Source: Gelidibacter sediminis (GTDB lineage: Bacteria; Bacteroidota; Bacteroidia; Flavobacteriales; Flavobacteriaceae). Taken from it: a stretch of 64,000 nucleotides of DNA. The notes beneath the pieces are model-generated. The model did no database searches, was not told where the DNA came from, and was given only the letters and a program-made list of their open reading frames with translations. A program made the position numbers and the translations under genes. Shown here one piece after another: positions 1 through 64,000 of the stretch. The stretch covers positions 1,300,610 to 1,364,609 of the forward strand of contig NZ_SOBW01000008.1 in assembly GCF_004364975.1 (NCBI RefSeq), in the 5' to 3' direction. The stretch's first letter is position 1; every line of letters begins with the position of its first letter.

Positions 1-909
1 TAAATAACTACCTATATTTTGGATGTATGATTTAAAAATGAAGGTCGTAGGCCCTAAGACAAGTACTAGTAAAAAGATGGCAGACGCCACTCTAACATTG
101 AGCTTACTTAGCATTTGCACCCCTTTATTTACACCACTAAAGGCTGAAATAGTAGCGGCAAGAGTCACCCCTAAAATTATGATGACCTGATAAAATAACG
201 AGCTCGGAATTCCAAAAACATGGGTCAAGCCGGAGTTAATTTGTCCAACGCCAAACCCAATGGTTGTGGCTAGCCCAAATAAGGTGGTGATAACGGCCAT
301 GATGTCTATCATATCGCCCATCCAGCCGTGAATCCTATTTCCTAATAAGGGATAGAATGCGGAACGTAAGGTGAGCGGCATTTTTCTATTAAAGGTAAAA
401 TACGCCAAGGATAGCCCGACCACCGAGTAGATGGCCCAACCGTGAATGCCATGATGAAGAAATGAAAAGTTGATGGCTTCCTGTGCAATTAACGCTGGCT
501 CATGCCCCGCTAAGCGCGGCGGATTCAAGAAATCGCGCACTGGATCTGCAATACTGAACAGTACTAAACCATTTCCGATGCCCGCACTAAATAACATAGC
601 GAACCAAGCCCATAAACTGAACTCTGGTTTCGCCTTGTGTCCTCCAATCCTGATTTTACCAAACTTACCAAAGGCCATGTATAAGCCAAAAACAATAAAA
701 AGATTGACGACCAATGTATAAATCCAGCCGCCATGAGCAGAGACGAAGGTTTGCGCCATCCCAAAATAGTAATCGGCTTGTTCCTTAAAAACTAGGGTAA
801 ATCCTACCGTAAAAATGATAACCGCGATGGCGGTTAAAAACACGGTCTTATTGACAACGAGACCTAAAAACTTGGATGCACTTTCTTTTCTAGCGACTTT
901 TATCGACAT
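1..909 (-). CDS. BCCT-family betaine/choline/carnitine-type transporter (3' end beyond window)
   Basis: An open frame of 303 codons starts with ATG at 909 and runs off the left edge, so only the N-terminal part of a protein usually over 500 residues is visible. It has several long hydrophobic segments. Residues 110-124 form a glycine-rich stretch, GIGNGLVLFSIADPV, which aligns with the conserved GxGxGLxFxxxAEP segment of transmembrane helix 3 in BCCT carriers. BCCT proteins import trimethylammonium osmolytes such as glycine betaine, usually coupled to sodium. The exact substrate cannot be read from sequence. It is divergent from the genes at 1.1-5.3 kb. The trimethylamine monooxygenase at 35.8 kb suggests that methylated amines matter to this organism. 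Confidence 0.88.
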   Translation of the reverse strand, partial: MSIKVARKESASKFLGLVVNKTVFLTAIAVIIFTVGFTLVFKEQADYYFGMAQTFVSAHGGWIYTLVVNLFIVFGLYMAFGKFGKIRIGGHKAKPEFSLWAWFAMLFSAGIGNGLVLFSIADPVRDFLNPPRLAGHEPALIAQEAINFSFLHHGIHGWAIYSVVGLSLAYFTFNRKMPLTLRSAFYPLLGNRIHGWMGDMIDIMAVITTLFGLATTIGFGVGQINSGLTHVFGIPSSLFYQVIIILGVTLAATISAFSGVNKGVQMLSKLNVRVASAIFLLVLVLGPTTFIFKSYIQNIGSYL

Positions 910-1076
910 ATAAAAATTGATTTATTGAAAAATGACTGTATTTCTTAGAATGTTAATGAGTGAACCTATCAGCGGCCACAGAATGGGAGCCTAATAAATA
1001 AGCGACCCCCATTATAACATTTTAAATATACTTTGCAAATTTTTCGCTTAAATTTTCCAAAGATAATACAGCCCAT

Positions 1077-1120
1077 ATAACCAAGGTTACTATTGTAATT
1101 AAGAGGATGCTTTAAGTTTG
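1077..1120 (+). promoter_or_regulatory. Palindromic operator plus -7 box (class II activator promoter, copy 1)
   Basis: ATAACCAAGGTTAC (1077-1090) is a near-perfect (G/A)TAAC-N4-GTTAC palindrome. Exactly 22 bp later comes TAAGTTTG (1113-1120), a perfect Bacteroidota -7 box TAnnTTTG. No TTTG -33 box is present at the usual spacing, which suggests activator dependence. The same arrangement and spacing occurs three more times in the window. The promoter points into the decayed HMA gene at 1164 and may continue into the gene at 1436. Confidence 0.7.
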
Positions 1121-1163
1121 TCAGAAACCGAATATTCAAAAACAAAAATCTAACTTAAAAACT

Positions 1164-1351
1164 AATAGCACTTCAATACAACTTCAGAATTTAAAATGCA
1201 GCGGCTGTACCATCACCATCAACTCTAAATTAACGCTTAAAAACATTTTCAACATACCAATGGATATCACTGTAAAAAAAGGTTTATATATCAATGACGC
1301 AGAGACAATAGCAATAAAAAAAAGTTAAAAAATCTAGGATATCTTCTTTGA
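1164..1351 (+). pseudogene. Decayed HMA-domain metal chaperone (start codon lost, frameshifted)
   Basis: The frame starting at 1170 reads TSIQLQNLKCSGCTITI, which matches the start of small flavobacterial HMA (heavy-metal-associated) proteins with their CxxC metal site at residues encoded by 1197-1208. No ATG precedes it. The frame stops at 1326-1328, just after a run of eight A. In the shifted frame the sequence continues KLKNLGYLL and stops at 1349-1351, which is the usual C-terminal end of this family. The middle is also unlike a normal HMA domain. The gene therefore looks inactivated by loss of the start codon and slippage in the A run, although its upstream promoter is intact. A sequencing error alone would not explain the missing start. 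Confidence 0.6.
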
Positions 1352-1435
1352 CAGATTCAAATTTATTAACTTAAAAGGCGAAATTCATTTGTGAGCGGTG
1401 TTTCAAACAAACTATCAAATTAATATTGTCCAATC

Positions 1436-2071
1436 ATGAAAAATACTGTTTTAATTACTATCACAATTATGACGTTTTTCAGCTGTAATCAGGATAATAA
1501 GAGCAAGTATATTTCAGTCGAAAAGAAAATAGAGCAACCAAAAGACCGAGAAAAAATCCCAGCGTTGACAAATTTTGATACGGTATCTTACGCTGATCGT
1601 GGCCTAAAGTATGCTCTAAACACTCAAGCTGTATTAGGAAATAACTTAATGAAGGCAATTGAAAGCAGTGGCACCTCGGGAGCCTTAACCTTTTGTAATG
1701 AAAAAGCATATCCATTAACGGATAGCATGGCAAAATTGCAAAAAGTCAACCTCAAGCGCGTAACTGATAAACCCAGAAATCCGGACAATCAGGCTAATGC
1801 TGCAGAATTGGAGCACATTGAAACATTTAAAGAAATTATTGCAAACCAAGAATTACCAAACCCAATGATAAGTGAATCTGGAGGCAAGGTGTTGGTATAT
1901 TATCCTATTCTTACCAATTCCATGTGCTTGCAATGTCACGGAAAACCGAATAAAAATATCGCGTCTTCAACACTATCTAAATTAAAAATACTTTACCCAG
2001 AAGATAAAGCCATTGGTTATGGGGTCAATGAAGTAAGAGGTTTGTGGAGTGTCACATTTCATAAACAATGA
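1436..2071 (+). CDS. Haem-binding DUF3365 (Tll0287-like) lipoprotein
   Basis: A 211-residue protein. The N-terminus is a short hydrophobic signal ending in a lipobox with Cys17, so it should be a lipoprotein. A CxxCH haem c attachment motif, CLQCH, lies at residues 164-168. The spacing and the surrounding GKVLVYYPI and SxxCLQCHG context match the DUF3365/Tll0287-like family of small mono-haem sensor or electron-transfer domains. It lies 36 bp upstream of the thiol methyltransferase gene on the same strand and is probably cotranscribed with it. Its role is unknown. A periplasmic redox role beside sulfur-handling enzymes is inference. Confidence 0.75.
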   Translation: MKNTVLITITIMTFFSCNQDNKSKYISVEKKIEQPKDREKIPALTNFDTVSYADRGLKYALNTQAVLGNNLMKAIESSGTSGALTFCNEKAYPLTDSMAKLQKVNLKRVTDKPRNPDNQANAAELEHIETFKEIIANQELPNPMISESGGKVLVYYPILTNSMCLQCHGKPNKNIASSTLSKLKILYPEDKAIGYGVNEVRGLWSVTFHKQ

Positions 2072-2107
2072 GTTGGCTACTACAGCCATTAAAACAATTT
2101 AAAAGTA

Positions 2108-2692
2108 ATGGACTTATCAGAAGAATTTTGGGACAATCGTTACAAAACCAATGATATTGGATGGGATTTAGGAGAAGTTTCACCGCCTCTAAAGGCCTAT
2201 TTTGATCAATTATCAAATAAGAATTTAACCATATTAATTCCTGGAGGCGGCAATTCTTATGAAGCAGAATATTTACACCAGCAAGGTTTCACAAATGTAT
2301 ATGTTGCAGATTTGTCTAAAACCGCTTTAACCAATATCAAACAGCGCGTGCCTTCCTTTCCTACCTCGCATTTAATTCACCAGAATTTCTTCGATTTGAC
2401 ACTGAAATTTGATTTGATTATCGAGCAGACTTTTGTCAGCGCTATTGATCCGTCTTTAAGAACCAAATATGTTTCAAAAGCTGCTGAACTATTGCATAAA
2501 AATGGCAAATTAGTAGGTCTGCTATTTGATGCGCCTCTAAACGCTGACAAACCACCTTTTGGAGGAAATAAAGCAGAATATCAAGCGTATTTTGAGCCTT
2601 ATTTTAATATTTTGAAGATGCAACCAGCATATAATTCACATCCTAATAGACCGGGCAAAGAGTTGTTTATAAACCTTCAAAAGAAAAAATAA
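2108..2692 (+). CDS. TPMT-like S-adenosylmethionine thiol methyltransferase
   Basis: A 194-residue class I methyltransferase. The N-terminal motif FWDNRYKTNDIGWDLGEVSPPL-type (residues 7-28) is the hallmark of the thiopurine S-methyltransferase family. The SAM-binding loop LIPGGGNSYEAEYL lies at about residues 43-56. Bacterial members methylate sulfide, small thiols, selenium or tellurium species, giving volatile or less toxic products. The exact substrate is not predictable. It follows the haem lipoprotein by 36 bp and is followed by an operator-bearing promoter at 2750. The surrounding genes support a role in thiol or chalcogen detoxification. Confidence 0.8.
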   Translation: MDLSEEFWDNRYKTNDIGWDLGEVSPPLKAYFDQLSNKNLTILIPGGGNSYEAEYLHQQGFTNVYVADLSKTALTNIKQRVPSFPTSHLIHQNFFDLTLKFDLIIEQTFVSAIDPSLRTKYVSKAAELLHKNGKLVGLLFDAPLNADKPPFGGNKAEYQAYFEPYFNILKMQPAYNSHPNRPGKELFINLQKKK

Positions 2693-2749
2693 AACTATTT
2701 AAAATTTTCATAAAAATTTAGATAGCCTTTCGTCTCTATAATCTGTTTT

Positions 2750-2793
2750 GTAACTTAGGTTACTGACAATTTTCTCAATATTGAGTATTTTTA
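2750..2793 (+). promoter_or_regulatory. Palindromic operator plus -7 box (class II activator promoter, copy 2)
   Basis: GTAACTTAGGTTAC (2750-2763) is followed, after exactly 22 bp, by TATTTTTA (2786-2793), seven of the eight positions' fit to TAnnTTTG. The palindrome is followed by TGAC, as at 21861. The inferred start near 2798 leaves a leader of about 13 nt before the ATG at 2811. The promoter should drive the methyltransferase and, if read through the hairpin at 3440, the CstB-like gene. Confidence 0.72.
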
Positions 2794-2810
2794 ATCGATA
2801 AACTATTTAA

Positions 2811-3419
2811 ATGAATAGAAAAGAGCATTGGGAAACCGTTTACGAGACTAAAAATCCGGATCAGGTCAGTTGGACCCAAGAAAAACCTGTTGTCTCCTTG
2901 CAACTTATTAGGGAAAGAAATTTGCCAAAAACAGCTAAAATTATTGATATAGGTGGCGGCGACAGTAAATTAGTGGATTATTTGTTGGAAGAAGGTTATA
3001 CGGATATTTCTGTATTGGATATCTCGGCCAAAGCCATCGAAAAAGCCAAGTCCCGATTAGGAGAAAAAGCCAACAAAGTTCAGTGGATTGTAAGCGATAT
3101 TACCACCTTTAAACCGACGCACACGTATGATTTATGGCATGATCGGGCGGCGTTTCATTTTCTGACAACTCAAGAACACATACGAGCTTATGCCAAATTA
3201 GCCAATGCTTTTGTAACGGACAGTTTGATTATAGGAACCTTTTCTAAGCAAGGACCTCAAAAGTGTAGCGGGTTAGACATCACCCAATATAACGCTGAAG
3301 AATTAACTGTAGTGTTTGGTGATCAATTTGAGAAAGTAACATGTCTCACTACTGATCATACCACACCATTTGATACCGTACAAAATTTTCAATTTTGCAG
3401 TTTTAAAAAACAGAATTAA
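2811..3419 (+). CDS. Class I SAM-dependent methyltransferase
   Basis: A 202-residue protein starting with MNRKEHWETVY. This opening, with the following DQVSWTQEKP, is typical of a bacterial SAM methyltransferase subfamily distantly related to thiol methyltransferases. Motif I is IIDIGGGDSKLVDYLLEEG at about residues 44-62, with an acidic residue at the end of the next strand (ISVLDIS). The DLWHDRAAFHFL segment resembles the post-motif region of the family. The substrate is unknown. It is the first gene after the operator at 2750 and is 58 bp upstream of the CstB-like gene, so a sulfur-related substrate is a reasonable inference. Confidence 0.78.
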   Translation: MNRKEHWETVYETKNPDQVSWTQEKPVVSLQLIRERNLPKTAKIIDIGGGDSKLVDYLLEEGYTDISVLDISAKAIEKAKSRLGEKANKVQWIVSDITTFKPTHTYDLWHDRAAFHFLTTQEHIRAYAKLANAFVTDSLIIGTFSKQGPQKCSGLDITQYNAEELTVVFGDQFEKVTCLTTDHTTPFDTVQNFQFCSFKKQN

Positions 3420-3439
3420 TTAAAAAACTATGACTAATA

Positions 3440-3460
3440 GAGGTTGTTTTAAACAGCCTC
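3440..3460 (+). terminator. Inverted repeat between methyltransferase and CstB-like gene
   Basis: GAGGTTGTTT and AAACAGCCTC form a 10-bp inverted repeat with one G-T pair and almost no loop, in the 58-bp gap before the ATG at 3478. There is no clear T tract, so it may be a weak terminator, an attenuator or an mRNA stability element. Confidence 0.35.
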
Positions 3461-3477
3461 ATTTAAAATATTAAACT

Positions 3478-4809
3478 ATGAATATTAAACAATTTGAATA
3501 CAAACCGCTCTCCCATTATTCTTATGCTATTATTAGTGATGGCAAAATGGCGGTTATAGACCCAGAACGTGATCCACAACAATACCTCGATCACGCAAAA
3601 TCGAATAATGCCAAAATTGTTGCGATACTTGAAACCCATCCGCATGCTGATTTTGTGAGTTCGCATCTCGAATTGCACAAACAGACAGGCGCAACTATCT
3701 ATAACAGTGCCAAATTAGGTGCCGACTATCCGCACCAATCGTTTGATGATGGAGATAGCATCGCTTTAGGCAACATCACTATCAACGCTATAAACACACC
3801 AGGACATTCTCCAGATAGTATTACCATTGTCGCCACAGAGGGTGATAAAACAGCTTTGTTTACAGGCGACACGCTATTTATTGGCGATGTTGGCCGTCCT
3901 GATCTTAGAGAAAAATCCGGCAAAACACAGGCCAAACGAGAGGAATTGGCCGAAATGATGTATGATACCATCACTACAAAATTCAATGATCTACCCGATA
4001 ATGCTGTGGTCTACCCCGCACACGGCGCAGGTTCGTTATGTGGAAAGAACATGAGCGATGCCGCAAGTAGTACATTAGGTATGGAGCGACAATCAAATTG
4101 GGCCTTTAAAAAACAAACTAAAGAAGAATTCATTAGCACACTACTTGCTGGGCAACCATTTATTCCAGCGTATTTTGGCTATAATGTTGATATCAATAAA
4201 GTTGGAGCTGACAACTTAGATCCTTCCATTGCAGAAATTCCGTTTACTGAAAACACTACGGTTAAAGGACTTATAGTGGATATGAGAAATGAAGATTCCT
4301 TTAAAAAAGGACATTTAAAAGGAAGTTTTAATATTCAAGCAGCATCAGACACCGCCAAATTTGAAACTTGGTTAGGTGCCATAGTAAAGCCAAAGGAAAC
4401 ATTCACCTTGGTAATTGACGCTAAAAAGAACAAGGACAAGCTTTTAAATCGTCTGGCAAAAATTGGATATGAAAAACAGGTCAAACAAGTCATTACCTTG
4501 GCAGATGAAAACCTAAAAAAATCTGAGGAATTGGATTTGGAAGATTTTAAAAACAATCCTGATAAGTATACAATTGTTGATGTTCGGAATACAAGCGAAA
4601 TCAATGACGGAAAGTTTTTCAAAAATGCCCTAGCCCACCCACTTCCAGAGTTAAGAGATACCGCGGAGGATATCCCAACAGATAAGCCAATTGTGGTGCA
4701 TTGTGCTGGTGGTTACCGTAGTGCTGCAGGTAGCAGCATTCTCGAAACCAAATTAGAAGGCGCTACCATTTATGATTTAAGCGATGACGTAGAACAATTT
4801 AAAAATTGA
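3478..4809 (+). CDS. CstB-like persulfide dioxygenase-rhodanese fusion
   Basis: A 443-residue protein with three parts. Residues 1 to about 250 are a metallo-beta-lactamase domain of the ETHE1/persulfide dioxygenase type: H54-x-H56-x-D58, His110 in TPGHSPDS, Asp131 in FTGDTLFIGDVGRPDL, and His182 in YPAHGAGSLCG. Residues about 260-345 are a rhodanese-like domain without an active-site cysteine. Residues about 350-443 are a rhodanese with Cys409 in HCAGGYRSAAG. This order and length match CstB, which oxidises low-molecular-weight persulfides and moves sulfane sulfur to sulfite, giving thiosulfate. The residue after Asp58 is Phe rather than the His of dinuclear enzymes, as expected for a mononuclear iron site. 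It overlaps the next gene by 4 nt. Confidence 0.88.
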   Translation: MNIKQFEYKPLSHYSYAIISDGKMAVIDPERDPQQYLDHAKSNNAKIVAILETHPHADFVSSHLELHKQTGATIYNSAKLGADYPHQSFDDGDSIALGNITINAINTPGHSPDSITIVATEGDKTALFTGDTLFIGDVGRPDLREKSGKTQAKREELAEMMYDTITTKFNDLPDNAVVYPAHGAGSLCGKNMSDAASSTLGMERQSNWAFKKQTKEEFISTLLAGQPFIPAYFGYNVDINKVGADNLDPSIAEIPFTENTTVKGLIVDMRNEDSFKKGHLKGSFNIQAASDTAKFETWLGAIVKPKETFTLVIDAKKNKDKLLNRLAKIGYEKQVKQVITLADENLKKSEELDLEDFKNNPDKYTIVDVRNTSEINDGKFFKNALAHPLPELRDTAEDIPTDKPIVVHCAGGYRSAAGSSILETKLEGATIYDLSDDVEQFKN

Positions 4810-5255
4810 GTCTAAAAACACCCATTAAGGATTATGGATTTGTAGTGATTCAACTACTGCTTTTTGTAGCCTATATTTTACCGCTCAAATTATATGAAAT
4901 TCAACTTCCCGAATGGCTACGTTATTCGGGATTGTTTGTTTTAAGTATGGGTGTAATATTAGGAATCGTGGCTACCTTGCAGTTAAACACGAAACTCTCT
5001 CCGTTCCCATCGCCGGTAGAAGATGGCAAACTGATTACCACAGGTGCTTTTCGTATTTCTCGGCATCCCATATATACCGCTCTGTTGTTTTCAGGATTGG
5101 GGTACGCGCTTTACAACCTGTCACTTTACCAAATGTTGATCACCGGATTTCTTCTTCTATTATTTTATTACAAATCCGATTATGAGGAGACCTTATTGAT
5201 GCGGAAATATCCAGAGTATAACACTTATAAAAAAAGCACGCGACGCTTCATTTAA
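4806..5255 (+). CDS. Isoprenylcysteine carboxyl methyltransferase-like membrane protein
   Basis: A 149-residue membrane protein with about four hydrophobic helices. It starts with TTG at 4806, overlapping the stop codon of the CstB-like gene (TTGA), so translation is probably coupled. The C-terminal motif RISRHPIYTALL followed by YEETLLMRKYPEYNTYKK is characteristic of the ICMT/PEMT/NnrU superfamily of membrane methyltransferases, which includes methanethiol methyltransferase MddA; this protein is shorter than MddA. Coupling to a persulfide dioxygenase makes methylation of a thiol or thiolate a plausible but unproved role. Confidence 0.7.
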   Translation: MSLKTPIKDYGFVVIQLLLFVAYILPLKLYEIQLPEWLRYSGLFVLSMGVILGIVATLQLNTKLSPFPSPVEDGKLITTGAFRISRHPIYTALLFSGLGYALYNLSLYQMLITGFLLLLFYYKSDYEETLLMRKYPEYNTYKKSTRRFI

Positions 5256-5289
5256 CATTAGTAGTCTCGAGATTTCCTGATCATAAAGT

Positions 5290-5991
5290 TTACTCATGAG
5301 CATTTGCAGCAATCAAAAGTTGGGCAATGGTATGCATCCCTCGCTTTTTAGCGTGTTGAAGCGGGGTGACACCATCATTATCGGGAATATTGACATCAGC
5401 TCCCGCCTTTATCAACACGTCCACAATGGCAATTTGGGTTTCTCCTGTACTGCCTAAAACAATCGCCTCCATAAGTGCTGTCCATCCTAAATTATTAATA
5501 TGATCTATAGGATATTTTGGGAGCTCGGTGAGTAATTTTACAACCTCCAAATGGCGTTTTTCCGCTGCCGGGATCAGCGCAGTGCCCCCATACCGATTAT
5601 AAATATCGAAACGTGCCCCATGGGAAAGTGTCATTTTTAAAATTGCTAAGTTGCCACTTGCACCAGCATATAAGTGTGGACTGTTTAGCATATTGTCCTG
5701 CGCATTGACATCGGCACCTGAAGCCATGAGCATTTCAGCAATGGTATTGTCGTTATTGTAAGTCGCCAGCATTAAAGGCGTTCTGCCTTTGTGGTCCTTC
5801 ACTTCCAAGTCTGGCTGTGATTTTAAAAGTTGTGCAACGCGTTCAACGTTTCTTTCCGAAACAGCTTTTAATAGAGAAGTCGAATCTTGTGTTGAATATT
5901 CCATACTTTTAGTTTCGCTTGAATTGCCACAGCCTTGTAAGGGCAAGCATCCCATTAAAATTAACAGTAAAATTCTTTGCGTAACCTTCAT
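5290..5991 (-). CDS. Ankyrin-repeat lipoprotein
   Basis: A 233-residue protein with a signal peptide and lipobox LQGC (Cys21). From about residue 40 it contains about five ankyrin repeats, seen as GRTPLMLATYNNDNTIAEML, GADVNAQDN, GWTALMEAIVLG and GVTPLQHAKKRG. Ankyrin repeats mediate protein-protein contacts; in bacterial periplasms similar proteins often partner with catalases or other redox enzymes, but no partner can be named here. It converges with the gene ending at 5255 and is transcribed separately from the operon ending at 6138. Confidence 0.8.
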   Translation of the reverse strand: MKVTQRILLLILMGCLPLQGCGNSSETKSMEYSTQDSTSLLKAVSERNVERVAQLLKSQPDLEVKDHKGRTPLMLATYNNDNTIAEMLMASGADVNAQDNMLNSPHLYAGASGNLAILKMTLSHGARFDIYNRYGGTALIPAAEKRHLEVVKLLTELPKYPIDHINNLGWTALMEAIVLGSTGETQIAIVDVLIKAGADVNIPDNDGVTPLQHAKKRGMHTIAQLLIAANAHE

Positions 5992-6137
5992 AGCGCATCA
6001 ATTAAGGTGAATTATCAAAGATAACGAACATTACACTAATCGGAAACTCTCAGTTTTATACGGATTGAAGGGAGTACCGCTTTAAAGCATAATGGATACG
6101 AGCTCTTAAAGCTGTCAAGCCTCCCTTTTAGATTTCT

Positions 6138-6770
6138 CTATTTCAAACTTCTCAAAAAATCCTTGAATTCTGAGTTACTGTAATCTGCCATACCTTTATG
6201 GGTTAATGCCAAATTACCTGCCGCATCAATCACATACGTTGTCGGAATTGCTGAAGATTGATACATTGGCGGCAAATTACTCGCTGGCGCATAAATTGGC
6301 AGATTGTAACCTTTTCGCTTATCAAAGGCCTTGGCCAATTCAAAATTCTGGTCTAAGGACAGGATGACGAATGCTACCTCATCGCCCATTTCTTCGTGCA
6401 ATTTGTCGATGCTCGGCATTTCTGCAATGCACGGCGGACACCACGTGGCCCAAAAGTTCATAAAAATAACCTTGCCTTTTAAATCTGCTAGAGACGTAAC
6501 TTTTCCGTCCCTATCCATCAATTTCAGACTAAAATCGGCTTCGGTTGCTGTTGTTGAATCACCTGCTTCACTAGTGTTTTCAGAATGTCGCACTTCAGTG
6601 ATGTCCTTAACATCCGGATTCATCAATCCTGTGGCCAAGAGTCCGCGCTGGGCAAATCCAATCACTTCCGTATGTAAGCCCGTTGCGTAAAGCGTGATGG
6701 CTATTGCGGCAAATATGGCGTACTGAATCCAAGAGTTCTTGGCGTTTTTATTGTTATTATCTTTTTTCAT
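6138..6770 (-). CDS. TlpA-like membrane-anchored thioredoxin
   Basis: A 210-residue protein with an N-terminal transmembrane anchor (about residues 14-32), a linker rich in Ser, Thr and Glu, and a thioredoxin-fold domain from about residue 78. The redox motif is WCPPC at residues 110-114 in NFWATWCPPC, followed by a cis-Pro loop (AIPTTYVID). TlpA/ResA proteins act outside the cytoplasmic membrane, reducing disulfides. It is the last gene of a leftward operon and lies 12 bp after the SoxB-like gene. In thiosulfate-oxidising bacteria SoxW-type thioredoxins serve Sox proteins, which makes the pairing notable. Confidence 0.85.
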   Translation of the reverse strand: MKKDNNNKNAKNSWIQYAIFAAIAITLYATGLHTEVIGFAQRGLLATGLMNPDVKDITEVRHSENTSEAGDSTTATEADFSLKLMDRDGKVTSLADLKGKVIFMNFWATWCPPCIAEMPSIDKLHEEMGDEVAFVILSLDQNFELAKAFDKRKGYNLPIYAPASNLPPMYQSSAIPTTYVIDAAGNLALTHKGMADYSNSEFKDFLRSLK

Positions 6771-6782
6771 CTGAGTTCTTTA

Positions 6783-8441
6783 TTAATTAAATTTATAGGC
6801 CGTTCCGGGTACCGTGGAAAACGAATAAGTACCTAAATAGTCGCAATAGGCTCTGCCTTCCAAAGTTGGTGCTACTGGCGAGTTTTTCTGAAGATATTCC
6901 TCAACAGCCTCATGAATGGTGTAGTCCATCACTTTAACATCCTTGACGTTAGGCATGCGACATAAATTATCGAGTGGGTCTCCAGGACGTACACAGGCAG
7001 AGACCGTGTAATATTCGTCATCCTTCATTTCCTCACCTTTAACGATGATGCTTGAAATCCGATTCCCTCGCTCATTTTGACTGTTAAAGCTGACTTTCAT
7101 GCCTGAGAATCGCACTAACCAACCTCCAAAACGTTCTGTCGGATTTTGAGAAAACGCATTATGCATTTCCTTTTCCAACCAGTCCTTAATTTGCTTTCCT
7201 GTAGCCCTTCCGGTTTTTACGGGTTCATTCACCGGCAACAAATTCCATAAATTCGCTCTCGTAATTGGCGCTGGCTTTCCGTCTGCAGGCACAATTGGGT
7301 TTCCAAAACGAAAGCCGTTGGAGATAGAAATATCGGCACCTGTTTTCCAACGTGCAGCATCGGTAATCATGTTATCCATTGGATTTTCAACGGTTAGATA
7401 TCTATAAATTGGTGTGTTTGTATGGCCAACCACCGTTTCTAAATAGGCTTTATAAGGCGCTTTTTCTTCGTCAATTATCGCTTGTAAAGTTTCATCGACT
7501 TTATAAACCTCCGGATCAACATCCATCAGTTCATAATCATCAGCCACTAATTGACCATCCACAAAATGGAGCGTCAACTTCCCTACAAACGATCCAAAGG
7601 CACCGGGCTCGGTAACTTTAGCATATTTCCCTTGAATCATTTCGCGTACGCGTTCATGGGTATCATTGCCTAAAATATAATCGACGTTCTCCGCAATCGG
7701 ATTACTTGCCAATTCCACTTGTTTAAAAATTCCCAGATGCGTCACTAAAAATAAGACATCAACTTTCTCTTTCATTTTAAAGTCGTCGATCATGGTTTTT
7801 AAGTCCCCATCCAAGCCACTAAACCCAATCCCTTCACTAAAAATAGGATTTTGCCGTACGGGAACATCCGGATCGTTAATCCCAACAAAACCAATACGAA
7901 TACCTTCAATTTCTTTGACCCAAGAGGCTGGAAACAATGGTTCTTCGTTAGCTTCGTGATACATGTTCTGAACAATCACTTCTGTCCCGTAATCTTGCAT
8001 CACATTCATCATAATCTCCTTACCGTACACCACTTCCCAATTTCCAGGAATGATGACATCATAACCCATATTCTTAATGATTCTAGGCATCACTTTACCT
8101 TCAGACAAAGCAGTATACCCACTCCCTTGAATCAAATCTCCCCCATCCACAATAATGGTACGATTAGGATTTTTTTGTCGTTCCTGATCAAAGAGTGTTT
8201 TTATATTTGCGAGACCACCTCTATTTTTAAAGACGACTTCATCATTCTCCCAAAACAACTCAGGATGCGGGTCCAATTGTCCGTGAATATCGGCTGTTTG
8301 CAAGATGGTAATGCTCAACGTGTCCTTAGTTTGCACTTTACTGTTTATTGGTGTGGAAGCTTCTGTCTTACATGCCACCGAAATCATTAGTATGCCAATA
8401 AGTAAAGTCGATTTAACTAGTATTTTTTTGATTGTTTTCAT
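6783..8441 (-). CDS. SoxB-like metallophosphatase/5'-nucleotidase family lipoprotein
   Basis: A 552-residue protein with a lipobox ending at Cys24. The N-terminal calcineurin-like domain carries the metal motifs D51-x-H53, GGD (100-102), N134-W135-E136, THLG and GNDTHE. The C-terminal half is a 5'-nucleotidase C domain. Ordinary UshA-type enzymes have GNHE; here the catalytic His is Trp, giving GNWE. SoxB, the sulfate thiohydrolase of the Sox pathway, has GHWEFT at this place. The neighbours (DsrE-like, TlpA-like) also point to sulfur. I therefore call it SoxB-like, but it may be a 5'-nucleotidase relative acting on another S- or P-linked substrate. No SoxYZ, SoxXA or SoxCD is in the window. 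Confidence 0.7.
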   Translation of the reverse strand: MKTIKKILVKSTLLIGILMISVACKTEASTPINSKVQTKDTLSITILQTADIHGQLDPHPELFWENDEVVFKNRGGLANIKTLFDQERQKNPNRTIIVDGGDLIQGSGYTALSEGKVMPRIIKNMGYDVIIPGNWEVVYGKEIMMNVMQDYGTEVIVQNMYHEANEEPLFPASWVKEIEGIRIGFVGINDPDVPVRQNPIFSEGIGFSGLDGDLKTMIDDFKMKEKVDVLFLVTHLGIFKQVELASNPIAENVDYILGNDTHERVREMIQGKYAKVTEPGAFGSFVGKLTLHFVDGQLVADDYELMDVDPEVYKVDETLQAIIDEEKAPYKAYLETVVGHTNTPIYRYLTVENPMDNMITDAARWKTGADISISNGFRFGNPIVPADGKPAPITRANLWNLLPVNEPVKTGRATGKQIKDWLEKEMHNAFSQNPTERFGGWLVRFSGMKVSFNSQNERGNRISSIIVKGEEMKDDEYYTVSACVRPGDPLDNLCRMPNVKDVKVMDYTIHEAVEEYLQKNSPVAPTLEGRAYCDYLGTYSFSTVPGTAYKFN

Positions 8442-8443
8442 AC

Positions 8444-8866
8444 CTACAGACTGATGCTTTTATATCCTTTCTTCTGAAGTTGGAAATTATGCAGAATACC
8501 ATTATCTACGGTTGTCATTTTACGTGGAACCTTGGTTTTATCCACTTTAAATTTATTGAGCGAAAAACCACAGGCCACTAATTGAACGCCCGCTTTTTCT
8601 GCTTTTTCAATAAAGTGATTGATCTTTTCAGGATCGGTAATATCTCCTATTTCCTTGCCACAAATAATGACTTGAAAATCGCCAAAGGCATTGCCTTCTT
8701 CAGCCTTTAGTGCCTCAGCTGTTAAAATTATAGGTTGTAATTGTGCTACCTTTTTGGTAAGTAACACATAATTATTTTTACCATCTGTACTTTCCTGTCC
8801 AGTCATAGGAATTGCTGTAAAAAAGGTGAGAATAAATAATACGGAACTAAAAATATATGTTTTCAT
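8444..8866 (-). CDS. DsrE-like exported sulfur-relay protein
   Basis: A 140-residue protein with an N-terminal signal peptide (about residues 1-22). The body fits the DsrE/DsrF/YchN fold: an alternating alpha/beta pattern with FQVIICGKEIGD and then a later strand VQLVACGFSLNKF, whose cysteine lies where DsrE-type proteins carry the persulfide-binding Cys. Only 2 bp separate it from the SoxB-like gene. An exported DsrE-like protein could carry sulfane sulfur in the periplasm; this is inference. Overall similarity to the family is moderate. Confidence 0.68.
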   Translation of the reverse strand: MKTYIFSSVLFILTFFTAIPMTGQESTDGKNNYVLLTKKVAQLQPIILTAEALKAEEGNAFGDFQVIICGKEIGDITDPEKINHFIEKAEKAGVQLVACGFSLNKFKVDKTKVPRKMTTVDNGILHNFQLQKKGYKSISL

Positions 8867-8872
8867 AAGTGT

Positions 8873-9271
8873 TTATTTTAAAAGTTTATCAGTGTCGTTC
8901 AGTATAAAAAAGAGAAGTCCACCTAAAATTGCGATGTTTTTAAATAAAGGGCCAAGTGTTGTAATTTGTCCCACTTGAACCGTTAAAGTGATGGGAATTA
9001 AAACAGCCATCAGGACGACTGCTGCCCATTTGGTTTTATAACCGATGAGGAATAAAAAGCCTGCGCCAAGCATGGCAATACCAGACAGAATGATAAGCCA
9101 TTGTGGTTCGCCAAAAAAGTGTGCGATGCCTTTAAAGCTCGCTTGCTCTATGCGTTGTGCCGTTTTTTCTACGTGTATCAGATGATTAAAACCTGCGACT
9201 AGAAATATGCCGCTGACTAAAATGCGTAATACCTGTATAGAACGGCGACTAATTGAAATATGTGTCGTCAT
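8873..9271 (-). CDS. DoxX-like membrane protein
   Basis: A 132-residue protein with four hydrophobic helices. The segment ISRRSIQVLRILVSGIFLVAG, followed by a helix containing GIAMLGAGFLFLIGYKT, matches the DoxX/DoxD-like family. DoxD/DoxX proteins were first described as parts of thiosulfate:quinone oxidoreductase in archaea, but the family is broad. It lies 6 bp before the DsrE-like gene and 123 bp after the unknown exported protein, so it sits within the operon headed by the promoter at 9809, or begins its own transcript. Confidence 0.72.
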   Translation of the reverse strand: MTTHISISRRSIQVLRILVSGIFLVAGFNHLIHVEKTAQRIEQASFKGIAHFFGEPQWLIILSGIAMLGAGFLFLIGYKTKWAAVVLMAVLIPITLTVQVGQITTLGPLFKNIAILGGLLFFILNDTDKLLK

Positions 9272-9328
9272 TTTTTGAATGTATAAATGAGATTGATGGA
9301 TGTGGCGTGTGGGGAAACGTAATGGGTC

Positions 9329-9347
9329 AACTCAGTTAATCTGAGTT
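9329..9347. repeat. Inverted repeat AACTCAG-N5-CTGAGTT
   Basis: A perfect 7-bp inverted repeat with a 5-nt centre in the 123-bp gap between the unknown exported protein and the DoxX-like gene. On the leftward strand a TACGTTTC sequence (9322-9315), seven of eight positions like TAnnTTTG, follows it. It could be an operator for a second promoter or a small hairpin; no function is assigned. Confidence 0.35.
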
Positions 9348-9394
9348 AGCAATATGACGTACAAACACACCGAAAAAAGGATAAGAAATAAAAA

Positions 9395-9772
9395 CTACGC
9401 CCAGCGCGGTGGTGGGGAAACGCTTTCTAAATAGCGGTAATTTAATTTTGAAGGGAGATGATCATCCAATTGTGTTATCTGACCTGAAGTATTGATATGC
9501 CATGAGAACATTTCTAAATGAAACGGTGTGGTACACTGCCCACTTAAGCTTAACATCTCTTTGGAAGTATGTTGATTTTGATCAGAAAAATTCTGATTTT
9601 TAGAACTTAAATCAGCATCAGCCTGTTTTTTACAAAACGGTTTCACAAAGGTAATGTCGCTACCACTAAATATGGTATTCAGTGCGCGCGCATCTATGGC
9701 AACAAATTTTGCCATAAAAATAAATGTCAAGAGGACCGCTATGTATGTTTTAGGTTTCAATCTTACAAACAT
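9395..9772 (-). CDS. Unknown small exported protein, first gene of sulfur operon
   Basis: A 125-residue protein by the longest frame. It has a hydrophobic N-terminus, then a polar body containing VKPFCKK, SGQCTTPFHLEMFSW and a C-terminal YLESVSPPPRWA. The closing PPP with aromatic residue recalls small flavobacterial periplasmic proteins found beside copper genes, but I cannot name a family. The ATG at 9772 lies inside the -7 box of the only visible promoter (TATGTTTG, 9773-9766). If that promoter is used, the start must be downstream. TTG at 9760 would keep the signal peptide; the ATG at 9715 would shorten it. It is separated from DoxX by 123 bp. Confidence 0.55.
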   Translation of the reverse strand: MFVRLKPKTYIAVLLTFIFMAKFVAIDARALNTIFSGSDITFVKPFCKKQADADLSSKNQNFSDQNQHTSKEMLSLSGQCTTPFHLEMFSWHINTSGQITQLDDHLPSKLNYRYLESVSPPPRWA

Positions 9773-9809
9773 AAGTCAAACACCGCTGTTTTTATGTAAC
9801 TTTTGTTAC
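9766..9809 (-). promoter_or_regulatory. Palindromic operator plus -7 box (class II activator promoter, copy 3)
   Basis: On the minus strand GTAACAAAAGTTAC (9809-9796) is followed after exactly 22 bp by TATGTTTG (9773-9766), a perfect TAnnTTTG. It points into the operon of unknown exported protein, DoxX-like, DsrE-like, SoxB-like and TlpA-like genes. Its -7 box overlaps the ATG of the longest frame, so the first gene's start needs revision or the promoter is not used. Confidence 0.7.
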
Positions 9810-9896
9810 GCAGGCGTGTTAAAGTCGTATTAAAAAATAGGTTTCGTTTGCGGCTCAAACACCAAAATTTAACTATCGCTATCCGTTATCAAAGTT

Positions 9897-11921
9897 TTAC
9901 TGCGGATAAATGACCATTTTACTCATTTGTGGAAATGACCGTTCAAGTCGTTGCGGAATTCTGTCCAATTGCCCGAAATGGGAAACATAACCGCGTCTTG
10001 ATGATACCAAAATAATGATATCCGTTTCGGCCATATTTTCAGTGAGTTTCATAAAATGCTCCCAATCATTAAAATGTGAATAATTTAAATTTAGGGTGAC
10101 TTTATTCTCTTTTGCAAATTTCAGGATGGCCTCATGCGTTGGCTCCGTACTATGCAGTTCGATAGGAACGGATAGTTCTATAGATAATTTGGCTATTTTG
10201 TGAATCCAAATTGCGAAGCCCTCTTCGAACTCAGCATTTGGAGGCACGACTAAAATTAGTTTTTTATGATTGGCCAACGGTATTTCAAAATCGCAGATAA
10301 AGAGAGTTTTCTCAGTATTTTGTAAAATACTTTCCATTTTATCGCCAATTAATTTATCTAAAAACCCTGTTTTTTGAGGCCAGCCTAACAATATGATATC
10401 GGCCCTTATTTCTTTAGCCGTTCGAGAAATCCCACTGGCAGCATTATGGTCAATGGTGGCCATAATTGTGGCGTTCGTATCTGATGCAGTAGCTTCATTG
10501 ATATATTTTTCCAACCCTTCTTTGGCTTTTATAATGGTCTTTTCAGCCTCCTTAGTATTAGGAACTACAGTTAGAATAGACAGTGGATTGGTTGACTTTT
10601 GCTCCTTTATCAACACTGCAAAATCGAGTACTTTATCAATGTTCACAATATTCGCAATGGGTATAAGAATATTCTCTTTGTGCGCTCTGTAGGTCAAATG
10701 TAAATAATCGTCATCATCAACATCCCGTATAATCATCTTAGCCGCACTTTCTGTCGCAAAAGAGGCCACTATGCACGTCACTAGTATTAAAATAACTGTC
10801 CCATTAAGAATATTGGCATCTAAAATTCCGGCTTTGTATCCTACCAAAATAACCGCGAGAGTAGCCGCCGCATGGGCACTACTTAATCCGAAAATTAATT
10901 TGCGTTGTCCTTTAGAGAATTTAAAAATAATTTGGGTAATCCATGCTGCCATCCATTTTCCAAAAATAGCCACAAAGGTTAAGGTACCCGCAATAATCAA
11001 AGCCATTGGACCGCTAAGAATAACGCTGACATCTACAATCATCCCCACACTTATGAGAAAAAATGGGATAAAAAGCGAATTGCCAATAAATCCGATCCGA
11101 TTCATCAGTGCTGAAGAATGTGGAATAAGTTTGTTTAGTGCCAATCCCGCTACGAAGGCACCAATAATTGATTCCAGACCCGCTAATTCAGCTAAAAACG
11201 CTGAGAAAAACACTACGGACAGTACAAAAATGTAATGCGAGTGTTTTTCACTCTCCAATTTCCTAAAAAACCATTTGGCTATTTTTGGAATGACCAAGAA
11301 CATAAAGGCTGAAAATAAAACAAGAGAGATTCCCAAACGCATCCAGAAGTCGATAGTTAATCCGCCATTGTGAGATCCTAATATGACCGCTAATAAAACC
11401 AACACGGCAGTATCAGTTAATATGGTCCCTCCTACGGTTACGGCTACAGCTAGGTTTTTAGACAGTCCAAATTTACTCACTATTGGGTAAGTCACTAATG
11501 TATGCGTAGCAAACATACTAGAAGTAAGCAAACTGGCATTAAAGTCGAAGCCCAGAATGTAATAGCACACCGGAAACCCGATACTTATAGGTATGGCAAA
11601 GGTTAAAAAACCAAATAGGAGACTCTTATTACGGTTGACTTTAAATTCGTTGAGATCCAGTTCCAAACCTGCTATAAACATAATATAGAGGAGTCCGATG
11701 GTCGAAAACACGTCTACAAACAGACTCTTTTCTAAAATATTTAACCCCGCAGGACCTATGATGATTCCAGAAACAATCAGTCCAATAATTCCTGGAATCC
11801 GTATTCTGTGCAGCACTATGGGCGCTAGTAAAATGATAAAAAGGATCAATGAGAAAATCAACACCGGGTTGTGCAATGGCAACTGAAATTCTTCTATAAG
11901 TTGGTTAATGATGGTATCCAT
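9897..11921 (-). CDS. CPA2-type cation/proton antiporter with Usp-like C-terminal domain
   Basis: About 674 residues from the ATG at 11921; an earlier ATG at 11954 would add 11 unconvincing residues. Residues 1 to about 390 form a Kef/NhaP-like exchanger with about 12 helices. Marks are GIIGLIVSGIIIGPAGLNIL, and AELAGLESIIGAFVAGLALN. The last 270 residues are soluble, with two alpha/beta segments (ILIPIANI, TLFICDFEIPLA, KLILVVPPNAEFEEG) resembling universal stress protein domains. Such proteins exchange sodium or potassium for protons, with the C-terminus likely regulatory. It stands alone, leftward, between the sulfur operon and the TetR promoter. Confidence 0.85.
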   Translation of the reverse strand: MDTIINQLIEEFQLPLHNPVLIFSLILFIILLAPIVLHRIRIPGIIGLIVSGIIIGPAGLNILEKSLFVDVFSTIGLLYIMFIAGLELDLNEFKVNRNKSLLFGFLTFAIPISIGFPVCYYILGFDFNASLLTSSMFATHTLVTYPIVSKFGLSKNLAVAVTVGGTILTDTAVLVLLAVILGSHNGGLTIDFWMRLGISLVLFSAFMFLVIPKIAKWFFRKLESEKHSHYIFVLSVVFFSAFLAELAGLESIIGAFVAGLALNKLIPHSSALMNRIGFIGNSLFIPFFLISVGMIVDVSVILSGPMALIIAGTLTFVAIFGKWMAAWITQIIFKFSKGQRKLIFGLSSAHAAATLAVILVGYKAGILDANILNGTVILILVTCIVASFATESAAKMIIRDVDDDDYLHLTYRAHKENILIPIANIVNIDKVLDFAVLIKEQKSTNPLSILTVVPNTKEAEKTIIKAKEGLEKYINEATASDTNATIMATIDHNAASGISRTAKEIRADIILLGWPQKTGFLDKLIGDKMESILQNTEKTLFICDFEIPLANHKKLILVVPPNAEFEEGFAIWIHKIAKLSIELSVPIELHSTEPTHEAILKFAKENKVTLNLNYSHFNDWEHFMKLTENMAETDIIILVSSRRGYVSHFGQLDRIPQRLERSFPQMSKMVIYPQ

Positions 11922-12186
11922 AGTTAGCACTTGTATTGAAAGCTGAAAATGCATCAGTTGCCATCACGATGCAGAACTGCGTATTAACAAGCAAATATAG
12001 TAATAAGATTCGCACACTTATTTAGCAACGATAAGGTATGATGTTAAATTTTTTAGAAAAATAACCAATAGTAGAATGTAGTAACTAGTTATGCGATTAG
12101 TATTCAAATTCCAATTGAACAATAATCGAATAACAGACTCATAATATGATAGTTAAACAAAATCAGGTTTATACCTATATTTTTTG

Positions 12187-12224
12187 TATATTTGTTAACC
12201 AAATGGTTAGACTTTATGGTTAAC
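12187..12224 (+). promoter_or_regulatory. Autoregulated promoter of the TetR-efflux operon
   Basis: TATATTTG (12187-12194) is a perfect TAnnTTTG -7 box. Directly behind it, over the expected start of transcription, lies TAACCAAATGGTTA (12196-12209), a palindrome with perfect 6-bp arms. A second half site TGGTTA follows at 12218-12223, just before the ATG. This is the layout expected for repression by the TetR-family protein encoded immediately downstream. Confidence 0.7.
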
Positions 12225-12830
12225 ATGAAAAAAGAAGAGTCTACAGAGCAACAAATTTTGGAAGCGGCCAAAAACATATTTCAATCTAAAGGTATGGATG
12301 GCGCAAGGATGCAGGAAATTGCCGATAAAGCGGGAATCAATAAGGCAATGCTTCATTATTATTACAGAAGCAAACAATTGCTTTTTGAAGCCGTATTTAA
12401 AAATGTTTTTTCACTCTTGGCCCCTCAGTTAAATACCATACTCAACGATGATTCTTCAATTGAAGAAAAAATCAGACACTTTACCAATGACTATACCTCA
12501 TTTATGATGAAGCATCCATATCTACCAAATTTCATCATTAATGAACTAAACAGAAATGAAGATTTTATAATAAAACTTAAGAACACTACTGGATTCCCCA
12601 ATATTAAAAAATTTAAAGCTCAAGTGGATAATGAGATAAAAGCAGGGGTTTTAAGCCCTATTGATGCTGACCAATTATTCGTGAACATATTAGCGTTAAA
12701 CATTTTTCCGTTTTTAGGAAAACCGTTGGTTAAAGCACTCACCACAAAGGATGAAACGTCTTATATGGCATTTGTAGAAAAAAGAAAAATTGAAGTTGCC
12801 AATTTTATAATCCAGTCCATAAAAAAGTAA
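12225..12830 (+). CDS. TetR/AcrR-family repressor of the ABC efflux operon
   Basis: 201 residues from the ATG at 12225. The upstream in-frame ATG at 12216 lies in the operator half-site spacing and TTG at 12192 lies in the -7 box, so both are less likely. An N-terminal TetR helix-turn-helix covers about residues 5-50 (ILEAAKNIFQSKGMDGARMQEIADKAGINKAMLHYYY pattern). The C-terminal ligand domain is specific to the subgroup that precedes TolC/HlyD/ABC drug exporters. It is followed after 4 bp by the TolC gene, so it is the first gene of the operon it presumably represses. Confidence 0.9.
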   Translation: MKKEESTEQQILEAAKNIFQSKGMDGARMQEIADKAGINKAMLHYYYRSKQLLFEAVFKNVFSLLAPQLNTILNDDSSIEEKIRHFTNDYTSFMMKHPYLPNFIINELNRNEDFIIKLKNTTGFPNIKKFKAQVDNEIKAGVLSPIDADQLFVNILALNIFPFLGKPLVKALTTKDETSYMAFVEKRKIEVANFIIQSIKK

Positions 12831-12834
12831 CTGT

Positions 12835-14085
12835 ATGAAATTGTTTTTTTTCATAGGGGTAGTAATAATAACAAGCACTGTGGTTTCGCAAGAAATAGTC
12901 ACACTTCAGGAATGTTATGATTTAGCCTCTGTCAATTATCCTCTAACGAAACAATTGTCCTTATTTGAAACGCAACATCAGTTGGAGCAGGAAGTTGTTT
13001 TATCATCAAAATTGCCGCAATTTAGTTTTGATGCACAAGCTACCTACCAGTCTGATGTGATTGCTGTTCCAATTCCAAATTCAACCATAAAACCAATCAA
13101 TAAAGACCAATATCGTGCAACCCTATCCGTAAATCAACTGATTTATAATGGCGGTGCAACAGATGCCTCGCTGAACGTGAAATCATCACAACTCAAAACC
13201 AAACAAAAACAGGTTGAAGTAAACCTCTATCAACTAAAACAACACATCAATCAACTCTATTTCTCGATTTTATTGGCACAGGAAACGGACTTATTACTCC
13301 AATCAAAACAGACCTTGTTGGAAGTTAAATTGAGTGAAGTTATTTCGGGCATCAAATATGGCGTACTTCTACCTGCATCAGATAAAGTTTTGAAAGTTGA
13401 ATTGATAAAAATAAAAAAACAACTTAAAGACATTGAGAGCAATAAAGTAACCTTAATTGAAACACTGTCCAGTATCATTGGGCACCATTTGGATCCTTCC
13501 ACCACATTTCAAAATACGTTGATTGAAACCATTACTACAACCGAATTAACCCGACCCGAATTAGAACTATTTCAACTTAAAAAAGATGAAATTGAAAGCA
13601 ACGAGGCAGTTATAGCCAAACAAAATTCTCCAAAATTATTAGGATTTGCTACAGGTGGCTATGGCAATCCTGGATTGAATATGCTCGATAATTCCTTTCA
13701 ACCCTTTTATAGTCTTAGTGTGAAATTGAATTGGAATGTTTTCGACTGGAATTCCAATAAAAAACTACGAGAAGCCCTGTCAATCAATAAAGATATTATT
13801 GATACTGAGACAGAAACCTTCAAACTAAACACCAACACTGAACTGAACCAGCAGCTCAACGAGATTAAAAGGATAGAGGCGTTTATCGCTTCAGATTTAG
13901 AGATCATCAACCTTCGCAAAGAAGTACTTAAATCTGCCGATTCTCAGCTCAAAAATGGGGTCATTACCTCATCGGCATATATTACCGAACTCACTAATTT
14001 ATACGAAGACGAAAACACTTTAATCAAACATAAAATTCAGTTACAATTGGCAAAAGCAAATTACAATGTTATTAAAGGACATTAA
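12835..14085 (+). CDS. TolC-family outer membrane efflux protein (ABC exporter)
   Basis: 416 residues. An N-terminal signal peptide (about residues 1-19) precedes IVTLQECYDLASVNYPL, the standard opening of an OEP domain. The rest is two repeats of long amphipathic helices and beta strands, with the N-G-x-A and F-D-W patterns of TolC channels. It forms the outer membrane exit duct for the HlyD and ABC components encoded downstream. It begins 4 bp after the TetR gene. Confidence 0.9.
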   Translation: MKLFFFIGVVIITSTVVSQEIVTLQECYDLASVNYPLTKQLSLFETQHQLEQEVVLSSKLPQFSFDAQATYQSDVIAVPIPNSTIKPINKDQYRATLSVNQLIYNGGATDASLNVKSSQLKTKQKQVEVNLYQLKQHINQLYFSILLAQETDLLLQSKQTLLEVKLSEVISGIKYGVLLPASDKVLKVELIKIKKQLKDIESNKVTLIETLSSIIGHHLDPSTTFQNTLIETITTTELTRPELELFQLKKDEIESNEAVIAKQNSPKLLGFATGGYGNPGLNMLDNSFQPFYSLSVKLNWNVFDWNSNKKLREALSINKDIIDTETETFKLNTNTELNQQLNEIKRIEAFIASDLEIINLRKEVLKSADSQLKNGVITSSAYITELTNLYEDENTLIKHKIQLQLAKANYNVIKGH

Positions 14086-14144
14086 TAACCTCCTGCATTT
14101 AGTGCACATATACGCAGAGGGTTGTAAGCATAACAAAAAACAAT

Positions 14145-14174
14145 TCTGCGAAAATCAGCGAAATCAGCGGGAAA
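14145..14174 (+). repeat. Solo copy of the GxxExxY-element terminal repeat
   Basis: The 30 bp beginning TCTGCGAAAATCAGCG match the right end repeat of the GxxExxY element (18348-18377) at 28 of 30 positions, in the same orientation. It lies alone just upstream of the HlyD start at 14189, 3.6 kb from the element, inside the same operon. It may be a relic of a second insertion or a solo mobile repeat. Confidence 0.7.
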
Positions 14175-14188
14175 CAAACACATATAGC

Positions 14189-15091
14189 ATGACATACTCT
14201 AATTATATAATCCCTTTAAGCCTAGTAGCAACTATCCTATTCTCCTGCGACAAATCCAACGGAAAAGCAGATGGCTACGGCAATTTTGAAGCCACAGAAA
14301 TAACAGTTTCTGCTGAAAACAACGGAAAACTGATGCAGTTTGATGTCAATGAAGGCGACCAACTTACCAAGGACCAATTTATAGGGTATATTGATACCAT
14401 TCCGTTGGCCTTAAAACGTGAACAATTGTTCATATCAAAAGACATCATTAGTTCAAAATCTAAAGGGGTTCTGTCTCAAATTAATGTGTTAAATGCTAAA
14501 TTAAAAACAGCTCAAACCAACAAAACCCGCTCCGAAAACCTGATTAAAGATAATGCAGGCACACAAAAACAGTTGGATGATGTTCAGGGCGAAATAGAGG
14601 TTATAAAAAATCAAATTCGCAGTGTTGAAATCCAGAATGCGCCTGTAGTCAACGAATTGAAGAGTATCGATATACAACTCAAACAAATTGATGATCAGAT
14701 TGATAAAAGTAAAATTGTCAACCCAATAAATGGTACTGTATTAACCAAATATTCAGAACCTGGGGAGATTACCTCTTTTGGGCGACCATTGTATAAAATA
14801 GCCAATTTGGGCAGCATGCAATTGAGAGTCTACATCAGTGAAACTCAGTTGGCAAACATTAACATTGGGCAAGAAGTCACCATTAAAATTGATGATGCTG
14901 ACACGATGAAGGCTTACAAGGGCATAATCAGCTGGATTGCTTCGGAAGCGGAGTTCACTCCAAAAATCATTCAAACCAAAGAAGAACGCGTGGCATTGGT
15001 ATATGCTGTTAAAGTGGACGTCACGAATGACGGAAGCCTAAAAATTGGCATGCCCGCAGAATTATGGTTTTACAATTCGAATACTAATTAA
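14189..15091 (+). CDS. HlyD-family periplasmic adaptor lipoprotein (ABC exporter)
   Basis: 300 residues from the ATG at 14189, chosen because it gives a proper signal with lipobox ending at Cys20; the open frame extends upstream to 14066 but that part contains the repeat at 14145. A biotinyl-lipoyl-like segment (GNFEATEITVSAENNGKL) is followed by a coiled-coil hairpin (about residues 75-150, with LKTAQTNKTRSENL and GEIEVIKNQIRS) and a beta-barrel region (GEITSFGRPLYKIA). It bridges the inner-membrane ABC transporter to TolC. It is the equivalent of YbhG in the E. coli YbhGFSR pump. Confidence 0.88.
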   Translation: MTYSNYIIPLSLVATILFSCDKSNGKADGYGNFEATEITVSAENNGKLMQFDVNEGDQLTKDQFIGYIDTIPLALKREQLFISKDIISSKSKGVLSQINVLNAKLKTAQTNKTRSENLIKDNAGTQKQLDDVQGEIEVIKNQIRSVEIQNAPVVNELKSIDIQLKQIDDQIDKSKIVNPINGTVLTKYSEPGEITSFGRPLYKIANLGSMQLRVYISETQLANINIGQEVTIKIDDADTMKAYKGIISWIASEAEFTPKIIQTKEERVALVYAVKVDVTNDGSLKIGMPAELWFYNSNTN

Positions 15092-15119
15092 AACATAATA
15101 ATCATTAAAAACAGAACCA

Positions 15120-15593
15120 ATGAAACATTTAATTTTCGCACTTGGTCTATTGACCATCGTAAGCTGCAAGGACAGTAAAACTTCAGAAACCACCGTGCAT
15201 ACGGATGCCATTGACCACGCCGTGGCGGCCGATGATGAACATCATAATGATGAAACATCCAACGTATATGGCAATACTTGGACTAAAGACATGGCAATGG
15301 ACAATGGTGAGAAATGGCAAGCAGATGTAACCACCAATGAAGGGGTTAAACAATTGCAACAAACCTATTATGCCCAGACCACAAACAGCTTGGAAGACTA
15401 TCATAAATTGGCCGAACAACTTAATGAAGATAAAAACTACGTGGTAAAAAATTGTACGATGGAAGGCCCGTCCCATGACAATTTACACGTTTGGTTACAT
15501 CCATTAATTGAAAAAATTGCGGCGCTTTCAAAAGCTGAAACGATTGAAGATGCTACAAAAATCAAAATTGGCATTGAAGAAAACATTAACTAG
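15120..15593 (+). CDS. His-rich lipoprotein of the efflux operon, function unknown
   Basis: 157 residues with a signal and lipobox ending at Cys16 (TIVSC). Residues 24-45 are rich in His and Asp (IDHAVAADDEHHNDE), which could bind metal. The second half is helical, with KNCTMEGPSHDNLHVWLHPL, a Cys/His pattern similar to small flavobacterial proteins found near metal-resistance genes. I do not recognise a named family. It is placed between the adaptor and the OsmC gene with short gaps, so it belongs to the operon. Confidence 0.6.
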   Translation: MKHLIFALGLLTIVSCKDSKTSETTVHTDAIDHAVAADDEHHNDETSNVYGNTWTKDMAMDNGEKWQADVTTNEGVKQLQQTYYAQTTNSLEDYHKLAEQLNEDKNYVVKNCTMEGPSHDNLHVWLHPLIEKIAALSKAETIEDATKIKIGIEENIN

Positions 15594-15631
15594 TACGACA
15601 CCTATTTTAAATAACAAATCATATAAATACG

Positions 15632-16090
15632 ATGGAAAAACATAGTTATAACGTCAACATCCATTGGACACAAGACCGAAAAGGGATGATGTGTTCACCA
15701 GAATTAGAAAACAAGGAGACTAACGACACCAATTGCATAGAAGTAGCAACACCACCCGATTTTGATAAAGGAATGCCGCATATTTGGTCACCTGAACATT
15801 TGTTTACGGCAGCAGTGAGCAGTTGCTTAATGACCACTTTTTTAGCCATTGCAGACTATTCAAAATTGGAATTCGTCAGTTTTAAATGTCGCTCAAAAGG
15901 TATTCTGGAGAAGGTAAATGGCAAATTTGTAATCAGTGAAGTACTGCTATTCCCTGAAGTTGTTATTTCTGATGAATCTAAGCGTGAACGCACTCTACGC
16001 ATTATAGAAAAATCAGAAAAAGCCTGTTTAATCTCAAATTCCATTACATCAAAAATCACTATGGAAACCAAAATCAGTGTTCAAAACTAA
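15632..16090 (+). CDS. OsmC-family peroxide reductase-like protein
   Basis: 152 residues. The OsmC signature is present: WSPEHLFTAAVSSCLMTTFLAIA, with the first reactive Cys, and EKACLISNSI, with the second. OsmC/Ohr proteins reduce organic hydroperoxides using this Cys pair. OsmC genes are common passengers of this type of flavobacterial ABC export operon. It is 7 bp upstream of the first ATPase gene. Confidence 0.87.
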   Translation: MEKHSYNVNIHWTQDRKGMMCSPELENKETNDTNCIEVATPPDFDKGMPHIWSPEHLFTAAVSSCLMTTFLAIADYSKLEFVSFKCRSKGILEKVNGKFVISEVLLFPEVVISDESKRERTLRIIEKSEKACLISNSITSKITMETKISVQN

Positions 16091-16096
16091 TAATCT

Positions 16097-16999
16097 GTGG
16101 GCATTTCAATACATAACATATCAAAATCCTATAAAGATGTAAAAGCCTTGCAGGACATTTCATTTGAGGTCAAGCCGAATGAACTTTTTGGTATTATTGG
16201 TCCTGATGGTGCTGGTAAGACAACATTATTCAGAATTTTGACCACACTCTTATTTCCTGACCAGGGCACAGCAACTGTGGCTGGATTTGATGTGATTAAA
16301 GATTACAAAAAGATCAGGAACAGCGTAGGTTACATGCCTGGTAAATTCTCCCTATATCATGATTTGACAGTTGAGGAAAACTTAAATTTCTTTGCGACAA
16401 TTTTCGGAACGACTATCGAAGAAAATTATGATTTGATTAAGGATATTTACGTACAAATTGAACCTTTTAATGACCGTCGTGCAGGTAAATTATCGGGTGG
16501 CATGAAGCAAAAGCTAGCCTTGAGCTGTGCGTTAATCCACAAGCCCAAAGTATTATTTTTAGATGAGCCCACTACAGGTGTCGATCCGGTTTCGAGAAAG
16601 GAATTCTGGGAAATGCTAAAGCGTTTGCAACAAAAAAATATCACCATTTTGGTATCTACACCTTATATGGATGAAGCCGCTTTGTGTGACCGAGTAGCTT
16701 TAATTCAAGATGGTAAAATTTTGCAGATAGACACTCCAAAAGCTATTGTGAAACACTATCATAAGTCTATTTATAATGTAAGGTCAGCAAACATGTACCA
16801 GCTGATCACAAGTTTAAAAGCCTATGAACACCACCATAGTGTTTATCCTTTTGGCGAGTTTGTGCATTATACAGATAAACGATCCGATTTTAATCCAGCC
16901 GACTTAATTGCCTATTTAAAATCTAAAAACCTATCCGATATCTATATTGAAAGAACCGAAGCCACTATTGAAGACACCTTTATGGAATTAGCAATATAA
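16097..16999 (+). CDS. ABC transporter ATP-binding protein (YbhF N-half-like)
   Basis: 300 residues from a GTG start at 16097. Walker A is GPDGAGKTTL (about residues 35-44), the signature is LSGGMKQKLALS, and Walker B is VLFLDEPTTGVDP. A C-terminal extension of about 70 residues follows the ATPase core. In E. coli YbhF the two ATPase halves are fused; here they are separate genes, this one and that at 17071. Together they power the two ABC-2 permeases. Confidence 0.9.
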   Translation: MGISIHNISKSYKDVKALQDISFEVKPNELFGIIGPDGAGKTTLFRILTTLLFPDQGTATVAGFDVIKDYKKIRNSVGYMPGKFSLYHDLTVEENLNFFATIFGTTIEENYDLIKDIYVQIEPFNDRRAGKLSGGMKQKLALSCALIHKPKVLFLDEPTTGVDPVSRKEFWEMLKRLQQKNITILVSTPYMDEAALCDRVALIQDGKILQIDTPKAIVKHYHKSIYNVRSANMYQLITSLKAYEHHHSVYPFGEFVHYTDKRSDFNPADLIAYLKSKNLSDIYIERTEATIEDTFMELAI

Positions 17000-17000
17000 A

Positions 17001-17055
17001 TGTCAGTTTGAACGCAGTCGGAACTACAACACATCTCGACTGCGCTCGATGAAAC
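17001..17055. repeat. Dispersed palindromic intergenic repeat
   Basis: AACGCAGTCG (17011-17020) and CGACTGCGCT (17038-17047) form an imperfect hairpin, extended by TTG/CGA. It fills the gap between the two ATPase genes. Similar TCGACTGCGCTCGA hairpins are scattered in many flavobacterial genomes, so this is probably a REP-like element; only one copy is in this window. Confidence 0.6.
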
Positions 17056-17070
17056 AAAATTCACAAAAAA

Positions 17071-17799
17071 ATGAGCAAAAGCAAAGTCATACAAGTAGAA
17101 GGTTTAACCAAAATGTTTGGCGATTTTGCAGCTGTAAACTCCATCACTTTTGAGGTTGAAAAAGGAGAAATCTTTGGATTTTTGGGCGCCAATGGTGCCG
17201 GAAAAACCACAGCCATAAAAATGCTGATCGGTATTTCACACCCAACCTCTGGAAAGGCCACAGTAGCTGGTTTTGATGTTTATACTCAAACAGAATACAT
17301 TAAAAAAAACATAGGTTATATGAGTCAGAAGTTTGCCTTATATGACGATTTAACGGTGAAAGAAAACATCATCTTTTTTGGAGGAATTTATGGATTACCA
17401 CGAAAAATAATTAAAGAAAAATCAGGAACTTTAATTCAGGAACTTGGACTTGAAAACGTTGCCAACCAATTGGTTGGATATTTACCCTTGGGTTGGAAAC
17501 AGAAACTATCCTTTTCAGTGTCCCTGATTCACGATCCGAAAATCGTGTTTTTAGATGAGCCCACAGGAGGCGTTGACCCGATTACCAGACGTCAATTTTG
17601 GGAAATGATCTATAAAGCGGCCAACCAAGGCACCACTGTGTTTGTAACTACCCATTATATGGATGAAGCTGAATATTGTGATCGTGTTTCCATCATGGTC
17701 AATGGTAAAATTGAAGCTTTAGATACACCGAAAAAACTTAAAGAACAGTTTCAGGCGGAGCGCATGAATGATGTGTTTTTAAAGTTGGCGCGCGGATAG
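17071..17799 (+). CDS. ABC transporter ATP-binding protein (YbhF C-half-like)
   Basis: 242 residues. Walker A is GANGAGKTTA, Walker B is IVFLDEPTGGVDP, followed by the switch His in FVTTHYMDEA. The signature loop is YLPLGWKQKLSF instead of LSGGQ, which is usual for the second half of YbhF-type ATPases and suggests an asymmetric pair of ATP sites with the upstream subunit. The permease genes follow after the GxxExxY insertion. Confidence 0.9.
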   Translation: MSKSKVIQVEGLTKMFGDFAAVNSITFEVEKGEIFGFLGANGAGKTTAIKMLIGISHPTSGKATVAGFDVYTQTEYIKKNIGYMSQKFALYDDLTVKENIIFFGGIYGLPRKIIKEKSGTLIQELGLENVANQLVGYLPLGWKQKLSFSVSLIHDPKIVFLDEPTGGVDPITRRQFWEMIYKAANQGTTVFVTTHYMDEAEYCDRVSIMVNGKIEALDTPKKLKEQFQAERMNDVFLKLARG

Positions 17800-17806
17800 A
17801 AAAAAA

Positions 17807-17836
17807 TATCCCGCAGATTTCGCGGATTTTCGCAGA
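17807..17836. repeat. Left inverted repeat of the GxxExxY element
   Basis: A 30-bp repeat containing TCCCGCAGATTTCGCGGA (17809-17826) and ending TTTTCGCAGA. It starts 8 bp after the stop of the ATPase gene and is the inverse of the repeats at 14145 and 18348. Confidence 0.75.
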
Positions 17837-17895
17837 AATATAACGATAATATTTAAAGAAAATCGAGTATTCTCGGCAGAACACAAAAAAAGTTA

Positions 17896-18287
17896 ATGAC
17901 TATAGAATCAAAATCAGAAAACGATATTTCATATAAATTAGAGGGGCAATTTTCAAAGTATATAATGAATTAGGTCCCGGGCTATTAGAATCTGACTATG
18001 AAGCTGTTCTATGTTTCGAGTTACAAAAACAAGGATTATCCATTAAGCGACAAGTTCCTCTACCAGTTATTTATGAAGATGTGGAATTGGAAATTGGTTT
18101 CAGATTGGATGTGTTGGTTAATAATAAAATTATAATCGAAATCAAATCCGTAGAGAAATTAGAGAAAGTACATCATAAACAAATTTTAACCTATTTAAAA
18201 TTAACTGGTCTAAAACTTGGGATTTTAGTCAACTTCAATGTTGATACTATCACTGAAGGGATTTTTAGAAAAGTAAATGGACTATAA
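17896..18287 (+). pseudogene. GxxExxY-family protein gene with one frameshift
   Basis: The start at 17896 reads MTIESKSENDISYKLEG and then runs into a stop at 17971-17973. One base appears missing in the run GGGG at 17943-17946. In the next frame the family sequence continues: GAIFKVYNELGPGLLESDYEAVL, with the diagnostic GLLESDY, then QVPLPVIYEDVELEIGFRLD, IIIEIKSVEKL and HHKQILTYLKLTGLKLGILVNF, to a stop at 18287. These GFRLD and EIKS segments fit a PD-(D/E)XK nuclease-like fold. GxxExxY proteins are widespread and uncharacterised. The frameshift may be real decay or a homopolymer read error. Confidence 0.8.
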
Positions 18288-18293
18288 GAAATA

Positions 18294-18318
18294 GCCCGTA
18301 GATTACACGAATACGTAC
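18294..18318. repeat. Degenerate repeat near the right end of the GxxExxY element
   Basis: GCCCGTAGATTACACGAATA continues to 18318 and resembles the left repeat at 17809 in the same orientation, with several substitutions. It begins 6 bp after the GxxExxY stop codon, so the gene is closely flanked by repeat material on both sides. Confidence 0.45.
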
Positions 18319-18347
18319 AAAAAAAGATCAAACCAAACACTAAGCCT

Positions 18348-18377
18348 TCTGCGAAAATTAGCGAAATCCGCGGGAAA
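18348..18377. repeat. Right inverted repeat of the GxxExxY element
   Basis: A 30-bp repeat beginning TCTGCGAAAATTAGCG and ending CCGCGGGAAA. It matches the solo copy at 14145 at 28 of 30 positions and the inverted left end at 26 of 30. Confidence 0.75.
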
Positions 18378-18424
18378 TGTAAAATTAAGTATTAAAAAAA
18401 AACCTTCCGTCGCAGGGACTTACG

Positions 18425-19531
18425 ATGAAAAGATTTATAGGCTTCGTAAAAAAGGAATTCTACCACATTTTTAGGGATAGACGCTCATTGTTTATTCTCT
18501 TCGGGATGCCTATTGCCCAAATTCTATTGTTTGGATTTACCATTACCAATGAAATCAATAATGTGGATATCGCCATTTTGGACAATTCAAAAAATAGTAC
18601 TACAGAAGCAATCATTAATAAAATAGGGGCTTCAAAGTATTTTAGCATCAAACAAGTATTCACTCGTGAAGCGGATATCGCTTCTGTATTTGAAAAAGGC
18701 CACGTTAAAGCCGTGTTGAACTTTGACAAAGATTTCAGTAAAAAACTGATTAAAGACCACAAGGCAACCATCCAAATCATTACGGATGCCACGGACCCAA
18801 ATACGGCAAATACGATTACCAATTATGTCAATGCCATCCTTCAGCAGTATCAAAAAGAATTGAACAAAGACATCAACGTGGCCTATCAAATAATCCCACA
18901 AACCCGCATGGTTTACAATCCTGAACTCAAAAGTGTGTACATGTTTGTCCCAGGAGTGATGACCATTATTCTGATGTTGGTTTCGGCCATGATGACTTCC
19001 ATTTCGATTACCAGAGAAAAGGAATTAGGTACCATGGAAATCTTGTTGGTGTCCCCATTAAAGCCGTTCCAAGTTGTTATCGGAAAAGTGATTCCTTATA
19101 TTTTTCTATCCATCATTAATGCCATTGTGATTGTTATGTTGAGCATATTTATTTTCAATATGCCTATTCAAGGAAGTCTTTTACTATTAGGTTTGGAGAG
19201 TGTGCTTTTTATCATCACTTCACTCGCTTTAGGCATTTTAATATCCACAATTTCCGCCACTCAGCAAACCGCCATGATGATTTCATTAATGGGATTGATG
19301 TTGCCTGTAATATTATTGTCGGGCTTTATCTTCCCTATTTCGAGCATGCCCATGCCGCTTCAAATTATTAGTCATATTATTCCTGCCAAATGGTTCATCA
19401 TCATTTTAAAGGCTATTATGCTAAAAGGTGTTGGCTTGGAATTTATCTGGAAAGAAACCCTGATTTTATTGGGAATGACGGTATTTTTTATGGCGTTGAG
19501 TGTGAAGAAATATAAGATACGATTGGAGTAA
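18425..19531 (+). CDS. ABC-2 type permease (YbhS/YbhR-like), first
   Basis: 368 residues. One helix lies near the N-terminus (about residues 20-40: SLFILFGMPIAQILLFGFTIT), then a large periplasmic domain, then five helices from about residue 175 (GVMTIILMLVSAMM onwards). The loop REKELGTMEILLVSPLKP after helix 2 is diagnostic of ABC-2 permeases. It partners the permease at 19663 and the two ATPases to export drugs or other toxic compounds. It is separated from the ATPase genes by the GxxExxY element, so full operon transcription must pass through that element. Confidence 0.9.
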   Translation: MKRFIGFVKKEFYHIFRDRRSLFILFGMPIAQILLFGFTITNEINNVDIAILDNSKNSTTEAIINKIGASKYFSIKQVFTREADIASVFEKGHVKAVLNFDKDFSKKLIKDHKATIQIITDATDPNTANTITNYVNAILQQYQKELNKDINVAYQIIPQTRMVYNPELKSVYMFVPGVMTIILMLVSAMMTSISITREKELGTMEILLVSPLKPFQVVIGKVIPYIFLSIINAIVIVMLSIFIFNMPIQGSLLLLGLESVLFIITSLALGILISTISATQQTAMMISLMGLMLPVILLSGFIFPISSMPMPLQIISHIIPAKWFIIILKAIMLKGVGLEFIWKETLILLGMTVFFMALSVKKYKIRLE

Positions 19532-19639
19532 AAAAGTGGGCAGTATTCAGTAAGCAGTCCATAAAAAATTAAAATATCAGTGATTCAAATGACCATATGA
19601 GTGTTGCGAAAATATATATCATTAATAACTAAAAAAGAG

Positions 19640-19659
19640 ATTCCCACCTTTGCGGGAAT
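19640..19659 (+). repeat. Short hairpin just before second permease start
   Basis: ATTCCC (19640-19645) and GGGAAT (19654-19659) form a 6-bp stem with an 8-nt loop, 3 bp before the ATG at 19663. Similar GATTCCCGCCTT-type hairpins are scattered in flavobacterial genomes. Its position could affect translation of the second permease. Confidence 0.4.
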
Positions 19660-19662
19660 ATT

Positions 19663-20784
19663 ATGAAAACAATCCTTTACATCATACAAAAAGAGTTCAA
19701 GCAAATTTTTAGAAATAAGGGTATGCTTCCTATTATTTTTATATTGCCCCTACTCCAATTGGTTATTCTTTCTAATGCCGCCACCTTTGAAGTCAAGAAT
19801 ATGAAATTTGGTTATATTGATAACGATCGCAGCTCGACATCGAGGGCACTGATCGAAAAATTCAATGCATCCACTTATTTTAATGTGCTGACCGATTATC
19901 CTACGCAAAAGCAGGCAAGCGCCGCCATGTTACGAGGCGAAGTTGATGTCATTATGGAAATTCCCCAACATTTTGCGCGCGACTTACAAACAGAACAACA
20001 CAATATATTAGGCATTACTATCAATGCCATTGACGGCGCTGCTGCAGGTGTTGAAAATGTCTATATCTCACAAATCATACTAAGCTTCAATAAAAATATA
20101 AGAACCGATTTATCCCAAATTTCCGATGCGCAAATACAACCCGTCATCATTGAGACCATCCCGTTATTCTGGTATAATGAAACCTTAAATTACAAAACCT
20201 TTATGGTTCCTGGTATCCTGGTATTGTTGGTCACCATGATTACCCTTTTTCTTTCGGGAATGAACATTGTGCGGGAAAAGGAAATAGGAACTTTGGAGCA
20301 AATTAATGTTACGCCCATAAAGAAAAGTCAATTCATAATTGGGAAACTCTTTCCGTTTTGGGTGATTGGGATGGTGTTATTGAGCATCGGATTGATCATC
20401 TCCAAACTTATTTTTGACGTCCCCATGGTGGGCAGTTTACTTCTTCTGTACCTTTATACCTCCATTTATATCTTGGTGGTTTTAGGTATTGGGCTATTTA
20501 TTTCAAACTTTACGGACACCCAACAACAAGCCATGTTTATTGCCTGGTTTTTTGTAGTGATTTTTATTTTGATGAGTGGGTTGTTCACACCAATTGAAAG
20601 TATGCCAAGATGGGCACAACTAATTACCGAGTTTAATCCTATTAAGTATTATGTAGAAGTGATGCGGATGGTGATGCTTAAAGGTTCTGATGTAATGGAT
20701 ATCCTGCCGCAACTGATCAAAACTTTGGCTTACGCTATTGTTATGAATGGTTTGGCAGTATGGAGTTATAAGAAAACTAACTAA
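19663..20784 (+). CDS. ABC-2 type permease (YbhS/YbhR-like), second
   Basis: 373 residues, with the same layout as the first permease: an N-terminal helix (MLPIIFILPLLQLVILSNAA), a periplasmic domain of about 140 residues, and five C-terminal helices. The motif REKEIGTLEQINVTPIKK is the ABC-2 signature loop. The pair should form the heterodimeric membrane part of the exporter. It is the last clear gene of the operon. Confidence 0.9.
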   Translation: MKTILYIIQKEFKQIFRNKGMLPIIFILPLLQLVILSNAATFEVKNMKFGYIDNDRSSTSRALIEKFNASTYFNVLTDYPTQKQASAAMLRGEVDVIMEIPQHFARDLQTEQHNILGITINAIDGAAAGVENVYISQIILSFNKNIRTDLSQISDAQIQPVIIETIPLFWYNETLNYKTFMVPGILVLLVTMITLFLSGMNIVREKEIGTLEQINVTPIKKSQFIIGKLFPFWVIGMVLLSIGLIISKLIFDVPMVGSLLLLYLYTSIYILVVLGIGLFISNFTDTQQQAMFIAWFFVVIFILMSGLFTPIESMPRWAQLITEFNPIKYYVEVMRMVMLKGSDVMDILPQLIKTLAYAIVMNGLAVWSYKKTN

Positions 20785-20903
20785 TACGGTTATAAATCTT
20801 CTAGATTTAAAGCGCAATTAAAATGATTATGCGATTTATTATTGCAACAAATGCACATTAGCATCACTTTGAAATTTTCAGATTTCAATACAATCTTTTA
20901 CCT

Positions 20904-21752
20904 ATGGAACATCAAGTATATATAAAAAAAAGTAACGGAGAAACGGAACTATTTTCCTTTGAAAAGCTTAGAAGATCATTGCGATCATCCGGTGCCAGTA
21001 ATGAAACGGTTGAGACCATTGTCGAAAAGATTCAAGGCCAAGTTTATGACGGCATGTCGTCTAACACAATCTATAGAAAAGCCTTTAGCATCTTAAAAGG
21101 TAAACATAAAAGCACCGCTTCACGATACAGTTTAAAACGCGCCATTTTAGAGTTGGGACCAACCGGTTATCCGTTTGAAAGATTGATTGGGGCTTTATTA
21201 AAGGAAAGAGGATTCAACACCAAAGTAAGTGTCACCTTGCAAGGCGCCTGTGTAACTCACGAAATTGATGTATTGGCCGAAAAAGATGGCAATGTGTATG
21301 CAATTGAATGTAAATTCCATGCCGATGCTAGAGCGACCAGTAATGTGAAAATACCTTTATATATTAATTCGCGATTTTTAGATATTCAACAACAGTGGAA
21401 TTCCAATCCAAAAAACACCACACATTTAAAACAAGGCTGGTTGGTAACTAACACCCGATTTACTGCAGACGCCGTCAACTACGGAAAATGTGTGGGATTA
21501 ACGCTAATGAGTTGGGATTATCCAAAAAATAACGGTCTAAAAGCCAATATAGATTCTTTAGCGTTATATCCAGTAACTACCTTAACTACTTTAAACAAAC
21601 GGGAAAAGCATCTCCTCATAGCGTCTGATGTGATATTGGTTAAGGAATTATTCGATGGCAAGAATAAATTAGTAAATATTGGTTTATCAGACAGAAAAAT
21701 TGAACGTGTTCTGAATGAAGTGCAACAATTGTGTGGATCGGATTGTAATTAA
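20904..21752 (+). CDS. ATP-cone plus PD-(D/E)XK (Mrr-like) nuclease fusion
   Basis: 282 residues. Residues 1 to about 88 form an ATP-cone domain of the type seen in NrdR and ribonucleotide reductase (VYIKKSNGETELFSFEKLRRSL, then YRKAFSILK, SRYSLKRAI). From residue 90 a restriction-endonuclease-like domain follows, with GYPFERLIGALL (Glu92), HEIDVLAE (Asp122) and VYAIECK (Glu135, Lys137), which fit a PD-(D/E)XK site. A third region to the C-terminus ends in two Cys (LCGSDC). An ATP-cone could make nuclease activity depend on ATP or dATP. It stands between two efflux operons and seems to be a single gene. Confidence 0.78.
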   Translation: MEHQVYIKKSNGETELFSFEKLRRSLRSSGASNETVETIVEKIQGQVYDGMSSNTIYRKAFSILKGKHKSTASRYSLKRAILELGPTGYPFERLIGALLKERGFNTKVSVTLQGACVTHEIDVLAEKDGNVYAIECKFHADARATSNVKIPLYINSRFLDIQQQWNSNPKNTTHLKQGWLVTNTRFTADAVNYGKCVGLTLMSWDYPKNNGLKANIDSLALYPVTTLTTLNKREKHLLIASDVILVKELFDGKNKLVNIGLSDRKIERVLNEVQQLCGSDCN

Positions 21753-21860
21753 AAATGCGCTCAGCCTATAATTTAATCCATGTCAAATTTTCCATTCTGC
21801 ACACTTAATAAGTCATATTTACTTATTTATAAACGTTTTCGCAACCATATTTCTCTGTAG

Positions 21861-21904
21861 GTAACATATGTTACTGACCACTATTCGTATCTCATGTACA
21901 TTTG
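21861..21904 (+). promoter_or_regulatory. Palindromic operator plus -7 box (class II activator promoter, copy 4)
   Basis: GTAACATATGTTAC (21861-21874) is a perfect 14-bp palindrome. After exactly 22 bp comes TACATTTG (21897-21904), a perfect TAnnTTTG. The inferred start near 21909 leaves about 16 nt before the ATG at 21925. It should drive the RND efflux operon. Confidence 0.78.
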
Positions 21905-21924
21905 TGACATAAATGATGTAACAC

Positions 21925-23235
21925 ATGAAAACGAAACTCCTCATACTAACAATTGCTTCTTTGGGATATAACACAATGAGTCATGCTCAAGATATTATTC
22001 CAATTTCTAGAGATGAAGTTTTAAACAAGGTGAGTCAAGATAATATCAGTCTAAAAATATCTGAACAGGAGTTTATAGAGGCTAGAGCTGATTACAGACA
22101 AACAAACGCTGTTTTTCTTCCCACTATCACCGCAAGTCACACCGGTATTGCTACTACTAATCCGTTAATGGCATTTGGTTCTAAATTAAATCAGGAAATA
22201 TTAACGCAAAGCGATTTTAATCCTGCCACTTTAAATGATCCGTCTCAAATTCAAAGTTTTGCCACGAAATTTGAAATACAGCAGCCGCTCATCAATTTAG
22301 ATGGGTTGTTTCAACGGAAAGCCGCAAAATCCAAAATGGAAGCTATGGCTCTAAAAACGGATCGCACCGCTGATTATTTAAAGTTTGAAGTAGCAAAAGC
22401 TTATATGCAGTTGCAATTGGCCTACAAAGGCGTGGACGTACTAGAAAAAGCCTATCATGCTGCCCAGGCCAATCAAAAATTAGCTGACAACAGTTTTAAA
22501 CAAGGTTATTTACAACGCGCTGATGTGCTAAATGCAGAAGTTCGTGTTACGGAAGTTCAAAATCAGTTACAAACGGCAAAGAGTAATGTACAAAACGCTT
22601 CTAATTACCTCTCATTTTTAATGAATGATGAAACTTATGTAGCCTATATGCCTAAGGACAGTTTAACCATTTCTGTTACCACCGTGGAAAACCATATTAT
22701 TTCAGAAAACCGATCAGACATTAAAGCCATGCAATTGGCTACAGATGCTTTGGAGTTGATGAATAAGGCAGATAAAATGGCCTTTCTACCACGGGTGAAT
22801 GCTTTTGGAAGTTTTGAGTTATATGATGATAAAATTTTTCAGGCAGATGCCAATGGCTATTTATTTGGAGCGCAGTTAACCTGGGATATTTTTCAAGGTT
22901 CCAAACGCTTCGGTAAGGTACAGAAAAGTAGCGCAGAACTTGAAAAATCAAAATTACAATATACGCAATATGTGTCCCAAACCAATTTAGAATTGAACAA
23001 GGCAAAGCGTTCGTTACTAGATGCCGAAAACAAATTAAAATTGACCGCATTGGCTTTAGAGCAATCAGAAGAATCATTAAGAATCAGAACAAACAGGTTT
23101 AAGGAAGGGTTAGAAAAAACATCCGATTTACTAATTGCCGAAACGCAGTTTGCGCAAAAACAATTGGAGTATTACCAAACCATTTTTGAATACAATTATG
23201 CACAAGCATATTTAGAGTTTTTAACTAAAAAATAG
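21925..23235 (+). CDS. TolC-family outer membrane efflux protein (RND system)
   Basis: 436 residues with a signal peptide ending near AQDII. The mature part is an OEP-type TolC protein of repeated long helices (LKFEVAKAYMQLQLAYKGVDVLEKA region, ALEQSEESLRIRTNRFKEG region). It provides the outer membrane channel for the adaptor and RND pump encoded next. It is the first gene after the strongest operator of the window. Confidence 0.9.
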   Translation: MKTKLLILTIASLGYNTMSHAQDIIPISRDEVLNKVSQDNISLKISEQEFIEARADYRQTNAVFLPTITASHTGIATTNPLMAFGSKLNQEILTQSDFNPATLNDPSQIQSFATKFEIQQPLINLDGLFQRKAAKSKMEAMALKTDRTADYLKFEVAKAYMQLQLAYKGVDVLEKAYHAAQANQKLADNSFKQGYLQRADVLNAEVRVTEVQNQLQTAKSNVQNASNYLSFLMNDETYVAYMPKDSLTISVTTVENHIISENRSDIKAMQLATDALELMNKADKMAFLPRVNAFGSFELYDDKIFQADANGYLFGAQLTWDIFQGSKRFGKVQKSSAELEKSKLQYTQYVSQTNLELNKAKRSLLDAENKLKLTALALEQSEESLRIRTNRFKEGLEKTSDLLIAETQFAQKQLEYYQTIFEYNYAQAYLEFLTKK

Positions 23236-23313
23236 AAAGAGACAAGACTATACAACCGAGGACTCAAGACTAATAAGCTTGAGTTCATGGCAACCACATT
23301 AACATTAAATAAA

Positions 23314-24393
23314 ATGAAAAAATACATCTACCTATTATTCTTAACTACTGCTTCTTTTTTTATGACAAGTTGCGGTAGCGACAATAGAAAAGCGATTACT
23401 GATACTACCCCACCAATTCCAGTAACTATTAGTCAAATTACAGCAAATAACACGAGTCCGTTTTTATCAGTAAGTGGTAAGATCCAGGCCGCAAATAGTG
23501 CTGATTTAAGCACCAGAATGATGGGCTATGTCAATAAAGTACATGTTAATGTAGGTGATAAAGTAAAAAAGGGACAATTATTGGTATCCATCAATAATAC
23601 AGATTTACAGGCCAAACAAGGACAAGTTAATGCTGGTATTACTGAGGCAACAGTAGCCTATACTAATGCCAAGAAGGATTATGACCGCTTTCAAAGTTTA
23701 TTTGCAGACAATAGCGCCTCTCAAAAAGAATTGGATGATAGGACTGCTAATTTTGAGATGGCAAAAGCCCGCTTGGAATCTGCCAAACAGATGAAAAATG
23801 AAATCAACGCCCAATTTGCCTATAGCAATATTACTGCCCCTTTTAGCGGCACAGTAACAAGTAAAAGTATTGAAACTGGCGACATGGCCAATCCTGGAGT
23901 GCCATTAATAAGCATTGAAACGCCTGGTGATTTTGAAGTCATGGCCATGGTGCCTGAAACAGAAATTTCACAAATTAAAAAAGACGCTGAGGTGAGTGTG
24001 TTGGTCAAGTCTATCAATCAAACTTTAAAAGGCAAAGTAGTTGAAGTAAGTACTTCGGCTAAAAACACGGGCGGACAATATTTAGTAAAGATTGATCTCG
24101 ATAAAACAGATGCGAATATCCTCTCTGGTATGTTTGTTAGTGTTCAGTTTCCTGTTGAAAAACAATCCGCTACTGAACTGGTTTTAATTCCGAAAGAAGC
24201 CCTTATAACCAACGGTCAACTAACTGGTGTATATACGGTAAGCCAAAGCAATACGGCCATTTTACGTTGGTTGCGTTTAGGAAGAACTTTTGGAGATCAA
24301 GTGGAAGTCTTATCAGGTTTGAATTCGGATGAAGCCTATATCGTTTCTGCAGAAGGTAAACTTTACAATGGTGCTAAAATTACAATTCAATAA
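23314..24393 (+). CDS. RND efflux periplasmic adaptor lipoprotein
   Basis: 359 residues from the ATG at 23314, chosen over the ATG at 23287 because it gives a proper signal with lipobox ending at Cys20. It has a lipoyl-like domain (GYVNKVHVNVGDKVKKGQLL), a helical hairpin (RFQSLFADNSASQKELD), and beta-barrel and membrane-proximal parts (ITAPFSGTVTSKSIETGDM, SGMFVSVQFPV). It joins the RND pump to TolC. Confidence 0.9.
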   Translation: MKKYIYLLFLTTASFFMTSCGSDNRKAITDTTPPIPVTISQITANNTSPFLSVSGKIQAANSADLSTRMMGYVNKVHVNVGDKVKKGQLLVSINNTDLQAKQGQVNAGITEATVAYTNAKKDYDRFQSLFADNSASQKELDDRTANFEMAKARLESAKQMKNEINAQFAYSNITAPFSGTVTSKSIETGDMANPGVPLISIETPGDFEVMAMVPETEISQIKKDAEVSVLVKSINQTLKGKVVEVSTSAKNTGGQYLVKIDLDKTDANILSGMFVSVQFPVEKQSATELVLIPKEALITNGQLTGVYTVSQSNTAILRWLRLGRTFGDQVEVLSGLNSDEAYIVSAEGKLYNGAKITIQ

Positions 24394-24477
24394 CTAAAAA
24401 GTCGTATCAAAGATTATACGTTGTTTATTATTTCAAATTAATGAACTCATAAGTGTAAAAACATTTGTAGTGAAAAC

Positions 24478-24511
24478 CCTTTTTTTGCTGCCATAAATGG
24501 CAAAAAAAAGG
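24478..24511 (+). repeat. Homopolymer hairpin before the RND pump gene
   Basis: In the 158-bp gap between adaptor and pump, GCCAT and ATGGC flank a 2-nt loop and are extended by a run of seven T pairing with a run of eight A. It may tune expression of the large pump gene, or terminate part of the transcript. Confidence 0.45.
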
Positions 24512-24551
24512 AAACGGATGGCCGATTAAAATGCCCAAAACATAACTTAAA

Positions 24552-27500
24552 ATGAAAGAAGGAATCGCAGGAAAAATTGCCAAAATCTTTATACAATCAA
24601 AGCTCACAGTGCTTCTGATGATTGTATTTATGGTTGTTGGCGTGTATAGCTCGTTTTTAATTCCGCGTGAGGAAGAACCACAAATTGATGTGCCAATGGC
24701 CGACATTTTTGTGGGTTATCCTGGGGCAAGTCCGACGGAAGTAGAATCGCGCGTTATAAAGCCATTGGAGCAATTAATCTCCAATATTAAAGGTGTAGAA
24801 TATGTGTATTCTACCTCCATGCAAGAACAAGGGATGGTAATCGTCCAGTTTTATGTGGGTGAGGATATTGAGCGTTCGTTTGTAAAATTATACAACGAAA
24901 TCAGTAAACACATGGACCAGATGCCTGCAGGGGTTACATTACCGCTTGTCAAAACTCGTGCAATTGATGATGTACCCATGCTAGGTTTAACCTTATGGAG
25001 TGAAAATTATGACGATTTCCAACTAAGCAAAATGGCGCAAGAATTGGAAGACGAAATAAAGAAAGTAAATGATGTGGCCATAACCCATAAAATAGGTGGT
25101 AGGGAGCGTCAAGTACGTGTGGTTTTAGATAAGGATAAATTGGCAGCTAGTGGCCTGGATTTCCTGTCTGTTTCAGAAATGATCAAGGCGAATAATAGTC
25201 AGTTAAGCTCCGGCAGTTTTGACAAAAACGATACTGAATTTTTAATAAATACTGGAAAATTTTTAGAATCGGCCAAAGATGTTGAAAATCTTGTTGTGGG
25301 TGTACAACAAAACAGACCAATTTATCTAAAGCAGGTGGCCACCATTATTGACGGTCCTGAAATTCCACAGAACTATGTGAGTTTAGGATTTGGACAAGGC
25401 GGTGACAAAGCGTCCGATTATAAATCAGATTACCCAGCAGTGACCATTTCAGTGGCCAAACGAAAAGGTGCTGATGCCATGAAACTTTCTGAGATTATTA
25501 TTGACAAAGTAGACCGTTTACGTAGCACCTTAATTCCGGATGATGTCCATGTAGAAATCACTAGAAACTACGGTGAAACAGCTTCTGATAAAGTGTCGGA
25601 ACTGCTTTGGCACTTGGTCGGATCTATTTTTGCTGTGACTCTTGTTGTTATGCTCGCTATGGGATGGCGTGGTGGACTAGTCGTGTTTTTATCCGTACCT
25701 ATTACATTTGCTTTGACCCTGTTGAGCTATTATATGATGGATTATACCCTCAACCGAATTACGCTTTTCGCATTGGTTTTTGTTACCGGGATTGTAGTAG
25801 ATGACTCCATTATTATCGCCGAAAACATGCACAGGCATTTCAAAATGAAACGCCTGCCATTTAAACAGGCCGCTTTATATGCGATAAATGAAGTAGGAAA
25901 CCCTACCATTTTAGCAACCTTTACGGTTATTGCTTCTGTATTGCCTATGGCCTTTGTTTCCGGATTAATGGGACCCTATATGGCACCAATGCCAATTGGG
26001 GCATCCATTGCCATGATTTTATCGCTTTTTGTAGCTTTAACCATTACCCCGTATTTAGGATATATTTTTTTAAGAGAAAAAGAAAAATCAATCGGTTTGT
26101 CTGGGAAGAAAGTAAGATCACCTAAGCTAGAAAAACCATTAGAAGAAACAGTTATCTATAGAGTTTACAACAAGGTAGAACGCCCTTTATTAGAGCATAG
26201 CGGTAAGCGTTGGTTGTTTTTAGGAGGCACCTTTGTGGTATTGATGGCTACAATGCTCTTGTTCTTTACCAATTCAGTTGCGGTTAAAATGTTACCGTTT
26301 GACAACAAGAATGAGTTTCAGGTAGTTATTGATATGCCAGAAGGCACAACCTTAGAACGCACAGGAGTTGTAGCTCAAGAGATTTCTCAATATTTATCAA
26401 CGCGTCCTGAAGTGGTCAATTACCAAAACTATATTGGCACCTCTGCCCCTATTACCTTTAATGGTTTGGTGCGACATTACGATTTACGTGGTGGTAGTAA
26501 TATGGCGGACATTCAAGTGAATCTCATTAGTAAAAATGACCGTTCAGCGCAGAGTCATGACATTGCGAAACTGTTGCGTCCTGACATTCAAAAAATCGCT
26601 GCAAAACACAATGCGAACGTCAAATTGGTAGAGGTTCCACCAGGACCTCCTGTATTATCGACCATTGTTGCTGAAGTTTATGGACCAGATTACAATCAGC
26701 AAATAAAGATTGCAGACCACATTCAAGAGATTCTGAGAAATACAGATGATGTGGTTGATATTGATTGGATGGTTGAAGATGATCAGGTTGAATATCAATT
26801 TGAAATCAACAAGGAAAAAGCCATGTTATACGGCGTAGCGCCACAACAAATTGCCTACACCATGAATATGGCCCTATCCAACAACGCCATCACCACCTTA
26901 TATGATGAGGATGCCAGTAAGCAAGTGGGCTTGGTATTGACTTTGGATGAAAAGGAGAAATCGACTATTTCTGATATTTCCCAACTTAAAGTCACCTCCA
27001 AACAAGGCAATATGGTACCCATTGCAGATTTGGTGACTATCACTAAAGGTACTGCTGCAAAGAGTATTTATCGTAAAAACCAAAAGCGTGTGGTATATGT
27101 GTTAGCGGATATGGCAGGCGAATTGGAAAGTCCGGCCTATGCTATTTTAGGAATGGAAGATAAACTAAAAGAAATCCCTTTACTTGAAGGTTATATGCTA
27201 AATGAATTGTATTTGGGTCAGCCCGATTATGAAGACAACTATACCGTTAAATGGGATGGTGAATGGCAAATTACCTTGGAAGTTTTTAGAGATTTGGGAA
27301 TTGCCTTTTTAGGCGCCATTATCTTGATATACATCTTAATTGTGGGCTGGTTCCAAAACTTTAAAGCTCCAATTGTGATGATGGTAGCCATACCATTATC
27401 CTTGATAGGAATTATTTTGGGCCACTGGATTATGGGCGCATTCTTTACCGCAACCTCATTTATTGGGATGATTGCACTGGCGGGAATTATGGTGCGGAAC

Positions 27501-27767
27501 TCGGTATTGCTAATTGACTTTATCAATCTCCGTACTGCCGATGGCATCCCATTAAAACAAGCCTGTATTGAAGCTGGAGCTGTGAGAACCACACCTATTC
27601 TGTTAACGGCCGGAACGGTAGTTATTGGTGCCTTTGTGATCTTATTTGACCCCATATTTCAAGGTCTTGCCATTTCATTGATGGGCGGAACCATTGTGTC
27701 AACCGTGTTAACGTTATTGGTGGTGCCGTTGGTGTATTATATGATTGAAAAAAAGAATTACAAATAA
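24552..27767 (+). CDS. RND-family efflux transporter permease (AcrB/MdtB-like)
   Basis: 1071 residues. It has the RND layout: one N-terminal helix, a periplasmic loop (GYPGASPTEVESRVIKPLE), six helices, a second loop and five further helices. The proton-relay motif is in helix 4 (FVTGIVVDDSIIIAENMHRH), with two adjacent Asp residues. The C-terminal half has IMVRNSVLLIDFI. It is HAE-like, more like cation/drug pumps of small toxic compounds than CusA, since no methionine metal relay is evident. The substrate is unknown. The sulfur-related neighbours suggest export of a thiol, sulfur or metal-thiol species. Confidence 0.9.
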   Translation: MKEGIAGKIAKIFIQSKLTVLLMIVFMVVGVYSSFLIPREEEPQIDVPMADIFVGYPGASPTEVESRVIKPLEQLISNIKGVEYVYSTSMQEQGMVIVQFYVGEDIERSFVKLYNEISKHMDQMPAGVTLPLVKTRAIDDVPMLGLTLWSENYDDFQLSKMAQELEDEIKKVNDVAITHKIGGRERQVRVVLDKDKLAASGLDFLSVSEMIKANNSQLSSGSFDKNDTEFLINTGKFLESAKDVENLVVGVQQNRPIYLKQVATIIDGPEIPQNYVSLGFGQGGDKASDYKSDYPAVTISVAKRKGADAMKLSEIIIDKVDRLRSTLIPDDVHVEITRNYGETASDKVSELLWHLVGSIFAVTLVVMLAMGWRGGLVVFLSVPITFALTLLSYYMMDYTLNRITLFALVFVTGIVVDDSIIIAENMHRHFKMKRLPFKQAALYAINEVGNPTILATFTVIASVLPMAFVSGLMGPYMAPMPIGASIAMILSLFVALTITPYLGYIFLREKEKSIGLSGKKVRSPKLEKPLEETVIYRVYNKVERPLLEHSGKRWLFLGGTFVVLMATMLLFFTNSVAVKMLPFDNKNEFQVVIDMPEGTTLERTGVVAQEISQYLSTRPEVVNYQNYIGTSAPITFNGLVRHYDLRGGSNMADIQVNLISKNDRSAQSHDIAKLLRPDIQKIAAKHNANVKLVEVPPGPPVLSTIVAEVYGPDYNQQIKIADHIQEILRNTDDVVDIDWMVEDDQVEYQFEINKEKAMLYGVAPQQIAYTMNMALSNNAITTLYDEDASKQVGLVLTLDEKEKSTISDISQLKVTSKQGNMVPIADLVTITKGTAAKSIYRKNQKRVVYVLADMAGELESPAYAILGMEDKLKEIPLLEGYMLNELYLGQPDYEDNYTVKWDGEWQITLEVFRDLGIAFLGAIILIYILIVGWFQNFKAPIVMMVAIPLSLIGIILGHWIMGAFFTATSFIGMIALAGIMVRNSVLLIDFINLRTADGIPLKQACIEAGAVRTTPILLTAGTVVIGAFVILFDPIFQGLAISLMGGTIVSTVLTLLVVPLVYYMIEKKNYK

Positions 27768-27841
27768 CAAGTCGGTGAAGTGTGGTCTAGAACACTTTTG
27801 GGTTCATGATTCCGTTGCTTCCCACACTAATACAACATATG

Positions 27842-28147
27842 ATGAAACTAGTAATTGTAACCGCAGTAGAAGAATTTCAAAAAGACGTTTTGACGCTCTT
27901 CAAAAAAGCTAATATTGAAAATTTTAGCAGTTCTGATATTGATGGCCATAAAAACGGATCATCAATCTTGATGGCATCAAGCTGGTTTGCAGGCGCAAAA
28001 TCTGGCAATGAATCGCGACTGTTCTTCTCGTTTACAGAAGATGAACACATCAATGCCTTATTCGAGTTAATTATCGCATACAATTCAAATTTAGAAACGA
28101 ACAATCCTATCAAAGCCGTGGTTGTTCCCATTGAAAAATCTATATAA
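27842..28147 (+). CDS. PII-like small protein of the RND operon
   Basis: 101 residues from the ATG at 27842 (the earlier ATG at 27806 overlaps a small hairpin and reads an unlikely N-terminus). The pattern of KLVIVTAVEEFQKDVLTLFKKANI, a variable loop, SRLFFSFTEDEHINALFELI and a C-terminal strand KAVVVPIEK fits a ferredoxin-like PII/GlnB or DUF3240-type fold. Small PII-like proteins often sit beside transporters and sense a ligand. The ligand is unknown. It follows the pump and precedes the YgaP-like gene by 17 bp. Confidence 0.6.
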   Translation: MKLVIVTAVEEFQKDVLTLFKKANIENFSSSDIDGHKNGSSILMASSWFAGAKSGNESRLFFSFTEDEHINALFELIIAYNSNLETNNPIKAVVVPIEKSI

Positions 28148-28164
28148 ACTTAAAAATCCTTACA

Positions 28165-28386
28165 ATGTTAAATACATATTTTAGAGTGATCGTCGGCACA
28201 ATGGTGCTATTGAGTGTAGTACTTACCGTTTATGTCCATCCAAATTGGATGTGGTTAACCGTTTTTATTGGGGTCAATTTAATCCAGTCTGCATTTACCA
28301 AATGGTGTCTACTAGAAACTATTCTCCAGAAATTGGGAATCAAGAATACAGGAGGTTCCTGTTCTATTTCTTCCAAAAAAAATTAA
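28165..28386 (+). CDS. YgaP-like inner membrane protein (DUF2892)
   Basis: 73 residues with two transmembrane helices (YFRVIVGTMVLLSVVLTVYV and WMWLTVFIGVNLIQSAFTKWC). It matches the DUF2892 membrane module which, in E. coli YgaP, is fused to a rhodanese. Here a rhodanese lipoprotein gene follows at 28618. CLLETILQKLGIKN after helix 2 is typical. The C-terminus has another Cys. A role in sulfane sulfur handling at the membrane is inference from YgaP. Confidence 0.78.
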   Translation: MLNTYFRVIVGTMVLLSVVLTVYVHPNWMWLTVFIGVNLIQSAFTKWCLLETILQKLGIKNTGGSCSISSKKN

Positions 28387-28617
28387 ATAAAATAGAGTTG
28401 TTAGTTGATTAATTATAATTGATACTGTCCATATCCGTTTTAACTTCAAGCGTCAAACTATAACAATAGTATAACATTTTGTTTTATGAAACTATTAGAA
28501 GGTCTTTTCATTTAATTTTGATACTTTTAAATATCTAATTGCTAACTCTTAATAAAGTAATAGTAACAAGTACGCTTTTAAAGTGGTAATAATTTATCGA
28601 ATTTAATAATAATCGTC

Positions 28618-28983
28618 ATGAAAAAATTAATCCTACTCCTCATTTTGGCTAGTTTATCTTGTAAAGAACAAGGCACTAACGCCACTGCGCAAAGTGAAGT
28701 TCTAACAGCAACAGAATTTAAAACTGCAATTTCTAAAAAGAAGGTGCAATTGGTTGATGTAAGAACTCCAGATGAATATGCTGAAGGCCATATTGAGAAT
28801 GCTGTGAATATTGATTATTATAGAGATGATTTTAGTAGTGCTTTCAACAATTTGGATAAAGATAAGCCTATTTACATTTATTGCAGAAGTGGAAATAGAA
28901 GCGGGAAGGCTGCTATTATTCTGTCAGATTTAGGTTTTAAAGAAATTTATGATTTAAAAGGTGGTTTCTCAAACTACAACTAA
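28618..28983 (+). CDS. Rhodanese-domain lipoprotein
   Basis: 121 residues with a signal and lipobox ending at Cys15 (LASLSC). The rhodanese domain covers about residues 28-121: VQLVDVRTPDEYAEGHIENAVNID and the active loop CRSGNRSGKA, with the catalytic Cys at about residue 90, then the Gly-rich end (LKGGFSNY). It should carry sulfane sulfur on the periplasmic side. It lies 231 bp after the YgaP-like gene, so it may have its own promoter. Confidence 0.85.
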   Translation: MKKLILLLILASLSCKEQGTNATAQSEVLTATEFKTAISKKKVQLVDVRTPDEYAEGHIENAVNIDYYRDDFSSAFNNLDKDKPIYIYCRSGNRSGKAAIILSDLGFKEIYDLKGGFSNYN

Positions 28984-29003
28984 TTAAATCGTACTACAAG
29001 AAA

Positions 29004-29055
29004 AATGTGCTATTGAGATGTGTTAGAACCCCATTTCAATAGCACATTATTTTTT
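29004..29055. terminator. Bidirectional terminator between rhodanese and MscS genes
   Basis: AATGTGCTATTGA (29004-29016) pairs with TCAATAGCACATT (29036-29048) around a 19-nt loop. T-rich tracts follow in both directions, so it can end the rightward rhodanese transcript and the leftward MscS transcript, whose stop codon it overlaps. Confidence 0.8.
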
Positions 29056-30178
29056 AGCTAGTGCTTTTTGGTTGAACTTCAACCTTAGCCTTATCATTGG
29101 TATCATTTATCATATATACCGTTCGAGTAGGATAAGCCATTTCTATATTTGCTTCGTCATACCGCTTTATGACACTTTCAAAGACGTCACACTTCAGGTT
29201 AAAGGTATCTGTAAAATTCCTTCCCCACGCCCAAGCCCGTATAGTGTATGAAGAATCATTTATTTTGGTAAGTGCCGTTCTAACAATAGGCTTCCCATTC
29301 TTCTTGTCCAATTCTGATCTATTATCATAAATTAAGGGATGTTTTTCGCACTCTTCCTGCAACAACTTTTTTGCCAGTTCAATATTGCTGTCATATGAAA
29401 TACCCAATTCAATGTGTTCACAACATTTAAGTTCTCCTAAGTCATAATTAATTAACTTCTCTTTATTTATGATAGCATTGGGAATAACTATCATTTTATT
29501 TTCAAAATTCCTAATGACGGTATGGCGTAATGTAATGTCTGTAACAGTACCAACCATAGTATCAGTAACCTTAATGACATCGCCAATTTTGAAGGGCTTA
29601 AATGATATAATAAACACACCGCCCACCAGGTTTGACAATGCTTCTTGAGATGCCACACCGGCAATTATAGCCACTACGCCTGCTCCACCCAAAGCTGTTT
29701 GGGCTACTCCTTTAAGTGATGGAAAGGCTAATAGAGCAAATAGCACACCAACAAAACTAATCATAAATACAGCTACATAGCGTAGAAACTTGTAACTGGT
29801 AGGATCATATTGATATACTATTTTTTCTTCTATTTTGCGTTTGAACCATAGATTGACTAAGGTTGCGGATACGATAGTAGCTACTGCAACTATCCCTAAG
29901 TGACTAACCAATTTGAAGTAGGCCTTTAGGGTGGCATCTTTCTCTCTATCCACAAAAATAAAACTCAATGCAATTACTCCTAACACCAACCATAATGTGT
30001 TTAATGTCCTTTTTAATATTCTTAGCGGCCTGACTGGTACACCTGGCATTTTTTCCGCTTCTTTTTTCAACAACCATCGGCTAAGGATATTTGTCATTCC
30101 ATAAAGCACTAGCCAAATGACAATAACAACAGTTCCATAAATTATATGCGATCGATATGCTTCAAAAAATTCAGTCAT
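29054..30178 (-). CDS. MscS-family mechanosensitive ion channel
   Basis: 374 residues, with about four N-terminal helices and the MscS pore helix. The pore segment is ALGGAGVVAIIAGVASQEALSNLVGGVFII, about residues 165-195, followed by the beta domain (PFKIGDVIKV, GTVTDITLRHTVIRNFENKMIVIPN) and the C-terminal cytoplasmic domain. The channel opens under osmotic downshock to release solutes. It is longer than E. coli MscS because of extra N-terminal helices. Confidence 0.9.
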   Translation of the reverse strand: MTEFFEAYRSHIIYGTVVIVIWLVLYGMTNILSRWLLKKEAEKMPGVPVRPLRILKRTLNTLWLVLGVIALSFIFVDREKDATLKAYFKLVSHLGIVAVATIVSATLVNLWFKRKIEEKIVYQYDPTSYKFLRYVAVFMISFVGVLFALLAFPSLKGVAQTALGGAGVVAIIAGVASQEALSNLVGGVFIISFKPFKIGDVIKVTDTMVGTVTDITLRHTVIRNFENKMIVIPNAIINKEKLINYDLGELKCCEHIELGISYDSNIELAKKLLQEECEKHPLIYDNRSELDKKNGKPIVRTALTKINDSSYTIRAWAWGRNFTDTFNLKCDVFESVIKRYDEANIEMAYPTRTVYMINDTNDKAKVEVQPKSTS

Positions 30179-30410
30179 TTATTTTTATAATTTGTTTTAG
30201 ACGTTGGCAAACTATTTATTTCACATCAAAATTCCATAAAATCATAGATAACATGTTTTAGAAAACTATTATCTTAAGTATTAACTCTGTATGATTTTAA
30301 TCTTTGGTCAAAGGTATAAATTTTATATGGTCTCCACTTTTCAATAATGGAGAAGTTAAACTATTTACTATAATTTACATCTTAATACAGTGTGCTATTT
30401 ATTTTGAAAG

Positions 30411-30454
30411 AAAAAAAGGTTAAATTCAAATTGAGTGTTGAATTTAACCTTTTT
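30411..30454. terminator. Terminator after the Dps gene
   Basis: AAAGGTTAAATTCAA and TTGAATTTAACCTTT form a long perfect stem with a short loop. T tracts on both strands allow bidirectional use; it ends the leftward Dps transcript. The 298-bp region from 30179 to 30476 otherwise shows no gene. Confidence 0.85.
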
Positions 30455-30476
30455 AAAAATTATGTAAGGACGACTC

Positions 30477-30953
30477 TTATTTAGCAATAGTAGCTCTAAG
30501 CATCCAGGCCATTTCTTCGTGTTCCATCATAATTCCTGTTAAAAAATCAGCTGTACCCGCATCTTTAAAGTCTTCTTCTACTTTACTTATGTTCTCTCGG
30601 ATATACTTAATGATAGTATCATGATCTTCTAATAATGCCGCCGAGTAATCATGGCTGGAGTTATCACCAGTGTATTTTTCGGATAAATGTGTTAACTCTA
30701 AAAACTCTTTTAAGGTTCCAGGAGCATAGTTTCCAACTTTTCTAATACGCTCTGCCACCGTATCGGTAAATTTCTTAATGGCATTATAATGTTCTTCAAA
30801 GAACAAATGTTTAGTGTGAAAGTCATGCCCTTCCAAATTCCAATGTGCTCGTAATGTTTTGGTGTACAGTACAAACTCATCTGCTAATAATCTTGAGAGC
30901 ACTTCAGTTACCTTTTCTCTATTTGCTTTTGTAATTCCAATGTTCGTTTTCAT
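30477..30953 (-). CDS. Dps family DNA-binding/ferritin-like protein
   Basis: 158 residues. The ferroxidase motif of Dps, HWNLEGHDFHTKHLFFEEHYN, lies at about residues 41-61, with further Glu in IMMEHEEMAWML. Dps stores iron, quenches hydrogen peroxide and protects DNA. It is a single gene flanked by a strong terminator. Confidence 0.92.
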   Translation of the reverse strand: MKTNIGITKANREKVTEVLSRLLADEFVLYTKTLRAHWNLEGHDFHTKHLFFEEHYNAIKKFTDTVAERIRKVGNYAPGTLKEFLELTHLSEKYTGDNSSHDYSAALLEDHDTIIKYIRENISKVEEDFKDAGTADFLTGIMMEHEEMAWMLRATIAK

Positions 30954-31144
30954 ACTCGTTTTATAATTTATATTACTTAATTTTTAATTTTATTTTTCTC
31001 GAAGTAAAGAATAGCAGCCTTGAGTCATAATACCAATTTTAACTGTAGCAATGTTGTTTCATTACAATTTTTATTGACTGCTTTAAAAACACTCCGTATT
31101 CTTGATGTTATTTGAATCCTCAACTTATGATTACAATATTATGG

Positions 31145-32431
31145 TTAATTCTCGATTGCATTATTATCTGTAACAGTTTGACCTACCATCACACCTTGAG
31201 AATGCCCTTTACCCACGTATGCATTAAACCAATTCCAAAAAGTTCGAAATTTGTTTCGATAACTAACAAGTAAAAACAAATGCACAAACAACCATGAAAA
31301 CCAAGCAAACCAACCTGTTAATGTCGTTTTAGGAAAGGTCATGTCAGCAACGGCTTTCTGATCGCCAATTATGGCCATAGCACCCTTATCAACATACTTA
31401 AAAGGCTCCATTTGTTGATTTTTTACCATTGCGACAAAATTATCAGCCAATACCTTTCCATGCTGTTGCGCAACACTGCCCAATTGCGGATGTCCTTCAG
31501 GAAATTCAGGATCCGTTTTTTGGATACAAGCATCACCTATAGCATAAACATTCTGGTATTGCATAACCTTGTTAAAAGCATCAACCTTTAGACGGTTGCT
31601 CTTGTCATAAACATCATCCTTAATCCCTTTAATCTTAATACCTGTTACGCCGGCGGTCCAGATTAGGGTTTTAGTTTCGATTGTTTCCCCATCCTTAAAG
31701 AACACTTTGTCATCTTTATAATCAGAAACCATTTTATTGAGCTTAACTATAATCCCCAAATCCTCCAATGTCTTTTGTGTGTATTTTTGCGATTTTTCAC
31801 GCATAGGCGGTAGTACAGTTGGTGCCCCATCTACAAGGTATATGTTTAATTGTTCTCCCTTTAACTCAGGGTAAATATCCATAAGTTTTCGTTTACGCAT
31901 TTCAGCAATCATACCCGCAATCTCCACACCCGATGGGCCCGCCCCAGAAATTACGATGTTACGCATTTTACGCTTTTCATCTTCATCAGAACAGAAGGTA
32001 TATTTTTCGCCCTCCATGATAAGATAGTTTCTCAATTTTATAGCCTCGTTCACAGTTTTCATTGGAAGCGCATTTTTTTCAATATTTTCCATACCGAAAA
32101 AATTGCTTTCTGTACCAATAGCAATTACTACATAGTCATAAGAGATGGGTCCTGTAGATAGGCATATGGTATTGGTTGTAGTATCTATACGTTCTAATTC
32201 CCCTAGTCTGAAGTGCAAATTATCTTTTTTTGTAAACAGTGTACGGAAGGGTATGGTGATACTGGAAATGTCAAGCATACCAGTTGCTACTTGATATAAT
32301 AGAGGTGGAAAAAAATTGTAATTATTACGATCAACCAGAGTGACCTGCAATCCTTTTTGGTCACTTAATCTTTTGGCTAAGTTAATCCCTGCAAAACCAC
32401 CGCCCACCACAACTATATGCTTGTCTTTCAT
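31145..32431 (-). CDS. Type II NADH:quinone oxidoreductase (NDH-2)
   Basis: 428 residues. FAD-binding motif VVVGGGFAGINLAKRL is at the N-terminus; a second dinucleotide fold is at ISGAGPSGVEIAGMIAEM. Then come LIWTAGVTG and YAIGDACI, typical of NDH-2. The C-terminal region has hydrophobic helices for membrane attachment. The enzyme oxidises NADH and reduces quinone without pumping protons. Confidence 0.9.
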   Translation of the reverse strand: MKDKHIVVVGGGFAGINLAKRLSDQKGLQVTLVDRNNYNFFPPLLYQVATGMLDISSITIPFRTLFTKKDNLHFRLGELERIDTTTNTICLSTGPISYDYVVIAIGTESNFFGMENIEKNALPMKTVNEAIKLRNYLIMEGEKYTFCSDEDEKRKMRNIVISGAGPSGVEIAGMIAEMRKRKLMDIYPELKGEQLNIYLVDGAPTVLPPMREKSQKYTQKTLEDLGIIVKLNKMVSDYKDDKVFFKDGETIETKTLIWTAGVTGIKIKGIKDDVYDKSNRLKVDAFNKVMQYQNVYAIGDACIQKTDPEFPEGHPQLGSVAQQHGKVLADNFVAMVKNQQMEPFKYVDKGAMAIIGDQKAVADMTFPKTTLTGWFAWFSWLFVHLFLLVSYRNKFRTFWNWFNAYVGKGHSQGVMVGQTVTDNNAIEN

Positions 32432-32774
32432 GCTCTATATTATTAAAGTATACCATTGTTAACAGGATAAAATCTCCACATAAACATTTTACTTTATTAT
32501 ATTTTTATTGCTTAAAATTAATCTTTTTATAAGATGCCTTTTAACGTGTTCAACGTAAGTGTTGACGCTTTAGCGTTATGATAGCAATTGGTATACTACA
32601 ATAAACCATTCCTAAATTTAGTGATTTGCAAATTTTAAATGGCCATAAACTTATACTTTTAAACGTTTTATAAAATTAACAACATATTAAAATGCAGTAG
32701 AAACAAAAAGTGCTTATGAACTTTCTAAATATAGAAAGAAGCCATAAGCACTTCATTAGTATAAATTAATTTAC
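32432..32774. other. Gene-free interval between NDH-2 and NhaA genes
   Basis: 343 bp without a credible gene. It holds the upstream region of the NDH-2 gene and, on the far side, the NhaA terminator at 32708-32753. I see no other structure. Confidence 0.7.
32708..32753 (-). terminator. Terminator after the NhaA gene
   Basis: AAGTGCTTATG and CATAAGCACTT form an 11-bp stem with a 24-nt loop containing a smaller hairpin (CTTTCTA/TAGAAAG). On the leftward strand it is followed by a T tract. Confidence 0.8.
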
Positions 32775-34097
32775 CTAGCTAACAATAGTCTTTTTAGCAA
32801 CAGGTTTATCAGAGCTCATCCTCAAAATGAGATACCCAATAATTGCAGAGATGAATGACCCGATTAGAATACCAATTTTAGCCGAATCAATATATTCAGG
32901 ATGACTTAAAAAGGCTAAACTCGCAATGAATATCGCCATTGTAAAACCAATACCCGCTAAAAATGAAACGCCCAATATTTGTTTGAAGTTAATATCACTT
33001 GGTACTTCAATGATACCTATCTTCTTTGCTATCATTACAAATGAGGAGACGCCAATACCTTTACCTATAATCAAGCAGATAATAATATTAATCACCAATG
33101 CGGTATCCAGTTCTACTGAACTATCAATAAGCACCCCTGCATTGGCAAGTGCAAATATTGGAATGATGAAATAGGCTACCCATCCATGAAGGCTATGTTC
33201 TAAATGTTGAAGGGGCGATCTAAACTTATAGGTCCAGCTTTGTAACTCATAAACGTTTTTAATTTGTTCGTCAGATAAAATTGGTTTTTGGAGTACACTT
33301 GAATTTTTGATGTTTTTATAAACGATATCCAAGTGACTTAAGAAGGTTGATGTGTCTATATTTTGACGAATAGGCACAGAAAATGCCAATAAAATACCCG
33401 CAACTGTTGGATGGATTCCCGATTTAAGGAACAACACCCAAATTATTACTCCGGTAAAAAACATGACAAATTTTGAATAATACCCCTTATAAGAAAGGTA
33501 ATACAAGAAGCCCAATAAACCCAATGCAATTAACAATAAGGTTATATTTATGGTACCACTATAAAATAATGCTATGACCAATACGGCTCCAATATCATCT
33601 ACAATTGCAAAAGCAGTCAAGAATATTTTAAGACTTAAAGGCACACGATTCCCTAATACATTTAAAATGGCTAAAGAGAAGGCAATATCCGTTGCCATAG
33701 GTATTCCCCATCCTTTTACCGTTTCTGGATTTTGATTGAGCACCAAGAAAAAAACCACTGGCACAACCATTCCTCCCAATGCACCAACTAATGGAAACAT
33801 GATCTTTCGTGTAGAATTTAGTTCTCCAATTACAAGCTCTCGTTTAATTTCAAGACCAATTAAGAAAAAGAAAATGGCCATTAATCCATCGTTAATCCAA
33901 AGAATTAAAGGTTTTTTAAATTCAAAACTTTCTGTAACAATACCAAGATCGTATTGGCATAAGTCTCGGTAGGAATCTCCAAGTGGTGAGTTTGCCCAAA
34001 TAAGAGCGAGTACTGTACTAAGCATCAGCAATATACCACTGAAACTTTCAATCTTAATAAACTTCTGTAATGGTGTAAGGAATAGCTTTCTAATCAT
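32775..34097 (-). CDS. nhaA: NhaA sodium/proton antiporter
   Basis: 440 residues with about 12 helices. The motif FLIGLEIKRELVIGEL is at about residues 78-93; ATDIAFSLAIL and FAIVDDIGAVLVIALFY, holding the two essential Asp, lie at about 134 and 163. The family exports sodium in exchange for protons at alkaline pH. It is followed on the same strand, upstream, by the cardiolipin synthase gene. Confidence 0.93.
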   Translation of the reverse strand: MIRKLFLTPLQKFIKIESFSGILLMLSTVLALIWANSPLGDSYRDLCQYDLGIVTESFEFKKPLILWINDGLMAIFFFLIGLEIKRELVIGELNSTRKIMFPLVGALGGMVVPVVFFLVLNQNPETVKGWGIPMATDIAFSLAILNVLGNRVPLSLKIFLTAFAIVDDIGAVLVIALFYSGTINITLLLIALGLLGFLYYLSYKGYYSKFVMFFTGVIIWVLFLKSGIHPTVAGILLAFSVPIRQNIDTSTFLSHLDIVYKNIKNSSVLQKPILSDEQIKNVYELQSWTYKFRSPLQHLEHSLHGWVAYFIIPIFALANAGVLIDSSVELDTALVINIIICLIIGKGIGVSSFVMIAKKIGIIEVPSDINFKQILGVSFLAGIGFTMAIFIASLAFLSHPEYIDSAKIGILIGSFISAIIGYLILRMSSDKPVAKKTIVS

Positions 34098-34119
34098 CTA
34101 TAATTCATTTTCGGTAAAG

Positions 34120-35574
34120 TTAAAGAAAAGGCGATAGTAATCGCACGATTTTTTCCAGCAATTGAACAATTTTTGGTCGATTTAACCACTTATTTGGGTT
34201 TATTTTAACAGATTCGTCCATGTCTTCCTTGAACACTTCTGTTAATTGTTTTGCAATATCAGTACTATAAACCATAGCGTTGACTTCAAAGTTTAGATCA
34301 AAACTTCTATAATCCATATTGGCCGAACCAATGATAGCCAAATTATCATCTATAACCATAGTTTTTGCATGCACAAACCCCTTGTTATAAAGATAAATTT
34401 CAGCACCAAACTGCAACAATTCTGTATAATACGCCCGTGCAGCAGCATTGACCATCTTTGAATCTGAAATCCCTGGAACAACAATTTTAACATCCAAGCC
34501 ACTTTGAACCGCAATAATTAAGGCGTCCATTAAGCTCTCTCCGGGTATAAAATATGGACTGGTGATAAAAATACTCTTTTTGGCCGACCCTATAGCTTCT
34601 AAAATTGAATAGAAAATTACGGGCTGGAGACTATCGGGGCCTGAAGCTACCATTTGAACCACCTCTTTATGTATTGATGCTTGGGGTGATTGGTCAGGAA
34701 AATATGTGCTATTGTATTCCAATTGGGTAGGACTGCAAAAATTCCAATCGCCAATAAAAAGATATTGAAGGTAAGCCGTAGCTCTTCCAGTAATCATCAA
34801 ATGCGTATCGCGCCAAAATAAATGAGAATCTGTTTTTAAATCATTGCGATACCGATCGCTCATATTGATACCCCCTACAAAACCTACTTCGCCGTCAACA
34901 ATAATTATTTTACGATGGTTTCTATAATTAAGTCGGTTGGCTAGTGCATACCATGTCACCTTATAAAACGGTGCTGTTTGCACACCAGCATCCTGCAATT
35001 TCTTGAGAAACTTATTTCCGAGACCATGGCTTCCAAAATCATCATACATAAATCGGACCTGAACACCTTCTCTCGCTTTTTTTATGAGGAGATCAGCTAC
35101 AGAATTACCAGTGACATCATCTTCAAAAATATAATATTCAATATGAATGTGCGACGTGGCTTTTTCTAAGGCACTTAATAGTGCCGGGAACTTTTCTTCA
35201 CCATTGATCAAAAGTTTTACTGTATTGTTTGCCGTAAGCGGACTATTGCCTGCGCCGCGGACATACGCCGTTAGATTATCATATGCACTAGAGATCAAAC
35301 CAGAATCACTAACTCTTTGAGAATACGCATACATACGCGCTCTCAAATGATGCCGAAGCTGTTCGTCCTTTATAATTTTTTTAGTGTATAATTTGCGCTT
35401 TCTATAATTGATCCCAAAGGAAAAATAAAAAATAACTCCAACAAATGGAACGAATATAATAAAGAGAATATAGGCTAAAGCTTTTACACTGCTTCTGGTG
35501 TCATATACCACTCGTAAAATCACGACAATAAGAAAAATGACGTAAGCAATTTGCCCTAGCAATAGCCAATTCAT
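34120..35574 (-). CDS. Cardiolipin synthase (phospholipase D superfamily)
   Basis: 484 residues with two N-terminal membrane segments and two HKD phospholipase D motifs: HRKIIIVDGEVGFVGGIN (about residues 225-242) and HAKTMVIDDNLAIIGSAN (about 405-422). The bacterial Cls enzyme joins phosphatidylglycerol molecules to form cardiolipin. It lies 22 bp upstream of the NhaA gene on the same strand. Confidence 0.92.
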   Translation of the reverse strand: MNWLLLGQIAYVIFLIVVILRVVYDTRSSVKALAYILFIIFVPFVGVIFYFSFGINYRKRKLYTKKIIKDEQLRHHLRARMYAYSQRVSDSGLISSAYDNLTAYVRGAGNSPLTANNTVKLLINGEEKFPALLSALEKATSHIHIEYYIFEDDVTGNSVADLLIKKAREGVQVRFMYDDFGSHGLGNKFLKKLQDAGVQTAPFYKVTWYALANRLNYRNHRKIIIVDGEVGFVGGINMSDRYRNDLKTDSHLFWRDTHLMITGRATAYLQYLFIGDWNFCSPTQLEYNSTYFPDQSPQASIHKEVVQMVASGPDSLQPVIFYSILEAIGSAKKSIFITSPYFIPGESLMDALIIAVQSGLDVKIVVPGISDSKMVNAAARAYYTELLQFGAEIYLYNKGFVHAKTMVIDDNLAIIGSANMDYRSFDLNFEVNAMVYSTDIAKQLTEVFKEDMDESVKINPNKWLNRPKIVQLLEKIVRLLSPFL

Positions 35575-35705
35575 ATAGGAAACATTTTTAATTATCTATG
35601 CATATCTAGGTTGGTTGGTTTCATTGCAGTTAGAGGTTCAACCTTATGCAAGATACTATATTATATCTTAGGAGTCTGCAGGGATACGAAGATCACTTAA
35701 AAATT

Positions 35706-35743
35706 AAAAAAGCCCCATTGATTATAATAATTACAGATGGGGC
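35706..35743 (-). terminator. Terminator after the Tmm gene
   Basis: GCCCCAT (35712-35718) and ATGGGGC (35737-35743) form a 7-bp stem. On the leftward strand the stem is followed by a run of T. Confidence 0.78.
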
Positions 35744-35785
35744 ACATAAAACTCAAGAGCTTATGTCATCCACGGCGTTGCCAAT

Positions 35786-37201
<1,416 letters not shown>

Positions 37202-37477
37202 TCATAAGTTTTTTGTCTGTAACACTGCCTCTTTTGAGGTAGCCATACAAACTATTAATAACAATCTTGTTTTAAAGGAAAAAGCTCCAGATTTGAAGCT
37301 CATGAAAATGTGCTACTCTAAAAAAAGAGTCCAGAATATGGGTTCTGAAGTACATTTCTAATGCGAAGAATATAACTAATAAAGGTCAATAATCCTAACC
37401 TCCAGTCTGAATAATTTGGTTGGGAATATAACACCTTAAGAATGATCGTACTATAAGTGTTCTGGCGTATTTACGAC

Positions 37478-37942
37478 TTAGGAATTGAATGGCTTGGTGA
37501 GCATTAATTTCTTTAACAGTAATCTTGGCTCGTTCTTGCCGTAATACGCATCATAGCTCTTGGTATTTTCAAATCCAAGCGCTTCATAAATTTTAATTGC
37601 TGAACTATTATCTGGGTGCACTGTTAAACAAATTTCTGAACTAAAATTATACTCGAGAATTTCTACGAGCTTTTCAGTAAGCTGCTTACCAATGTTTTGG
37701 CCACGATAATCCGGATGCACTCCTAAGGAGAGAATCCATCCTTGGTTCAATGTTTTTGTATGGTTGCCAAGTGCATAGCCAACGACCCTATGGTGCTTTT
37801 CGGCCACATAAAAATACTCATTTGAAATATCAAAAAATTGACGCAAAACAAATAGAGGATAACTCCCATCCTTAAAACTCAAGGTTTCAATTTGGTGTAT
37901 GCTTTCAAGATCTTTTAATGTTGCTTTTCGTAGTGTGATCAT
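37478..37942 (-). CDS. GNAT-family N-acetyltransferase (RimI-like)
   Basis: 154 residues. Acetyl-CoA binding motif A is VHPDYRGQNIGKQLTEKLVEIL, and motif B follows in AIKIYEALGFENTKSYDAYYG. The overall pattern is that of RimI-type protein N-terminal or general GNAT acetyltransferases. The substrate is unknown. It lies 38 bp downstream of the DUF2141 gene and may share its transcript. Confidence 0.82.
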   Translation of the reverse strand: MITLRKATLKDLESIHQIETLSFKDGSYPLFVLRQFFDISNEYFYVAEKHHRVVGYALGNHTKTLNQGWILSLGVHPDYRGQNIGKQLTEKLVEILEYNFSSEICLTVHPDNSSAIKIYEALGFENTKSYDAYYGKNEPRLLLKKLMLTKPFNS

Positions 37943-37980
37943 ATCAATAACTAATTTGCTGGCACTTTTTAAAGCGGTAT

Positions 37981-38409
37981 TTAATTCAACATTTTAATTG
38001 TTAAAGTAGTGTCTTGAGACAGAGTAAATTTACAATCATTATAGGTAGGTGCTGAAAACTTTGGCTTAACGTTATTTGAGAAACCGTAGCCCTCTTTAGG
38101 AATTCCTAAAAAGTTGCGGTTACATTCAGCATCGGAATTTTCATCATGAAACAATGAGATTGCATATTCTCCCTTTGGCAAATCAGAAATCACAATTTGT
38201 TTGGAAGTTTTATCTACCTTATAAGTATAGGTTTTAATGGCAGAACCATTCTCAAGAAAATTCTCTTCGGTGTTAAACACACCCACTACGAGATTGCCTT
38301 TTACGGATTCAATATTGGTGATATTTAAAATGAGCTTCGGATGTTCAGAGGTTGTCATCCCTAAAAATAGTGCGATAGACAAAATAATAATGTTCATAAT
38401 TTTATACAT
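37981..38409 (-). CDS. DUF2141 exported protein
   Basis: 142 residues with a signal peptide. The LNITNIESVKGNLVVGVFNTEENFL, KGEYAISLFHDENSD and FLGIPKEGYGFSNN blocks are characteristic of the DUF2141 family. These are small periplasmic beta-rich proteins of unknown function. Confidence 0.85.
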   Translation of the reverse strand: MYKIMNIIILSIALFLGMTTSEHPKLILNITNIESVKGNLVVGVFNTEENFLENGSAIKTYTYKVDKTSKQIVISDLPKGEYAISLFHDENSDAECNRNFLGIPKEGYGFSNNVKPKFSAPTYNDCKFTLSQDTTLTIKMLN

Positions 38410-38600
38410 TTTTTTAAACCATTCTATTTAGGTCGTAATTTATTTTCTTGTCAGCATACAAACCCTTATACAACATTTATATCAGTACGAGCTACCAAAG
38501 ATGCCTGACCTTATTCATGTCCCAATTTATAAGTCCTCAATCACTTAAAAAATCACTATATATTAACCAAGACAACAATCACATTTTAAGTGTAATTTAA

Positions 38601-39425
38601 TTATTTAAAATAGACAGCTTCAAATACTGCCAATGGCGTTCTTCTACCAACATTTAAACGCAACTCCTCTCCTGAGATTGTGTAGTTATCTGCAATCTCA
38701 AAAATTTTTAAAAATGCCGATTCATTGACATCAACGTCTGGACACATTTTTAAGGTTGTAGCCATATTATAAAATCGGATTCTATTGCCAGCTTCCAATT
38801 CAAATTGGCCATTGATAGTATTGCAACCTGCAAAACCCGTTACCCTATTATCTTGAGACTTTAAAGTAAAAAACATTTCTCGGTCCTGATTTTCGGCCAT
38901 TTTCACATCTTTGCCTTCCAATGTCTTTAATTTCCAATATTTTTCAACAACTGGAGACGGCTCTAATATTCCACTTTTAAAAATAGCCAATGGAACTCTC
39001 TTCGCAATGTTTAAGGCTAAAGAATTATCAGTAATAGTATAATTATCAACAGTTTCAAAAATGCTCAATAACTGCTGTTCATTAAAACTACCCTCAGGAC
39101 ATGCCCTGCGCGTAGATGCCATTTGAGAGAATGATATACGATTTCCATTTTCTAATTTATAGGTGCCCATGAATGTATTGCAGCCTGAAAAACCTGTGAT
39201 ACGGTTGTTTTCAGAATTTAGTGTAAAGTAAATCATTGCACTTTGTTGTTTGGAGTGGGATAGCTCTTGTCCTTCTAAGGTTGTAAGAACCCATTTTTTA
39301 TTCTCAATGGAAACTGATTTCTCCTTATTTGCTACAGCAGACTGAGTCTCTATTGTTGTTTTACTTGTGTTACAGTTGAAAAATGTAAACGCTATAAGTG
39401 TTATTGAAGCTAATTTTAGAGTCAT
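38601..39425 (-). CDS. Lipoprotein with two META (HslJ-like) domains
   Basis: 274 residues with a signal and lipobox ending at Cys18. Two similar domains follow, at about residues 45-155 and 165-274. Each has a Cys-bearing NRITGFSGCNTFMG or NRVTGFAGCNTING block, then MASTRRACPEGSFNEQ or MATTLKMCPDVDVNE, and then DNYTI. This is an internal duplication of the META/HslJ fold, named for heat-shock and motility proteins. Function unknown. Confidence 0.87.
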   Translation of the reverse strand: MTLKLASITLIAFTFFNCNTSKTTIETQSAVANKEKSVSIENKKWVLTTLEGQELSHSKQQSAMIYFTLNSENNRITGFSGCNTFMGTYKLENGNRISFSQMASTRRACPEGSFNEQQLLSIFETVDNYTITDNSLALNIAKRVPLAIFKSGILEPSPVVEKYWKLKTLEGKDVKMAENQDREMFFTLKSQDNRVTGFAGCNTINGQFELEAGNRIRFYNMATTLKMCPDVDVNESAFLKIFEIADNYTISGEELRLNVGRRTPLAVFEAVYFK

Positions 39426-39989
39426 TGTGATAACATTTTAATTTTTTTTTATTTGATCAGAATGTATGGTTCATGGTTAGATATTGCCACAACATTCAAT
39501 AACCATGCCCTTTGGACCCTTGTAGAATCTTAAATTAAGATACCATATTACCAAATCCTTATAATTAGTTGATTATCAAGGAAATAATCAACACTAAAAG
39601 TTGCTTTAGGATTAAACTCTACAGGATTTATTATAAAATTACCATTATAAAACGATGTTGCTTTCCCATAAAAATTTGTGATATAACGTATTCAGAAAAA
39701 ATTAAAGAATGGAAGTAAAAATTAAAGAATTATCGTGAATGTGTTTCAAACATCTCAAACCTCGTTTTTTAAAGAGAATTAGCTGTTTTTAAACAATCTT
39801 CAAATTTTATTTACAATTGACGGTATTTCGTTCAAAAAAATAGCGCTATAACGAATTTTTAAGAATTAATCATCAACATGAAGTAGCTCAAATACGTGAA
39901 ATAAATAAAGAAATTACTTGAAACTATAACGTTTTAGTGTGCAATCCAAAATTGTAATAGTATATTTGCGGTTTAAACCAAAATAAAAC
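39426..39989. other. Long gene-free upstream region of the FMN glutamate synthase-like gene
   Basis: 564 bp with no convincing gene. It contains GTTGATTAT and ATAATCAAC (39568-39592), a perfect 9-bp inverted repeat with a 7-nt loop, and a direct repeat AAAATTAAAGAAT (ending 39710 and 39730). A -7 box TATATTTG lies at 39961-39968, 21 bp before the ATG at 39990. Confidence 0.6.
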
Positions 39990-41579
39990 ATGAAAGTTCG
40001 CGAAAAGTTTATTTTAATTTCGATTATTGTCACAGTCGTCATTATTGGAATCTCATTGGTATGGAGTCCTATACTATGGGCTTTTATAGTCGTGATTCCG
40101 CTTATTATAATGGGAATTTTTGATATTATTCAGACCAAACATACCATCAGAAGAAACTTTCCTTTAATAGGACGTTTCAGATATCTATTAGAGTCTATAC
40201 GTCCTGAAATTATGCAATATTTCGTAGAGACGGATACGGAAGGTAGACCATTGAACCGTATTTTAAGATCTTTAATATATAGAAGAGCAAAAGGTGAAAA
40301 TGATACAGAGCCATTTGGGACTCAAATGGACCTCTATCATTCGGGTTACGAATGGTTAGAGCACTCTATGTATGCTAAAAATAATCCAAAAGAAATTGGG
40401 GAATTTCCACGATTACTAATTGGTGGTAAAGAGTGTAAACAGCCTTATTCTTCCAGTTTATTAAACATTTCAGCCATGAGTTTTGGCTCTTTAAGTAAAA
40501 ATGCTGTCCTCGCTTTAAATAAAGGTGCAAAAATGGGCCATTTTGCGCATAATACTGGTGAAGGTGGTATAAGTGATTACCATTTAGAACATGGAGGAGA
40601 TTTAATATGGCAAATTGGAACTGGATATTTTGGGTGTCGTAATGATGATGGTACTTTCAATGAAGTGACTTTTAGAGAGAATGCGTTACGCCCACAAGTA
40701 AAGATGATTGAAATTAAATTATCGCAAGGTGCAAAACCAGGACATGGTGGTATTTTACCAGCGTCTAAAAACACTCCAGAAATTGCCCGTATAAGACATG
40801 TAAAACCAGGAATTGCGGTACATTCACCTCCCTCTCATTCAGCTTTTGCTGACCCTATTCAGTTTATGTACTTTATTAGGAGGTTGCGGGAACTTTCTGA
40901 TGGCAAACCTATTGGGTTCAAATTATGTATTGGTAGAAAACAGGAGTTCATGGATTTTTGTGAAGCTATGATTTACACCGGAATTCGTCCTGACTTTATT
41001 ACAATTGATGGAGGTGAAGGAGGAACTGGTGCAGCCCCAGTAGAATTCTCAAATTCTATGGGAATGCCATTACGAGAAGGGTTGATTTTTGTGCATGATA
41101 CTTTAGTCGGTTTTGGATTGCGAGATGATATCAAGGTTATCGTTGCTGGTAAGATTATTACAGGTTTCCACATGGCTCGTGCCATTGCATTTGGAGCTGA
41201 TGGCTGTAACAGTTCGCGTGCCATGATGTTATCTATAGGTTGTATACAAGCGTTACAATGTAATACGAACACTTGCCCTGTGGGCGTTGCTACTCAAAAC
41301 CCATCTTTGGTAAAAGGATTAGTAGTTGAAGATAAAGCCCCTAGAGCGAAACGTTACCATGAAGCTACTATCCATAGTTTCTTAGAACTTGTTGCAGCTG
41401 CAGGTCTTAATGATCCTAGTGAGTTGACAAGAGGTCATATCAGTAAAAGAATTGGACTTTTAGATGTGAAGACCTTTGATGAGATTTATCCAGAAATGGA
41501 GCCCGGATCATTACTAGATATTAATACGATTCCTGAAAGTTATAAAAAATTCTTCCATTTAACACGTATTATGAAATAA
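39990..41579 (+). CDS. FMN-binding glutamate synthase family protein
   Basis: 529 residues. Two N-terminal helices anchor it to the membrane (about residues 5-50). The rest is a GltB-like FMN barrel: NISAMSFGSLSKNAV, NTGEGGISDYH, IDGGEGGTGAAP and QCNTNTCPVGVATQ, the last carrying the Cys of the iron-sulfur ligand region. Unlike true GltB it lacks the amidotransferase domain. Such stand-alone proteins may be oxidoreductases of unclear substrate. A -7 box sits at 39961. Confidence 0.88.
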   Translation: MKVREKFILISIIVTVVIIGISLVWSPILWAFIVVIPLIIMGIFDIIQTKHTIRRNFPLIGRFRYLLESIRPEIMQYFVETDTEGRPLNRILRSLIYRRAKGENDTEPFGTQMDLYHSGYEWLEHSMYAKNNPKEIGEFPRLLIGGKECKQPYSSSLLNISAMSFGSLSKNAVLALNKGAKMGHFAHNTGEGGISDYHLEHGGDLIWQIGTGYFGCRNDDGTFNEVTFRENALRPQVKMIEIKLSQGAKPGHGGILPASKNTPEIARIRHVKPGIAVHSPPSHSAFADPIQFMYFIRRLRELSDGKPIGFKLCIGRKQEFMDFCEAMIYTGIRPDFITIDGGEGGTGAAPVEFSNSMGMPLREGLIFVHDTLVGFGLRDDIKVIVAGKIITGFHMARAIAFGADGCNSSRAMMLSIGCIQALQCNTNTCPVGVATQNPSLVKGLVVEDKAPRAKRYHEATIHSFLELVAAAGLNDPSELTRGHISKRIGLLDVKTFDEIYPEMEPGSLLDINTIPESYKKFFHLTRIMK

Positions 41580-41609
41580 GTATGCAAGTAGTCATATAGG
41601 ACTATTTCG

Positions 41610-42065
41610 TTAATCCTTACGCATTTTACCCGTGATTTCTTCAATTTTAATAATGAAAATCATGGGTAAATTGTCATTTACCATTTTACTGGAAAACTCA
41701 CTGATAAAACTTAATTCCTTTTGCTCTTTTTCCACAATCAAGGCTTTGATGCCCAGAGAAAATTCATGCAAATAAGATTTAGCTTCGCTTGCAAAAAGTT
41801 GTTCGAAAGTACCATGTATGGTCACTGATCTCCATTTTGTAAGCGAATCCACATCAATAACATTCATTGCAACATTGTTATTCAGTCGCATTGCGTTCAT
41901 CTTATGACCCTCACCAGAATAGCAGATAATTACATTTTTTTTCTGATTATAAAAATATGTAATAGGGACAACAAAAGGTTTATCTTGATAAATATAGGAT
42001 AAATGCCCTAAGTAATTATTTTCTAGCACAAACTGATTTGCACTCGCTTCCAAATTGATATACAT
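41610..42065 (-). CDS. Pyridoxamine 5'-phosphate oxidase-like flavin-binding protein
   Basis: 151 residues. The blocks GHLSYIYQDKPFVVPITYFY and VIICYSGEGHKMNAMRLNNNVAMNV fit the split-barrel flavin-binding fold of the PNPOx-like family. The substrate is unknown. It converges with the gene ending at 41579. Confidence 0.8.
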   Translation of the reverse strand: MYINLEASANQFVLENNYLGHLSYIYQDKPFVVPITYFYNQKKNVIICYSGEGHKMNAMRLNNNVAMNVIDVDSLTKWRSVTIHGTFEQLFASEAKSYLHEFSLGIKALIVEKEQKELSFISEFSSKMVNDNLPMIFIIKIEEITGKMRKD

Positions 42066-42170
42066 GACGTGTCGTTTTAGTATACCAATATAATGTTATT
42101 GAATAGAATTTTACATGACAATAGTCAGTTTCACGAGCTTAACCTATTATATATCAGCAGAATAATTAAA

Positions 42171-42467
42171 TTAATATGATTTTATGACGTTAATTATATC
42201 ATTTTTCTGTAGTACTCCTGACTGGCGCCATACTTGTTTGCCATTTTTAAAAAGCAACATGGTTGGAACGCCTTTTACTTGATAATTGGAAGCTAATAGT
42301 TGGTTTTTATCAACATCTATTTTGATAATTTTTACAGCCTCTCCCATTTCTGACTTTACATTTTCTAAGATAGGTGCTAAGGTTTTGCATGGACCACACC
42401 AATCTGCAAAAAAATCGACCAAAACTGGAGTTTCTGAATTTATAATATTTTTAAAGCTACTTTTCAT
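42171..42467 (-). CDS. Thioredoxin
   Basis: 98 residues, a complete cytoplasmic thioredoxin. The active site is WCGPC in DFFADWCGPCKTLAP, and the cis-Pro loop is VKGVPTML. It reduces protein disulfides. It lies 24 bp downstream of a small charged protein gene on the same strand. Confidence 0.92.
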   Translation of the reverse strand: MKSSFKNIINSETPVLVDFFADWCGPCKTLAPILENVKSEMGEAVKIIKIDVDKNQLLASNYQVKGVPTMLLFKNGKQVWRQSGVLQKNDIINVIKSY

Positions 42468-42491
42468 TTTAAATTCTATTTTTGGTAGTAC

Positions 42492-42695
42492 TTAATCTTT
42501 ATCGGCATCGTTAGAAATCCTGACACCTTTAATTGATTTTATTTTCTTTTTAACATTTTCTGAATCGTCAGCAGTGTTATTCATTGGATCCCACTCTTTT
42601 TCACTAGGTTTCGTTGAATTTTCAAAATTAGACGCCTCTTGACGTTTTTCATCTTCTTTCCTGTTATTTTGCTTTTTTTCCTCTTTATTTTCCAT
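42492..42695 (-). CDS. Small charged hypothetical protein
   Basis: 67 residues, highly charged and probably disordered (rich in Lys, Glu, Asn and Asp), with no recognised domain. It has an ATG start and short spacing to the thioredoxin gene, which suggests that the two are cotranscribed. Confidence that it is a true gene is moderate. Confidence 0.5.
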   Translation of the reverse strand: MENKEEKKQNNRKEDEKRQEASNFENSTKPSEKEWDPMNNTADDSENVKKKIKSIKGVRISNDADKD

Positions 42696-42843
42696 CTGTT
42701 CACGCTTCTTAATATGGTTTGATTCTCTCTTATATGCGATGATAATACATTAAAGTTTGTCGCAAATAAAACCAATTATTTACACATTAATTACTACTGA
42801 CAAAATAATTTATATCTCATATATTTATGGTAAAAAGAAAACA

Positions 42844-42881
42844 AAAAAGTTCTCAAACTTGAAGTCTGAGAACTCTTTTTT
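42844..42881 (-). terminator. Terminator after the CsbD gene
   Basis: AGTTCTCA and TGAGAACT flank a GACTT/AAGTC-containing loop, with T tracts on both sides. It ends the leftward CsbD transcript. Confidence 0.8.
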
Positions 42882-42899
42882 TGAAATCACTTTATAATT

Positions 42900-43085
42900 C
42901 TACCAATTATCGATTTCATCTTTTAATTCCTCTTTGGATTTACCATAGCGTTCTTGTACTTTTCCAGCTAACTTTTCAAAGTTGCCTTCCGCTTCAGTAT
43001 ATTCATCGTCAGTAATTTTACCGTATTTTTTTTTAAAATCACCTTTTATCTGTTTCCATTTTCCTTCAAATTGATCTGAATTCAT
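42900..43085 (-). CDS. CsbD-family general stress protein
   Basis: 61 residues. FEGKWKQIKGDFKKKYGKITDDE, then EGNFEKLAGKVQERYG, is the CsbD repeat pattern, with an extra acidic tail. CsbD-like proteins are small helical stress proteins of unknown mechanism, induced by the general stress response in Bacillus. Confidence 0.88.
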   Translation of the reverse strand: MNSDQFEGKWKQIKGDFKKKYGKITDDEYTEAEGNFEKLAGKVQERYGKSKEELKDEIDNW

Positions 43086-43338
43086 AATATTTGAGTTTTA
43101 AGTTTATAATTGTTTTGTTCTTATTTTATAAAGTTACACGCATTACCTGTTCACTTATGACCCAAAAGATGAAAAAATTAATGCGATAACTAAATTGTGA
43201 AATGTTTAACAAGATTGGAGTTGAGATATAACTTAAGATGAGAATTGTCAATTTTTAAATATATATAAATATCTTTGGTACTTATGCTAAATTGTTGATG
43301 GAATTATCATAGAAGCTGAAACTCGAAATAATTAAATT

Positions 43339-43689
43339 ATGAGACGCATTTGTATTAGTATAAGTATTATTGTTGCTGTGGTAGCATTAGTTTTAGCAGT
43401 TACGGCGCATTTTAGTAAAGCCTTTCTGCCTGTAACAATTGCATCGATATTTGGCTTAATAGCCTTGTATATGACTAAGAAAGAAGACTTGTCAAAAAAA
43501 TCAATCTATTTAAGCTTTCTATTAACAGGAATTGCATTAATGCTTTCCACTTATAAACTGATTTTTTATCCTGATGTCATCGAGGGAACAAAAAAAATAG
43601 ATGTCGAAGAGACTTCTGATATATCCAAGCCGCCTGAAACTTTGGAAGAATTGGAAGCTGATGATCAATATTTGTATCGGCACCAGTAA
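43339..43689 (+). CDS. Hypothetical membrane protein
   Basis: 116 residues with three hydrophobic segments (about residues 5-22, 26-44 and 55-75), then an acidic soluble C-terminal tail (TSDISKPPETLEELEADDQYLYRHQ-like). It has an ATG start and codon use like its neighbours. I do not recognise a family. Confidence 0.55.
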   Translation: MRRICISISIIVAVVALVLAVTAHFSKAFLPVTIASIFGLIALYMTKKEDLSKKSIYLSFLLTGIALMLSTYKLIFYPDVIEGTKKIDVEETSDISKPPETLEELEADDQYLYRHQ

Positions 43690-43832
43690 TTTTAAACAAT
43701 ATAATTGGCCACCTTACATACTCTTTTTTTTGCACCACCTCATTTGCGCTTGCTAATAAAATTGCAAAAGTTGGCATTAATTTTAAAAATTCCTTTTTTT
43801 TAACTTTATTTGAGCATCGTATAATTTAAATA

Positions 43833-44873
43833 ATGAAGATCTTTCTAATTGCTTCTGCCTTCTCATTAGTTGGTGCATGTGCCTCGCGCAGTTATACCCA
43901 AAAGATAGATGATTTAAAGCAAAGTATCGTCTTTGAGCAACCGGAGATGATTAGAGAATACGGTAAGACCATCACGTCTGACGAACTGAGCACACATGTT
44001 CACACACTAGCATCTGCCGAATTTGAAGGCCGAAAAACTGGTGAAAATGGGTTCCATAGAGCCTCAAACTATCTCAAAGATTTTTACAGCACTAATGTAA
44101 TTCCTTCGCCTCTAGGTAGAGACCACTATTATCAAAATATTCCAAAAGCATATTTTAATACAGAAAGTCCGGCTTCTCAAAATGTGGTAGCATTTATAGA
44201 AGGAACAGTATATCCCGAAGAAATTATAGTTCTATCTGCTCATTTAGACCACCTCGGCGTTTCTGACAATACAATATATTATGGTGCTGATGACAACGCA
44301 TCGGGTACTGCTGCCCTTATGGAAATTGCACAGGCTTTTATAAAAGCCAAGTCAGAAGGTTATGGTCCTAAAAGAAGTATTTTGTTTTTACATTTAACCG
44401 CAGAAGAGTCGGGCCTCTTAGGATCAACTTATTATGTAAAACATCCTATTTTCGCCTTAACGAACACAATAGCAAACTTAAATATTGACATGATTGGGCG
44501 TGTTGACAAAAAGCATGACGAACATAAAAACGAAAATTATATTTATATTATTGGCGCAGACAGACTAAGTACTGAACTGCATTATATTTCTGAAGCTGCA
44601 AATTCAAGATTTACCAATCTCGAACTTGATTATACATACAATGCTGCGGATGATTCAAATAGGTATTTTTACCGCTCAGACCACTATAATTTTGCGCGCT
44701 TAGGCATACCTGTCATATTTTATTTTAATGGTGAACATGCTGATTATCATCAGCCTACTGATACTCCAGATAAAATTAACTACGCATTACTTAAAAAGAG
44801 GGCACAACTTATTTTCACAACAACCTGGTACCTCGCAAATAGCGCAAAAAAATTGAGTACCGCAAAATTGTAA
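43833..44873 (+). CDS. M28-family metallopeptidase lipoprotein, short form
   Basis: 346 residues with a lipobox ending at Cys16. The M28 metal ligands are visible: SAHLDHLG (His, Asp), YGADDNASGTAAL (Asp, Asp), LTAEESGLLGS (Glu-Glu), NIDMIGR (Asp), and YRSDHYNFARLGIPVIFY (His). It is homologous to the following gene but lacks about 180 residues of a PA-type insertion between the N-terminal region and the peptidase core. It probably releases amino acids from peptides in the cell envelope. Confidence 0.9.
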   Translation: MKIFLIASAFSLVGACASRSYTQKIDDLKQSIVFEQPEMIREYGKTITSDELSTHVHTLASAEFEGRKTGENGFHRASNYLKDFYSTNVIPSPLGRDHYYQNIPKAYFNTESPASQNVVAFIEGTVYPEEIIVLSAHLDHLGVSDNTIYYGADDNASGTAALMEIAQAFIKAKSEGYGPKRSILFLHLTAEESGLLGSTYYVKHPIFALTNTIANLNIDMIGRVDKKHDEHKNENYIYIIGADRLSTELHYISEAANSRFTNLELDYTYNAADDSNRYFYRSDHYNFARLGIPVIFYFNGEHADYHQPTDTPDKINYALLKKRAQLIFTTTWYLANSAKKLSTAKL

Positions 44874-44983
44874 TCTTGAACACCTCATTTGTTAAAGTTT
44901 GTTAAATGAAACCATCCTTAAAGTCAGAGCGCTCTCTTTTTTTGTATTATCGCACATCTATTAAATCTCTTAATTATATTTCA

Positions 44984-46555
44984 ATGAAAAAATTATTCGT
45001 TATTGCGGGTATTGCGCTGACTACTTTCAGTTGTGGCACTGCACCTCAACAAACCCCGAAAGCTGAAACCAAAACTGCTGTTAATCCAACCGTATATGCT
45101 TCTAGCATTACTTCAGGTGAATTAAAAGAAATGCTATACACATTTGCTTCTGACGAATTTGAAGGTCGCCATACTGGTGAAAAAGGTCAGAAAATGGCGG
45201 TTGAATACTTAAAGAATCATTATGTTTCTATGGGAATCCCCTCACCTATTTCGGAAAATGATTACTTTCAGGAAGTGCCTCTTTTAAACCAGAAAGCGCC
45301 TGAAATTGATATGACCGTTAATGGCGATACTTTCAAAAATTATGAAGACTTGGTCATGTCTGGTGCGGCTACATCGCAAACTATAAATGCGTCTGAGATT
45401 ATTTATGTTGGATATGGCATAGAGGATGAAAACTATTCAAGCTATAAAGGTTTAGACGTTAAAGATAAAATTGTTTTAATCAAATCTGGTGAGCCAAAAA
45501 ATGCAGATGGCACCTATATAACTTCCGGCACTAAGGAAGATACAAAATGGTCGGTTGGCAGACAAGCCCTTGCAACAAAGAGAGATATTGCACGGAAAAA
45601 AGGTGTGAAAGCACTTCTTTTTATGGATGATGCATACTTAAAAATGGTTTCTAAGTACATGGAATCTGCTGCTCAGTCTGGTAATGATGGACGCATTACG
45701 CTTAAGGATAAACAAGAAACGATGCTTCAGATTTTGATCAGTGAAAAATTAGGCAAATCATTACTGCCATCTATTGACACGGAAGATACTTCCAAAACGA
45801 TTGCAACAAAATTAAATATTAACATCACCAGTAATTCTGAGGACGTGAATTCTGAAAACGTTGTGGCTTTTATAAAAGGTTCTGAAAAACCAGATGAAGT
45901 TATTGTAATCTCGGCGCATTTGGATCATGAAGGAATTAAAAATGGTGAAATCTATAATGGTGCTGATGATGATGGCTCTGGCACAGTAGCCATCTTAGAA
46001 ATTGCAGAAGCATTCAAAAAGGCACAGGACGCAGGACATGGACCAAAACGCTCCATTTTATTTTTACATGTAACTGGTGAGGAAAAGGGCCTATTGGGAT
46101 CTAGTTATTATGCTGATATTGATCCTATTTTTCCATTAGAAAATACTGTAGCCAATCTTAATATTGATATGATTGGTAGAATTGATCCTAAACGAGAGGG
46201 CGACAGAAATTACATCTATCTCATCGGTTCTGATAAGTTAAGTACAGAATTACACAACATTTCAGAAGATGTCAATAAAAAATTCACCAATATAGCGCTT
46301 GATTATAAGTTTAATGATGATAATGATCCCAACCGTTTTTATTACCGTTCAGATCATTATAATTTTGCAAAAAACAATGTGCCTGTAATTTTTTATTTCA
46401 ATGGAACTCATGGTGATTACCACAGACCTTCTGATACGCCTGATAAAATAGAATACGATTTGTTAGAAAACAGAGCACGACTTGTTTTTTATACGGCATG
46501 GGAATTAGCCAATAGAGCCAATCGTATCGTAGTAGATAAGGCTATAGAAAAATAA
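44984..46555 (+). CDS. M28-family metallopeptidase lipoprotein with PA domain
   Basis: 523 residues from the ATG at 44984, chosen because it gives a signal with lipobox ending at Cys17; an upstream in-frame ATG at 44906 is unlikely. It has all the M28 ligands seen in the previous gene (SAHLDHEG, NGADDDGSGTV, HVTGEEKGLLGS, NIDMIGR, YRSDHYNF). A protease-associated insert lies at about residues 110-290 (IIYVGYGIEDENYSSYKGLDVKDKIV). The two genes are tandem paralogues. Confidence 0.92.
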   Translation: MKKLFVIAGIALTTFSCGTAPQQTPKAETKTAVNPTVYASSITSGELKEMLYTFASDEFEGRHTGEKGQKMAVEYLKNHYVSMGIPSPISENDYFQEVPLLNQKAPEIDMTVNGDTFKNYEDLVMSGAATSQTINASEIIYVGYGIEDENYSSYKGLDVKDKIVLIKSGEPKNADGTYITSGTKEDTKWSVGRQALATKRDIARKKGVKALLFMDDAYLKMVSKYMESAAQSGNDGRITLKDKQETMLQILISEKLGKSLLPSIDTEDTSKTIATKLNINITSNSEDVNSENVVAFIKGSEKPDEVIVISAHLDHEGIKNGEIYNGADDDGSGTVAILEIAEAFKKAQDAGHGPKRSILFLHVTGEEKGLLGSSYYADIDPIFPLENTVANLNIDMIGRIDPKREGDRNYIYLIGSDKLSTELHNISEDVNKKFTNIALDYKFNDDNDPNRFYYRSDHYNFAKNNVPVIFYFNGTHGDYHRPSDTPDKIEYDLLENRARLVFYTAWELANRANRIVVDKAIEK

Positions 46556-46615
46556 ATGTTAAAGTTTTGATAAATAGCTAATTGAAATAAATTTTTTCAT
46601 ATCTTTATATGACGT

Positions 46616-46688
46616 ATTGGGGTGCCCATTTGATGAGCTGAGAATATACCCATTGAACTTGCTGGATAATGCCAGTAACAGGAATACA
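46616..46688 (+). ncRNA. TPP riboswitch (THI box)
   Basis: The consensus elements appear in order: GGGGTGCC (46619-46626), CTGAGA (46638-46643), TACCC, TTGAACTTG, then GGATAATGCCAG and a closing GGAATAC. This is the thiamine pyrophosphate sensor. GAACTTG has one change from the usual GAACCTG. A -7-like box TATCTTTA lies at 46600-46607. No thiamine biosynthesis or transport gene follows in this window. Confidence 0.9.
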
Positions 46689-46693
46689 ACAAG

Positions 46694-46740
46694 CAAAGGG
46701 AATAAACGATTTTATATTGTTGTTCCCTTTGTTAGTTTTT
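46694..46740 (+). terminator. Terminator of the TPP riboswitch
   Basis: CAAAGGGAA (46694-46702) pairs with TTCCCTTTG (46723-46731) and is followed by TTAGTTTTT. It is placed a few bases after the riboswitch, as in transcription-terminating riboswitches. Confidence 0.8.
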
Positions 46741-46898
46741 AAAGATTCTTCCTTTAAAAAGATTGAAAGCCTCCAAAATATTCATTTCATCTAAAAAATC
46801 TGATCTAAGTCGTTCAAATATGGTCAATTAGAAATTATCTCGTAACTTTAAATTGAAACAAACGCGTTTTTGCGTTTCACTTTAACCTACAGATCAAA

Positions 46899-47492
46899 TT
46901 GAAAGATATATTATACGATATTGTCCCAAGGTTAGAACCTTTTGATTATTCACTACATCACGATACGCAGTTTATCAATAAGGAATGGGTATTGATCAAC
47001 GGTATTGAAAATGCTAAAGCCGTGTATCTATTTAAACCTAATAATGAACTGTTGATCTCTGAAAATGACCATGTCACCAAAACCCGGTGGAGTTTTATCA
47101 ATTCAAATTTCCTTTCTATTACAACTGAAGATGGTATTGTACTGATTAAAGCCTTCTATAAGGATAAGGACATGTTGGTTTTAAACCAAAAGGCTTCTGA
47201 TGACTATGCTTTCTTTATTAATTCTAGTGCTTATGACACCACTATTGACACTAAGGAAGATGTCAAAGCTTATTTTAAGGAGAAATATCTCAAAAAGGCA
47301 TCACAGCTCATCTCTGAGCACCAGTTTTATTATATCCAACGTTTTAAGGAATACGGTCCATATACCATGAAAGAACTGCTTACAAAGGTTAAGAACAAGG
47401 CTGTTAATGCCTATTGCTTAGTAAGAGATGTCAATGAATCAGACTACGCAAAAAAACTACGGATTATAGATTTACTACACGAACTCAATTAA
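46899..47492 (+). CDS. Hypothetical protein with GYF_2-like C-terminus
   Basis: 197 residues from a TTG start at 46899; there is no ATG in the open part of the frame before residue 92. The N-terminal two thirds are unrecognised. The C-terminus reads FYYIQRFKEYGPYTMKELLTKVKNK, close to GYF_2/DUF4339 domains, which begin with a tyrosine-rich strand and GPYT. The gene lies 158 bp after the riboswitch terminator and has a possible -7 box TAACTTTA (46842-46849). A link to thiamine is not supported by its sequence. Confidence 0.65.
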   Translation: MKDILYDIVPRLEPFDYSLHHDTQFINKEWVLINGIENAKAVYLFKPNNELLISENDHVTKTRWSFINSNFLSITTEDGIVLIKAFYKDKDMLVLNQKASDDYAFFINSSAYDTTIDTKEDVKAYFKEKYLKKASQLISEHQFYYIQRFKEYGPYTMKELLTKVKNKAVNAYCLVRDVNESDYAKKLRIIDLLHELN

Positions 47493-47522
47493 AAAGGCAA
47501 ACATTTTCATGTTTGCCTTTTT
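47491..47522. terminator. Bidirectional terminator
   Basis: AAAAAGGCAAACA and TGTTTGCCTTTTT are perfectly complementary around TTTTCA. It serves the convergent genes ending at 47492 and 47548. Confidence 0.92.
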
Positions 47523-47547
47523 AATTGATTACTTCCTTTATATTATT

Positions 47548-48948
47548 TTAGATATGTAACGCCCTGTCCTCAGTAGCTGCTAAAGCAGCCTCCTTGGTAG
47601 CTTCAGCAAATGTAGGGTGTGCATGAGACATGCGTGCTATATCTTCTGCAGAGGCTCTGTATTCCATCGCTACCACAACTTCGGCAATCATGTCGGCCGC
47701 TCGGGCACCAATCATATGGACACCAAGAATTTCGTCTGTAGTTTTATCGGCGAGAATCTTAACAAAGCCATCTAAATCCATACTCGCTCTACTTCTACCT
47801 AAAGCACGCATTGGAAATTGACCAGTTTTATACTCAATACCCGCTTCTTTTAATTGCTCTTCCGTTTTCCCCACGGCTGCAACCTCTGGCCATGTATAAA
47901 CAACACCAGGAATCAAATTGTAGTCAATATGTGGTTTCTGACCCGCAATAACCTCAGCAACCAAACTCCCTTCCTCAGAAGCTTTGTGTGCCAACATTGG
48001 ACCTTTTACAACATCGCCAATAGCATAAATATTTTTAACATTAGTCTGCAACTTGTCATTAACTTCAATTTGACCTCTATCTGTGAGTTTTACACCTGCA
48101 GCTTCAGCGTTCAATCCGTCAGTATAAGGACGTCGGCCTACAGAAACCAAGCAATAATCACCCTTAAACTCAACCTCTTCTCCTTTCTTATTGTCCGCTT
48201 TCACAATAACTTCATCGCCGTTGCGCTCTACTGATTTTACTTTGTGAGAAACATTGACGCTAAATTTAGCCTTCTTAAAGACCTTATTCAATTCCTTACT
48301 CAGTCCAGCGTCCATAGTAGGAATGATACGATCCATATATTCAATAACCGTAACCTCTGATCCTAATCTTTTATAAACTTGACCAAGCTCCAGACCGATA
48401 ACACCACCACCAATTACAATAAGGTGTTTTGGTATTTCTTTAAGCTTTAAGGCTTCTGTAGAAGTTATAACACGTTCTTTATCTAAAGTAATGAATGGCA
48501 AACTAGAAGGTTTGCTACCGGTAGCAATAATGATGTTTTTCGCTTCAATTTCTTCCGTTTTCTCTCCAGTAATTGTGATATGTGTAGCATCCTTAAAAGC
48601 ACCTAAACCTTGATACACATCAATTTTATTCTTCTTCATCAAGAATTCGATTCCCACAGTGGTCTGATCTACAACCGATTGTTTACGTGCAATCATTTGC
48701 TCAAGGTTCACTTTAATATCTCCAGGAATATCAATGCCATGCTCTTCAAAATGTTTGACAGCATCTTCATAATGATGTGAAGAATCTAATAGCGCTTTAC
48801 TAGGAATACACCCCACATTAAGGCAGGTACCACCAAGTGTTGCATATTTTTCAATAATTGCAGTTTTCATGCCTAATTGTGCGCAACGTATTGCGGCTAC
48901 ATATCCTCCAGGACCAGAACCAATAATGGCTACATCGTATGAATTCAT
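47548..48948 (-). CDS. lpdA: Dihydrolipoyl dehydrogenase
   Basis: 466 residues. It starts with the FAD motif IGSGPGGYVAAIRCAQLG and carries the redox disulfide GGTCLNVGCIPSKALL at about residues 40-55. The NAD motif is IGGGVIGLELGQVYKRLG, and the C-terminal catalytic His/Glu pair is SHAHPTFAEATKEAAL. The enzyme is the E3 subunit of 2-oxo-acid dehydrogenase complexes and the glycine cleavage system. Confidence 0.95.
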   Translation of the reverse strand: MNSYDVAIIGSGPGGYVAAIRCAQLGMKTAIIEKYATLGGTCLNVGCIPSKALLDSSHHYEDAVKHFEEHGIDIPGDIKVNLEQMIARKQSVVDQTTVGIEFLMKKNKIDVYQGLGAFKDATHITITGEKTEEIEAKNIIIATGSKPSSLPFITLDKERVITSTEALKLKEIPKHLIVIGGGVIGLELGQVYKRLGSEVTVIEYMDRIIPTMDAGLSKELNKVFKKAKFSVNVSHKVKSVERNGDEVIVKADNKKGEEVEFKGDYCLVSVGRRPYTDGLNAEAAGVKLTDRGQIEVNDKLQTNVKNIYAIGDVVKGPMLAHKASEEGSLVAEVIAGQKPHIDYNLIPGVVYTWPEVAAVGKTEEQLKEAGIEYKTGQFPMRALGRSRASMDLDGFVKILADKTTDEILGVHMIGARAADMIAEVVVAMEYRASAEDIARMSHAHPTFAEATKEAALAATEDRALHI

Positions 48949-49056
48949 AAAAATGTGTTTTGATGTTTGTTAAATTCGACTACAAAAATACAATTTTGAT
49001 TCACGTTATACGAATATGAACCTAGGATTTTAAAAATAGAGTTACTAAACGGACGC

Positions 49057-49683
49057 TTAATCAGGAAATCCTAACATGTGCCCCATACCTACCGTAAATA
49101 ACCAACATCCATAAAGCGTATGTTCAATTGTTACCAATAAGGTTGATTTCGTTTCATTATATGTCAAAGCGAATAAAATACCACCTAAAAAAGTCATTAC
49201 CAATACCAATGGATTCCTGTAGAATAAATGTGCCATTGAGAATACAATTGCATTAACAACAACCAATAGGGCCTTACTATCAAAAAGTGATGCATAACGC
49301 TGAAAATACAATGTGCGATAGATAAGTTCTTGTGGATACACTGAAAACATGGCGTAGGCGAATAAAATCACCACCCATAATTTAGGCTTTTGGTAAAGTA
49401 TATGGAAGAGATCAGATCTTGCTGTCAAAAACATGTAACCCATGGTCAAAATCGCAATGATTATGAATTTAAGAAGAACAGCCGTCCAAAAAGGTTTCCA
49501 TTGGAGATTAGGTGCAATTTTAAATTTATTACCTTCTACCTTTACTAAAATATAAATAACGTAAAGAAAACCTACGACGGCCAGAAATGCCTTGACCAAA
49601 AATGGATAGTCCAACACAAAACTTACCGGCAAGATTATAAAAATCAATAAAAATTCTGTGCGTTTATAAGAAACCGATTGCAT
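49057..49683 (-). CDS. CPBP/CAAX-family membrane protease
   Basis: 208 residues from the ATG at 49683, which lies just after the Lrp stop codon; the ATG at 49722 overlaps it. Several hydrophobic helices are present. The motif YPQELIYRTLYF corresponds to the EExxxR motif of the CPBP family with the first Glu replaced by Gln, and FSMAHLFY matches the second motif FxxxH. The changed first Glu may lower or alter activity. It is probably cotranscribed with the Lrp gene. Confidence 0.78.
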   Translation of the reverse strand: MQSVSYKRTEFLLIFIILPVSFVLDYPFLVKAFLAVVGFLYVIYILVKVEGNKFKIAPNLQWKPFWTAVLLKFIIIAILTMGYMFLTARSDLFHILYQKPKLWVVILFAYAMFSVYPQELIYRTLYFQRYASLFDSKALLVVVNAIVFSMAHLFYRNPLVLVMTFLGGILFALTYNETKSTLLVTIEHTLYGCWLFTVGMGHMLGFPD

Positions 49684-49687
49684 GTGC

Positions 49688-50146
49688 TTACATGTTAATA
49701 GCCGTTGTATGTTTAACCTCATTAATTACAAACATGCTATGTGTGCTACCAATATGGTTAATGGATGTTAATTTATTGACCATGAACTCTCTAAAAGCTT
49801 CCATATCTGAAACAATGACTTTAAGAAGATAGTCATAATCCCCACTAATATGGTAACATTCCATCACTTCTGCAAGATTTGCAACCTCTTTTTCAAACTT
49901 AATCACGTAATCTTGTGTGTGTTGCACTAATTTGATATGACAAAACGCTACAAAATTTTTATTGGCTTTTTCCTTCTGAATTAAGGCAACATAATTTGAG
50001 ATGACCCCTTGGTTCTCTAGTTTTTTTATACGTTCATATACTGCAGTTACGGAGAGATTTAATTTGTTGGACAACTCTTTATTGGTCTGTTTGCTGTTGG
50101 CTTGAAGCAACTTTAAAAGCTTTTTATCTATGGCATCAAAATTCAT
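49688..50146 (-). CDS. Lrp/AsnC-family transcriptional regulator
   Basis: 152 residues. The N-terminal helix-turn-helix is IDKKLLKLLQANSKQTNKELS with LSVTAVYERIKKLE. The C-terminal RAM ligand domain follows (FCHIKLVQHTQDYV, ECYHISGDYDYLLKV). It is divergent from the PLP lyase gene at 50314, so control of that gene by amino acid levels is likely. The intergenic region holds several ATCTAA repeats that may be its sites. Confidence 0.92.
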   Translation of the reverse strand: MNFDAIDKKLLKLLQANSKQTNKELSNKLNLSVTAVYERIKKLENQGVISNYVALIQKEKANKNFVAFCHIKLVQHTQDYVIKFEKEVANLAEVMECYHISGDYDYLLKVIVSDMEAFREFMVNKLTSINHIGSTHSMFVINEVKHTTAINM

Positions 50147-50156
50147 AAAAGAAAAT

Positions 50157-50266
50157 TTATCTAATGAAACTTATCTAATTGATATTTATTAGGATGAAAT
50201 TCTGCTAACTTAAATAATTTTAGATTTATAATCTAAGTTTAGTTACATATATTGACAAATCATCTA
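50157..50266. promoter_or_regulatory. Divergent regulatory region with ATCTAA repeats
   Basis: TTATCTAAT occurs at 50157-50165 and again at 50171-50179. A near palindrome TTAGATTTATAATCTAA lies at 50220-50236, and another CATCTAA near 50260. Repeated ATCTAA motifs between an lrp gene and its divergent neighbour suggest Lrp binding sites. Confidence 0.5.
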
Positions 50267-50313
50267 AAAAATGAGACATTTGAATCTATTATAACTAATT
50301 AAAACACATTTCA

Positions 50314-51513
50314 ATGGCATTTAAACCAGCAAATAATATACAGGATCTCCAATATTTTGGAGAGTTTGGAGGTGTTAACCCATCTATCTCAGATTCTTCT
50401 ACCTACACTTTTCTCTCCGCAAAAACAATGTTTGATACATTTGAAGGCAATGCAGATGGGTGTTACCTATACTCGCGCCACTCCACACCATCCAACCTTT
50501 ATTTAGGTCAGGCTTTGGCGGCAATGGAAGGCACGGAAACCGCCAATGTTACGGCTTCAGGAATGGGCGCCATTACCGCCGTTTTGATGCAACTGTGCGG
50601 TGCTGGAGAACATATAGTGAGCAGCAGAACAATTTATGGTGGCACTTATGCCTTTTTAAAAAATTTTACACCACGCTTCAATATAAAAACCTCATTTGTA
50701 GACATTACCAATTTGGAAAGCGTCGAGTCAGCAATTACGCCAAAAACAAAAGTATTGTATTGTGAATCTGTCAGTAATCCGCTTTTGGAAGTTGCAGACA
50801 TTGCCGCACTATCCAAGCTTGCTAAGAAACATAATTTAAAATTGGTTGTAGACAACACCTTTTCCCCGTTGTCAATATCGCCAACACAATTGGGCGCTGA
50901 TATTGTAATTCATAGTTTAACCAAATTCATTAATGGCTCGAGTGATACCGTAGGTGGTGTGGTATGTGGTACTCAAGAATTTATTGACAATTTAAGAAAT
51001 GTAAATGACGGTGCCTGTATGCTATTAGGGTCTACAATGGACAGTTTAAGGGCTGCTTCCATTTTAAAAAATTTGAGAACCCTCCATATTAGAATGCAGC
51101 AACACAGTCTTAACGCTACATATCTAGCTGAAAGATTTGAAAAGGATGGCTTGAAAACGGTGTATCCCGGATTGAGATCGCATCCTTCCCATGAATTATT
51201 CAAATCCATGATGAATGATAAATACGGCTATGGTGGTATGCTTACTGTAGACGTTGGATCTCTAGATAAAGCTAATGCACTTATGGAACTGATGCAAAAA
51301 CAAAACCTAGGGTATTTAGCGGTGAGTTTAGGGTTTTATAAGACCTTATTTAGTGCGCCAGGCAGCTCAACATCTTCTGAAATACCTGAGGATGAACAAA
51401 GAGAAATGGGCTTGAGTGATGGTTTAATTCGCTTTTCTATAGGCTTGGACGCTGATATTGAACGTACATATGAGATGATGAGAACCTGCATGCAGGATCT
51501 TAATATTTTATAA
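50314..51513 (+). CDS. PLP-dependent sulfur amino acid lyase (methionine gamma-lyase family)
   Basis: 399 residues of the Cys/Met metabolism PLP family. Lys204 in HSLTKFINGSSD should bind PLP, with Asp180 in VVDNTFSP. The YSRHSTPS and ASGMGAI blocks fit. Methionine gamma-lyases have a reactive Cys in YGCTFAFL; here the equivalent is YGGTYAFL (Gly110), so the reaction may be cystathionine- or cysteine-directed rather than methionine cleavage. It is divergent from an Lrp regulator. Confidence 0.85.
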   Translation: MAFKPANNIQDLQYFGEFGGVNPSISDSSTYTFLSAKTMFDTFEGNADGCYLYSRHSTPSNLYLGQALAAMEGTETANVTASGMGAITAVLMQLCGAGEHIVSSRTIYGGTYAFLKNFTPRFNIKTSFVDITNLESVESAITPKTKVLYCESVSNPLLEVADIAALSKLAKKHNLKLVVDNTFSPLSISPTQLGADIVIHSLTKFINGSSDTVGGVVCGTQEFIDNLRNVNDGACMLLGSTMDSLRAASILKNLRTLHIRMQQHSLNATYLAERFEKDGLKTVYPGLRSHPSHELFKSMMNDKYGYGGMLTVDVGSLDKANALMELMQKQNLGYLAVSLGFYKTLFSAPGSSTSSEIPEDEQREMGLSDGLIRFSIGLDADIERTYEMMRTCMQDLNIL

Positions 51514-51560
51514 CTGAGGCGCTTCTAGTGCCCTAATTAAAACAAATACCATATAAAGTA

Positions 51561-51603
51561 AATCATCAGAGCCAGTGTCTAAAGCGCTGGCTCTGATGAT
51601 TTA
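51561..51603 (+). terminator. Strong hairpin after the PLP lyase gene
   Basis: AAATCATCAGAGCCAG and CTGGCTCTGATGATTT are perfectly complementary around a short loop. A T-rich stretch follows. It probably ends the PLP lyase transcript. Confidence 0.85.
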
Positions 51604-51753
51604 GCATTTAATTTTTAGGAAATTTGCACCTTCTGCAATGGAGGCAAACCCCCTTACCTATTCAGCACATCTTTAATTTGATTTGCATAGGTTTGTCTAA
51701 AATCGTAACATTACGTACAAGAATAAAATCTCAACTTAACTAACCTCTTCTTA

Positions 51754-53241
51754 ATGGAAAGCCAAGACATTAGACCAAAATCACCTCAGGACGAACCTAT
51801 AGTAGAAAATAAAGAATTACGAATTTGGGAAGCTTTAATTCCGGTGTTTGCACTGATTGCCATGCTTGCTTATAATGTATACGTTTATGGTGGTGATGCG
51901 TTGTCAGGTTCTAATCAGTTCATATTATTAATGGGTGGTGCGGTTGCCGCAATTGTAGGAATATTCAATAAAGTGTCCTTTGATCAGATGATAGAAGAAG
52001 TGTCTGAGAATATCAAAGCCACGGGAGGAGCCATATTAATATTGCTGATGGTTGGTGCCCTTGCAGGGACATGGCTGATTAGCGGCATCATTCCGACGAT
52101 GATTTATTATGGGTTACAAATCTTAAACCCAACCATATTTTTAGCAGCCTGTGTCATCATTTGTGCCATTATTTCAGTGGCTACAGGAAGTAGTTGGACA
52201 ACATCTGCCACAGTTGGTATTGCTCTAATTGGTATTGCTGAGGCGTTAGGGATCTCATTGGGAATGACTGCCGGCGCAATTCTTTCAGGCGCTTACTTTG
52301 GAGATAAAATTTCGCCAATGAGTGACACCACTAATTTGGCACCAGCCATGGCAGGTACAGATTTATTTACGCATATTAGATACATGCTATATACCACCGT
52401 TCCAACTTTACTGGTAACCTTAACAGTGTTTATAGTTATAGGCCTCAATTTAGACACCACAGGAGCGGCAGATACACAAAGCATTCTTAACTCTGTAGAT
52501 GATGCCGTCAATGTGAATCCGTGGTTATTTATCGTACCACTTTTAGTGATTGTCTTAATCATAAAAAAAACCCCACCTTTGGTCGCCTTATTAATTGGCA
52601 CCCTATTAGCTGCTGTGGCGGCGCTCCTATTTCAACCCAATATTGTTGCTGCAATTGGAGGTGGAAACAGCTTAACTTTTGCTACAGGCTATAAAGGGTT
52701 AATGGACGCCATAACGATTGACACAGCAATTCCTACTGATAATGAAGCTCTTAAGGATCTCTTCTCATCTGGAGGTATGTCTAGTATGCTAGGCACCATT
52801 TGGCTAATTCTTTGCGCCATGGTTTTTGGCGGTATTATGGATGGAATTGGCGCACTGGCGGTTATTAGTAAAGCCTTGTTAAAATTGTTCCACACCACCT
52901 TCGGACTTTTTGCAAGTACCGTAGCCAGCTGTCTGGCATTGAATTTAACGGCAAGTGATCAATATTTAGCGATTGTAGTTCCTGGTAAAATGTACGCCCA
53001 AGCGTATAAAGATAAAGGCCTTGCACCTGAAAATCTATCAAGGACCTTAGAAGATAGTGGTACCGTAACTTCTGTGCTGGTACCTTGGAATACCTGTGGC
53101 GCTTACCACAGTGGGGTATTAGGAGTAGATACGTTACACTATGCAGGGTATGCTATTTTTAATTGGCTTAGTCCATTTATGACACTACTCTTTGCCGCCT
53201 TTAGAATTAAAATTAGACAACTTTCTACCAAAACCATCTAA
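51754..53241 (+). CDS. nhaC: NhaC-family sodium/proton antiporter
   Basis: 495 residues with about 12 helices. The blocks LMVGALAGTWLISGIIPTMIYYG, TGSSWTTSATVG, GAYFGDKISPMSDTTNLAPAMAG and WNTCGAYHSGVLGV are NhaC signatures. It exchanges sodium for protons. It is transcribed alone between two regulated genes. Confidence 0.92.
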   Translation: MESQDIRPKSPQDEPIVENKELRIWEALIPVFALIAMLAYNVYVYGGDALSGSNQFILLMGGAVAAIVGIFNKVSFDQMIEEVSENIKATGGAILILLMVGALAGTWLISGIIPTMIYYGLQILNPTIFLAACVIICAIISVATGSSWTTSATVGIALIGIAEALGISLGMTAGAILSGAYFGDKISPMSDTTNLAPAMAGTDLFTHIRYMLYTTVPTLLVTLTVFIVIGLNLDTTGAADTQSILNSVDDAVNVNPWLFIVPLLVIVLIIKKTPPLVALLIGTLLAAVAALLFQPNIVAAIGGGNSLTFATGYKGLMDAITIDTAIPTDNEALKDLFSSGGMSSMLGTIWLILCAMVFGGIMDGIGALAVISKALLKLFHTTFGLFASTVASCLALNLTASDQYLAIVVPGKMYAQAYKDKGLAPENLSRTLEDSGTVTSVLVPWNTCGAYHSGVLGVDTLHYAGYAIFNWLSPFMTLLFAAFRIKIRQLSTKTI

Positions 53242-53318
53242 TTGATCTTGTAACACCCGCGTTTTGCTCAAAAATTTACTATAGTTAAAACTTATAGCTA
53301 TATAATTTTATATCATAA

Positions 53319-53356
53319 ATAACTATAGTTATTGTAGGTGTAAATGAATAGTTTTG
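53319..53356 (+). promoter_or_regulatory. Promoter and palindromic operator of the peroxiredoxin gene
   Basis: ATAACTATAGTTAT (53319-53332) is a perfect 14-bp palindrome. TAGTTTTG (53349-53356), a TAnnTTTG -7 box, follows after 16 bp. A second ACTATAGTTA lies upstream at 53278-53287. The repeated ACTATAGT blocks suggest binding of a redox regulator such as an OxyR- or PerR-type protein, but the regulator is unknown. Confidence 0.5.
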
Positions 53357-53391
53357 TAGGAGAAATTAATAGTAACTTAAAATTATAAAAT

Positions 53392-54036
53392 ATGGCATTT
53401 GTAGGAAGAAAATTTCCAAATCTATCAGTCAACGCAATGAACGAATTGGGTGACACATTTAAACTTAACGTTCTTGAAGAAGCAAAAAAAAACAATAAAA
53501 AAGTACTTTTATTCTGGTATCCAAAAGATTTTACTTTTGTATGTCCAACGGAATTACATGCCTTTCAAGCTGCTTTAGGCGAATTTGAAAAACGCAACAC
53601 CATTGTTATTGGTGCCTCTTGTGATACCGCTGAAGTTCACTTTGCTTGGCTAAGTACAGCAAAAGATAATGGTGGAATTGAAGGAGTAACCTACCCAATT
53701 TTAGCAGACTCCAACAGAAACTTAGCCTCAACACTAGGCATTTTGGATATTTCCAATGAAACTTATGATGAAGAAACAGGTATTGTTACTGTGGATGGCG
53801 ACAATGTAACATATAGAGCAACATATATTATTGACGAAGAAGGAACTGTTGTACACGAAAGCATTAATCATATGCCATTAGGAAGAAACGTAAGTGAATT
53901 TTTACGTTTGATTGATGCTTACACGCATGTACAAGAAAAAGGTGAGGTTTGTCCTGCAAACTGGGAAGAGGGCAAGGAAGCAATGCAAGCTAATGCAAAG
54001 GGTACAGCTGAGTACTTAAAAGCGCATTTAAATTAA
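53392..54036 (+). CDS. AhpC/Prx1-type two-Cys peroxiredoxin
   Basis: 214 residues. The peroxidatic Cys51 lies in FTFVCPTE, and the resolving Cys187 in GEVCPANW. The sequence fits typical 2-Cys peroxiredoxins, which reduce hydrogen peroxide and organic peroxides with electrons from a thioredoxin-like partner. A thioredoxin-like gene and a small acidic protein follow downstream on the same strand. Confidence 0.93.
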   Translation: MAFVGRKFPNLSVNAMNELGDTFKLNVLEEAKKNNKKVLLFWYPKDFTFVCPTELHAFQAALGEFEKRNTIVIGASCDTAEVHFAWLSTAKDNGGIEGVTYPILADSNRNLASTLGILDISNETYDEETGIVTVDGDNVTYRATYIIDEEGTVVHESINHMPLGRNVSEFLRLIDAYTHVQEKGEVCPANWEEGKEAMQANAKGTAEYLKAHLN

Positions 54037-54051
54037 GATAGATTGTTATAG

Positions 54052-54105
54052 AGAGTGCAGAGAGGCAATCTTAATAAACTATTGAGATTGCCTCACTCTG
54101 TTTTT
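54052..54105 (+). terminator. Terminator after the peroxiredoxin gene
   Basis: AGAGTG pairs with CACTCT and AGAGGCAATCT with AGATTGCCTC, forming a long stem followed by TTTTT. It probably ends or attenuates the peroxiredoxin transcript before the thioredoxin gene at 54126. Confidence 0.82.
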
Positions 54106-54125
54106 ATTAACGTTAAAAATTTATT

Positions 54126-54440
54126 ATGATACAGGAATTAGAACAAGATAATTTAGGACAATTAGTTTCAGATAACGATACCGTTGTTGTCCAATATTCT
54201 GCTAGTTGGTGTGGTAATTGCAGAATTATGAAACCAAAATTTAAAAAATTAGCCACAGAAAATGAAAATATGACTTTTGTTATGGCAGATGCTGAGAAGT
54301 TTCCAGAATCTAGAAAACTAGCCACCGTAGACAATCTACCTACGTTCGCAATTTTCAGAAACGGTGCCTTCGTTAATCAGGTACAAACCAATAAATACGA
54401 AGTTTTAAAAGATTTAGTCAATGAAGTTACCAGTAATTAA
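54126..54440 (+). CDS. Thioredoxin-family protein
   Basis: 104 residues. The redox motif is WCGNC in YSASWCGNCRIMKP, and the cis-Pro loop is VDNLPTFA. It may reduce the peroxiredoxin encoded 90 bp upstream. Its last 20 bases overlap the next gene. Confidence 0.9.
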   Translation: MIQELEQDNLGQLVSDNDTVVVQYSASWCGNCRIMKPKFKKLATENENMTFVMADAEKFPESRKLATVDNLPTFAIFRNGAFVNQVQTNKYEVLKDLVNEVTSN

Positions 54441-54678
54441 ACATTTGACTCAATTTATTGAGGATAACGACGAAGATTTTGTAGTAGAAACTATTGAGAC
54501 CTTAGAAAACTTAACGGAAGTACCATCTCTAAAAGATGAAGAGTTGGATGTAATTGGAGAATTAATCTCCAATATGTACGGAGCTTTAGAAGTCCACAAG
54601 ATGGTAAAAGATGGCACTCCTAAAAAAGAAGCTTTAAATAATTTCATGTCACGAGTATTAGGCTCTATTGACAAATAA
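54421..54678 (+). CDS. Small acidic protein linked to peroxiredoxin genes
   Basis: 85 residues, overlapping the thioredoxin gene by 20 bp, which implies translational coupling. The sequence is acidic and helical (DDNDEDFVVETIETLENL-like, LDVIGELISNMYGALEV, then DGTPKKEALNNFMSRVLGS). It is known to me only as a conserved flavobacterial family of unknown function in this cassette. Confidence 0.8.
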   Translation: MKLPVIKHLTQFIEDNDEDFVVETIETLENLTEVPSLKDEELDVIGELISNMYGALEVHKMVKDGTPKKEALNNFMSRVLGSIDK

Positions 54679-54697
54679 ACATTTAGATACCACTTAT

Positions 54698-54729
54698 ACA
54701 AAGGCCCCTCTATTCGAGGGGCTTTTGTA
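54698..54729 (+). terminator. Terminator of the thioredoxin cassette
   Basis: ACAAAGGCCCCTC and GAGGGGCTTTTGT form a strong stem, with TATTCGAG as the loop region. It is followed by T-rich sequence. Confidence 0.9.
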
Positions 54730-54855
54730 TTTATATAAATCTAGCGCTATCTTCTAGAAAGTTGTTGCGCTCATTATCCCAATTAATGCTGATGTAACCT
54801 TTCGCATTTTTTTAGTACCTTCCCTATTAACTTTATTTATTTATCTCCTTATACT

Positions 54856-55107
54856 ATGAATGACACAAATTATGTAAAGATCTTTTCGGGATCATTCGTC
54901 TATGCACAAATGATTATAAATAGGTTGGAGGAAGTCGGCATCCGTGCCGTTGTTAAAGATGAGTCTGAATCTGGAAGACTGGCAGGTTTTGGCAGCCCTA
55001 TTCAAGGTTTTCAAGACATATTTGTAAGCGAAGAAGAACTTACCAAAGCAATTCCCATAATAGAGATTGCAAAATCTGACTTAGAAGCAGAAAAAAACCC
55101 TGATTAA
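54856..55107 (+). CDS. DUF2007-type small protein
   Basis: 83 residues. FSGSFVYAQMIINRLEEVGIRAVVKDE followed by DIFVSEEELTKAIPIIE matches the DUF2007 family, which resembles the signal-transducing PII-like or ACT-like ferredoxin folds. Function unknown. A terminator stem overlaps its stop codon. Confidence 0.82.
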   Translation: MNDTNYVKIFSGSFVYAQMIINRLEEVGIRAVVKDESESGRLAGFGSPIQGFQDIFVSEEELTKAIPIIEIAKSDLEAEKNPD

Positions 55108-55120
55108 ATTCAGGGCTTTT
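55098..55120 (+). terminator. Terminator overlapping DUF2007 stop
   Basis: CCCTGA (55098-55103) and TCAGGG (55110-55115) form a hairpin followed by CTTTTC. The stop codon lies within the loop. Confidence 0.78.
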
Positions 55121-55139
55121 CTTCTATAAGGAAATGCAA

Positions 55140-56810
<1,671 letters not shown>

Positions 56811-57006
56811 TTAATGAAACTTATACAGCTATATTTAAGAGTTAAAAATGACTAATGGAATGCCCTGAAATATGAGTAAATACCTGAGATAAAACAGCTT
56901 TCACGGTAATAGACATTAAACATTTAACAGCGCCTTAACAACATAGTGCATAAACAAGTTTTATTTTTGTTTACAACACAACCAACACCGCTAATCTATT
57001 TATTTT

Positions 57007-58434
57007 ATGAGAGTCTACATTATGTCATTGATGCTTTTGTCAACGCTTTTGGGTTGCAAAAATAATTCTCAAGAAATTAATGGTAGCGCATACTTTGGGG
57101 GAGAAATCATTAATCCGACCAATGATTATGTTCTTTTATTTTCACCAAATTCACAGTCTGAAGTTTCTGATACGCTCTTTTTAAATAAAGACAATCGCTT
57201 CTTTACCAAATTAGACCCTTTAAAATCTGGCCTTTATACTTTTATTCATGGTGGACAATACCAAATGGTTCTTTTAGAGCCGCAAGACAGTGTCATGTTG
57301 CGTTTAAATACCATCGATTTTGATGAATCTTTGGTCTTTACAGGTACTGGCGCCAAAAAGAACAATTTTTTGGTGAAAATATTTCTTGAAAATGAAGCTG
57401 ATCAAAGTAATTTTATGAATATTTCCCAATTGGATCCAGAGCGTTTTGAACAGTACATAGATTCTACTCGAGCGTTAAGGCTCAACCAATTATCCGACTT
57501 TTCCGATAAAAAAGAACTATCTCCTAAATTTGATGAAATAGCTGAAACTAGCATTAATTATAGCTATTATAGCACCAAAGAAATGTATCCTTTTGCTTAT
57601 TACGGCTATAGAAACCTCAGAAACTACAAAGAATTACCTTCAAAATTTTATGAATTTAGAAATGATATTGATTATAATATCAGTTCTCTAAGTGATTTCT
57701 TTATTTACAACCGATTTTTATATTCCCACTTCAACAACTTGGCACTCGAAGAGTTTTACGCCAAAGCAGATGACGATGCCATATTTAATAAAAATTCAGT
57801 GATTTACAATCTAGAAAAGTTGGAGTTAATGAATAAGCGCATATCAAATGACACCATAAAAAACAAGTTGCTCAAAAATACAGCCCGCGATTTTATTGCC
57901 GTATGCGAAGATTCTACTGCTGTAAATCAAATTGTAGCATCTTATCTTCAAAAGAGTACCAACCCACAAGACAAGGATTATATTAAAGGCTTGTCTAGCA
58001 CTATCAACAAGTTAAAACCGGGCAAAATCATTCCAGATGTACAATTGGTCAATTACAATAATGAAGAGCATGCCTTAAGTAGCTTAATTAATAAACCTAC
58101 GGTCATTTATTTTTGGTCTAGCAATTTGAAAGTCCATTATAAAAACAGCCACTATAAAATTAGGGACTTGAAGAAAAAATATCCAAATATTGATTTTATA
58201 GCCATCAACCTGAATGATAACAATAAAAAATATTGGAAGAAGACTTTAGATGAGTTTAGGTTTTCCAGTGATAATGAATATCAATTTAAATATCCAGCAG
58301 CTGCCAAACAAACCTTGGTTATCAATACCGTATACAAAATGATTGTTGTGGATAAAGATAGGCGCATTGTTGATTCCTATTACAATATGTTTCACTCAAA
58401 ATTTGAGGATCAATTAAAAGAACTCAACAACTAA
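57007..58434 (+). CDS. Thioredoxin-fold lipoprotein without redox cysteines
   Basis: 475 residues with a lipobox ending at Cys17. The C-terminal domain is of thioredoxin type (from about residue 345: PGKIIPDVQLVNYNNEEHALS, YFWSSNLKVHYKNS, IDFIAINLNDNNKKYWKK), but at the place of CxxC it has SSNL, so it cannot act as a disulfide oxidoreductase. The N-terminal 330 residues resemble the DUF4369-like part of similar Bacteroidota proteins. Function unknown, possibly structural or binding. Confidence 0.72.
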   Translation: MRVYIMSLMLLSTLLGCKNNSQEINGSAYFGGEIINPTNDYVLLFSPNSQSEVSDTLFLNKDNRFFTKLDPLKSGLYTFIHGGQYQMVLLEPQDSVMLRLNTIDFDESLVFTGTGAKKNNFLVKIFLENEADQSNFMNISQLDPERFEQYIDSTRALRLNQLSDFSDKKELSPKFDEIAETSINYSYYSTKEMYPFAYYGYRNLRNYKELPSKFYEFRNDIDYNISSLSDFFIYNRFLYSHFNNLALEEFYAKADDDAIFNKNSVIYNLEKLELMNKRISNDTIKNKLLKNTARDFIAVCEDSTAVNQIVASYLQKSTNPQDKDYIKGLSSTINKLKPGKIIPDVQLVNYNNEEHALSSLINKPTVIYFWSSNLKVHYKNSHYKIRDLKKKYPNIDFIAINLNDNNKKYWKKTLDEFRFSSDNEYQFKYPAAAKQTLVINTVYKMIVVDKDRRIVDSYYNMFHSKFEDQLKELNN

Positions 58435-58461
58435 AAAAGACTCCCATGGTAGGAGCCTTTT
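58433..58461 (+). terminator. Terminator after thioredoxin-fold lipoprotein
   Basis: GACTCC pairs with GGAGCC with one mismatch, around CATGGTA, and is followed by TTTTCT. It starts inside the end of the gene's 3' flank. Confidence 0.6.
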
Positions 58462-58482
58462 CTATATTTATATGACAGAGGT

Positions 58483-59136
58483 TTAGTTCCCTTTTTTGTA
58501 ATCTGCTAAAAACTTCTCTAAACCGATATCCGTCAATGGGTGATTTAACAAGCCAGTTATGGAACTTAAAGGTCCCGTCATGACATCTGCACCTAATTTT
58601 GCACAATCTATTACGTGCATGGTATGACGTACTGAAGCTGCTAGAATTTCGGTTTCAAATCCGTAGTTATCATAAATCATTCTGATTTCGGCAATAAGAT
58701 TTAAACCATCAGTCGAGATATCATCCAAACGACCAATAAATGGCGATACGTAAGTAGCTCCCGCTTTGGCAGCCAATAATGCCTGGCCTGCAGAAAACAC
58801 TAAAGTCATATTCGTTTTGATGCCTTTATCGTAAAAATATTTACACGCTTTGACACCGTCTTTAATCATAGGTAATTTAACCACAATCTGCTCATGCAAT
58901 TCAGCCAATGCCTCTCCTTCTCTCACCATCCCTTCATAATCTGTAGAAATAACCTCTGCACTCACATCTCCATCTACCAAATTGCAAATGTTAACATAGT
59001 GTTTCATGATATTGTCAGTTCCTGTAATGCCTTCTTTAGCCATTAACGATGGATTGGTAGTAACACCATCTAAAATGCCCATATCTTGGGCTTCCTTAAT
59101 TTGCTCTAAATTAGCGGTATCGATAAAAAATTTCAT
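58483..59136 (-). CDS. fsa: Transaldolase-like fructose-6-phosphate aldolase
   Basis: 217 residues, the length of the Fsa/TalC-type small transaldolases. FFIDTANLEQIKEAQDMGILDGVTTNPSLM is the N-terminal fingerprint; the catalytic Lys lies in IVVKLPM; GATYVSPFIGRLDD follows. The family either transfers a dihydroxyacetone unit or splits fructose 6-phosphate; sequence alone does not separate the two. Confidence 0.9.
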   Translation of the reverse strand: MKFFIDTANLEQIKEAQDMGILDGVTTNPSLMAKEGITGTDNIMKHYVNICNLVDGDVSAEVISTDYEGMVREGEALAELHEQIVVKLPMIKDGVKACKYFYDKGIKTNMTLVFSAGQALLAAKAGATYVSPFIGRLDDISTDGLNLIAEIRMIYDNYGFETEILAASVRHTMHVIDCAKLGADVMTGPLSSITGLLNHPLTDIGLEKFLADYKKGN

Positions 59137-59251
59137 AGAAAATAATATATATATAAGTTGTGTTTAACGTGCTGCAAAGTTACAATTAATAAGCACGAGG
59201 TGGGTTTTATTTTAATGAAAACATATTAACAGACCTACAAAGGCACTGTCC

Positions 59252-60055
59252 TTATAACTTATAATGATTCATCAACATTCTTTCATACACCTTATCTGGT
59301 AAGATGCGTTTTAGAACAATGGAAAATTTTTGCATGAACTCCCCTACCTTATAATGAATTTTCGGATTTTTAGTAGTAATGACTTTATATATGGCATGTG
59401 CCATCAACAGAGGATCCTTGCCTTCACTGACATGGGCATCCATTAGGTTTAAAGTATCGCCATAAGGCTTCTTATAAGGCGAATCCTCTTTAATTGGTGC
59501 ATGATAGCGCCCGGCAGCAATATTGGTTGCAAAATCTCCAGGTGCAACATTGGTCATATGAATGTTGAAATCTTTAATTTCCATTCTCAAGGCCTCCGTA
59601 ATCAATTCCAGTGCTCCTTTACTAGCACTGTAAACACCTCTATAAGGCAATCCCATATAACCGGCAATAGAGGTTACATTGATAATTAAACCAGAGTTTT
59701 GTACTCTCATTTGAGGTAGCACCGCTTTGATAACGCGAATTGGTCCAAAAAGATTAGTGTCAAAATTACGCTGTATTTCAACATCAGGAATCTCTTCAAT
59801 GGGTCCTGTAATTCCAGCGCCAGCATTATTGATCAAGACGTCCAATCTGCCGCTCTTTGCTATAACTGCACTAACGGCTTCATGGATAGACGTCGTATCA
59901 GACACATCTAATTTTACAAGGTTGAATTTGCTGTCAGGATAACGCTCAGGAGTTCTACTGGTACCGTAAATGGTAAATCCCTTTAGTGACAGAAATTCGC
60001 CAATAGACTTTCCTATTCCTGAAGAACCCCCTGTAATTAAAACAACTTTAGACAT
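59252..60055 (-). CDS. Short-chain dehydrogenase/reductase
   Basis: 267 residues. The NAD(P) motif is TGGSSGIGKSIGE, NNAGAG follows, and the active site YSASK lies at about residue 150 after the Ser in NVTSIAGY. It is close to the group of SDR proteins with an extended C-terminus of lipid or unknown substrate. The cofactor is probably NADP(H), from the Arg following the second beta strand (GTSRTPERY). Confidence 0.9.
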   Translation of the reverse strand: MSKVVLITGGSSGIGKSIGEFLSLKGFTIYGTSRTPERYPDSKFNLVKLDVSDTTSIHEAVSAVIAKSGRLDVLINNAGAGITGPIEEIPDVEIQRNFDTNLFGPIRVIKAVLPQMRVQNSGLIINVTSIAGYMGLPYRGVYSASKGALELITEALRMEIKDFNIHMTNVAPGDFATNIAAGRYHAPIKEDSPYKKPYGDTLNLMDAHVSEGKDPLLMAHAIYKVITTKNPKIHYKVGEFMQKFSIVLKRILPDKVYERMLMNHYKL

Positions 60056-60168
60056 GATTAAAAACTAATTAAAATATGAAAGCAACTACGATTTGAAAGG
60101 CTAAAATATGAAGAAGATATTTAAAAGAAGTTCCTTTGGAAAGGATTTCACTATAGCGCATAAAAAAA

Positions 60169-60262
60169 GGCAAGCTACCTACATCACACCGCTACGACCA
60201 CTTACCTTTGCTGCGTTCCCGCCCTGGAGGATTCAGCAGGAGCTGGTTGTGTAGGACTTGCC
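60169..60262 (-). ncRNA. ffs: Signal recognition particle RNA, small bacterial type
   Basis: On the minus strand the 94-nt RNA starts GGCAAGTCC and ends GTAGCTTGCC, which pair. The conserved apical domain GGGCGGGAACGCAGCAAAGG is present. This is the 4.5S-type RNA that binds Ffh and guides membrane-protein ribosomes to the membrane. Confidence 0.95.
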
Positions 60263-60351
60263 AGCTGCAAAGATACAATCTTTTACTACTTTTGCAATGA
60301 TTTTTTAAACTGAATTTAATTAAATACCTTGCTTTAAAATATTAACAATCT

Positions 60352-61386
60352 ATGTCTTCAATTAAACTTTTTATAATCACCGTTTTAAGCCTATCTCTAT
60401 GGACATGTGGTGATAACCCTAATGGCAAAAAAAACCACTTTGTTATAAAAACCGATGCTAAAAATAATACAATTGCTCTTGGTGAAACTGTTAATCTTTC
60501 TATGGACAATCCAAAAAACAAAGCCATTTCAAGCGTGACTTATCATTTAAACGGAGTGGCCATTGATAAAAATTTCACAGCCACTGATGTTCCTTTAGGA
60601 ATCCACACCTTAACAGCCAAAGTGGTCTATGAAGGTCAGACGGAAGAAACCACTACAAATTTGACTGTTCTGAACAATAAGCCTCCTGTAATTTATAGTT
60701 ACAACATTCTTAATGAATACCCACATGATATCACCTCCTATACGCAAGGCTTAGAATTTCATAATGGCATTTTATATGAAAGCACTGGACAATATGGCGA
60801 GTCAAAACTCCGTAAAGTAAAACACGATACAGGTGAGATTTTAAAAAGCGTCACTATAGGAAATCAATACTTTGGTGAAGGTCTTACCGTTTTAAATGAT
60901 AAGATTTATCAACTCACTTGGAAAGAAAATATCGGGTTCGTTTATAATGCGGAAACTTTAGAAAAAACCGGGAGCTTTAATTATGGCAAGAGTAAAGAAG
61001 GTTGGGGATTATGTAACGACGGAAAAACAATTTACAAATCAGATGGCACCCATACCATTTGGAAACTTAACCCTGAAACATTGGCTGAAGAAGGTTTTAT
61101 TCAAGTTTTCACGAACACTGGTAAAATTGAAAGTTTAAATGAACTGGAGTATATTAATGGTAAAATTTATGCCAACATCTACCAACGCAACGGAGTTTTA
61201 ATTATTAATCCTAAAAATGGTGCTGTGGAAGGAGTGATTGACTTTTCGCCACTTCAAAAGCTCGTGAAACAGCATCCGGAATTGGATGTTTTAAATGGCA
61301 TTGCCTACAATCCTGACACTAAGACTATTTTTGTTACCGGTAAGGATTGGGATAAATTGTTTGAAGTTGAAGTGTTTGTCAAATAA
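60352..61386 (+). CDS. Glutamine cyclotransferase lipoprotein
   Basis: 344 residues with a lipobox ending at Cys19. Residues about 30-105 form a beta-sandwich-like N-terminal region. The rest is the glutamine cyclotransferase beta-propeller: YPHDITSYTQGLEFHNGILYESTGQYG, then GEGLTVLNDKIYQLTWKENIGFVY, EGWGLCNDGKTIYKSDGT, LNELEYINGKIYANIY and VLNGIAYNPDTKTIFVTGKDWDKLFEV. The family cyclises N-terminal glutamine to pyroglutamate. In bacteria it is exported. Confidence 0.92.
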   Translation: MSSIKLFIITVLSLSLWTCGDNPNGKKNHFVIKTDAKNNTIALGETVNLSMDNPKNKAISSVTYHLNGVAIDKNFTATDVPLGIHTLTAKVVYEGQTEETTTNLTVLNNKPPVIYSYNILNEYPHDITSYTQGLEFHNGILYESTGQYGESKLRKVKHDTGEILKSVTIGNQYFGEGLTVLNDKIYQLTWKENIGFVYNAETLEKTGSFNYGKSKEGWGLCNDGKTIYKSDGTHTIWKLNPETLAEEGFIQVFTNTGKIESLNELEYINGKIYANIYQRNGVLIINPKNGAVEGVIDFSPLQKLVKQHPELDVLNGIAYNPDTKTIFVTGKDWDKLFEVEVFVK

Positions 61387-61451
61387 GGTCTTTTTCAAGA
61401 AAACATCCGATATTACAAAATTAAACTCTATTACGTATTTACACTCTAATA

Positions 61452-61841
61452 ATGCAAAGCTTTGAGATACAGATAACAGTAACCCAAGAAGATTTAGACA
61501 ACCTGAATCATGTTAATAATGTCAGGTATGTGCAATGGGTGCAAGACGTGGCGGAGAAACATTGGCATGCCAAGGCTACAAAAAATATTCTCTCTGATTA
61601 CGTTTGGATTCTTCTAAATCATAACATCGCCTATAAAAACCCTGCTGTTTTAGGCGATGTACTAACACTTAAAACTTATATAAAAGAAGCTGGTGGAGTT
61701 ACTTGTCTTCGTATAGTTGACATCTATAATAAAGATACTGACAAATTGTTGGCGTCTTCAGAAACCAAATGGTGCTTGGTTACCCAAGCAAATATGAAAC
61801 CCGCACGTATTACAGACACTATCAGGGCTCTTTTTAGTTAA
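61452..61841 (+). CDS. Acyl-CoA thioesterase (4HBT hotdog family)
   Basis: 129 residues. The start DLDNLNHVNNVRYVQWVQDVAEKHW is a FadM/YbgC-type hotdog thioesterase motif, with Asp and Asn of the active site in LNHVNNVRY. It hydrolyses acyl-CoA or 4-hydroxybenzoyl-CoA-like esters. The substrate is unknown. Confidence 0.88.
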   Translation: MQSFEIQITVTQEDLDNLNHVNNVRYVQWVQDVAEKHWHAKATKNILSDYVWILLNHNIAYKNPAVLGDVLTLKTYIKEAGGVTCLRIVDIYNKDTDKLLASSETKWCLVTQANMKPARITDTIRALFS

Positions 61842-61933
61842 ATTAAGACTAAAAAAGCTGTTAAAGTCTCTTAATAGATAACTTCGTAATTCATTTCTGT
61901 GTTTAATTTGGGTACAACCAATCAAACTGCCTA

Positions 61934-62695
61934 GTGTTTAAATTTACTCTTTTCTTCTGTCTTGCCACCACAGCAACGTTCTCACAACGCATTTCAGGAA
62001 CATTATATGACGCGGAAGCACCCATTTCTGGTGCTAAAATCATGAATGTCAGTGCCAAAAGTATGACATCAACAGATGCTATTGGGAATTTTGAAATCCA
62101 GGCTAAACGCAATGATACACTACTTTTTAGTTCGCTATTTCATCACACCAAGCAACTCGTCGTTATACAATCACATTTAGAAAGCCCTCAAGTTGTTGAG
62201 CTCAAAAAAATTCTCAATGAATTGGATGAAGTCAATGTAAAAGGTCCAATTACAGCACAACCAATGGATGAGAAAGAAGTGACCACTCGTGTCAACAAAC
62301 AATTCAAATCTGATGTTGAGCGAAATCCGCACTTGTACAGAAGGCCAAATGCAAACGCAGGGCCAATCAATTTTTTAGAAATTGGCAGGCGACTAAAAAA
62401 ACTCCTTAAGCGGAAAACGCCTAAAGAAGAAGAACCTGAAGGACTTATTGAAACCACCATTGAGGCTTCAGATTTAGTCACCCTTTTTAAAACAGATCCA
62501 TTTTTTAATGACACCTTTTTAATTTTGGATTTAAATATTACCAAAGATTACAGACACCTTTTCTTTGCCTATTGTGAGACTAAAAAGATGTCTTCCTTCT
62601 TACTTCAACCGGATAATAAAATTTATCTTATAGATCATCTTCTAGATTATAGCCAGGAATTTAGAGTGATACTCGCCGAAAGTCAACAACGCTAA
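61934..62695 (+). CDS. Exported carboxypeptidase-regulatory-like domain protein
   Basis: 253 residues from a GTG start at 61934, with a signal peptide (about residues 1-18). ISGTLYDAEAPISGAKIMNVS at the start of the mature protein is the CarboxypepD_reg-like beta-sandwich seen at the N-terminus of TonB receptors and exported proteins. The rest is unrecognised. It may be an envelope protein of unknown role. Confidence 0.82.
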   Translation: MFKFTLFFCLATTATFSQRISGTLYDAEAPISGAKIMNVSAKSMTSTDAIGNFEIQAKRNDTLLFSSLFHHTKQLVVIQSHLESPQVVELKKILNELDEVNVKGPITAQPMDEKEVTTRVNKQFKSDVERNPHLYRRPNANAGPINFLEIGRRLKKLLKRKTPKEEEPEGLIETTIEASDLVTLFKTDPFFNDTFLILDLNITKDYRHLFFAYCETKKMSSFLLQPDNKIYLIDHLLDYSQEFRVILAESQQR

Positions 62696-62825
62696 TCTGG
62701 GTGTCGTCTCTATTTCCCGTTCATAAATCAATACGTTTCAACCTGATTTCTCTTTAAAATCGCTGGAACTATAGCATTGTCAAATTAATTAAACTCTTCA
62801 GGTGACTTCATAATTTCAAAAGTTA

Positions 62826-62833
62826 TATTTTTG
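62826..62833 (+). promoter_or_regulatory. -7 box of the beta-helix lipoprotein gene
   Basis: TATTTTTG fits TAnnTTTG and lies 25 bp before the chosen ATG at 62859. Confidence 0.5.
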
Positions 62834-62858
62834 AACTTTATTAGAATTGATGGTCACG

Positions 62859-64000
62859 ATGAAAAGAAGCCTTTACTTTAGCCTTTTGTGTATTACTATT
62901 ATCTTTTGGAGTTCTTGCCGAAAAGATTTTGACTTTCAACCTAGTCAAGGCGCGCTTACCTTCTCTAAGGACACAGTGTACTTAGATACTGTCTTCGCAA
63001 ACATTGGGTCTAGCACCTATAATTTGAAGGTTTACAACCGTTCCAACACTGACATCTCCATTCCCTCTTTACGCCTAAAACAAGGTCAAGCTTCAAATTA
63101 CCGACTAAATGTTGATGGTACAGCTGGCAAAGAATTTAAAAACATCGAAATTTTGGCAAAGGACAGCCTGTTTATTTTTATAGAAACTACTGTAAATCTT
63201 CAAGATGTTGTCACTGCAAAAAATCAATTTTTATATACAGATGCTATCGAGTTCGACAGTGGCGCCAACTTGCAAAAAGTAGAATTGGTTACTTTGGTAA
63301 AGGATGCCATATTTATATATCCCCATAAAAATTCGCAAGGCATTATTGAAACTTTAAATTTTGATATTGACGACGATGGCGTTGAAGACATTACAAATAT
63401 TCAGGGACGTTTTTTAACCGATGCAGAACTCACCTTTACAAAGGATAAACCTTATGTAATTTATGGATACGCGGCTGTGGACGAAAATAAGACGCTGACC
63501 ATTAATGCGGGTGCTCGTGTGCATTTTCATGCCAATTCAGGGTTGTTAATTACAAACAATGCATCTTTAAAGGTGAATGGAGCTTTTAGTTTTAACCAAA
63601 AAACTATGGAGAATGAAGTTGTCTTTGAAAGTGATCGTTTAGAACCCATATTCGAGAATGTTCCGGGACAATGGGGAACCATTTGGCTGTTTCAAGGCAG
63701 CAAGGCAAATGAGATGAATTTTGCAACGATAAAAAATGCCACCATCGGCGTGTTAGCTGAAAACAATCAAAACACCTCTATTCCAAAATTAACCATCAAA
63801 AATTCTAAGATTTATAATTCGAGTAATTTTGGAATATTAGGCCGCGCTACTTCTATTACTGCAGCAAACCTGGTCATTAATAATGCGGGGCAATCATCAT
63901 TTGCAGGTATTTATGGCGGCGTTTATAACTTTACGCACTGTACACTTGCGAATTATTGGACAAATAGTTTTAGACAGTTCCCTGCCCTCTTCCTTAGTAA
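62859..64000 (+). CDS. Right-handed beta-helix-like surface lipoprotein (3' end beyond window)
   Basis: The frame is open to the window edge, giving 380 residues. Start at the ATG at 62859; another in-frame ATG at 62850 adds three residues. A lipobox ends at Cys17 (IIFWSSC). From about residue 215 repeated short strands with Asn-rich turns (ITNNASLKVNG, MNFATIKNATIGVL, LTIKNSKIYNSSNFGIL, LVINNAG) suggest a parallel beta-helix of the right-handed kind. Such proteins are often surface-exposed and bind or degrade polymers. No catalytic motif is visible. Confidence 0.72.
   Translation, partial: MKRSLYFSLLCITIIFWSSCRKDFDFQPSQGALTFSKDTVYLDTVFANIGSSTYNLKVYNRSNTDISIPSLRLKQGQASNYRLNVDGTAGKEFKNIEILAKDSLFIFIETTVNLQDVVTAKNQFLYTDAIEFDSGANLQKVELVTLVKDAIFIYPHKNSQGIIETLNFDIDDDGVEDITNIQGRFLTDAELTFTKDKPYVIYGYAAVDENKTLTINAGARVHFHANSGLLITNNASLKVNGAFSFNQKTMENEVVFESDRLEPIFENVPGQWGTIWLFQGSKANEMNFATIKNATIGVLAENNQNTSIPKLTIKNSKIYNSSNFGILGRATSITAANLVINNAGQSSFAGIYGGVYNFTHCTLANYWTNSFRQFPALFLS

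Follow-up and report, generated by a model that had tools for sequence, protein, structure and literature searches.

A common gene between mirror-image word arrays suggests a little-noticed selfish or mobile DNA unit in bacteria

REPtrons, in which a small nuclease gene is flanked by dispersed palindromes (PMC3733652), and the IVS elements of 23S rRNA, which in Coxiella are closed by a 28-bp terminal stem that RNase III cuts (PMC4990558), are the closest described relatives of the unit analysed here, a GxxExxY gene bracketed by inverted repeats within an efflux operon of Gelidibacter sediminis. With REPIN/RAYT systems (REPtrons) and TIRtrons the unit shares a small single-copy nuclease-type gene, flanking repeats that are also dispersed as gene-less palindromes and that depend on the gene, a correspondence between repeat type and gene type, and a downstream or intergenic placement. 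It differs from REPIN/RAYT in the fold of its protein, which is PD-(D/E)XK rather than HUH/Y1, in a host genome that has no Y1 gene, and in its ends, which are arrays of ~10-nt words instead of one GTAG-tagged palindrome, with no GTAG/CGTC seen by inspection; because the HUH transposase and the GTAG tag are absent, we do not file it under REPIN/RAYT. Like the 23S rRNA IVS with its S23 four-helix-bundle protein, it is an ORF-only unit of sporadic distribution whose terminal inverted repeats of ~30 nt can pair around the ORF, but it lies in an mRNA operon of ATPase and permease genes, encodes another protein family, and has arms that are word arrays with many gene-less copies. MITEs are likewise non-autonomous inverted-repeat units, although neither a target duplication nor a clean empty site was found for ours, and free-standing homing endonuclease genes likewise place a small nuclease gene in junctions with same-site presence or absence among relatives, whereas no homing event was seen for GxxExxY units. 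In the open-access literature only two papers name the family, neither with a function for it, and a search of that literature by repeat words and family accessions returned no described link between GxxExxY and repeats.

In the 64,000-nucleotide stretch that was analysed (the window), the unit is flanked by two ABC ATPase genes (16097-16999 and 17071-17799, the latter on the + strand directly upstream) and two ABC-2 permease genes (18425-19531, on the + strand directly downstream, and 19663-20784). The original prediction of a GxxExxY gene between 30-bp inverted ends, inserted in an efflux operon, was borne out, and the arms could be extended to 32 nt with 88% complementarity (inverted-repeat pair I1). 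The left arm (17806-17837, + strand) is built of CRCNRAT words, CGCAGAT and CGCGGAT, and ends in CGCAGA (TCCCGCAGATTTCGCGGATTTTCGCAGAA), with a two-word array placed by motif scan at 17812; the right arm (18347-18378, - strand) is its inverted copy, with an array on the - strand at 18372. The right end proved to be more than an arm, a point that the original prediction had missed. It is a decayed hairpin spanning 18293-18378, in which a decayed word copy, CCCGTAGATTACACGAATACGTAC (18293-18316, + strand), stands opposite the right arm, as seen by direct reading and from the intact hairpins at the same site in genomes G002 and G009. This remnant now does no better in folding than shuffles do.

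Between the arms lies the GxxExxY gene (TIGR04256 / PF13366; 17896-18287, + strand), which matches PF13366 with 139.5 bits (cut-off 22; E 8e-41) when read through a frame break near 17935-17945, and TIGR04256 with 138.4 bits (cut-off 35) and one stop inside. Its reading frame is not intact. The break is real relative to relatives, since positions 17935-17945 hold one base fewer than the same-site orthologues in G001, G002 and G009, and the window copy is therefore probably dead unless the missing base is an assembly error. Downstream of the break the gene still encodes the catalytic-type D, E-x-K and Q-xxx-Y residues. The earlier remark that the insertion does the operon no obvious harm says little, because the copy in question has decayed. 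A PADLOC search returned weak Cas4 matches alone for GxxExxY, and an Rfam search of window positions 13500-20500 gave no match. Elsewhere in the same operon, the spacers at 17018-17050 and 19540-19660 are repeat-like (CATCTCGACTGCGCTCGATG, CAGTATTCAGTAAGCAGTC and the hairpin GAGATTCCCACCTTTGCGGGAAT), and downstream of the permeases (20904-21752) lies a gene for a protein with an ATP-cone, an Mrr/Hjc-like nuclease domain and an AF1548-like C-terminus.

A third copy of the arm, which had been reported upstream, is present at 14144-14172 with 93% identity to the left arm over 29 nt. It is not a stray end, however. At 14105-14174 (no strand assigned; repeats I2 and D2) lies a solo hairpin of this class, its left half decayed, and the third copy is its 3' half; the hairpin stands in the operon between a TolC-like and an HlyD-like gene. 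At the same place in the sister species G006 the hairpin is intact (L298; TCCCGCAGATAGCGCAGATAAACGCAGA-loop-TTCTGCGAAAATCAGCGAAATCAGCGGGA), and the solo units of G006 fold as DNA hairpins with z scores of -5.1 (L298) and -6.1. Scanning the 3.56-Mb genome with a 27-nt IUPAC pattern of the arm (at most 3 mismatches; no matches to the reversed control pattern) returned the three window places and a single poor match with 3 mismatches, so that a generic genome-wide repeat, a reading that we had considered, was rejected.

The architecture recurs across the family. We sampled 153 loci, comprising 78 Bacteroidota GxxExxY loci and 75 loci in named genomes that take in Planctomycetota, Chloroflexota, Acidobacteriota, Cyanobacteria, Proteobacteria and Verrucomicrobiota, and locally aligned the 220 nt upstream of each gene with the reverse complement of the 250 nt downstream (cut-off score at least 14). 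Matching inverted arms were found at 100 of the 153 loci (48/78 and 52/75), compared with 2 of 98 ordinary genes from the window and its neighbours. The predicted small unit around a GxxExxY protein is thus strongly supported as a family-wide layout, but its ends are not one fixed repeat: most arms consist of one degenerate word, C-R-C-N-R-A-K, repeated in forms such as CACAGAG, CGCAAAG, CACGAAT and CGCAGAT, which vary from one element to the next but agree inside any given element. Word spacing peaks at 8-11 nt, about one word per helical turn. Two-word arrays occur upstream in forward orientation at 90/153 loci and downstream in reverse at 83/153, compared with 27 and 33 of the 153 in the wrong orientation, and they are absent from all 50 four-helix-bundle loci and all 927 random window segments; because CRCNRAK was derived from the same 153 loci, the independent part of this evidence is the four-helix-bundle, random-segment and whole-genome counts. 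In another GxxExxY subfamily (GNGFQEVIYQ; L024, L027 and L029), the ends consist of TGTCTGAA and AGGATT-like words, and CRCNRAK is absent. In G218 (C30:42628-44046), a tandem array of CACAGAT words with a 47-nt period flanks a GxxExxY gene on either side.

Since the words are short and degenerate, and ends swapped between elements do match to some extent (32/600 and 72/600 with a score of at least 14), chance or generic low-complexity repeats could in principle produce such arms. The ordinary-gene, random-segment, swapped-end and reversed-pattern controls rule this out, and we regard the explanation as vanishingly improbable. Moreover, when swaps were confined to the same word class, 62 of 105 elements reached a score of at least 16 with their own arms, compared with 34 of 400 swapped pairs, so sharing words is not enough to explain how closely the two arms of an element resemble each other.

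Arrays are also dispersed away from the gene, and they track its presence. Among relatives, the 16 genomes that carry the gene yielded 502 three-word arrays and the 23 that lack it yielded 3, and the reversed pattern, used as a control, gave 8 matches across the 39. The gene itself was found in 99 of 198 sampled Bacteroidota genomes, about half, and occurs in many other phyla. Phylum-wide, the gene-bearing genomes held 1572 three-word matches and the 99 gene-less genomes 175, where matches overlap inside long arrays and thus do not number separate elements. At least four matches were present in 56 gene-bearing and 10 gene-less genomes of 99 each, two of the 10 reaching 43; the genomes compared include related ones and are not independent samples, and permutation of the association within families gave p = 2e-4 (198 genomes). 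The repeats are accordingly linked to the gene and rare in genomes without it, and the original prediction withstands the refutation proposed along with it. Arrays outnumber genes many times over, and most of them are therefore solo, without a gene. One array in G006 (L308) was discarded as a motif false positive within a coding region. In G002, a near-identical repeat of ~270 nt with a three-word CACGAAT array and no gene lies at six places (L327-L332), and array-bearing DNA has thus been mobile.

The layout of a REPtron, with dispersed palindromes around a small nuclease gene (PMC3733652), raises the question of whether these are ordinary REP/REPIN hairpins moved by a RAYT (Y1 HUH) transposase, with GxxExxY incidental. 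Among gene-bearing genomes, at least four arrays occur in 52 of 83 with Y1 and in 4 of 16 without, a comparison in which genome size and kinship are not separated. However, the window genome has arrays yet no match to Y1_Tnp (PF01797), the listed arms carry no GTAG tag at their ends, and arrays show a partial correlation of 0.09 (p 0.2) with Y1 when GxxExxY is controlled for, whereas with GxxExxY, controlling for Y1, it is 0.50 (p 8e-14). On the missing Y1 gene and the partial correlations, RAYT is disfavoured as the mover, though it may have an added role, and we consider RAYT-moved hairpins with an incidental GxxExxY very unlikely.

The type of word follows the clade of the protein and not the genome. 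Across a tree of 123 proteins, the word's final base (G or T) switches 4 times, compared with a mean of 17.2 after shuffling (0/500 as low), and on a tree pruned to less than 60% identity (n=24) it changes 3 times, compared with 6.3 (2/500 as low). The letters at the start of the word (CAC or CGC, the second letter varying) follow the tree weakly, with 18 changes compared with 32 after shuffling. Genome composition does not explain the word type, because several genomes carry both types: in G006 the G-type L017 coexists with the T-type L139 and L144, and in G005 the G-type L013 with the T-type L142.

Comparison of the same junctions in relatives, aided by a query of flanking sites that covered six of eight, shows what else occupies them. 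Between ATPase and permease, G001, G002 and G009 (the last from another genus) hold an orthologue of the GxxExxY gene accompanied by CGCAGAT-type hairpins, in G002 as a tandem series of ~100-nt hairpins; G003, G005, G006, G007 and G008 hold a ACACAGAG-type array and no gene; and G004 and G034 hold an unrelated CCCCTCTAACTCCCC-type repeat. Identical host flanks at L003/L017 enclose a unit of CACGAAT words and one GxxExxY subfamily in G000, but one of CACAGAG words and another subfamily in G006, and at L001/L257 a gene-bearing unit in G000 corresponds to a 120-nt solo hairpin in G006. The L144 site holds the full unit in G006 and G001, remnants in G000 and G004, and a hairpin of TTTGGAATT words in G003, G005, G007 and G008. 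Units abut the stop codon of the upstream gene. In the window genome, word-like repeats stand beside all intact GxxExxY loci and one fragment, with a different sequence each time; arms flank both sides at L003 and L004, and the hairpin at L001 is one-sided. At L003 (1201-1500), the unit's left arm and the 3' end of the gene upstream of it are duplicated together.

The original prediction took the unit to be mobile. The four junctions compared in sisters offered neither a clean empty site nor a target duplication, each holding a remnant, a solo hairpin or a different unit, so we infer movement rather than report it as observed; nor were identical gene-bearing copies found at distant loci of one genome, and no movement event was seen. 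The junctions might instead be hot spots at which arrays arise by slippage or recombination, with GxxExxY a useful host gene (repair or defence) carried between them. Consistent with this, the count of words at the L305 site varies between sisters in steps of 9 nt, unrelated repeats of the CCCCTCTAACTCCCC and TTTGGAATT types gather at the same junctions, and the protein at site B has been under strong purifying selection through long vertical descent. A passenger gene leaves unexplained, however, why the words are specific to the family (0/50 four-helix-bundle loci), why word type tracks clade and why arrays track the gene, and we judge it unlikely.

The main rival to a DNA-level unit is an IVS-like unit acting in RNA, in which the arms would form a long mRNA stem that RNase III cuts, the unit would be tolerated in operons much as IVSs are in 23S rRNA, and the gene would be cargo. 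The Coxiella IVS, with its RNase III-cut terminal stem (PMC4990558), offers a precedent. The suggestion that the ends be folded as RNA led to a clear result for the whole window unit, which reaches -127 kcal/mol compared with -100.8 +- 6.0 for shuffles (0/100 as low; z -4.4) with the arms pairing around the ORF. The same bracketed layout appears in the IVS-encoded family, where 25 of 50 four-helix-bundle genes have matching arms, and units tend to be co-directional between neighbours (66/76 and 46/68 for GxxExxY, 49/50 for four-helix-bundle genes, 36/58 for the window background). However, had the stem been selected in the transcript, the arms would be expected to have a bias towards G-U among their sense-strand mismatches, and none is seen (98 G-U vs 96 A-C, from 43 vs 47 and 55 vs 49), which favours a DNA-level cause of arm matching. 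The four-helix-bundle arms are likewise unbiased (18 vs 23), the window unit lies outside rRNA and has no Rfam match, and the words go with the protein family and with its individual clades, a specificity that RNase III processing does not need. We therefore hold the RNA-level reading to be improbable, if still the strongest competitor. The four-helix-bundle genes outside rRNA (TIGR02436, IVS/S23-type; L069-L098 and L228-L247) have words of their own, TTAAGTATTAAG, AATCAAGATTCAAG and CAGTCTCAGTC among others, in the bracketed layout.

Membership of the protein in GxxExxY (TIGR04256) / PDDEXK_3 (PF13366), with RecB/Cas4-like motifs, is clear from the profiles and from the conserved D, E-x-K and Q-xxx-Y. 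Across 55 sequences D62, K74, Q86 and Y90 are invariant and E72 is conserved in at least 90% (pattern D, E72-x-K74, Q86-xxx-Y90), residues that fit an active RecB/Cas4-type site. A model of the G001 orthologue has the PD-(D/E)XK fold (pLDDT 96). The closest solved fold among the matches listed is the Cas4-like SSO0001 (Z 8.4, 3.5 A over 93 residues), which Foldseek also returned with a probability of 0.99 but an E of 0.05; Hjc Holliday-junction resolvases and XisH-type proteins match at lower Z, and these further matches, of middling Z, possibly reflect a common arrangement alone. Values of dN/dS are 0.02-0.08 among the site B orthologues of six species (0.20 for one close pair) and 0.035-0.05 at two other sites, the ABC-site orthologues being excluded for their frame offset. 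By these substitution rates, intact copies are under purifying selection, and the protein matters to something.

Architecture, word specificity and the dependence of arrays on the gene are well supported. On this basis, the window unit may well be a decayed member of a widespread two-part unit, consisting of a GxxExxY gene and inverted arrays of recognition words, a reading to which we give about even weight. The best account of how such a unit works, and one that we would back with equal reserve, is that the GxxExxY nuclease recognises and mobilises its own arrays. In this account, which resembles the working of REPIN/RAYT pairs, the protein would recognise arms that carry its own word type, probably once these have folded into a hairpin or cruciform, and would then nick or resolve them, after which repair and recombination would copy either the gene-bearing unit or the hairpin alone into further arrays or junctions between genes. 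Weighing against it are the lack of any observed movement event, the arrays present in some gene-less genomes, the greater abundance of arrays where Y1 is also present, the kinship of the genomes sampled and the middling Z of the fold matches beyond SSO0001. More tentatively, and with greater doubt than belief, GxxExxY with CRCNRAK arrays could be a new class of mobile DNA across many phyla, in which a Cas4/Hjc-like nuclease acts on its own hairpins or cruciforms, and the four-helix-bundle genes with their own words could be a second, parallel class.

The word array gives an orphan nuclease a testable substrate, and the link between family and word accounts for a large class of unexplained intergenic repeats. 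Mobilisation by the GxxExxY nuclease would add a non-HUH, non-DDE path for the dispersal of bacterial repeats, and the parallel with four-helix-bundle genes suggests that the design is broader and that IVS elements have a place outside rRNA.
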